Shown: piece by piece, positions 1 to 28,737 of the stretch | How the letters are laid out: each line of letters opens with the position of its first letter | How positions within the stretch are numbered: position 1 is the first letter of the stretch | Source of the DNA: a virus | IMG/VR virus record: IMGVR_UViG_3300045051_000334 | Span: 1-28,737 of that record | Strand: one strand, 5' to 3' | Length of the DNA stretch: 28,737 nucleotides | Made by a program: the position numbers and the translations under genes | The notes under the pieces: generated by a model | What the model was told of the DNA's origin: nothing | What the model saw: only the letters and a program-made list of their open reading frames with translations | Databases searched by the model: none

Positions 1-155
1 CCAGTGACGACCTGGTCGTAGATGAGCTTGCACTGGACAGTGTAGGTGTCCGGATACACAGCAGTGACCACGGCGGGCTCTGGCATCGCCAGGTTCGCCA
101 GCCCTTCGGCCACAATCTCCGACAACAGTCGGTATATGTCCCTCTCTCCGGCCAT
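1..155 (-). CDS. Baseplate protein, N-terminal fragment (possible spike/gpV-like OB-fold protein)
   Basis: Only the first 51 codons are in the window; the gene continues beyond the left edge. The ATG at 155 overlaps the TAA of the upstream hub gene (TAATG), so the two are translationally coupled. The visible protein starts MAGERDIYRLLSEIV and continues with a stretch containing VVTAVYPDTYTVQCKL. This looks like the first strands of an OB-fold, as in baseplate assembly protein V or gp5-like spike proteins. Those usually sit directly after the gpD/gp27-like hub gene, as here. The assignment rests on position and a short fragment, so it is tentative. Confidence 0.5.
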   Translation of the reverse strand, partial: MAGERDIYRLLSEIVAEGLANLAMPEPAVVTAVYPDTYTVQCKLIYDQVVT

Positions 156-1681
156 TAGTCCTTCAGCAGAGACTCGTCCTTGTCGTACGGGTCTTCCACC
201 TGCGTGGTGGTGGTCTTCCGTGTGACGATGTTGGACGGTGTGATGGTGAGATTCGACAGGGCCCTGGAGCGCTCAGGCTTCCTAGATGACACGCTCAGGT
301 TGACCTTGTAGCCCTCTCCCTTGGTGAAGTTGTGGACGCACTTCTCGATGTAGAAGATGCCGTTGAACCTCTCGCTCTGGGCCTCGTCAAATTCGGCGTT
401 GGGCAGGCCATCGACTGCTGGGATGCCGTTGATGAAGACGGCACGGTCCTTGTTCAGCAGGCTGATGGCGCTATTGCCGTTGGCCGTGACGTACACGAAC
501 TTGATGTCGCCAGTGAAAGCCAGCCTGGTGAACTCCTTCAGCTTGGCGATGCCGACGCGCTTGAGCTTCTTGATGTCGCCACCCCATTGCTGGTCGCGGT
601 CCAAGATGCTCATTTCACGGATGCCGTACACCCCCTGGAACGCCAGGAACGTGCTGAGCTCGCTCTCAGACAGGTCGGATGGTGCCTTGAGGTCATCCGG
701 GATGAGGACGACGTACGGCTCCTTCTGGACCTGGAAGTTCTTCATCTTTCGCGTCACCATGCGGATGCGCGTGTGGATGAACTGAGAGCTCATGCGGAAG
801 GTGTAGGCCTCAACATTCTCGCCGACGGTGAGCTGGAACATCTTGGTCGGGTCGGTCTCGACATTCCGACGAGGGCCGAAGTAGAACACCTTGCCGTCGA
901 AGTACGAGATGAGTTCTCGGTTCTCCGATTCCGGGTCAACGCTGGCTTCCATGTACGCCAGAGCTTCGATGACCTCCCAAGCCGACTTGTTCTTGAAGAC
1001 GCTGTCGTCTGGGCCGGGAGCGGTTGCCGCCCTCGGATTGAAGAGGTCGATGGCACTCTTGATTTCTGGCGTCTGCTCGAAATTGGCGTCCATACCAGGC
1101 TTACCGACCATGGCCTGCAGGGCATTCGGGTTGTTCGTGCGGATGGTCTTGTTGTACACCACCTTGGTCTTGGAGATGGTGGCGTCCAGACCGAGGCCGT
1201 ATTTTTTGACCAGCGTCTCGACGATTTGGGTCGCCGTCATCTTCTTGAAGTTGTCGGTGACTTTGTTGTCGAGGAGCAGGGCCGCATAGTTGCGGCCATT
1301 CAGCATGAGCTTGGAGCCGTTACTCTTGCTGTAAGTCGGCTCCGCATCGTCAATGAGGCCGACGATGACCTTGGCGAGCTCGCCCTTCTTGATGTTGTTG
1401 ATGTCGTTGGGGAAGCCGATGTAAACGACTATTTCCTGAAACGGCAGGAACCTGTCGGTGTACTGCCCGCCCTCGTTGTTCAGCTCGATTGAGAAGTCGT
1501 CTGCCCCCGACCCCATGTTCTGTGTGACAGTCACGCGCTCCACGTCGAGGATATCGACAGTGGAGACGAGCTCAGTTTGACGCAGGACCTTCTCGGTCTT
1601 TCCGGTAGGTAGCGTCTCACTGACCCTCTCGTATTTGTAAACGTTGTACTCGACAACGCATACGGGCTGGTCGGAGGCCAT
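155..1681 (-). CDS. Baseplate hub protein (phage late control gpD / gp27-like)
   Basis: A 508-aa protein with ATG start. Residues 30-130 contain a beta-rich segment (TVDILDVERVTVTQNMGSGA, then the FSIELNNEGGQYTDRFLPFQ region). This resembles the first barrel of hub proteins of the gpD/XkdQ/T4 gp27 group, which form the trimeric ring joining tail tube to spike. A later SQFIHTRIRMVTRK segment and a C-terminal FYIEKCVHNFTKGEGYKVNLSVSSRKPE segment fit the second barrel and closing strand of this family. It lies between a LysM baseplate gene and the start of a probable spike gene, the standard order tape measure - LysM protein - hub - spike. Assignment is by pattern and synteny. The last 40 residues are Thr-rich and probably flexible. 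Confidence 0.72.
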   Translation of the reverse strand: MASDQPVCVVEYNVYKYERVSETLPTGKTEKVLRQTELVSTVDILDVERVTVTQNMGSGADDFSIELNNEGGQYTDRFLPFQEIVVYIGFPNDINNIKKGELAKVIVGLIDDAEPTYSKSNGSKLMLNGRNYAALLLDNKVTDNFKKMTATQIVETLVKKYGLGLDATISKTKVVYNKTIRTNNPNALQAMVGKPGMDANFEQTPEIKSAIDLFNPRAATAPGPDDSVFKNKSAWEVIEALAYMEASVDPESENRELISYFDGKVFYFGPRRNVETDPTKMFQLTVGENVEAYTFRMSSQFIHTRIRMVTRKMKNFQVQKEPYVVLIPDDLKAPSDLSESELSTFLAFQGVYGIREMSILDRDQQWGGDIKKLKRVGIAKLKEFTRLAFTGDIKFVYVTANGNSAISLLNKDRAVFINGIPAVDGLPNAEFDEAQSERFNGIFYIEKCVHNFTKGEGYKVNLSVSSRKPERSRALSNLTITPSNIVTRKTTTTQVEDPYDKDESLLKD

Positions 1682-1683
1682 GG

Positions 1684-2781
1684 CTACACCGGGATGATGA
1701 GGACTTGGCCAGGAACCAGGACCGAGGGGTTCTGGAGGTTGTTCGCTGAGGCGATTGGACGCCAGGCTTCAGCGTCGCCATAGAAGGCGTCAGCGATGTC
1801 CTCAATGCGGTCCCCGTCGATGACAGTGTACTTTGTCGGGGGATTCGGCTGGAGCTGAGGAAGCTGGCTGAGGAAAGTCAGCGACACTTCGATGTCGTGC
1901 AGAGCAATGAGGATTCCCTGCCCGGCGTTGGCGATGGTGCTGATGTTGCCCATCATCTGCTGGACGGTGGTGATGTTGTAGTCGATGCGCTGTTGAAGGG
2001 CTTCCAGGTCGCGCTGGGGCGTGGTAATACCGTTGGCCGCGTCAGCGATGACGCTGTTGACCAGGTCCCCGGTCTCGGTGAGCTGGTCAAAGATTTCGTT
2101 GGCCACGCCCAAGAAGTCGCGGACGGGGGAGTACAGCAGGTTCGACACGGCGGCAACGGTGTCGGCGGCTGTGCGGATGGCGGTGTTGATGTTGTTGAAG
2201 AAGGCGCGGATGCCAGTCAGGGCAGACTGTTGTTCCTGGACCTGGATGAAGACCGACGGCACCTGCTGGCGCTCGAAGCCCAGATTCGGGTAGAACTTGA
2301 CCAGCTCAATGTCGTACTCGAAGCGGTCGAGGTTCCCGCGCTGTGCCACGGGCGAGTAGTTGAAGCTCTTAATCTTGACCGTGTGCTCGAAGTCGAGGTA
2401 CTTGAACACCCAGTTCTTGCCAGACACGCGCATGTCTTGGAGCGTCTGGATGTCGTCGATGGCTCGACGGACCAGGCCACCATCGGCGGCGAACACGTCC
2501 TCAAGGACGCCTTTCCAGCTGATGCGCAGTGGCTCAGACCCGACTGACTGCAGGATGGAGCCCTCAGCCGAAGGGATTGGGATTTCGGCGATGGACTGGC
2601 TACCCTTGAAGTCGATGCGCTCTTCAGGGTTGATGGCGAATTCGAAGACGAATGCCGGGAGGGCTGGGTCCGGGTCGGCATCGGCAAGACGCACGATGTT
2701 GTCGCCCATCTGCAAGATGGACGGCACGTCAGGGAGGACGCTGACGAACGGAAAGCTGGTAGTGAACTTAGCCTGGACCAC
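1684..2781 (-). CDS. LysM-domain baseplate/tail protein
   Basis: A 365-aa protein starting with GTG at 2781 behind GAGGTAAGAA, just past the TAA of the tape measure gene. The last ~50 residues (316-365) are a clear LysM domain: YTVIDGDRIEDIADAFYGD, then an Ala-Asn-Asn-Leu-Gln-Asn-Pro stretch and a closing PGQVLIIPV. In contractile tails a LysM protein between tape measure and hub (XkdP or gp53-like) helps attach the baseplate to the tube, and the LysM fold acts structurally rather than on peptidoglycan. Residues 1-180 contain a beta-rich region with FEFAINPEERIDFKG, LRISWKGVLED and FKYLDFEHTVKIKSFNYSP, similar to gp53/XkdP-type N-terminal domains. The middle is helical and Ala/Gln-rich. Confidence 0.75.
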   Translation of the reverse strand: MVQAKFTTSFPFVSVLPDVPSILQMGDNIVRLADADPDPALPAFVFEFAINPEERIDFKGSQSIAEIPIPSAEGSILQSVGSEPLRISWKGVLEDVFAADGGLVRRAIDDIQTLQDMRVSGKNWVFKYLDFEHTVKIKSFNYSPVAQRGNLDRFEYDIELVKFYPNLGFERQQVPSVFIQVQEQQSALTGIRAFFNNINTAIRTAADTVAAVSNLLYSPVRDFLGVANEIFDQLTETGDLVNSVIADAANGITTPQRDLEALQQRIDYNITTVQQMMGNISTIANAGQGILIALHDIEVSLTFLSQLPQLQPNPPTKYTVIDGDRIEDIADAFYGDAEAWRPIASANNLQNPSVLVPGQVLIIPV

Positions 2782-2784
2782 TTC

Positions 2785-4632
2785 TTACCTCGCCGTCTTC
2801 AAGCCGGGTGAGGCGGATGGCGTGGTCTTGCGGCCACGCAGGAGTTCCGCCTTCAGGGCCTCTTCGAATCCCTTGGCATCCTTGATGCCAGAAAGGTCGA
2901 ACTTGGCATTCTCGATGTGGACGCCGCCCTGCCCAATTTCCCGCACCAGCTCTTTGATGCTCTCGCGTTGGGAGATGGAAACAGTGGGGGCGGTGACAGC
3001 CCTGGTCATGGCTGAGATGACGGGCCAGCTCATGCCAGCGTTGTGGAGGGTGCTGATGTCGGCACCGCTAATGGTGGCCCTCGCCTTCCTGGTCTGGCGG
3101 TCGTTCTCGAAGTCCATGATGCGCTCAGCCGTGTTCAACAGCATGATTTCACGCATGGTCTCAAAGATGGCGTGGACCACCTTACTCGACTTCTCAAGGG
3201 TCATGAGCCACTGCGTCGTCTTGTAGGCGATGACGCCAACGACGGCTGGCAGGGCGACCCAAGTCAGCACAGTCGCTGACACGGACAGGAAAGACGCGGC
3301 CATAGCCGTCGCGCTCGCGGCCATGCCGGACAGCATCGCCGACGCGGTGCCCCACAAGGCGACTACCTTCGGCCACGCAGTCACCAAGGCGACCGTGGTC
3401 GTCACGAGCTTGAAGGCGACGCCAGCCGCCTGTCCAAGAGCAACACCGCCAGCCAACACGATTGACGGTATCTTGTTGAGGAGCTTGGTCGTGGTGCTGA
3501 CGGCAGGCAGGTACTTGTCGGCGACTTCCTGTTGGGCGGTCACAAGGCGGTTGTGCAGTGCCTCCATGCGGTCCTTGGCGTTGGCGTCCATGGCCTCAGC
3601 CGCACGGTCCAACGAACCGGAGGAATCCTTGAACTTCGTGGCCATGGCCTGGTAGTCGCCGCCCATCTTTTGGAAGACGGGGGCGAGCGTCAGGCCCATG
3701 CGACCGAAGGTCTGCTGGAGCAGGGTTGCCCTGGCGGTCTCGTTGCTGGTGGACTGGTAGGCCTTGCCAACGACGCTGAGCGCGTCCTTATACGACACAT
3801 TGGCCCGCGTCGCGGCCATCATGGACGTGCGGATGGCGCGGATGGCTTGGTCACTGCTCAACCCGGCGCTCTTAAAGGAACCGTAGATGTTAACCAGCTC
3901 CTGCATGCTGAGACCCACGCCCTTAGCGAAGGGAGCGGTGCTCTGCAAAGCGCCAAGCAGTTCGGTGTAGTCGGTGTTGGTCTCAGATGAGACCTTGGCG
4001 ATGAGGTCCAGCGTCTCGGGGATGGTCTTCAGGTCCTGGCCGAAGGCCTTGGTGACGCCGGAGATTTCCTTAAAGGATTCGACGTAGTCGCCACCAAAAG
4101 CGCCGACCAGCTTGGTCATCGACGCCATGATTTCCTTGGACTCCTCGATGGATTTGCCATCCTTGAGGAGCCTACCGCCAACAGTGGCGATTTGGTTGGA
4201 TGTGATGGTGGAAGCGCTGGCGAGCTCGAAGGACACGCTCTTGAGGTTCCGGAGCTCTTCTGCGGTGACTTTAGACGAGAGCCCAACCTTCGTGAGGGTG
4301 TGCTCCATGTCCATGGCGTCTTTGGTGCCCTTGACCATGCTCGCGCCGACGGCGATTCCGGCGACGCTCATGTTCTCAAATCCGTGGAGCAGGTCTTTGA
4401 CCTTAAGGCCGTTGATGGCGTCGCCCACACCCTTAATCTTCAGCAACCCGGACATGAACGTGCCAACCTTGCCCTCGGCACGGTCGGCTTGGTTGCCCGT
4501 CTTTTCGAGCGTGTCGTTGACCTTCGCCATCGAAGCCATGAACTTCTCAGCCTGGTCTGCCATCGACTTCAAGGCACCGCTGAGTTCATCCCTAGCTTCG
4601 ATTGGAAAAAGTACGCCTTCTCCCTCAGCCAC
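2785..4632 (-). CDS. Tail tape measure protein (TP901-type core)
   Basis: A 615-aa protein starting with GTG at 4632, directly after the stop of the frameshifted chaperone extension. Residues ~105-380 match the TP901 tape-measure core pattern: an EHTLTKVGLSSKVT start, ASASTITSNQIATVGG, SMTKLVGAFGGDY, TDYTELLGALQSTAPFAKG, YGSFKSAGLSSDQAIRAIRT and LLQQTFGRMGLTLAPVFQKMG. Hydrophobic, probably membrane-active helices fill about 390-480. The protein spans the tube lumen, sets tail length and usually leaves with the DNA. At about 1.5 angstrom per residue, 615 residues would give a tail near 90 nm (inference), short for a myovirus. No peptidase or transglycosylase motif is seen in it. Position after the chaperone pair is diagnostic. 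Confidence 0.9.
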   Translation of the reverse strand: MAEGEGVLFPIEARDELSGALKSMADQAEKFMASMAKVNDTLEKTGNQADRAEGKVGTFMSGLLKIKGVGDAINGLKVKDLLHGFENMSVAGIAVGASMVKGTKDAMDMEHTLTKVGLSSKVTAEELRNLKSVSFELASASTITSNQIATVGGRLLKDGKSIEESKEIMASMTKLVGAFGGDYVESFKEISGVTKAFGQDLKTIPETLDLIAKVSSETNTDYTELLGALQSTAPFAKGVGLSMQELVNIYGSFKSAGLSSDQAIRAIRTSMMAATRANVSYKDALSVVGKAYQSTSNETARATLLQQTFGRMGLTLAPVFQKMGGDYQAMATKFKDSSGSLDRAAEAMDANAKDRMEALHNRLVTAQQEVADKYLPAVSTTTKLLNKIPSIVLAGGVALGQAAGVAFKLVTTTVALVTAWPKVVALWGTASAMLSGMAASATAMAASFLSVSATVLTWVALPAVVGVIAYKTTQWLMTLEKSSKVVHAIFETMREIMLLNTAERIMDFENDRQTRKARATISGADISTLHNAGMSWPVISAMTRAVTAPTVSISQRESIKELVREIGQGGVHIENAKFDLSGIKDAKGFEEALKAELLRGRKTTPSASPGLKTAR

Positions 4633-5153
4633 TTAAAGCTCCTCGTACGGAGACTTGATGATGCCAGTGGATTTGGCCTCCATCTGCTTCTGGAGCCCAA
4701 TGACCCACAGCCTCGTAGCCATCGCGTAGAACAAGAACCTAGTAGTCTCTGGCATCTCCATCAGTTCCTCTGCTGTCCATTGACCTGGGAACTGATGGAT
4801 GATTGCCGCGATGTGCTGGACTACTGGTTCTTGAAAAAATCGTCCAGCTCCTGCTCGGTGACGCCGTTCTTACCCGTGCGGTTGAAGCGCGAGTAGACCT
4901 CCTGCAGGACGTCGAGGTCGGCGTTGACCATGTCCAGCATCTCGTCTTCGGACAGCATCGGCTCGGTGCACTGCCGGATGTTTTCGAGCATGAACTGGAA
5001 CGGCTCTTTGCCGGGGTCGAACTTGCGCTGGGAGATGAGCTGGGTCCTCGCGGAGGCCATCTTCAGCGTCACCGACTTCTTGCTGACAGGAAGGGTGATG
5101 GTGAGCTTGCCATCCTTGACGAACTTGAGGAGGTCGAGCGGGGTCTTTTCCAT
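4633..5153 (-). CDS. Tail assembly chaperone long form (gpGT-like), product of -1 frameshift
   Basis: The 110-aa chaperone frame reads ...GAC GAT TTT TTC AAG AAC CAG TAG. The heptamer T TTT TTC (4839-4833) is a classical -1 slippery site just ahead of the stop. After slipping, reading resumes CAA GAA CCA GTA and stays open for 66 codons to TAA at 4635-4633. This gives a fusion of about 173 aa (107 + 66). The extension includes FLFYAMATRLWVIGLQKQME and ends SPYEEL. The tape measure GTG follows the extension stop with no gap. In lambda G/GT and the equivalent genes of most long-tailed phages, short and frameshifted chaperones bind the tape measure during tail assembly. Heptamer, overlap, 66-codon extension and position all agree. 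Frameshift efficiency is unknown. Confidence 0.85.
4821..5153 (-). CDS. Tail assembly chaperone short form (gpG-like)
   Basis: A 110-aa protein, ATG at 5153 with GGAGAGGG upstream. It begins MEKTPLDLLKFVKDGKLTIT and ends in an acidic TEQELDDFFKNQ, a shape typical of gpG-like chaperones: a short beta N-terminus and a helical body with many Asp/Glu. It coats the tape measure while the tube polymerises around it and is absent from the finished virion. It is the first gene after the terminator that follows the tail tube gene, so its level probably depends on read-through. Most ribosomes should end at the TAG at 4823-4821; the rest shift -1 to make the longer form. Sequence similarity was not testable here; the call rests on position and frameshift architecture. 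Confidence 0.82.
   Translation of the reverse strand: MEKTPLDLLKFVKDGKLTITLPVSKKSVTLKMASARTQLISQRKFDPGKEPFQFMLENIRQCTEPMLSEDEMLDMVNADLDVLQEVYSRFNRTGKNGVTEQELDDFFKNQ
4833..4839 (-). promoter_or_regulatory. Programmed -1 ribosomal frameshift site, T TTT TTC
   Basis: On the minus strand, six Ts followed by C in the chaperone frame make the canonical X XXY YYZ heptamer with codons TTT and TTC in P and A sites. The zero-frame stop lies nine bases further on, and the -1 frame stays open to the base before the tape measure start. I did not identify a convincing downstream pseudoknot by eye. Confidence 0.85.
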
Positions 5154-5181
5154 GGTGTTTTCCCTCTCCGTAAGGGTCCGG

Positions 5182-5247
5182 TTTAAAAATCACGGGGCGG
5201 CTGTGAGGCCGGAAACCTCACCCGGACGCGTCCGGTGCCGCCCCGTG
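5182..5247 (-). terminator. Rho-independent terminator after tail tube gene, three-branched
   Basis: A perfect 11-bp GC-rich stem (5237-5247 with 5191-5201) encloses two smaller hairpins: a 14-bp perfect palindrome CCGGACGCGTCCGG (5222-5235) and TGAGG/CCTCA (5204-5208 with 5216-5220). On the minus strand the closing stem is followed by ATTTTTAAAC. It lies right after the tube stop codon and before the chaperone gene, so it would lower expression of chaperone and tape measure relative to sheath and tube. The multi-branched shape is unusual for a simple terminator; an additional RNA-processing role is possible. Confidence 0.75.
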
Positions 5248-5253
5248 GCTGTA

Positions 5254-5730
5254 CTAGGCCCCCGCCTGGGCTTGGGCGTTCGGGCCGGGGGAGGTCGTGC
5301 CGGGGTCGTAGCCGCCGTCGGCCACGCACTCCAGGCGGATGTTCTTGATGTCGTCCGGCGAGCCCGTGGCGACCTCGTAGTTGTGGATGAGGACGTCGAA
5401 GTAGGTCTCGCGGGTGATGCTGTCGGGCGACTTCGTGGTCACGATGACCGTGAAGCGGGGCGGCTTGATGTTCGTGGGCGACGCGGCCTTGTAGGCCCCG
5501 TTGTTGCCCCAGATGAGGCGCACCAGCTCCACGTCAATCCACCCCTTCTCCAGGGTGAACGTGTACACCTTGCGTCCGTCCAGCGTCCGGGGGATTTCCT
5601 TCCCCAGCGGGTCGTACTGCTTGGTGTTCATCTTGTGGGACTGCGTGATGCGCTCGAACTCACCGACGTTCTGCCCCTTGAACGTGACGGTGACGTGTTT
5701 GCCAAGCGCCGGGTCTTTGATGAAAGGCAT
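5254..5730 (-). CDS. Tail tube protein
   Basis: A 158-aa protein, ATG at 5730 behind AGAAGGAGAAGG. It starts MPFIKDPALGKHVTVTFKGQ and contains ERITQSHKMNTKQYDPLGK and YTFTLEKGWIDVELVRLIWG, the beta-sandwich pattern of myovirus tail tube (core) proteins, which stack as hexameric rings inside the sheath. Length is typical. It follows the sheath gene after a 19-bp gap, the usual sheath-tube pair, and is closed by a strong terminator, consistent with high expression of both. The last ~20 residues (Pro, Gly, Ala, Gln) look disordered. Confidence 0.85.
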   Translation of the reverse strand: MPFIKDPALGKHVTVTFKGQNVGEFERITQSHKMNTKQYDPLGKEIPRTLDGRKVYTFTLEKGWIDVELVRLIWGNNGAYKAASPTNIKPPRFTVIVTTKSPDSITRETYFDVLIHNYEVATGSPDDIKNIRLECVADGGYDPGTTSPGPNAQAQAGA

Positions 5731-5749
5731 GGCCTTCTCCTTCTAGAAG

Positions 5750-7621
5750 TTATTGGCCGCTGACGACGCTGGAATCGAAGGACCCGGTGTCGTTGGGCTT
5801 GATGCGGATGACGATGAAGTCCGCCGCATAGGTGGGGAAGATGCCGATGTCAGCGTAGAGGAAGCCCGCCTTCTGGTCGGCCTCGGACGAGTACACGTTC
5901 ACGTAGAACTTCTGGATGGCCCCCTGGCCCTTGAGCTTCTCCATGAAGTCCGTGATGCCCTGCTCCAGGGCGTGGCGCGTCTCGTCGTTGTTGGGCTCGG
6001 AGACCAGGTCCTGGTTGCTCTCGGTGACGCCGCGCACGATTTGGTCGAACAGGCGGCGGATGTTGATTTGGTTGAAGGGGAACGAGATGGTCGTGGTCAG
6101 GCCATCGCGCAGGCGGAAGCCCAGCCGCCCCTTCACCGTCGTCACCACCACGCCGCCCTGGATGAGGTCGGCCAGGTCAGCGTCGTTGATGTCCTTCTCC
6201 ATGCCCAGGATGCCGATGACCTGCTTGTTGCTCGGCGACTTGTAGGGGTCCAGGGTGCCGATGCGCCCGGCCACGGTCGCGGAGGCGTACGCCGACGACA
6301 TGGTCACGGTCGCGTTGGCCAGCTGGTCGAAGACCTTCACGCCGGGGTAGGCCAGCACGATGCGGTCGGAAGCCAGCGCGGCGGCACGGGCCAGCGTGGT
6401 CGCCTTGTCCTCGTTGATGGCACCGCCCACCACGGCGATGCGGTCGTTCATGGCCTTGCAGTGCACGTCCAGGGCCGTGTGGACCGCCGCGCTGGCCTGC
6501 CCGGCGCAGTTGAGGATGTTGACGTTCACGCCCACGAAGGCCTGGATGCCAGTCGGCGTCGGGACGGCGGAGCCGATGTAGTCGGCGTCGGTCGTCACGT
6601 TGCCGTTGGTGCCACCGCTCAGCGGGGTCGAAGCCATCACGGCGGGCAGGTTCGGGGAAGCGCCAGCGGCGGCACGGACCAGGACGGAGGTGTTGTTGAG
6701 GAAGTCCACCAGGTAGCGGGCCGTGCCGGGGGTCATGGTCAGGTTGTCCCAGACCTCCTGCTTGCCGTCGCCCGTGATGGTGAGCTTGACCGTGTTGGGC
6801 TGGGAGCCAGCGGCCACCGCCACCGTGTAGAGGTTGGCGAAGGAGCCGGGCGTCGGGCCGCTCAGGGTCGCGACCACGGCGGTCTGCTCCACCGTCTCGT
6901 TGGCGTAGTGGTCCTGGGTGGTCGTGGCGGTGATGGCCGTGGCCGACACGTTGGTGATGGTGACGGTCTCCTCGTTGGGCTGGGTCTCGTTCAGGATGAC
7001 CTGCTGGCCGATGAGGAAGCCAGCCGCCAGCGGGTTGGCGCTCATGGGGATGACCGCGCCAGCGCCAGCCTGGATGACCAGCTCGCAGGTCTCGGCGGCG
7101 AGGTGGTTGTTGGCCAGGTTGACGGTGATGCTCACGCCGGGGTTGACGGCGGTGATGGTCGTGACCTCTTCGTTGCCGCCGCCACGGTCGATGATGACCT
7201 TCTGGCCGATGGCGAAGCCAGTCGTCGAAGCCAGCTCGACGACCACGCCAGCGCCGATGGCCTCGGGGTTCACCAGGGTGCTGGCCGCGTTGAGGATGTT
7301 GCCGACGATGTCGTCCTTCAGGTCGAGCGACGCGGTGGCCGCGTTGCCAACGCGCAGGATGACCACGCGGCTCGCGCCCTGGTCCATCGCCATCTTCACG
7401 GCCCACATGCCCGTGAGGAAGTTGGGGTTCTGCGTGTTGTCCAGGTCGCCGAACAGGAGCATGGCCTGGGCGAGGTTGGCCACCGAAGTCGGCGTCTGGA
7501 GCGGGCCACGCGAGAACGTGCCGATGATGCCGATGACGTCGAGAGCGTCATCCTGCACCGGGATGCCCGCGCCGTTCAGCAGGACCTCGGGGTAAACGCC
7601 CGGAATGATTTTGCTACCCAT
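5750..7621 (-). CDS. Contractile tail sheath protein with two inserted beta modules
   Basis: A 623-aa protein, ATG at 7621. The N-terminus (MGSKIIPGVYPEVLLNG, then IGIIGTFSRGPLQTPTSV) is the standard start of sheath proteins, whose N-terminal arm links neighbouring subunits. The C-terminal part has VTTVKGRLGFRLRDGLTTTI, INIRRLFDQIVRG and a closing YAADFIVIRIKPNDTGS, the conserved domain that wraps the tube. Residues ~122-185 and ~188-250 are two similar beta-rich modules, each with G-F-x-I-G-Q-x-V-I followed by N-E-E and T-I-T-x-V. They probably face outward on the sheath surface; length is greater than a minimal sheath. The following gene is the tail tube. Confidence 0.93.
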   Translation of the reverse strand: MGSKIIPGVYPEVLLNGAGIPVQDDALDVIGIIGTFSRGPLQTPTSVANLAQAMLLFGDLDNTQNPNFLTGMWAVKMAMDQGASRVVILRVGNAATASLDLKDDIVGNILNAASTLVNPEAIGAGVVVELASTTGFAIGQKVIIDRGGGNEEVTTITAVNPGVSITVNLANNHLAAETCELVIQAGAGAVIPMSANPLAAGFLIGQQVILNETQPNEETVTITNVSATAITATTTQDHYANETVEQTAVVATLSGPTPGSFANLYTVAVAAGSQPNTVKLTITGDGKQEVWDNLTMTPGTARYLVDFLNNTSVLVRAAAGASPNLPAVMASTPLSGGTNGNVTTDADYIGSAVPTPTGIQAFVGVNVNILNCAGQASAAVHTALDVHCKAMNDRIAVVGGAINEDKATTLARAAALASDRIVLAYPGVKVFDQLANATVTMSSAYASATVAGRIGTLDPYKSPSNKQVIGILGMEKDINDADLADLIQGGVVVTTVKGRLGFRLRDGLTTTISFPFNQINIRRLFDQIVRGVTESNQDLVSEPNNDETRHALEQGITDFMEKLKGQGAIQKFYVNVYSSEADQKAGFLYADIGIFPTYAADFIVIRIKPNDTGSFDSSVVSGQ

Positions 7622-7633
7622 GGCTCTTTCTCC

Positions 7634-8278
7634 TTATGCGCTGGGCACAACGACCTGAGTGCCGTTGTACTTCAGGATGTACTTCTGGTTGAGGAACATC
7701 GGCTCTTCAGTCGTCACCAGGTCGCGAACGCGGAGTTCCCACGTCATCACCAGCCTGTAGATGCTTTGAGCTGTTTGTTCCGGTTCTTGTGGCTCTCGGC
7801 CTTCGAGCATCTTCAAGTAGATGAAGTTGCCCTTGGCCGTGGGAATCCTACCCGTTCCGCGAGCCTGCACGTTCAGCAGGGTCGAGAGCTGTGCCAGCAT
7901 CATCGTGCGCTCCCAATTGGAGCGGCAGTACATTTCTGCTTGGCACAGGACCTTGGCCCGGTAGAACTCTTCTTTAGTCGTGACGACCCGACGCTCGAAG
8001 TCCTTGTCCACCACTTTCTTCTTGATGTGGTAGTCCGGGTTTGGCGCGAAGCCGATGGGCCAAAACGTCAGGCTCGGCACGTGCGCCAGCACCCACTTCG
8101 GGTCAGGGGGAGCGGGGTAAACTCGACCAGCCTTTTCGGCCTGGTTGAAGTACCCAGCACTCAGTATCTTCTTGCCAGTGTCGCTCTCGGTAGCGCCTTG
8201 CGGCTTGTACCCGACGCCCACGATGTTGCCTTCGAGGTGTCGCACTACAGCGTCAAAGGCATCATCAAAGTCGAGCAT
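7634..8278 (-). CDS. Putative tail terminator/completion (neck) protein
   Basis: The reading frame is open further upstream, but those residues overlap the preceding gene and are Arg/His-rich shadow. I choose ATG at 8278, three bases past the preceding stop, with AGGTAG as a weak ribosome site, giving 214 aa starting MLDFDDAFDAVVRHLEGN. That start resembles tail-completion proteins, which often begin with a helix and 'ayDaVv'-like text. Position between an HK97 gp10-like gene and the sheath is where the tail terminator is normally encoded. It would cap the tube and sheath and join the head. No diagnostic motif is visible; the call is mostly synteny. Confidence 0.5.
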   Translation of the reverse strand: MLDFDDAFDAVVRHLEGNIVGVGYKPQGATESDTGKKILSAGYFNQAEKAGRVYPAPPDPKWVLAHVPSLTFWPIGFAPNPDYHIKKKVVDKDFERRVVTTKEEFYRAKVLCQAEMYCRSNWERTMMLAQLSTLLNVQARGTGRIPTAKGNFIYLKMLEGREPQEPEQTAQSIYRLVMTWELRVRDLVTTEEPMFLNQKYILKYNGTQVVVPSA

Positions 8279-8280
8279 GG

Positions 8281-8763
8281 CTACCTGATAAAGCGACCAC
8301 CGCCTTCCCTTAGCTCTTCGACGAGCGCCTTGCGAATGCCCATCTTCATGCTCTCGACCCTCATCCAAATCACGGGCCGCACGAACGGTCTCGCCGGGAG
8401 GGGCGGTGTCCTCAGGGGAAGACCGTATTCGTGCCAGCTGGCACCGGGCTTGGTAGCGCCGATTAGTTTCTTAGTCGGCCCTAAGTCGATGTACAGGACG
8501 GATGCCCAGAGCTCCATGTCCTCGACCAGAGGCGTGTCGCTCTTCTTGCCAGCGAGCGTGTAGGGGCTCAGAGCTGGCCAGGCCGGGAACGGGCCTCGTG
8601 CTGGCTGATAGGAACCGAGGGTCTTCTTGATGTCCTCGACCATCTCAGTGCACTGTTCGTTCAGGTACCTGTTGACTGCCTTCTCAACACGGCCTTTGCC
8701 TAGCTTGTCCAGCCATTTGCTGAACTCTTTGCCGTTGATGAGTGAGACCCTGAACTTGCTCAC
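8281..8763 (-). CDS. HK97 gp10-like / virion morphogenesis neck protein
   Basis: A 160-aa protein with GTG start at 8763, overlapping the preceding stop as GTGA, so probably translationally coupled. A basic helical N-terminus (INGKEFSKWLDKLGKGRVEK, KAVNRYLNEQCTEMVEDIKK) is followed by ARGPFPAWPALSPYTLAGKK and a WHEYGLPLRTPPLPARPFVRP segment. The pattern 'P.sG..W.pls..T...K' then 'EyG....PaRPFlr' is characteristic of phage virion morphogenesis and HK97 gp10 family neck proteins. These act at the head-tail junction. Position between head closure and tail terminator candidates supports it. Confidence 0.75.
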   Translation of the reverse strand: MSKFRVSLINGKEFSKWLDKLGKGRVEKAVNRYLNEQCTEMVEDIKKTLGSYQPARGPFPAWPALSPYTLAGKKSDTPLVEDMELWASVLYIDLGPTKKLIGATKPGASWHEYGLPLRTPPLPARPFVRPVIWMRVESMKMGIRKALVEELREGGGRFIR

Positions 8764-9227
8764 GGCGTCGGTGAACCCCCCGGCGTCTGCTCCGTCTTGC
8801 GGCGGGCCAGGAAGGTCTTAGCGACCGTGACGCCGCCGAAGTCCGTCCTCTTCACGTCATGGACCACGTAGTCCCACGTGTTGGCGACACCGACCCCGCC
8901 GTCGAGCACAGTGTCCACCTTGAACCGCATCTCGTCCAGGTTCATCACCTGAACGCCAGGGTCAACCGCCACAAAGAGGTCGCCCTTCTTGACGATGCCC
9001 ACCTCGGTGGACACCATCTCGTTCTCCGACAGCGCCCTAACTTTTGCCAGGACGGCAAACTCCTGTGACGGCGTCTGCTGGTCCTTGGAATCCTCTTTCC
9101 ACACCGGGTCCAGGACTGGCGGTGTGAACTTCCTGAGGAGTATCCAGTGCTCGCCACCTGCCAGGGTCCGGATGTTGTTGTCGGCCCTGACCATCTTAGC
9201 CGCTTGAACATCTCGGAAGAAGCTCAT
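8760..9227 (-). CDS. Putative head closure (stopper) protein
   Basis: I choose ATG at 9227 (155 aa, MSFFRDVQAAKMVRADNNIR) because it overlaps the preceding TGA as ATGA and has GGGAG nearby; a GTG at 9236 is the alternative. The predicted fold is beta-rich: HWILLRKFTPPVLDPVWK, then VLAKVRALSENEMV, VGIVKKGDLFVAVDP and a late FGGVTVAKTFLARRK. Head-closure proteins of the SPP1 gp16 or lambda gpFII type are small beta barrels and lie between the connector and the gp10-like gene, as here. No family motif is certain. Confidence 0.45.
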   Translation of the reverse strand: MSFFRDVQAAKMVRADNNIRTLAGGEHWILLRKFTPPVLDPVWKEDSKDQQTPSQEFAVLAKVRALSENEMVSTEVGIVKKGDLFVAVDPGVQVMNLDEMRFKVDTVLDGGVGVANTWDYVVHDVKRTDFGGVTVAKTFLARRKTEQTPGGSPTP

Positions 9228-9961
9228 CGCTCCCACCCACGTGAGCCAGTGACGTAGGGTACGCCGTAGATGTTGTCAGGCTTCAAGACCGAAGTCGTGC
9301 GCTTGGCCTTGCCCTGGAACCGGAACCACAGGTCGCTATCGACCATCTTCAAGAGCATGTCGCGGTCGCGGTTGATGTCGGCTTCCAGGTTCCCGTGGAC
9401 CTGCTGGAGCTGGTGTGACTGCTCCTGGATGGAGTAGCTGTAGTAGAGGCTCTGCTCCGTCAGCATGCTCTCACGCAGGTGTACCAGCGTCGCCAGAATC
9501 AACGGCTCGACCAGGAAGTCCGAGATGCACTGGTCATCTATGGACATCGGCACCAACGCCGCCAGGGTCGAGAATCCGACCGTCCGCAGTGCCACCCGCA
9601 ATTCGTCCTCAGTGAAGAGGCGGAAGGTGAACCCAGCGTGGATGATGTCTGCGTCAGTCAGCGCCTGCTCGAACACCACAACGCCGTTCTTATTCACGGC
9701 GAACTCGTACGGGGTGTCGGGGTTGACGCGCTCGCTGGGGAGCTCGTACCCGGTCGTGATGGGATTGCGGTTCTTCCACACCACGACAGGAGCGGCGGTC
9801 AGTCCGGTGTTCCAGTTCTTGTAGCGGCACCCGTACACCTTGCGGGTGCTGTCCATGGCGTTGAGCTGGACTTCCTTGACCTCCAAGGCCTGCACACCGC
9901 CAAGGCGCTTGGCGATAGCCAGCGCGACCTCGTCAGCGGTGTATGTGGACTTGGTGGCCAC
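9224..9961 (-). CDS. Neck/head-tail connector candidate, unknown family
   Basis: A 245-aa protein starting with GTG at 9961 behind AGGAG. It starts MATKSTYTADEVALAIAKRL and has a middle beta segment (TPYEFAVNKNGVVVFEQALT) and a helical C-terminal half rich in Gln, Glu and Arg. It lies between the coiled-coil protein and the head closure candidate, where the head-tail connector (adaptor) is commonly encoded. I see no motif that identifies it, so the function is from position only. Confidence 0.4.
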   Translation of the reverse strand: MATKSTYTADEVALAIAKRLGGVQALEVKEVQLNAMDSTRKVYGCRYKNWNTGLTAAPVVVWKNRNPITTGYELPSERVNPDTPYEFAVNKNGVVVFEQALTDADIIHAGFTFRLFTEDELRVALRTVGFSTLAALVPMSIDDQCISDFLVEPLILATLVHLRESMLTEQSLYYSYSIQEQSHQLQQVHGNLEADINRDRDMLLKMVDSDLWFRFQGKAKRTTSVLKPDNIYGVPYVTGSRGWER

Positions 9962-9964
9962 GTC

Positions 9965-10621
9965 TTACTCCTGGGTGGAGGGCCAGACCTCTTCCTTGGC
10001 CTCCGCTTCGCTCATGCCGGAGGCGATGAGCTCGGCGTACTTCTGCTTCTTGGCGTCTTCTTCGGCGGCGGCATCGGCGTCAGCCTTGGCCTTCTCCTCG
10101 GCCTCCGCGTCGGCCTTGGCCTTGGCCTCAGCGTCGGCCTTCTCCTTGGCCTCAGCGTCCGCCTTCACCTTCGCGGCCTTGGCGCGGGCGCTGACCAGCT
10201 CATCGAGCTTGGTCTGCTTCTCGGCGATGGCCTTGTTGGTCTCGTCGATGCGCTTGGCCACGTCGTTGGACTTGGCGAGCAGGTCTCCGATGGCGTCGGC
10301 GTCCTGGTGGTCGGCGGGCTTGCCCTTCTCCTCTCGGACGCTCAGGTCGTACTTGTTGAGTTCGCCCGTCAGGCCCTTGAGCTGAGCGGCCAAAGCGGCG
10401 ACCTGCTTGCGCAGGCTCTCGACCTCGTCCTCGACCACGGCGACCTGGAAGTAGTTGTCCAGGTCCTTGATGTGACCAGCCGACACGGCGTTCTTCAGCT
10501 TGCCGGGCTTGATGTGCGAGCCCTGGTTGGCGTCGAGGTCCTTGACCTCGTGGGGGCCCCACGAACTGTCAGAGGCGGGGTCCTCGTAGTGGCGACCGCG
10601 AGCTTCTTGGAACCTAAGCAT
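9965..10621 (-). CDS. Coiled-coil structural protein with Ala/Lys/Glu helix
   Basis: A 218-aa protein, ATG at 10621, overlapping the end of the 48-aa gene by 8 bp. Residues ~60-115 look like a coiled coil (EVESLRKQVAALAAQLKGLT). Residues ~145-200 are a long charged helix made of Ala, Lys, Glu and Asp (AEAKEKADAEAKAKADAEAE), similar to TolA-type stalk helices. The N-terminus has SSWGPHEVKDLDANQGSHIK and a later GHIKDLDNYF, so the short phrase KDLD occurs twice. It follows the capsid gene and precedes the neck genes. It could be a minor capsid, connector-associated or internal protein; I do not recognise a family. Confidence 0.45.
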   Translation of the reverse strand: MLRFQEARGRHYEDPASDSSWGPHEVKDLDANQGSHIKPGKLKNAVSAGHIKDLDNYFQVAVVEDEVESLRKQVAALAAQLKGLTGELNKYDLSVREEKGKPADHQDADAIGDLLAKSNDVAKRIDETNKAIAEKQTKLDELVSARAKAAKVKADAEAKEKADAEAKAKADAEAEEKAKADADAAAEEDAKKQKYAELIASGMSEAEAKEEVWPSTQE

Positions 10622-10760
10622 GACTGTTCTCCTTGTCGTCTTCGGAATCTTTGTGTTCGTCAGTGTCGCCAGAGGTAACGGGCAACGCGCCCAGGGCGAT
10701 GGGCTTGTCGCTGACCTCAGCGATGGCGGCAGTGACGACCGAAGGTTGCTCTTTTTCCAT
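10614..10760 (-). CDS. Small acidic protein of 48 aa
   Basis: The 48-aa frame starts at ATG 10760, just downstream of the terminator-like hairpin that follows the capsid gene. It begins MEKEQPSVVTAAIAEVSDKP and ends with a run of Asp, Glu, Lys and Ser. The frame is open further upstream, but that part overlaps the capsid gene out of phase and reads as shadow. The ribosome site is poor (AGAGAC). The stop overlaps the start of the coiled-coil gene by 8 bp, which supports a real gene through coupling. Function unknown. Confidence 0.45.
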   Translation of the reverse strand: MEKEQPSVVTAAIAEVSDKPIALGALPVTSGDTDEHKDSEDDKENSHA

Positions 10761-10770
10761 GACAGTCTCT

Positions 10771-10799
10771 AAAAAAGGTGCCAGCTTCCGACCGCTGGC
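10771..10799 (-). terminator. Terminator-like hairpin after major capsid gene
   Basis: On the minus strand GCCAGC (10799-10794) pairs with GCTGGC (10785-10780) around an 8-nt loop and is followed by ACC and six Ts (10776-10771). The 6-bp stem is short, so it is probably leaky and would reduce, not stop, transcription into the neck and tail genes. Confidence 0.6.
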
Positions 10800-10822
10800 G
10801 TAGTCCGTTGGTTTCCGTCCGC

Positions 10823-11719
10823 TTAGAAGTTGTACGCCTGGATGCGGAGGGTGGCGTTCGCGTTGCGGAAGAACGGGCAAGCGCGCTCGTACACCAACCA
10901 CTTCATCATGCGGCCATCCAGCTTGGGCTGAACGGTGAGGGGCTCGCGCTCCACCATGCGGCCCAGCTCGACGCTGTCCATCACATGGATGGAGCCAGTG
11001 TCCACGAGCGGGGACCACACGACGTTCAGACCCAGGGCGCTCTTCACCATGCCCGTCTCCTGCACCTCGCGGGTGCCGAAGTTCAGGTAGAAGAGGAACG
11101 CCTGCTGGGAGCTCAGGATGCCCAGCTGATAAGGGTTCATCAGCAGGGTGTCGGGCTTGTACGACTTCTGACGCAGGAGGCCAGCGACCTTGAGGATGTC
11201 AGCCGCCGTGGGGTCCGTAGCCGTCGGGAGACGGTACAGGCCCGTGGTGGCGCTGTAATCCGGGGCCGGGCCCGGAGCAGGAACGGCGTTCGGGGCGATA
11301 GCCTTGTCGAACAGCCGCAGGAACTCCAGGTCCTCCTTGACCGCCATTTCGCGCCCGGCATCGTTGAGGATGTCGGCGGCGGCGTCGAACTGGGCATCGA
11401 GCAGGTCAGCCATGTTGATTTCGGGGTGGACCTCGAAATCATAGGGCGTGACGATGACCCAGGGGTAACGCACGACCTGGTCGATTTCCTCGCCGTAGCG
11501 GGGGATGACCAGGGCGCGTTGACGCGCCTTGCGCTGGTAGCGGTACGACGGGCCGTTGTCGAAACGGTCGATGGGGAACAGCTTACGTCCGAAGCTGTCC
11601 TCAATCATCGTTTCGGCGATGGGCATGATAGCGGCTTGCGCCATGTGCATGGCGAAGTCCTTCTCGCTCATCTCGGCCTGCGCTTGCATCAGCATCGAGA
11701 ACTTGTCTTTGTTATTCAT
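10823..11719 (-). CDS. Major capsid protein (HK97-like fold inferred)
   Basis: I choose ATG at 11719 (298 aa, MNNKDKFSMLMQAQAEMSEK) because the ideal site GGGAGGTG lies 6 nt upstream; the GTG at 11728 is part of that ribosome site. The body has YQRKARQRALVIPRYGEEID, a TLLMNPYQLGILSSQQAFLF segment and VWSPLVDTGSIHVMDSVELG, then ERACPFFRNANATLRIQAYN. The pattern 'lv.NP......l', 'DTGSI.v.D', 'ep..v......' and a final beta strand is typical of HK97-fold coat proteins. Context is also right: protease, scaffold-like and decoration-like genes come first, each with an excellent ribosome site, and a terminator follows. It should be the most abundant virion protein. Confidence 0.82.
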   Translation of the reverse strand: MNNKDKFSMLMQAQAEMSEKDFAMHMAQAAIMPIAETMIEDSFGRKLFPIDRFDNGPSYRYQRKARQRALVIPRYGEEIDQVVRYPWVIVTPYDFEVHPEINMADLLDAQFDAAADILNDAGREMAVKEDLEFLRLFDKAIAPNAVPAPGPAPDYSATTGLYRLPTATDPTAADILKVAGLLRQKSYKPDTLLMNPYQLGILSSQQAFLFYLNFGTREVQETGMVKSALGLNVVWSPLVDTGSIHVMDSVELGRMVEREPLTVQPKLDGRMMKWLVYERACPFFRNANATLRIQAYNF

Positions 11720-11724
11720 GTTCT

Positions 11725-11736
11725 TCACCTCCCTTC
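11725..11736 (-). promoter_or_regulatory. Strong ribosome binding site GAAGGGAGGTGA of capsid gene
   Basis: The 12-base box is identical to those before the decoration-like gene (12292-12303) and the scaffold-like gene (13232-13243). It decides the ATG at 11719 over the GTG inside the box. Confidence 0.8.
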
Positions 11737-11778
11737 ATTTAAGGATGTCAGCCAGCAAAAGCCAGCTAGAAAGCGGGC

Positions 11779-12285
11779 TTAGCCCACCTTCTGGATGACG
11801 GTCGTGTCGATTTCGGCCTCGATGGGGGCGTTAGCCACGCCACCGTTGCCGACCTTCGCCACGCCGATGGTGGGGTCCGTGTTGCCACCGGGACGCGCCC
11901 GGAGGGAACCCGCCACCGTGCCCACGACCAGTTGGTCCTCGTTGGCCACCACGCCCTGCACGTTCACGACGTAGTAGCGGCCCTTCTTGTACACGCCGAT
12001 GGGGTCGCCAGCCTGAGGCTTGTAGCCCCACACGCCAGTCGAGTTCACCACCGCCTCGTACGCGGCCAGGCCAGCGGGCTTGAACCCGTCGCCAGCCACG
12101 TGGGGCTTGACGGTCTTCTCGCCGCTGTAGGCCAGCAGGTCGCCCAGGGCCACGGGGGTGGCCAGAGCCGCGTCCAGCGAGTTCAACGCCTCGGTGAAGA
12201 GGACGTAGATTTCGCGGAACTTCACGACGGGGCCGAAGCCGACGCCGATTTGCGGACTGGGCTGTTGCACGTTCGATTCGCTCAT
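11779..12285 (-). CDS. Capsid decoration/cement-like protein
   Basis: A 168-aa protein, ATG at 12285 behind GAAGGGAGGTGA. It is small, Gly/Val/Ala-rich and predicted beta-rich: LNSLDAALATPVALGDLLAY, then GDPIGVYKKGRYYVVNVQGV and VGTVAGSLRARPGGNTDPTI. This arrangement (a 'GDlv...g' turn, then 'aGdpvgV...G...V') recalls capsid cement proteins such as DUF2190 and lambda gpD-like families. These bind outside the capsid and are encoded directly next to the coat gene, as here. The capsid gene follows with the same ribosome site, suggesting similar output. Confidence is moderate because no residue-level motif is decisive. Confidence 0.55.
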   Translation of the reverse strand: MSESNVQQPSPQIGVGFGPVVKFREIYVLFTEALNSLDAALATPVALGDLLAYSGEKTVKPHVAGDGFKPAGLAAYEAVVNSTGVWGYKPQAGDPIGVYKKGRYYVVNVQGVVANEDQLVVGTVAGSLRARPGGNTDPTIGVAKVGNGGVANAPIEAEIDTTVIQKVG

Positions 12286-12291
12286 GATTCT

Positions 12292-12303
12292 TCACCTCCC
12301 TTC
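12292..12303 (-). promoter_or_regulatory. Strong ribosome binding site GAAGGGAGGTGA of decoration-like gene
   Basis: Identical 12-base box to the one before the capsid gene, placed 6 nt before ATG 12285. Confidence 0.75.
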
Positions 12304-12332
12304 TGTTCAGATTTCAGGACTGCGTTCAGCCC

Positions 12333-13226
12333 TTACTTGTCCCGGCGGAAGATGCTGGACAGGTCCAGCGTTCCGACGGCCTTTTCGCTGGCGGTCGCGA
12401 CGCCCTCACCCGAGGGAGCCTTGCCAGCGAGGAGCACCACCTTCGCGCCCTTCTCACGGTCGAACGAGACCGTGGCGCGGGCGATGGCGGAGCCGGAGGC
12501 TTCGCCAGTGGCCTTGCCGCCCTCGGCCTTCGCAGGCTTGGCGGGCGCGGCGACAGCGGGCTTCGCGGTGGCGACAGCCAGCTTCTCGGAGAGCTCTTGG
12601 TTGGTCTTGGCCAGCTCGGCGACTTGCGTCTTGAGCTGTTCGACCTCCGACGGCTCGGAAGCGGTGGCGACGGAGGCCTTGGCTTCGGCTTCGGCCTTGG
12701 CTTTCGCCTCAGCTTCCTGCTTGGCCTTCTCCTCCTCAGCCGCCTTGGCGGCGTCGGCCTCGTTCTTGGCCTTCTCCTCCTCAGCGGCCTTCGCCTCGGC
12801 TTCCTGCTTGGCCTTCTCCTCCTCAGCCGCCTTCGCGGCCTTGGCTTCGTCGCTCTCCTCTTCGGAGGCGGTGGCAGTGCCCTTGCCCTTGCCTTCGGCG
12901 TCGTCCTCGTCCTCGTCGTCGTCCTCGTCGTCCTTGTACGTGTCGGCTTCGGCCAGGACCATGTGCTTCTTGGCCTCCTGCACGTCAGCCCAGCACTTCT
13001 CCATGTGCTCACGGGCCTTGGTCAGTTCGGCGGGGTCAACGCTCTCCTTGTGCTTCAGGCCCGTGAAGTTCATGTCCGCCTCAGCGTAGGCCTGCATGGC
13101 TTTGCCATGCGCGTCCTTCGCCTTGGAGAACACGGCCTGCTTGTCCACCTTGCCAGCCTGCTGTTCCTCGGCGGCGGTAGCCAAGCGGACCACTCCGGTG
13201 CCCTTCTCTACTTTCACTTTGCTCAT
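12333..13226 (-). CDS. Scaffold-like coiled-coil protein with Ala/Glu/Lys repeats
   Basis: I choose ATG at 13226 (297 aa, MSKVKVEKGTGVVRLATAAE), because GAAGGGAGGTGA sits correctly upstream; a GTG at 13235 lies inside that box. Near residues 100-112 there is a strongly acidic Asp/Glu run, then a helix built from three copies of AAEEEKAK plus QEAEAK or NEAD spacers. After that comes a coiled coil (EVEQLKTQVAELAKTNQELS). The C-terminus is Lys/Arg-containing and ends LSSIFRRDK. Elongated, acidic, helical proteins between prohead protease and coat are usually scaffolding proteins that guide capsid assembly and are then removed. A basic tail, as scaffolds use to contact the coat, fits. There is no sequence signature, so the role is inferred. 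Confidence 0.55.
   Translation of the reverse strand: MSKVKVEKGTGVVRLATAAEEQQAGKVDKQAVFSKAKDAHGKAMQAYAEADMNFTGLKHKESVDPAELTKAREHMEKCWADVQEAKKHMVLAEADTYKDDEDDDEDEDDAEGKGKGTATASEEESDEAKAAKAAEEEKAKQEAEAKAAEEEKAKNEADAAKAAEEEKAKQEAEAKAKAEAEAKASVATASEPSEVEQLKTQVAELAKTNQELSEKLAVATAKPAVAAPAKPAKAEGGKATGEASGSAIARATVSFDREKGAKVVLLAGKAPSGEGVATASEKAVGTLDLSSIFRRDK
12700..12850 (-). repeat. In-frame tandem repeat in scaffold-like gene
   Basis: On the plus strand TTGGCCTTCTCCTCCTCAGC recurs at 12721, 12766 and 12808, with spacings of 45 and 42 bases, both multiples of three. It encodes repeated AAEEEKAK units of a charged helix. The copies differ by a few bases. Confidence 0.75.
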
Positions 13227-13231
13227 GTGTG

Positions 13232-13243
13232 TCACCTCCCTTC
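13232..13243 (-). promoter_or_regulatory. Strong ribosome binding site GAAGGGAGGTGA of scaffold-like gene
   Basis: Third copy of the box; with the ATCCTAAA before it, it resembles the capsid gene leader (ATCCTTAAATGAAGGGAGGTGA). It decides the ATG at 13226. Confidence 0.75.
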
Positions 13244-13244
13244 T

Positions 13245-13970
13245 TTAGGATTTGCTACCCGTGATGGGGTAGCCTTGCGGAACTTCCACAAGGGAAGACC
13301 CGACCTTAACCTTCTGCGCGGCGGTAGCGAGGCTGGGGGCCTCATCTTCGGCCCTCGCAATGCGCTCGTTGTCCACCGAGGTGATGTCGGCGTTCTCGTC
13401 AGCAGGCATGCGGGTCAGAGCCGCACCCTTGAAGTTCAGTCCACGGAGGACGCGACCCTGGTGTGTCTGCACCGCCTGCTTGAACTTCACTTCCATCGAA
13501 AGGCGGGCGTACCCAAGCTGGGCACCGCGTTGCACCTTGAAGGCCACATCCGGGTACAGGCCCCGGTAGATGACCGCCGCGCACTTGATGTAGGGGCGGT
13601 CGTCGTCGGAGGGGTCGGGGTTCTCAACGAACACCGAATCGTAGATGTCGCCGACGATGGCCGGGAACTTGAAGTCGTGGTCGTAGTCGATGGGCTCACC
13701 GACTGGCGTACGCCAGCTAGGAATCTTCACGCCCTTCGTCTTCTCGAACATCGCCAACAGCTCTTCCTTGAGGAAGATGTCGCGGTTGTTGTTCTTGCCG
13801 ACGTGGCAGAGCTTGAAGGCGAAGTACAGGAAGTCGTCTTCCTTGACCTCGCGACCGATGAGCGAACTCGCCTGGCTGAACAGCCCAGCCTTGACGTCCG
13901 TGTTCATGGACGCCACGGCGATGCCGGACGGCAGGGTGGTGATTGACGAGTACAGCTTCAGCGATTCCAT
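13245..13970 (-). CDS. Putative prohead (capsid maturation) protease
   Basis: A 241-aa protein, ATG at 13970, with a weak ribosome site and only 3 bp after the preceding stop. Features recall phage maturation proteases: an early NNNRDIFLKEELLAMFEKTK segment ('N.nrD.f...EL'), then IDYDHDFKFPAIVGDIYDSV with a His at 98. A conserved-looking RLSMEVKFK follows (Ser158, Glu160), and GLNFKGAALTRMPADENADI lies near the end. In this group a His and a Ser, with an acidic residue, form the active site that cleaves scaffold and coat. His98 and Ser158 are my candidates. Position before scaffold-like, decoration-like and coat genes is as expected. Confidence 0.6.
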   Translation of the reverse strand: MESLKLYSSITTLPSGIAVASMNTDVKAGLFSQASSLIGREVKEDDFLYFAFKLCHVGKNNNRDIFLKEELLAMFEKTKGVKIPSWRTPVGEPIDYDHDFKFPAIVGDIYDSVFVENPDPSDDDRPYIKCAAVIYRGLYPDVAFKVQRGAQLGYARLSMEVKFKQAVQTHQGRVLRGLNFKGAALTRMPADENADITSVDNERIARAEDEAPSLATAAQKVKVGSSLVEVPQGYPITGSKS

Positions 13971-13973
13971 GGC

Positions 13974-14861
13974 CTACTTCAGGTAGATGCTGGCGATGGC
14001 GGTGAACGGGATGACCTGGTTGTTCACGCGGATGTAGTCGATGTTCACGTCGGCGTAGCCAGAGACCACGGTGCCATCGACCAGCGTGATGCTGACCAGC
14101 TTGCCGTCGTACGTCGGGTACACGACGCTCAGGGCGTTGGGTGTGCGCGTGACCGTAGGCGTGACCGTGGCAGTCGGCGTGGCGGACACGGTCGGCGTGA
14201 CCGTGCGGGTGGCCGTAGGTGAAGCAGTCGGCGTGACCGTACGGGTGGCACTGGGCGTCGCCGTGGGCGTGGCCGTGGGGCTTTCGGTGAAGGACGCCGA
14301 CACGGTGGGCGTCGCCGTGGGCGAAGCGCTGGGTGTAGCGGTAGCGGTGGCGGTCTTCGTCACGGTAGGCGTGGCCGTCGGCGTAGCCGTGGGCGTCGCA
14401 GTGCGAGTGGCGCTTGGCGTAGCCGTCGGCGTCCAGGTCGAGGTGGCCGTGAACGTCGGCGAGGCCGTACGGGTGGCTGTGAGGGTCGGGCTGACGGTGA
14501 AGGTCGGCGACGGGGTGTCGGTCAGGTTGGTCGTGAACTGGATGGAGAAGGCCGTGTTGTCCTGGTCTGACGAGCCGTAGCAGTAGTAGCCGAACGGCTG
14601 GAGGCAGTAGGCGGTGTTGGGGACCAAGCCCGACACGGTCAGGTGGTGTACCTGGCCGCAGGCTTCCGTTGAGGCGGCGGTGATGGAGAGGTTCGAGCAC
14701 GAGCCGCTGGCGTTGAAACGGGCGCTGGCGTTGTACTCCGGAACGTCCGTGCGCCAGTCGATGAAGACGGCGTTCGAGGACACCTGGTAGGTGACGTTCG
14801 TGATGGTCGCGTTGGCAACCACCGGGAGCATCAAGGCGAGTAGCAGGCTCAACAGTCTCAT
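13974..14861 (-). CDS. Exported FN3-like protein with long Thr/Pro-rich stalk
   Basis: I choose ATG at 14861 (295 aa) because TGAGGA lies upstream and the protein then begins with a perfect signal peptide: MRLLSLLLALMLPVVANA, with Ala-x-Ala cleavage near residue 18. Residues ~19-112 look like a fibronectin-III-like sandwich (ATITNVTYQVSSNAVFIDWR ... VSGLVPNTAYCLQPFG ... FTTN) with several cysteines, suggesting folding outside the cytoplasm. About 125 residues of TPTATP-type repeat follow, probably an extended, possibly glycosylated stalk. The last ~50 residues (GKLVSITLVDGTVVSGYADV, then VIPFTAIASIYLK) look like a small SH3/Lsm-like beta barrel. Signal-peptide proteins are rare within phage head modules. 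Function is unknown; adhesion or surface display is inference. Confidence 0.75.
   Translation of the reverse strand: MRLLSLLLALMLPVVANATITNVTYQVSSNAVFIDWRTDVPEYNASARFNASGSCSNLSITAASTEACGQVHHLTVSGLVPNTAYCLQPFGYYCYGSSDQDNTAFSIQFTTNLTDTPSPTFTVSPTLTATRTASPTFTATSTWTPTATPSATRTATPTATPTATPTVTKTATATATPSASPTATPTVSASFTESPTATPTATPSATRTVTPTASPTATRTVTPTVSATPTATVTPTVTRTPNALSVVYPTYDGKLVSITLVDGTVVSGYADVNIDYIRVNNQVIPFTAIASIYLK
14139..14520 (-). repeat. Degenerate minisatellite encoding Thr/Pro/Ala stalk
   Basis: The plus strand shows repeated GTCGGCGTGGCCGTGGGCGT-like units of six codons, read on the minus strand as TPTATP, TVTPTA and similar. The copies are diverged but keep the reading frame. Such tracts change length easily, and the antisense frame stays open only because of this repeat. 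Confidence 0.7.
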
Positions 14862-14902
14862 GGCGTCCTCAGGGGGTCTTGGTCGTGCTGTTTCATTCAA
14901 AG

Positions 14903-14937
14903 GTGTACAATGCAAACTAGTACCTTCTCAGGTACTA
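14903..14937 (-). promoter_or_regulatory. Short hairpin plus GTTTGCATTGTACAC motif upstream of exported-protein gene
   Basis: TAGTACC and GGTACTA (14937-14931 with 14924-14918) form a 7-bp stem with a 6-nt loop, overlapping the preceding stop codon. Directly downstream is GTTTGCATTGTACAC, which matches 13 of 15 bases with a site at 25184-25198, also just before a gene. No T-run follows, so a terminator is unlikely. A regulatory site is possible, but I have no functional evidence. Confidence 0.35.
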
Positions 14938-15720
14938 TAGTCCGCATCCGGTCATCATGCGCAGAGGAACCGCTGTGCTGGGCACCGGAGTAGGCGTCGG
15001 GGTGGCTCCAGAATCCAACAGCTCCACCAGAGACCCGGTCATGGTCGAGCTTGAAGAGCACGACGCCGTGAACGTGATGGTCTGGTTGTAATTGCTCGTA
15101 GAACCCGGCGAGTAGTCCATGAAGCCGAATCCCTTGGGGTTGTTCTGAGCTGAGTAGAAAACGTACCGCGAGGTGCCAGGGTTGGCAGACAGGGTCCAAG
15201 TCGCCCCGTTGCAACCACCAGCCGCGATGTGCCCCACACCAACCACCGTCCCGGAAGAGGTGGATGGCGTGAGCGTGATGTTGATAGGGAAAGGGGAACC
15301 CGTTGGCGAACCGATGGTACCGTTCGTAGCACCAGTGCCGTTGACACCGGAGTACGAGAAGGCCATCATGCCGACCGGGCCAGCAAAATAGCCGCCAGTT
15401 GGTGAGTACGTGATGTTGAACGTGCCAGTCGCTGGGCTCTGAAGAACGTAGATGTCAGTGAATGTGTTCGACTGGCTGTCCTTTCGGACAGCCGTCATGG
15501 TGGCACCGTTGAAAGCCGCATTCCAGCTCGTGGCGCTGTTGGTCTCGTAGGCGATGGCGACCACGAGCATGAGGTTGCCACTGCCAGCACCCTGGGTGAA
15601 GGCATGCGTGATGGTCCCAGTACCAGGCGCGGCGTCGGTGAAGCTGACAGCGTCGCTGTTATACGACGGAGCCGCGTTCAGACCGACGGCGAGCGCCAGC
15701 AGTAGGGACAGCAGACGCAT
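14935..15720 (-). CDS. Exported beta-sandwich protein
   Basis: A 261-aa protein, ATG at 15720 overlapping the preceding TAA (TAATG). It starts MRLLSLLLALAVGLNAAPSY, a signal peptide whose first ten residues are identical to those of the next gene's product. The mature part is Gly/Ser/Thr-rich: GSGNLMLVVAIAYETNSATS, a W-x-x-x-F-N-G-A-T-M-T-A-V segment, DIYVLQSPATGTFNITYSPT and AFSYSGVNGTGATNG. This succession ('LlVV.v', 'ynG...t.v', 'yvl..P..Gt.ni', 'ysGv') is common in secreted beta-sandwich domains of bacteria and phages. A Pro/Thr linker ends the protein. Role unknown: adhesion, decoration or host-surface modification are all possible. Confidence 0.7.
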   Translation of the reverse strand: MRLLSLLLALAVGLNAAPSYNSDAVSFTDAAPGTGTITHAFTQGAGSGNLMLVVAIAYETNSATSWNAAFNGATMTAVRKDSQSNTFTDIYVLQSPATGTFNITYSPTGGYFAGPVGMMAFSYSGVNGTGATNGTIGSPTGSPFPINITLTPSTSSGTVVGVGHIAAGGCNGATWTLSANPGTSRYVFYSAQNNPKGFGFMDYSPGSTSNYNQTITFTASCSSSSTMTGSLVELLDSGATPTPTPVPSTAVPLRMMTGCGL

Positions 15721-16055
15721 TACGCCTCCAGGGAGCTTCGGGGGATGGCCACCGAGGTCGTGGCCGTCGTGCCGTCGGTGTAGGTGGTCTGGACCACGAA
15801 GATGAAGACATCAGTGGCGTCAGACGACACCGATGCTCCAGTCGTGGGGTCGTACACCACCGTCTCCAGAGCCTGGCTCTGGATGTGGACGACTTGGAGC
15901 GTCCGCTCTGCGTCACTGCGAGCACCAATCCAGGCGCTCACTTCAGCCAGCAGGTCCTCTGCGAGCTGGCCGGGCTGGCGCACCGAAGCGGCGTAAGCCA
16001 GCGCCCCCTGCTGTATCAGGGCGGCTTTTTCGTTGAAATCTGCAGGAAGAGGCAC
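15720..16055 (-). CDS. Protein of unknown function, 111 aa
   Basis: I choose GTG at 16055, because TAAGGAG lies 6 nt before it and includes the stop of the preceding gene; the upstream extension of the frame is Arg/Pro shadow. The protein begins MPLPADFNEKAALIQQGALA, has a helical first half and a beta-rich second half (TDVFIFVVQTTYTDGTTATT). It has no signal peptide although its neighbours on both sides do. It could be a cytoplasmic partner or chaperone of the exported proteins, or a virion protein; nothing decides. Confidence 0.6.
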   Translation of the reverse strand: MPLPADFNEKAALIQQGALAYAASVRQPGQLAEDLLAEVSAWIGARSDAERTLQVVHIQSQALETVVYDPTTGASVSSDATDVFIFVVQTTYTDGTTATTSVAIPRSSLEA

Positions 16056-16065
16056 GGCTAGCTCC

Positions 16066-18633
16066 TTACTTCGTCTGGTGGTACGTGGCCAGGATGCGCA
16101 CGTCGTTGCTCGCGGTCCCGGCGCTGAGCTGGGCGGTCCAGTTATTGGCGGCGGTCGTCTGGACCAGCGAGGTCCCGACGGGGAGGACGAAGCCGCCGCC
16201 GTTGGCCGCGAGCCAGCACGAGAACACCACACTGCCAGCCGTGGCGTCACGGAAGTCCACCCTCACCGTCTGCGTCGAGCCATTGCTGGCGACCAGGCTG
16301 TCGATGTCGTTGAAGATGCCGGATGAACCAGCGGCCACGAGCGTGGTCTCAGAATTGGTTGACAGCGTGATGGTGGCTTTGCCTTTGATTTCTCGTGGGC
16401 CGTTCAGGGCCGTGACCATCTTGCCACTCTTCGTGGTCATGAACGGCGTCATCGCTCCGTCGGAATTGGTAGCCAGGTTGGCGGTGATGGTGAGCGTCTT
16501 GCCTCCGATGTACACCGGATTACCAGCGGCTGTGACGGTGGGGCTCACGGGGCCCTGCACCTGCATGCCGCTGGTGGTGCCGCGCAGGCGGTCCCACGTG
16601 GAACCGTTGAACACCATCGGGTAGGTCTCAGCGGCGACGAGGTTCGGCTCGATGGTGTCGCCATCGGCGGTGCCATCGCCGTTGCCGACGACGTACAGAC
16701 CAGCACCAGTCGCGGTGATGTACACGGGCGACGTGGCCGTGTTGCTCACGTTGACAGCGCCAATGTAGGCGGTCCCGGCGGTGAGGCTGACGTTGCCGCC
16801 ACCGTTCACCACCGTCCACGTGCCGGATTGCGTCACCGCGTGGGTGCCCACTGTCACCGTGTTCGTGATGGAACCAGCGATTTGCACGGCGTTGGTGGCC
16901 GTATTCGTGACAGTCACGCCGCCGGAGAGCGTGGCCGTGACAGTGGGCATGCTCGTGATGGTAACGCTCGAAAGAGCGGTGCCACTGATGCCGACAGCTC
17001 CGATGTAAGCAGTGCCAGCGGCCAGCGAAGGCAGTCCGGCGAGGTTGCCGCCGTTGTCGAGGGCAAGGTGCTTGGCCAGGTTGCTCCCGGTGACGCCACC
17101 GATGACCAACACACCGTCAGTCCAGGCCCCGCCATCGGCGGCGGTCCCGACAATGCCGACGGTGTTGGTGATGGACCCGGCCACCTGAACAGCGTTGGAC
17201 GCGGTATTGGTGACGGTGATGCCACCGCTCAACGAAGCAGTCACAGGCGGCATGCTCGTGATGGCCACGGCATTCGTGGGCGTGGACACAGTGATGTACA
17301 CAACCAGCGGTCCGCTGGCGATGGAAGTGCCCCACACACGCATGTTCGCCAGGCCAGCCGAATTGATGTAGTAGATGCCGTCACCATCAGTGTTCGAAGC
17401 AGTGGTGACGACGGTGTCGTTGTCGGCCCGTACGGCACGAATTGGCGTCCAATTCGTGCCGTCCACCGTCCCCTGGAATTCGACGGAGCCGACGGTAGTC
17501 TGCCACAAGAGCTGGACGGCCACGGTGCCCTGGCCGTTGATGACGCCAGCGCCGATGCCGTTCCCGGCGGCGTTGATGAAGCCGTAGTTGGTCAAGTCAT
17601 CGGCGTTCACAGTCGAGGTGATGCCGACGGCACCCAGGATGTTCGACCCGGAAGGCAGGCTGGACCCGCTGGAGATGACGACAGGGGCGCTGTCGATGAC
17701 GGCCTGGTCGCCGCTGTAATACGGTCGCCCGTCGGCGAAGGTGTTCGCCACCCGCAGGTCGCCAAAGGTCGTGCTCTCCAGACGGCGCATGTGGGCGGTG
17801 CCGTCCCAGGCATACAGCAAAGCCGACGTGGCCAGGCCGTTGGTGCTCGCGGTGGGCGTGTCCCAATTCCACGACACGGTGTTGTTCAACGTGGCCGCAC
17901 TGGTGGTGAGGGTAGCCAGCTGTCCGATTTGCGTGGTCTGGTTGGCCGCAGTGGCGTCGCCGCCGCTCCCACCGTTGGTGCTCACGAGGAGCTTACCGTG
18001 CTGGTCGAACTGGAGCCTCGCGACGTTGCCAGTGGTCAGGGTTACGCCACTAGCATTGTACACGCCATAGGGCATAGAGCCAGGGAAGAGGATGGCAGAG
18101 GTGTTGTCGCCAGCACTGCCCAGGTAGGTCCGACGCCACGTCCCTGTCCCGGAATCGTAGCCCATGGGCAGGCTGAAGACGGTCTGGCCTTGCGTGGTGC
18201 CACTGGTGGTCGAGATGGTCGAAGTGGACGTGACCTGCAGTAGGGTGCCTTGGCTGAGTGTCCCGGCCACGATGGAGACGGGGAACACGGAACCAGCCGT
18301 GACGGTGATGTTGCCGCTCTTGACCGTGACGGTGAGCGACCCGCCAGCTGGCGTGATGGTCAGGCCAGACGCAGACGTGGTCATGGTCAGGCTTCCGCCC
18401 GTCACGTTCACGTTCCAGTTGCCGTACTGGCCGACGTACCACTGGCCGTACTGCCCGACGTTCCAGAGGCCGTTCTGCGTCGCGCCGAAGTTCGGCGGGA
18501 GGTTGTTGATGGACACCGACCAGTTGCCGTACTGCTGAGCGGGTACGTACGTGTTGACCACGTTGACGTCCGTCGCCGCCGCGCTCGCGAGTGAGGCCAC
18601 CGACAAGAGCAGGGCCAAGAGTGACTTGCGCAT
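16066..18633 (-). CDS. Large exported beta-repeat protein, adhesin/fiber-like
   Basis: An 855-aa protein, ATG at 18633 behind GGAGGAAG. It begins MRKSLLALLLSVASLASAAA, a complete signal peptide. Residues ~35-75 have tandem GQYGxWxV units rich in Trp and Tyr. Beta-repeat text follows, including two similar blocks at about 455-600 (ITSMP-VTA-LSGG-TVTNTA-NAVQ-AGSITNTV). A middle domain (VGSVEFQGTVDGTNWTPIRA ... GIYYINSAGLANMRVWGTSI) resembles modules seen in phage fibers and capsid-surface proteins. The C-terminus (GIFNDIDSLVASNGSTQTVR ... VRILATYHQTK) looks like a carbohydrate-binding-type beta domain. Such text normally marks virion fibers, but a secretion signal is unusual. It may act on the host surface or as a processed virion protein. 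Confidence 0.75.
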   Translation of the reverse strand: MRKSLLALLLSVASLASAAATDVNVVNTYVPAQQYGNWSVSINNLPPNFGATQNGLWNVGQYGQWYVGQYGNWNVNVTGGSLTMTTSASGLTITPAGGSLTVTVKSGNITVTAGSVFPVSIVAGTLSQGTLLQVTSTSTISTTSGTTQGQTVFSLPMGYDSGTGTWRRTYLGSAGDNTSAILFPGSMPYGVYNASGVTLTTGNVARLQFDQHGKLLVSTNGGSGGDATAANQTTQIGQLATLTTSAATLNNTVSWNWDTPTASTNGLATSALLYAWDGTAHMRRLESTTFGDLRVANTFADGRPYYSGDQAVIDSAPVVISSGSSLPSGSNILGAVGITSTVNADDLTNYGFINAAGNGIGAGVINGQGTVAVQLLWQTTVGSVEFQGTVDGTNWTPIRAVRADNDTVVTTASNTDGDGIYYINSAGLANMRVWGTSIASGPLVVYITVSTPTNAVAITSMPPVTASLSGGITVTNTASNAVQVAGSITNTVGIVGTAADGGAWTDGVLVIGGVTGSNLAKHLALDNGGNLAGLPSLAAGTAYIGAVGISGTALSSVTITSMPTVTATLSGGVTVTNTATNAVQIAGSITNTVTVGTHAVTQSGTWTVVNGGGNVSLTAGTAYIGAVNVSNTATSPVYITATGAGLYVVGNGDGTADGDTIEPNLVAAETYPMVFNGSTWDRLRGTTSGMQVQGPVSPTVTAAGNPVYIGGKTLTITANLATNSDGAMTPFMTTKSGKMVTALNGPREIKGKATITLSTNSETTLVAAGSSGIFNDIDSLVASNGSTQTVRVDFRDATAGSVVFSCWLAANGGGFVLPVGTSLVQTTAANNWTAQLSAGTASNDVRILATYHQTK

Positions 18634-18645
18634 GACTTCTTCCTC

Positions 18646-19026
18646 CTACTTTTCGCCGACGCGGACGCTGACCATGCCAGCGTTGCGCTTGAGGTAATCC
18701 TGGAAAGGCTTCGTGTTCTTGAGGGCGTTGGCCATGGGCCCCGTGCCCAGGGCGATGGCCTTGGCCGTGTCGCGGGTGAAGAGCAGGCTGGCCTCAGCGT
18801 GGCCGCGATGGTCCTCAATCCACTTCTTGGCATCCTCGACCGTCCACTTCTCGCGGTCGAACATGTAGGTCTGGACTTCGGTGCTGTCCTTGCCGGGGCG
18901 ACGACCGATGACGGCCTTGATGCCCTTCTCGGCGTCGATGTTGATGGTCCTGAAGCTCTCCTTGGCGAAGAGCGACGGGTCAGCCTGACGGACGCGGACG
19001 TAGTTGGCGGTCTTCTCAATCGGCAT
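18646..19026 (-). CDS. Small phage head-module protein, 126 aa
   Basis: ATG at 19026, overlapping the preceding gene by 11 bp. The central part is SFRTINIDAEKGIKAVIGRR, then a TEVQTYMFDREKWTVEDAKK segment and a W-I-E-D-H-R-G end. I recall similar text ('...v.s..Fdk.kwt.eeA.kWl..H') in small phage proteins and in domains attached to phage head proteases, but I cannot name a family with certainty. It is probably a mixed alpha/beta globular protein. Position between the MuF gene and the exported cluster gives no firm role. Confidence 0.6.
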   Translation of the reverse strand: MPIEKTANYVRVRQADPSLFAKESFRTINIDAEKGIKAVIGRRPGKDSTEVQTYMFDREKWTVEDAKKWIEDHRGHAEASLLFTRDTAKAIALGTGPMANALKNTKPFQDYLKRNAGMVSVRVGEK

Positions 19027-19312
19027 GGTAGAGCCCCACAGTGGACATTACGAAGTCTGGTGTAGTGTTGCTGTTGACGAAGTTGACGACCGCGATGAAG
19101 TGCTCGGGAGTGCCTGGGGCGAGCACAACAGGTCGGGCCTCACACTGTCCGTCAGTCAAGTTGTGTGTGAGGACAGTTAGGGAAGAGTTAAACAGCCGGA
19201 AGAGCTTAGACCTCATCTTGTGGTCGTAGCTCTTGACGGGCGTCTGCTTTCCGGGGCCCTTGAATAAGGCCACCCCTACAGCCTCACCCTCTTTAAAGAG
19301 AAATGCTAACAT
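19016..19312 (-). CDS. Protein of unknown function, 98 aa
   Basis: ATG at 19312 has AGGTG 6 nt upstream; the GTG at 19321 overlaps that site. The protein starts MLAFLFKEGEAVGVALFKGP and ends NFVNSNTTPDFVMSTVGLYH. It looks like a small beta-rich globular protein with no membrane helix. It follows the stop of the MuF-peptidase gene and overlaps the next gene. A role as an inhibitor or chaperone of the peptidase domain is conceivable from position only. Confidence 0.55.
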   Translation of the reverse strand: MLAFLFKEGEAVGVALFKGPGKQTPVKSYDHKMRSKLFRLFNSSLTVLTHNLTDGQCEARPVVLAPGTPEHFIAVVNFVNSNTTPDFVMSTVGLYHAD

Positions 19313-19321
19313 GACGTACAC

Positions 19322-21247
19322 CTAGAAAAGGGGCTTCACCGGAGACGTCGGGAATTCTCTGCCGTCGAACACATGCTCCTTGAGGAGTTCGTACTTCCTC
19401 TGGAGCACCGGGCTTCCCTTGAACAAGCCCGGCGTGTGTATGTAGGCGGCTACGCCGTCGGCGATGTCCTCATCGTACCGCTCCTTGGGCGACTTCGTGC
19501 GGTACTTCATGAAGTTCTGTTCGCCGTACTCGGACACGAAACGCTGATGACCAGCGCCAGGCTCAATTGTGGTGGCGTTGGCCCACTCGTCGTGGAACTT
19601 CTTCCACCCAGTGTTGCCTCTGATGCCTTCGCGCACACGCATCTTGTAGTCGAGCCAGTGGCCCATCTCGTGAGCGACCGTGCGGTTCTTGAATTCGTCG
19701 CTGGCGCTTAAAGAGCCATTGTGGAGATGAACCGTCGATGTGGACAGATTGTAGAACCCGCCGTTGTTGGGCTTGTTGAGGTCGCGGCTCACCCTGAGCA
19801 CATGCCCAGACTGCTTCAGCTCGTCGAAGTGCTTCGTGCCCTTGAAGGCGTCCAAGTGAGCGTCGAGACGGGCGAGCATGTCGAGCTCATTCTTCATCTT
19901 CTTGGTGTCGCGCAGACGGTCCCACCACTCACGGTTCGACCAAGCACCCTCGACGTTGACGTCGTGCTTCTGTGAGAAGTGGGTGGTCGTGAGGTTGGCC
20001 AGGTTCTTCATCTTCCTGCCGCCAACGGTCCCGGCCTTCAGGTCATCGACCTTGTCGAGGAACGTGGTCTCCTTGACATAGGTGTCCATGGCCTCGGGCG
20101 TGACGGTGGCGAGCAAGGATGCGGCTTCATTGTCGTCCCTGGGGACGTAATCAACGTCACCGAAGTCACGCCGCTCAGCCGCGTCTAGGTCGGTATTGAG
20201 GCCGTCGTTGTTCGGGTTGCCCTCGAACAGGTCTGGTTGCTCGCCATCCGGACCGTCACCGCCGCCATCTTCTCCGCCGTCCTCGGAATCCTCGTCTGGA
20301 GGAATCGGGTCGAGGTCGCAACGACAGAAGAAGTGAACGTCGCCTGGGTCGTACTCGAACTCGTCCAGGTACTTGGGCGGCTCATCGTTCAGCTCAAGGC
20401 ACTGGTCGCAGGTCAGGTGGTCAACGACGGCCCGCCACTTGTACTTCCATTCGGCCCCGGCGTTGTCCTTCTCCGCCTGCTCGAACGCCTTGATTTGAGC
20501 ATCCTGACCAACGCGGTACAGGTCGCTGGTGAAGAGGTCCGTGCGGTAGAACTGGCCCATGAGGCTGGAGGCCAGGGCTGTGACGAAGTCGTCTTTGGTG
20601 GCGGCTGGTTGCTCAAATGAACTGGCGACATCGTCGTGGATGTCGTCGAGCAGTCCGTCCCAATAGGTGCCCTCGCTATCGGCATACCCAGACACCACGT
20701 CGTTCTCGTCGGCGGTGTCGATTTGCGGTGCCGTAGCCTTGAGGGCCCGCACGACCTTCTCGCCGCCAGACTTGTGTCCGGCGCGGTAGGCCTCCCTGAC
20801 GTACTTGACCGACAGGTTGTTGAATGGATTCTTTGACTGCTTAAGGGTGGCCGCGACGTTGGCCAGGAATGCCTGCTTCTCGATGTCATCGACTTCAAAG
20901 GCATCCGCGTCGCCTTCATCGGCGACGGAAATCTGCGTGTTCTTGCCACGGACATGCGCCTCAAAGTGGCGCACAATCTTGCCCACCATGTCCTGGTACA
21001 ACGACTTGAGGGCGTCGTTGTGCGAGACCATGACGGGCGAGAGGCCCAGGCGCTTAACGTGTGGGTGGGTTGAATTGCGAACGCGGACGGCGTGTTGTAC
21101 AAACTCGGTGGTGGCGTCGGCGTAGGCAAGGTCTATCCGATGCTCTCGGAGAAACCGCCTGTGGGTCAGACCGAAGAGCTCGTCGCGTGTGAGGTCGTGG
21201 ACCTCGCCCTTAGCGAGCTTTTCGAGAGTTGCGCCGACGCTTAGCAC
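19322..21247 (-). CDS. MuF-like minor head protein fused to HExxH zinc metallopeptidase domain
   Basis: I choose GTG at 21247 (641 aa): GGAGG lies 6 nt upstream, and it overlaps the portal end by 38 bp. The N-terminal ~310 residues form a helical head-morphogenesis protein ending in the MuF signature: W-R-A-V-V-D-H-L-T-C280-D-Q-C283, then a GDVHFFCRCDLDPI stretch (His305, Cys308, Cys310). MuF proteins bind the portal and are carried in the capsid. A flexible acidic Gly/Asp linker (~318-350) leads to a C-terminal domain with VAHEMGHWLDY, i.e. His526-Glu527-x-x-His530, and a downstream YDEDIADGVAAYI with Glu593 or Asp597 as candidate third zinc ligand. MuF proteins with C-terminal enzyme domains are a known class of phage-borne polymorphic toxins. 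The catalytic motif looks intact; its target is unknown. Confidence 0.85.
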   Translation of the reverse strand: MLSVGATLEKLAKGEVHDLTRDELFGLTHRRFLREHRIDLAYADATTEFVQHAVRVRNSTHPHVKRLGLSPVMVSHNDALKSLYQDMVGKIVRHFEAHVRGKNTQISVADEGDADAFEVDDIEKQAFLANVAATLKQSKNPFNNLSVKYVREAYRAGHKSGGEKVVRALKATAPQIDTADENDVVSGYADSEGTYWDGLLDDIHDDVASSFEQPAATKDDFVTALASSLMGQFYRTDLFTSDLYRVGQDAQIKAFEQAEKDNAGAEWKYKWRAVVDHLTCDQCLELNDEPPKYLDEFEYDPGDVHFFCRCDLDPIPPDEDSEDGGEDGGGDGPDGEQPDLFEGNPNNDGLNTDLDAAERRDFGDVDYVPRDDNEAASLLATVTPEAMDTYVKETTFLDKVDDLKAGTVGGRKMKNLANLTTTHFSQKHDVNVEGAWSNREWWDRLRDTKKMKNELDMLARLDAHLDAFKGTKHFDELKQSGHVLRVSRDLNKPNNGGFYNLSTSTVHLHNGSLSASDEFKNRTVAHEMGHWLDYKMRVREGIRGNTGWKKFHDEWANATTIEPGAGHQRFVSEYGEQNFMKYRTKSPKERYDEDIADGVAAYIHTPGLFKGSPVLQRKYELLKEHVFDGREFPTSPVKPLF

Positions 21248-23444
21248 CAAAGGCCTCCGGGCGGGTCCAGGACAGATGACGCACGTCTTCTGCGATGGCC
21301 GCAGTGCTCACTCCGCGCAGGAGTTGCTTGGCCCGCGAGGGCGGCTCTTTCTGAGGCACTTGGTTGGGCGGTTGACCGACCTGGCCGTCCTGCATCTTGC
21401 GCATCATCGCCTTCTCGCGGCCCTTGCGGTACATCTCCTGCTCGTAGTTGTGTCCAAGCTGGTCGAGCAAGGTCGTGAAGGAGATGGGCAGTTCCGGCGA
21501 CCCGACCGACTTGGCCAGGTTCGAGAAGGCGTTGATGAGGCCGATGACCGACTGCTCGCCATCGAGCTCCTGCTGGGCCCACTTCATCTTGATTTCGGGA
21601 AGCTTGCCATTGACGGTCAGCCAGCCACGACGCTCAAGGAAGCGGTTGAAGATGCGGGTGGTGATGATGCGGCTCGCGTCGTTCTGCATCTTCTTCAGAC
21701 GGAAAATCATCGTCTGGAACTGTGCCCGGACGGACGCGAAGTTGCCGCCGTCGCCCCACAGGAAGGTCTTGGGGATGCCCAGCACGGCGATGGTCTGCTC
21801 GTTGGCGTAGGTCAGCGGGTAGTCGATGCGGAGGGGCTTGCCATCCATGCCGTGGATTTCGATTTGCCAGTGGTACGGCGTGGTGAGCACGGACTTGCGG
21901 TCGTACTCCGACAGGAGCGCGGCGGCTTGGTCAATCATCTCCTGGCTCGGCACCTGGAGACGCGTGACTTTGTCAGTGCCGACCTTCATCTGGATGATGG
22001 GGTTGGCGTACCGTTCGGCATTCGCGGCCAGGGCCTCTTCCAAGGTCCGCTTCAGCTTCAGGTGGCGGAAGGCGGGGAAGAAGTCGCTGATGCCGTAGGT
22101 CATCCATTCAGGGCCCTGCCACTTCCAATGGATGATGTCAGGGATGTTGAGCGGTGACGCATCGACGCCGATGCGCTTGACCAGCTCCATGAGGATGACC
22201 TCGCCGACGTCATTACGGGTGACCCACACGGCGCTCGGGTTCAGCGTCTGGATTTCGGCGATGGTGTAGCGCTTGTCGCGGACCAGCTCGTCGCGCTTCT
22301 TGGCAGTCGCCAAGAACTCGTTGTACAGCGGCAGGCCCTTCTCGGCATGCCACTTCTCGACGGTCATGGCCTTCTTGGCTTCCTTGTCCTTCAGAAGCGA
22401 AGGGTCAACGGAGAGCGAAGCGGCGGTGCCACGGAAGATGACGTTGACCGCAGTCTTGATGCGGTCGAGGTAGTCCGATTCCGGCTTCGCCTGTTCGTAG
22501 GCCTGGGCGTAGCGCTTGCGGATTTCCTCAAGCTGGTCGTTGTGGTCGAGGATTTGCGTCAGCACTTCCTCATTGACCCCGCCGTCGCCGTCGTCCATCT
22601 CCCAGCCATCGACGATGTTGGCGAAGCCGTCGCCGAAGAGCATGGCCTCGGCGGAGTAGTTGATAATCCACGACTGGAGGTCGAGCTTCACGCTCAGACG
22701 CGCCAGCTCCAGCTTTATCTTGTTCGAGACGAACTGATGGATGGGCGTGAGGTTCGTCGGCGGGACGGCCTGCTCGGCGGGCATGTCCTGGCCTGGTTGC
22801 CATTGCGTCTTGTCGGTGTTCCTCCCGACATCAGTGACCTGTGGCTGGTCCTGCGCGGGCGAAGGCTTGCGAGCGCCAGTGGGCGTACCCTCACCGTTGC
22901 CGTCGGCGGCGATGGCCAGACCGGGGACTGGCTTGGTCTTCGGAGCGCCGGGCTCTTCGCTCGCTGGCATCGTGGCCGGATGCGGCATGATGGGAGGGCC
23001 GGAGGCATCGAGCTGGCCAGACTTGGTCTTCTCCTCCTCGACCAGCTTCTCGTACTCCTCAATCCACTCCGAATAGTCGGCCTTCACCCAATCGGGCCAT
23101 TCGTCCTCTTCGATGATGACATCGAAGTCCATGCCGCTCAAGGCGAACTCGGTCTTGATTCGGATAGCGGCGTTGACGATGGGGTCCGTGGTGAAATACT
23201 CGAACGCCAGCAGGTAGCGCTGGACGCGATTGGAGGGGACCTCCAAAATCGGCATCGAGTAGCCACGGAAGGGATAGGTCCATCGCTGGAAGACCTTTCC
23301 CTTCTGCACGGGCATGGATGACTTTGAGCCAGCTGGGTCGGCGTACGGGTCTTCGAACCTGTCGCTCGCAGTGACAAGCCTGCCCAGGCCGATGCCTGAG
23401 GCCAGGTTCTTCACTCGGTCAAGGAGGGAGGGACTGGGAGCCAT
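21210..23444 (-). CDS. Portal protein
   Basis: A 744-aa protein, ATG at 23444 with a weak site (TAGG). Portal-type text includes the early EVPSNRVQRYLLAFEYFTTD, DPIVNAAIRIKTEFALSGMD, a mid segment around GDGFANIVDGWEMDDGDGGV, then TQTLNP-like text (IAEIQTLNPSAVWVTRNDVG), WQGPEWMTYGISDFFPAFRH and RIITTRIFNRFLERRGW. It forms the dodecameric channel for DNA packaging. The following MuF gene is the standard partner. Residues ~141-235 are a Pro/Gly/Ala-rich, probably disordered insertion between two structured parts. The C-terminal ~60 residues are basic and Gln/Pro-rich. Confidence 0.85.
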   Translation of the reverse strand: MAPSPSLLDRVKNLASGIGLGRLVTASDRFEDPYADPAGSKSSMPVQKGKVFQRWTYPFRGYSMPILEVPSNRVQRYLLAFEYFTTDPIVNAAIRIKTEFALSGMDFDVIIEEDEWPDWVKADYSEWIEEYEKLVEEEKTKSGQLDASGPPIMPHPATMPASEEPGAPKTKPVPGLAIAADGNGEGTPTGARKPSPAQDQPQVTDVGRNTDKTQWQPGQDMPAEQAVPPTNLTPIHQFVSNKIKLELARLSVKLDLQSWIINYSAEAMLFGDGFANIVDGWEMDDGDGGVNEEVLTQILDHNDQLEEIRKRYAQAYEQAKPESDYLDRIKTAVNVIFRGTAASLSVDPSLLKDKEAKKAMTVEKWHAEKGLPLYNEFLATAKKRDELVRDKRYTIAEIQTLNPSAVWVTRNDVGEVILMELVKRIGVDASPLNIPDIIHWKWQGPEWMTYGISDFFPAFRHLKLKRTLEEALAANAERYANPIIQMKVGTDKVTRLQVPSQEMIDQAAALLSEYDRKSVLTTPYHWQIEIHGMDGKPLRIDYPLTYANEQTIAVLGIPKTFLWGDGGNFASVRAQFQTMIFRLKKMQNDASRIITTRIFNRFLERRGWLTVNGKLPEIKMKWAQQELDGEQSVIGLINAFSNLAKSVGSPELPISFTTLLDQLGHNYEQEMYRKGREKAMMRKMQDGQVGQPPNQVPQKEPPSRAKQLLRGVSTAAIAEDVRHLSWTRPEAFGAKRRRNSRKAR

Positions 23445-23472
23445 GATAGCCTAGGGGAGGATTGACACAGAA

Positions 23473-23546
23473 AACGCCCTTCACACCCACAAGGCGTTCA
23501 TGCAAACCCCGAAATACAGACGAGCCCGGACCATTAGTCCGGGCTC
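23473..23546 (-). promoter_or_regulatory. Leader of portal gene with perfect 10-bp hairpin
   Basis: The 140-bp gap between the 157-aa gene and the portal gene holds a perfect stem GAGCCCGGAC/GTCCGGGCTC with a 5-nt loop (23522-23546). A weaker 6-bp pair AACGCC/GGCGTT (23473-23478 with 23493-23498) is followed on the minus strand by TTCTGTG. The first stem is followed by GTCTGTATTTCG, so a terminator without a clean T-run, or an RNA element controlling portal expression, is possible. I see no good promoter. Confidence 0.5.
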
Positions 23547-23584
23547 AAGTCTGGAGCGTATGCTCGCCGGGCCCTCGGTGCGGG

Positions 23585-24058
23585 CTAGGAGGACCACTGC
23601 TCCTTGAGGGCCACCTTCACCTTGCGGGTCAGGGTCTCAGTGAGCTTGTTCGTGGCGTAGTTCACCTCGCGGTCGAAGTCGTCCTTCTCCTCGCGGTACT
23701 CGTCGGCGGTCTTGCCGGAGCGGCTGGGCATGTTGGGCTTCGCGAACTCCTCGATGGAGCGGCGGGCCTCCACGGCGATGCGCTTCTCGGTCGGGCGGAT
23801 GCCGTTGTCGCGGAAGTGCTCGACGAGCTGGTCGGCGGTGTCGTTGATGACGCTCTGGCTGAAGCGGTAGTCCGCTCCTTTGGAGCCACGGTCGGGGCCC
23901 TTGCTCCCACCGCCGCCACCCTCGCCGAACTTGCCATCCTTGCCGCGAGGATGTTTGGATTCGTCCCAATCGCCAGCGGCGACGGCGATGCCGGACGCGG
24001 CACCGCTCATGGCCGTGGCCAGGCCCTTGATGCGGTCCTTACGCGGGGTGATGCTCAT
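23585..24058 (-). CDS. Tagged protein of unknown function (GDWDESKHPR motif), 157 aa
   Basis: ATG at 24058 overlaps the preceding stop as ATGA. An N-terminal basic/Ala segment is followed by GDWDESKHPRGKDGKFG (29-45) and a Gly-rich linker. This is the same tag as in the 313-aa protein two genes upstream. The rest is charged and helical (INDTADQLVEHFRDNGIRPT, then RRSIEEFAKPNMPSRSGKTA), ending in Lys-rich text and SS. Similar 'HPR...G.F' tags occur in phage proteins near portal and MuF genes. It may be a virion-packaged protein; the role of the tag is unproven. Confidence 0.65.
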   Translation of the reverse strand: MSITPRKDRIKGLATAMSGAASGIAVAAGDWDESKHPRGKDGKFGEGGGGGSKGPDRGSKGADYRFSQSVINDTADQLVEHFRDNGIRPTEKRIAVEARRSIEEFAKPNMPSRSGKTADEYREEKDDFDREVNYATNKLTETLTRKVKVALKEQWSS

Positions 24059-24219
24059 TGCTTCGTCTCCTTGGGGTCGGCGATGGTGGCGACCAGCACC
24101 GCGTCCGCGTCGTCAGTGACCAGCTTGTTCCCGTCCAGGCGCAAGCCGAACATCTCACGGACCTTGGGGTCCGTGAAGTCCGCCTGCTGGATTCCCGACG
24201 CCAATTCAGCCTTGGCCAT
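24055..24219 (-). CDS. Small protein, 54 aa
   Basis: I choose ATG at 24219 because GAGGAGGAA lies 6 nt before it; the longer open frame upstream overlaps the preceding gene and is shadow. The protein is MAKAELASGIQQADFTDPKV..., acidic in the middle (VTDDADAVLVATIADPK). It is coupled to genes on both sides (stop overlaps the next ATG as ATGA). Function unknown; could be a partner of the tagged proteins. Confidence 0.6.
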   Translation of the reverse strand: MAKAELASGIQQADFTDPKVREMFGLRLDGNKLVTDDADAVLVATIADPKETKQ

Positions 24220-24221
24220 GG

Positions 24222-25163
24222 CTATTCCTCCTCGGGGTTGTCCCAGCTGTCGCTGGGGAAACTGAAGCTGAATTTCTTGTTCTGGTGTCCAGTGAAGTTG
24301 TCCTTCGCCTGGGGGTCGAAAGTGAGGCCGATGGAGCGTTGCACCTTGCCAGCATGGTCGCCGTTGGTGTGATAGATGAGACCACGGCCCTTGTTGACGT
24401 GCAACACCGACGTCTGGTCGTTCTTCTTCCCCCACTCCCTTACTTTCTCGGGGGTGACGCCGTTGGTGTGAAAGACCATGATGGTCGGCTCACCGGAGCC
24501 GTACTTGCCGACGCAGGGCATGAACGTAGCGCCAGACTTGACCAGCTCCTTGATGAAGCCCCGCATGCGCGTGGCGTTCTCAGCCGTTGACACCGCCTGG
24601 CTCATCGGGTTCGCCGCCGTCACCATCGAGAAGTCACCCTTCTCGACGTGGAACTTGAAGGCGTCGTCGCTCATGTTCATGACCATGCCCTCGTTGGCGT
24701 TGGGCTGGCCCGACCCGACAAAGACGCCGTCGGAGCCGTCAGGGGAGCTCAGGCCGTTCCCCTTGTGGTAGAGCCAGCTCCCGCTCTTGGTCTCGACCAT
24801 GTCGTAGTGGGCGCTCTTCTCCTGGCCCTCGAAGTGGGCCTCGTGGACCGGGAGAAGCCCGGAGAACTCGTGGTCCACCATCATCACCTTGTCGTCGCCG
24901 TACATGTTGCGGGTGCTGGGCTTGCCGACGAGGTTCTTCCGCTCACGGAACGACAGCTCGCGCATGGTCTTGACTTCTTTAACCACACCACGCTCACCGT
25001 CGTGACCCTTCACGTGCTCGCCAGCGCTGGGCGAACCGCCACCAGACCCGAAGCGTCCGCGCTCATCGCGGGGATGCTTGGTCTCGTCCCAGTCGCCGGA
25101 GGCCTTAGCCAAGCCCTCGGCGAATGCGGCGGTCATGTTGCGATGTCTTGCCAGTCGGTCCAT
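24222..25163 (-). CDS. Tagged protein with DUF3293-like domain, 313 aa
   Basis: I choose ATG at 25163 because GAGGAG lies 6 nt upstream; the frame continues 11 codons further without a better site. Residues 23-39 are GDWDETKHPRDERGRFG, nearly identical to the 157-aa protein's tag, then a Gly/Ser linker. Residues ~178-256 read FSMVTAANPMSQAVSTAENA, a GATFMPCVGKYGSGEPTIMV stretch and EWGKKNDQTSVLHV. This matches my memory of the DUF3293 pattern ('iTA.NP......eN...n', 'G......G....EpS.lV', 'lg..f.Q.av'). Residues 45-170 are unassigned, beta-rich and contain several His residues. Neighbourhood beside portal and MuF genes hints at a virion-associated protein. Confidence 0.65.
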   Translation of the reverse strand: MDRLARHRNMTAAFAEGLAKASGDWDETKHPRDERGRFGSGGGSPSAGEHVKGHDGERGVVKEVKTMRELSFRERKNLVGKPSTRNMYGDDKVMMVDHEFSGLLPVHEAHFEGQEKSAHYDMVETKSGSWLYHKGNGLSSPDGSDGVFVGSGQPNANEGMVMNMSDDAFKFHVEKGDFSMVTAANPMSQAVSTAENATRMRGFIKELVKSGATFMPCVGKYGSGEPTIMVFHTNGVTPEKVREWGKKNDQTSVLHVNKGRGLIYHTNGDHAGKVQRSIGLTFDPQAKDNFTGHQNKKFSFSFPSDSWDNPEEE

Positions 25164-25183
25164 CGTGTGCTCCTCTGTTAAGA

Positions 25184-25198
25184 GTGTACACCGCAAAC
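25184..25198 (-). promoter_or_regulatory. Intergenic motif GTTTGCGGTGTACAC
   Basis: Matches 13 of 15 bases with the motif at 14903-14917, and lies about 20 bp before ATG 25163, after the stop of the 119-aa gene. It contains the palindrome TGTACA. It could be a late-promoter or operator element. Two copies only; evidence is weak. Confidence 0.3.
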
Positions 25199-25202
25199 CG
25201 GG

Positions 25203-25562
25203 CTAATAGATGTTCCTCAGCTCTTCCTTGAGGTCGTACAGCTGGCCCTTCGGGACCACGTAGTGCTTGTGCTTGTCCATGTCGCTCTGGTCCACGTTGC
25301 CCATGATGAGGGAGACCTTGCCGTCGTGGCCGGACCGGACCTCCTTGACCATCGCCCACATCTTCTTGTCGAAGCGCAGGTTCTTGAAGGCCATGACCAA
25401 GAGGGCCATCTCTTCCTTCTTCTTGGGCAGGGTCTTGATGCCGTTCGACCTGGCCACCCGGACCATCTGGTCGGGGCGCAGGCCCTGGAACAGCTTCTTG
25501 GCCTTCTCCAGCGTCTCGATGCCCTTGACCAGCTGTTCCTTCGTCAGCACATGCTTAGCCAT
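25203..25562 (-). CDS. Protein of unknown function, 119 aa
   Basis: ATG at 25562 behind GGAGGAG. The protein is basic and mostly helical in its first half (MAKHVLTKEQLVKGIETLEK, then a short VRVARSNGIKTLPKKKEEMA region). Its second half has VRSGHDGKVSLIMGNVDQSD and YVVPKGQLYDLKEELRNIY. The first half could be a small nucleic-acid-binding helical bundle, but I see no recognised motif. It follows the tRNA gene by 16 bp and precedes the tagged gene cluster. Confidence 0.6.
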   Translation of the reverse strand: MAKHVLTKEQLVKGIETLEKAKKLFQGLRPDQMVRVARSNGIKTLPKKKEEMALLVMAFKNLRFDKKMWAMVKEVRSGHDGKVSLIMGNVDQSDMDKHKHYVVPKGQLYDLKEELRNIY

Positions 25563-25578
25563 ATCTCCTCCGTTGTAG

Positions 25579-25652
25579 TGGCATCCGGGGCTGGAATCGA
25601 ACCAACATTCGCGGGTTCAAAACCCGCTGTCCTACCGTTGAACGACCCGGAT
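25579..25652 (-). tRNA. tRNA-Gln (anticodon UUG)
   Basis: Full cloverleaf: acceptor ATCCGGG/CCCGGAT, D arm GTTC-AACGGTA-GGAC, anticodon stem GCGGG/CCCGC with loop TTTTGAA (anticodon TTG), T arm GTTGG/CCAGC with loop TTCGATT. The discriminator is G, followed by an encoded CCA. Length 74 with CCA. It decodes CAA (and CAG by wobble) and is flanked by phage genes, not by an integrase. Confidence 0.93.
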
Positions 25653-25680
25653 ATGTAGGAAGCCGCGACAGCACGGCCAC

Positions 25681-25732
25681 CCTGCCAGTCCCTCCTCCCC
25701 GATGTCATCAGTCAGGAGGAGGGCTAGGCAGG
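25681..25732 (-). other. Strong stem-loop between DUF932-like gene and tRNA
   Basis: CCCTCCTCC (25690-25698) pairs with GGAGGAGGG (25715-25723), 9 bp, around a 16-nt loop. A further 6-bp CCTGCC/GGCAGG (25681-25686 with 25727-25732) stacks outside a 3-nt internal loop on each side. No T-run follows on either strand within the near sequence. It may be an RNA-processing or attenuation element upstream of the tRNA. Confidence 0.55.
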
Positions 25733-25741
25733 ACGGTCGTT

Positions 25742-26566
25742 CTAGTTCAGGCTCTGGAGAGCGTGGAGCAGGCCCGTGGTCTTCTTCACCGTGCGCAGGC
25801 TCGACGCGATGGGGAGCAGGGCGCGGCCCTCGGCGTCGGTCAGGTACTGGCTGGCACCGTTGAAGAGGTTCCAGGCCGTCTTGTCGCCGTTGTTGCCACG
25901 GCCCGTGGTCCACAGGGCCATGATTTCGTCCACCGACTTGCGGCCCACGTACTCCTCGATGAGCTTCTTCGCGTCGTCGTCCTTGACCTTCTTCTCGGTC
26001 ATGGGCTTCAGGAGCTTCACGGTGTCGCGGAACTTCGACACCGTGTCGGCCAGGGCCTGCTTGAAGTTGAGCGCGTTGATGGTGTCGCTCACCCGCTTCG
26101 TGTGGGCTTCCTTGATGTTCAGGACGTGGCCGTCGAGGAAGATGCCGGAGCCGTTGGAGCAGAGCAGGCGGAACGCGCCCACGACCAGCTTGAAGGACTG
26201 AGTGCGGTCCAGGCTGTTGATGAACTCGGCCTTCAGGCGGAGGTTGTCGCCCTTGGCGATGGAGACCTCTTCCTTGCTGAGGATGTTGACCGAGACGCGG
26301 CGACCGTCGCGCTCGACCACGGTGCGCTTCAGCTCGAAGTCCTTGCCCAGCACGTCGAGCATGGGCTCGATGACCGCGCTGTGGGGGACCAGGCCGTAGG
26401 TCTCGCCGACCCAGGCCAGGGGGACGCGGTTGTCCTGGCGGACGACGACCATGCCGGGGATGCGCTTCCCGTCCTTGGTGAACGCCTGCTCCTTCTCGAC
26501 CTTGAAGTTCAGGGCCTTGAGGACCTGTTCGGGGGTCGTGGTGTCCTTGCTGACTGCGAGTGCCAT
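25742..26566 (-). CDS. DUF932 family phage protein
   Basis: A 274-aa protein, ATG at 26566 behind TAGGAG. It matches the DUF932 (phage/plasmid-like) pattern: an early segment GMVVVRQDNRVPLAWVGETY and HSAVIEPMLDVLG, then a middle region VVGAFRLLCSNGSGIFLDGH ('l.C.NG') and, late, GDKTAWNLFNGASQYLTDAE ('TaW...Ng.tqy.T'). Family function is unknown; such genes are common in phages and plasmids and are often transcribed early. It sits after the DUF2786-like gene behind the same promoter. Length is typical. Confidence 0.82.
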   Translation of the reverse strand: MALAVSKDTTTPEQVLKALNFKVEKEQAFTKDGKRIPGMVVVRQDNRVPLAWVGETYGLVPHSAVIEPMLDVLGKDFELKRTVVERDGRRVSVNILSKEEVSIAKGDNLRLKAEFINSLDRTQSFKLVVGAFRLLCSNGSGIFLDGHVLNIKEAHTKRVSDTINALNFKQALADTVSKFRDTVKLLKPMTEKKVKDDDAKKLIEEYVGRKSVDEIMALWTTGRGNNGDKTAWNLFNGASQYLTDAEGRALLPIASSLRTVKKTTGLLHALQSLN

Positions 26567-26588
26567 GATGTACTCCTATTTCAGAGGG

Positions 26589-27287
26589 TTAGTTGAGGTT
26601 CAGGGTCTTCTTGAAGTTGCTCTCGGTGCCCGCCGTGAGGCGGTCGTTCAGGCGGATGTTCCGGCCATCTTCGACACCGTCGTTGATGGCGCTTCGGTCA
26701 CTCAGGTTCAGGTCGCGTGATGATTGCTTGGTCTCGCCGATGGTCTCGTTCTTGTACCGGATGAGGCCCTTGTCATCGACGACGATGAGGCCTTCCTCCT
26801 TCTTCAGGCGAGCACGGTCGGCTTCGAGCGCCATCTTCAGGCCGACCCACAGGCCGTAGTAGTAGTCCTTCTTGCCTTCGATGCCGCGCTTGCCCATCTG
26901 GCGCTTGTACTCCTGCCAGCACTCGTCGAACTTCTGGCGGATGCGGCCCCACAGGAACTGGGCGATGGCGACGTTCTCCTTCTTGCCGACAATCATGTAC
27001 TGCTGGGCGTAGGTGATGCTGATGACATCGACGAAGAAGAAGGTGGAGAGGATGTCGGCGATGTACTTGCTGTCGATGCGGAAGTCGTAGGCGCGACGCT
27101 CGGTCGTGTAGTCCTTGCGGTCGTACTCCTTCCGGTCGTCGTGCTCAGACGCGGTGATGTTGTACCGCATCATGAGCTCCTGCGCCTTGGCCAACGCCGC
27201 GTTGGCCTCGTTGGGGTTGGGGCTCTTGCTCAGGCGCAGAAGCTTCGCGATTTTTTCGGCGATGGCTTCCTTGTCCACGTTCTCCAT
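26589..27287 (-). CDS. DUF2786-like protein
   Basis: I choose ATG at 27287 because GGAGG lies 5 nt upstream; the longer frame crosses the promoter. Of 232 aa, residues 9-46 contain EKIAKLLRLSKSPNPNEANA followed by ALAKAQELMMRYNIT, a textbook DUF2786 N-terminal domain (helical, 'LL.lA.s.n.nEA..A..kAqeLm..y.i'). The remainder is an alpha/beta region with VDVISITYAQQYMIVGKKEN ('G...nv.ia.fl...'). DUF2786 proteins are widespread in phages and mobile elements; their activity is unknown. It is the first gene after the sigma70-like promoter. Confidence 0.8.
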   Translation of the reverse strand: MENVDKEAIAEKIAKLLRLSKSPNPNEANAALAKAQELMMRYNITASEHDDRKEYDRKDYTTERRAYDFRIDSKYIADILSTFFFVDVISITYAQQYMIVGKKENVAIAQFLWGRIRQKFDECWQEYKRQMGKRGIEGKKDYYYGLWVGLKMALEADRARLKKEEGLIVVDDKGLIRYKNETIGETKQSSRDLNLSDRSAINDGVEDGRNIRLNDRLTAGTESNFKKTLNLN

Positions 27288-27336
27288 TACGACCTCCGAT
27301 TTCCGCCCCGGCCCATCCGGAGCTCCATCTGCAAAA

Positions 27337-27366
27337 AGTATAACACGAAAACGTACCACGCGTCAA
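27337..27366 (-). promoter_or_regulatory. Sigma70-type promoter upstream of DUF2786-like gene
   Basis: On the minus strand TTGACG (27366-27361), an 18-bp spacer, and TATACT (27342-27337) followed by a T-rich TTTTG. Five of six bases match in each box. It starts one base after the stop codon of the SpoVG-like gene and lies about 50 bp before ATG 27287. It would transcribe the DUF2786-like and DUF932-like genes and perhaps the tRNA using the host polymerase. Confidence 0.75.
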
Positions 27367-27654
27367 TTATCTCTTCGACCCGCTCCTCGACGTGGTCCAA
27401 CGGGCATACCCGTCGAGGATGTACCCTTCGAACGCCTTGACCTGACCCGGCACGGGGTAAAAGAAGTCCACCGTGCCACGGGCCGTGGTCTCACGCGAGG
27501 GAAGGATGAGGCGCGGCTGTTGGCCAGGCTTGTGGGCGATGCGGATGCCCGTAAGCCGGACCAGCCCGCCGACCGTCACGTTGACCACGGCCACGATGCC
27601 GCGTCCGCTGTTGTCGCGGATTTGGTGGATGTCGATGTCAGAGAGGGGAATCAC
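27367..27654 (-). CDS. SpoVG-like protein
   Basis: A 95-aa protein starting with GTG at 27654 behind AAGGAG. The pattern matches SpoVG: a beta N-terminus (DIDIHQIRDNSGRGIVAVVN), then LTGIRIAHK, LILPSRETTARGTVDFFYPV (SpoVG has 'MPSRKT...hPi') and a final helix KAFEGYILDGY. SpoVG is a small DNA/RNA-binding regulator of gene expression in several bacteria. A phage copy could alter host or phage transcription, but the residues after the helix (basic Arg/Ser/Lys tail) are short. Length equals the family size. Identity rests on pattern only. Confidence 0.65.
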   Translation of the reverse strand: MIPLSDIDIHQIRDNSGRGIVAVVNVTVGGLVRLTGIRIAHKPGQQPRLILPSRETTARGTVDFFYPVPGQVKAFEGYILDGYARWTTSRSGSKR

Positions 27655-27800
27655 GGTTTTACTCCTTGTGGCTGGTACTTCAGGCAGGCTGGGCAGGTCA
27701 CGCGCTTCCAGCTGTCGGTGTAGTTCCCTTTGGTCTTCTGAGCACAGACGGCCCAGTTAGAGCTGTGGGAACTGCGTTTGTGCCGCACACGCTTCTTCAT
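27651..27800 (-). CDS. Small basic protein with CPAC motif, 49 aa
   Basis: I choose ATG at 27800: the frame runs further upstream, but that part overlaps the preceding gene and is Arg/His shadow. The protein begins MKKRVRHKRSSHSSNWAVCA and ends DSWKRVTCPACLKYQPQG. Two cysteines in CPAC, another in WAVC and several His form a likely small zinc site. The 'VTCP.CL' ending is common in short phage proteins. Its ATG overlaps the preceding stop as ATGA, and its stop overlaps the next GTG. Confidence 0.55.
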   Translation of the reverse strand: MKKRVRHKRSSHSSNWAVCAQKTKGNYTDSWKRVTCPACLKYQPQGVKP

Positions 27801-28078
27801 AGCTCTTCGTCCGTGTAGTGTTCGAGGTACACACCGATGTACGGTAGGTTCGTGTTCGAGACGATGGCGTAGTCCTTGCCGTCGATGTGGACGCGGTCGA
27901 TGACGGCGCTCGAATCCCAAACCCTCGACCTGGCGACGTCATCGGTCGGTTCCATGCTGACGCCCCTGGCCACCAGGTTCTCGATGAAGTGCTTGGCGCT
28001 GAGGGCCCGCGCCATGTGGGCATCGGTCGCGGCCTCTGGTCCCTCGGCGTAGTAGATGGTGAAGTACACCAACGCCAT
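27797..28078 (-). CDS. Protein of unknown function, 93 aa
   Basis: ATG at 28078. It starts MALVYFTIYYAEGPEAATDA and has VIDRVHIDGKDYAIVSNTNL, ending in an acidic EHYTDEEL. The predicted fold is alpha/beta, with no motif I recognise. It follows the acidic 114-aa gene by 3 bp and overlaps the next start, so it belongs to the same message. Confidence 0.6.
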   Translation of the reverse strand: MALVYFTIYYAEGPEAATDAHMARALSAKHFIENLVARGVSMEPTDDVARSRVWDSSAVIDRVHIDGKDYAIVSNTNLPYIGVYLEHYTDEEL

Positions 28079-28081
28079 GGC

Positions 28082-28426
<345 letters not shown>

Positions 28427-28451
28427 TGTGGTCTCCGATTGAGTGGGTGGT

Positions 28452-28736
28452 TTAAATCATCTGGCCAGCGTGGATGAGCCTCGCGATGACGCCCTTCTGT
28501 TGCTTGTAGCTCAGGCCGTTGAACTTCTCCAGCTTCTCGCCCTTCAGGACACGGCGGAGCTGATTGATGCGAGTGATGAAGAACAGCTCGTACATCTTCT
28601 GCCCGCATTTGTTGTGGACGCCGTGGGTCTGGGCATGCGCGGGGTCGTAGTCCTGGTTGTCGAGCGGGGTGTCGGCGACGTCGTTGCCGCAGACGGTGCA
28701 GGGCAGGGTGCGGACGATTTCAGCAGTGGCGTTCAT
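28452..28736 (-). CDS. Small zinc-finger-like protein, 94 aa
   Basis: ATG at 28736, one base from the right edge, so its ribosome site is outside the window and an earlier start cannot be excluded. It begins MNATAEIVRTLPCTVCGNDV and continues with HAQTHGVHNKCGQKMYELFF; CxxC plus the later His and Cys suggest a single zinc site. The rest is basic and helical (INQLRRVLKGEKLEKFNGLS). It may bind nucleic acid. First gene of the accessory module as far as visible. Confidence 0.6.
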   Translation of the reverse strand: MNATAEIVRTLPCTVCGNDVADTPLDNQDYDPAHAQTHGVHNKCGQKMYELFFITRINQLRRVLKGEKLEKFNGLSYKQQKGVIARLIHAGQMI

Positions 28737-28737
28737 T

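What the first reader, a model, noticed from the sequence alone, without database searches (positions are those of the whole stretch)
19322..21247. MuF minor head protein with an intact C-terminal HExxH peptidase domain
The MuF-type cysteine signature (C280xxC283, H305, C308xC310) is followed by an acidic linker and a domain with HEMGHWLDY and a downstream D-E-D-I-A-D-G-V-A-A-Y, resembling zincin peptidases. Portal-bound MuF proteins travel in the capsid, so this enzyme could be delivered into the next host with DNA. MuF-effector fusions are a known polymorphic class. The peptidase version here and its possible partners (98-aa and 126-aa genes just downstream) deserve attention.
Basis: partly seen in the sequence, partly recalled or inferred. 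Interest (0 to 1): 0.7.

Follow-up and report, generated by a model that had tools for sequence, protein, structure and literature searches.

The report
Phage head protein carrying a metallopeptidase
A poorly known contractile-tailed phage carries, next to its DNA portal gene, a MuF-type minor head protein with a probable zinc-peptidase domain at its end; such fusions are a known class thought to be injected with the phage DNA, and this is a very divergent new example rather than a new kind of system.

Summary
The gene is real and intact: minus strand, 19322-21247 (GTG) or 21250 (TTG), 641/642 aa, overlapping the portal gene. The MuF region is supported by several weak but agreeing profiles and by the CxxC...HxxCxC motif. 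The C-terminal domain has TVAHEMGHWLDY: bare HExxH arises in 7% of composition shuffles, AHExGHxxD in 5e-6. Five zincin-type profiles hit this spot weakly, and E594 (DEDIADG) is a plausible third ligand. The fold is not settled. Two AlphaFold2 models are poor (pLDDT 41, 46), although structural rows listed for the second are mostly zincins at low Z. Outside the motif, similarity to other phage zincins is no better than shuffled flanks. No close relative was found. A separate prohead-protease candidate makes 'head maturation protease' less likely. Best reading: a virion-packaged effector peptidase, a divergent member of the known MuF-metallopeptidase class (20% of predicted MuF toxins in Jamet 2017). 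Delivery, toxicity and a partner are unproven; the downstream 98- and 126-aa genes match no immunity family. In Gordonia phages the MuF C-terminus swaps between zincin and EndoU nuclease, and the small downstream gene swaps with it. That supports the effector reading for the class and makes it testable.

The parts
19322..21247 (-). MuF-type minor head protein with C-terminal HExxH domain (641 aa from GTG; 642 aa if TTG at 21250)
   Evidence: PF04233 E 7e-5, phrog_115 E 2e-8
20312..20503 (-). MuF core with the C-x2-C ... H-x2-C-x-C motif (residues 250-313)
   Evidence: collinear with Bacillus phage G gp15
20201..20299 (-). acidic Asp/Glu/Gly-rich linker (residues about 318-350)
   Evidence: sequence
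19325..20140 (-). C-terminal region with the predicted zincin-type metallopeptidase domain (residues 371-642)
   Evidence: weak hits PF10263 0.024, PF18818 0.041, phrog_24857 7e-4, phrog_87 0.057, capP 0.01; low-confidence models
19658..19672 (-). HEMGH (residues 527-531), inside TVAHEMGHWLDY: two predicted zinc ligands and the general base
19469..19471 (-). E594 of DEDIADG, predicted third zinc ligand (ExxAD)
   Evidence: ungapped match to EWIAEG of actinophage MuF-zincins and ELYADA of polyvalent proteins; E590 of KERY is the alternative
21210..23444 (-). portal protein, overlapping the MuF gene
   Evidence: Portal_Mu E 0.004, phrog_2739 E 1e-3; Bacillus phage G portal E 5e-5
19016..19321 (-). 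next gene, 98 aa from ATG 19312 (101 aa from GTG); function unknown, possible partner
   Evidence: no family; not similar to the partner family of actinophage zincins
18646..19026 (-). 126-aa gene, probably head-associated
   Evidence: phrog_22834 E 0.0012; E 0.8 to a major head protein of phage S-CBS3
13245..13970 (-). candidate prohead protease, argues against the zincin having that role
   Evidence: homologue of a Microcystis phage MaeS protein (E 4e-8) lying between portal and major head protein; protease activity is my reading of the sequence
10823..11728 (-). major head protein
   Evidence: phrog_1650 E 6e-10, phrog_2522 E 8e-9

Best explanation
The protein is a portal-adjacent MuF minor head protein with a C-terminal zincin-type metallopeptidase. 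The MuF part probably binds the portal and brings a few copies into the procapsid (inferred from SPP1 gp7). The acidic linker separates it from the peptidase. At infection the protein, or the peptidase freed at the linker, would enter the cell with the DNA and cut one or more host proteins, helping take-over, counter-defence or the lysis-lysogeny choice. Shown: gene, MuF motif, HExxH motif, operon position. Supported but not shown: zincin fold and third ligand. Inferred: packaging, ejection, proteolysis, target.
For: Intact frame overlapping the portal gene. MuF profiles. Extended zincin motif far beyond chance. Several zincin-type profiles hit the same spot. Structural rows listed for the low-confidence model are mostly zincins: anthrax lethal factor catalytic domain, PPEP-1, PprI, ArdC, abylysin. 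Other MuF-type proteins end in an HExxH domain: L005, Akkermansia phages Chantilly and Chambord, Gordonia phages Nyceirae, Phishy and Meyran, prophages L022-L029. Within Nyceiraevirus that domain alternates with a predicted EndoU nuclease while the MuF part stays 63-66% identical, and the small downstream gene changes with it, as expected of an effector slot. Literature: 20% of predicted MuF toxins have a metallopeptidase domain (PMC5576092); SPP1 gp7 is portal-targeted and non-essential for assembly (PMC6316719).
Against: Fold confidence is poor (pLDDT 41 and 45.6); Foldseek gave nothing significant and its top rows were Bcl-2 proteins. With the motif held fixed, flanks score no better against phage-zincin profiles than shuffled flanks (best 39 of 1000). 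No partner gene is identified here. The likely syntenic counterpart in Bacillus phage G (gp15) lacks HExxH, so catalysis is not needed in every such protein. Nothing shows the protein in virions.
Confidence: 0.45

Rival explanations
1. The zincin is the phage's head maturation protease, cutting scaffold or capsid proteins during assembly.
For: Actinophage MuF-like proteins are annotated 'capsid maturation protease' and phrog_595/1522 are called head maturation protease. The gene lies between portal and capsid genes.
Against: The window has a separate candidate at 13245-13970, next to a scaffold-like gene, whose homologue lies between portal and major head protein in phage MaeS. In Nyceiraevirus the zincin is replaced by a predicted EndoU nuclease, and Arthrobacter EvePickles gp5 has no HExxH, so it cannot be essential for maturation there.
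Confidence: 0.12
2. The zincin acts on the phage's own proteins: it cuts its MuF carrier or another virion protein, before or during ejection.
For: Autoprocessing by zincins is the main role proposed for polyvalent phage proteins (PMC5512222). A long flexible linker precedes the domain.
Against: No cleavage site or second cargo domain is seen; the peptidase is itself the terminal domain.
Confidence: 0.2
3. The C-terminal domain is a zincin-derived structural or DNA-associated part of the head without relevant catalysis.
For: Bacillus phage G gp15, next to a homologous portal, shares the MuF motif and the extreme C-terminus but has no HExxH.
Against: The full AHExGHxxDY motif and a candidate third ligand are kept here, which implies selection for catalysis.
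Confidence: 0.15
4. The HExxH motif is chance and the domain is not a zincin.
For: Poor models, no significant Foldseek match, no significant similarity outside the motif.
Against: Extended motif frequency 5e-6 in shuffles; five zincin-type profiles at the same place; order strand-strand-HExxH helix-later helix with E594 in both models.
Confidence: 0.08

Closest known systems
MuF polymorphic toxins with a metallopeptidase domain (Jamet et al. 2017, PMC5576092)
   Same: MuF minor head protein next to the portal with a C-terminal metallopeptidase-type extension
   Different: Those predicted toxins were restricted to temperate phages and over-represented in Firmicutes prophages; this is a very divergent contractile-tailed virus fragment of unknown life-style, with no recognised immunity gene
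Actinophage MuF-like/VG15 proteins with C-terminal zincin (phrog_1522/phrog_4415; Gordonia phage Nyceirae gp8, prophages L022-L029)
   Same: Position after the portal, CxxC...HxxCxC-type motif, about 600 aa, C-terminal VAHExGHxxDY and ExIAxG pattern
   Different: About 20-27% identity over the C-terminal domain, not significant outside the motif; those have a conserved 72-103-aa partner gene downstream, the window does not
L005 and Akkermansia phages Chantilly/Chambord head morphogenesis proteins (phrog_4529-like)
   Same: MuF-type or minor head protein plus C-terminal HExxH domain
   Different: No significant sequence match to the window; third-ligand motif is ExxAR rather than ExxAD
Zincin MPTase domains of polyvalent phage proteins (Iyer et al. 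2017, PMC5512222; PF18818)
   Same: HExGHxxDY motif and ELYAD-like third-ligand motif; probable virion delivery
   Different: They lie in giant multidomain proteins; the profile match here is below threshold (E 0.041)
Bacillus phage G gp15
   Same: Directly downstream of a homologous portal; MuF motif (E 0.004) and C-terminal tail (E 0.03) align in the same order
   Different: No HExxH; 458 aa; no acidic linker

Membership tests
MuF minor head proteins (PF04233/TIGR01641) | C-x2-C ... H-x2-C-x-C motif in the MuF core | tested here: met
   residues 281-311
MuF minor head proteins (PF04233/TIGR01641) | profile score above the curated cut-off | tested here: inconclusive
   24.0 of 29.6 bits and 20.8 of 39.65 bits, though E 7e-5 and 3.9e-4; phrog_115 E 2.3e-8
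MuF minor head proteins (PF04233/TIGR01641) | gene directly after the portal gene | tested here: met
   overlaps the portal gene 21210-23444
MuF minor head proteins (PF04233/TIGR01641) | portal-bound, present in virions | not testable with these tools
   needs virion proteomics
Zincin-type metallopeptidases | HExxH in an abxHEbbHbbc-like context | tested here: met
   TVAHEMGHWLDY; AHExGHxxD in 5e-6 of shuffles
Zincin-type metallopeptidases | third acidic zinc ligand downstream | tested here: inconclusive
   E594 in DEDIADG fits ExxAD; E590 is an alternative; no reliable model
Zincin-type metallopeptidases | zincin fold | tested here: inconclusive
   pLDDT 45.6; VIA rows mostly zincins but Z at most 5.2; Foldseek not significant
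Zincin-type metallopeptidases | metal-dependent proteolysis | not testable with these tools
   needs a biochemical assay
MuF polymorphic toxins | MuF N-terminus with a C-terminal effector-type domain | tested here: met
   (domain type as above)
MuF polymorphic toxins | adjacent immunity gene | tested here: inconclusive
   98/101-aa gene has no family; no similarity to actinophage partners
MuF polymorphic toxins | temperate phage | not testable with these tools
   28.7-kb fragment holding mainly structural genes
phrog_4415/phrog_1522 actinophage peptidases | sequence similarity beyond the HExxH motif | tested here: not met
   113 of 1000 flank shuffles score as well
Head maturation protease | the only candidate protease of the head module | tested here: not met
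   separate candidate 13245-13970 with a portal-X-capsid counterpart in phage MaeS; that protein's protease activity was not tested

The most novel reading that the evidence does not exclude
The domain is a separate, undescribed clade of virion-delivered zincin effectors used by a deep lineage of contractile phages distantly related to Bacillus phage G in portal and MuF protein, with its own partner in the 98-aa gene downstream; phage G keeps a version that lacks HExxH.
Probability: 0.2. Interest if true: 0.6.

Novelty: new member of a known kind. Interest (0 to 1): 0.38.

Why it matters
MuF-peptidase fusions are predicted to be injected enzymes, but I found no report of an experimental study of one. 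This case extends the class to a very divergent contractile phage. The comparison made here shows that in closely related, culturable Gordonia phages the MuF C-terminus alternates between zincin and EndoU together with a matching small gene. That makes the question 'effector or head protease?' directly testable.

Tried and rejected
Direct searches for relatives of the whole protein, its C-terminal domain and the portal in viral contigs and phages gave nothing close. Genome-contig scans gave no relative. Two AlphaFold2 runs on the C-terminal domain stayed at low confidence. Foldseek on the second model gave no significant match, so the VIA zincin rows are weak support only. I dropped the claim that the window domain belongs to phrog_4415 or to the polyvalent MPTases after the flank-shuffle control. 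I looked for an immunity or partner match for the 98/101-aa and 126-aa genes and found none. The Bacillus velezensis plasmid pAD3 has a homologous portal followed by a protein without CxxC...HxxCxC or HExxH, with weak head-maturation-protease hits, so it is not a counterpart of this gene. Relatives by taxonomy are not available for a virus record.

Full report
Observation. The gene lies on the minus strand at 19322-21247 (GTG) or 21250 (TTG) and encodes 641/642 aa without a stop. It overlaps the portal gene, and the next two genes follow without a gap. The window is a complete but fragmentary IMG/VR virus record of 28,737 bases. It carries portal, MuF, major head protein, tail sheath, tape measure, a LysM protein and a baseplate hub protein, so it is a contractile-tailed phage. 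Its sheath is only 23-29% identical to named phages and its portal only 22.5% to phage G, so it is very divergent.

MuF part. PF04233 matches residues 250-313 at E 7e-5 but below its cut-off; phrog_115 minor head protein at 2.3e-8; TIGR01641 at 3.9e-4. C281, C284, H306, C309 and C311 form the motif. Bacillus phage G gp15, directly downstream of a portal homologous to the window's (E 5e-5), aligns over the same motif (E 0.004) and over the extreme C-terminus (E 0.03) in the same order. Shuffle controls give 4 of 2000 for the MuF region and 5 of 2000 for the last 130 residues. Phage G gp15 has no HExxH.

Peptidase part. HExxH alone is not remarkable: 6.9% of shuffles of this protein contain it. 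AHExGHxxD occurs in 5e-6. SprT-like, MPTase-PolyVal, phrog_24857, phrog_87 metallo-protease and the defence protease capP all hit the same stretch weakly. Across phage zincins the order is a G-x-Y strand, AHExGHxxDY, then ExxA[DE]; the window has GGFY, TVAHEMGHWLDY and E594-D-I-A-D. With the 12-residue motif held fixed and the flanks shuffled, the real flanks are not clearly better for any of five profiles (39 to 812 of 1000 shuffles as good). So zincin identity rests mainly on the extended motif. AlphaFold2 with six sequences gave pLDDT 41 and 45.6. Foldseek was not significant. VIA-align 2 on Foldseek's list ranked zincins first (lethal factor catalytic domain Z 5.2; PprI, PPEP-1, ArdC and abylysin Z 2.9-3.6), which agrees with a zincin core but is below the level at which Z is trustworthy.

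What other phages show. L005 and Akkermansia phages Chantilly and Chambord have MuF-type or head-morphogenesis proteins ending in HExxH domains. Five IMG prophage loci (L022-L029) and Gordonia phages Nyceirae, Phishy and Meyran have MuF/VG15-like proteins ending in a zincin. Gordonia phages Dogfish and Ewald, of the same genus Nyceiraevirus, keep 63-66% identity over the first 333 residues. Dogfish then has an EndoU_bacteria domain (E 6e-4, below the curated cut-off), and Ewald has the same kind of C-terminus, 82% identical overall. Arthrobacter phage EvePickles has a short version with neither. The small gene after the MuF gene changes with the C-terminus: the zincin phages, L022, and the stand-alone metalloproteases of Mycobacterium and Gordonia phages (Pharaoh, Adzzy, Steamy, Anon, LoneWolf, Darrell) are all followed by homologous 72-103-aa proteins (most blastp links 1e-4 to 1e-25; phrog_4347 E 2.4e-18 for Nyceirae gp9), whereas Dogfish and Ewald share a different one. 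This is what an effector slot with a cognate partner would look like, and it is hard to fit with an essential head protease, although these genes are annotated 'capsid maturation protease'. The window's downstream genes match neither kind.

Maturation protease. The 241-aa protein at 13245-13970 is homologous (E 4e-8) to a Microcystis phage MaeS protein lying between portal (phrog_2739, the family hit by the window portal) and major head protein (phrog_2522, the family hit by the window capsid protein). Its position, and the acidic lysine-rich scaffold-like gene next to it (12333-13235), suggest that it is the prohead protease. That is my inference, since no protease family matched.

Known context. 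MuF proteins with metallopeptidase domains are described: 20% of 191 predicted MuF toxins, restricted to temperate phages (PMC5576092). Zincins are the commonest domain of polyvalent phage proteins, with autoprocessing proposed (PMC5512222). SPP1 gp7 is targeted to the procapsid by the portal and is dispensable for assembly (PMC6316719).

Conclusion. This is a divergent new member with a probable, not proven, zincin fold, most likely an injected effector peptidase. Delivery, activity, target and partner remain open.

Noticed in passing
L035, L044, L045 (Gordonia phages Nyceirae, Phishy, Meyran) versus L036, L046 (Dogfish, Ewald): Within genus Nyceiraevirus the MuF C-terminus alternates between an HExxH domain and a predicted EndoU nuclease, and the small downstream gene changes with it.
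   Followed up: partly
L038-L043 (Mycobacterium and Gordonia phages gp2-gp3), L022:6222-6500: A 72-103-aa protein family (phrog_4347 in Nyceirae) follows the zincin whether it is fused to MuF or stand-alone: a candidate inhibitor, immunity or chaperone partner.
   Followed up: partly
window 23585-24058 and 24222-25196 (-); L034:4432-6909: A motif WDExxHPRxxxGxF near the N-terminus of two window proteins encoded upstream of the portal recurs twice in a zincin-bearing protein of L034 (826 aa); possibly a shared virion-targeting or processing signal.
   Followed up: no
L049:5239-6612 (Bacillus phage G gp15): Un-named gp15 of phage G looks like a MuF protein with a C-terminus related to the window's but without HExxH.
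   Followed up: partly
window 13974-14915 and 14935-15720 (-): Two proteins with nearly identical signal-peptide-like starts (MRLLSLLLAL), one with a long Thr/Pro/Ala/Ser repeat, lie between MuF and capsid genes.
   Followed up: no
window 16066-18633 (-): An 855-aa protein with repeated YGNWxV/YGQWYV and VTNTxxxxVxI units and a signal-like start lies just after the MuF cluster; no convincing family match.
   Followed up: no
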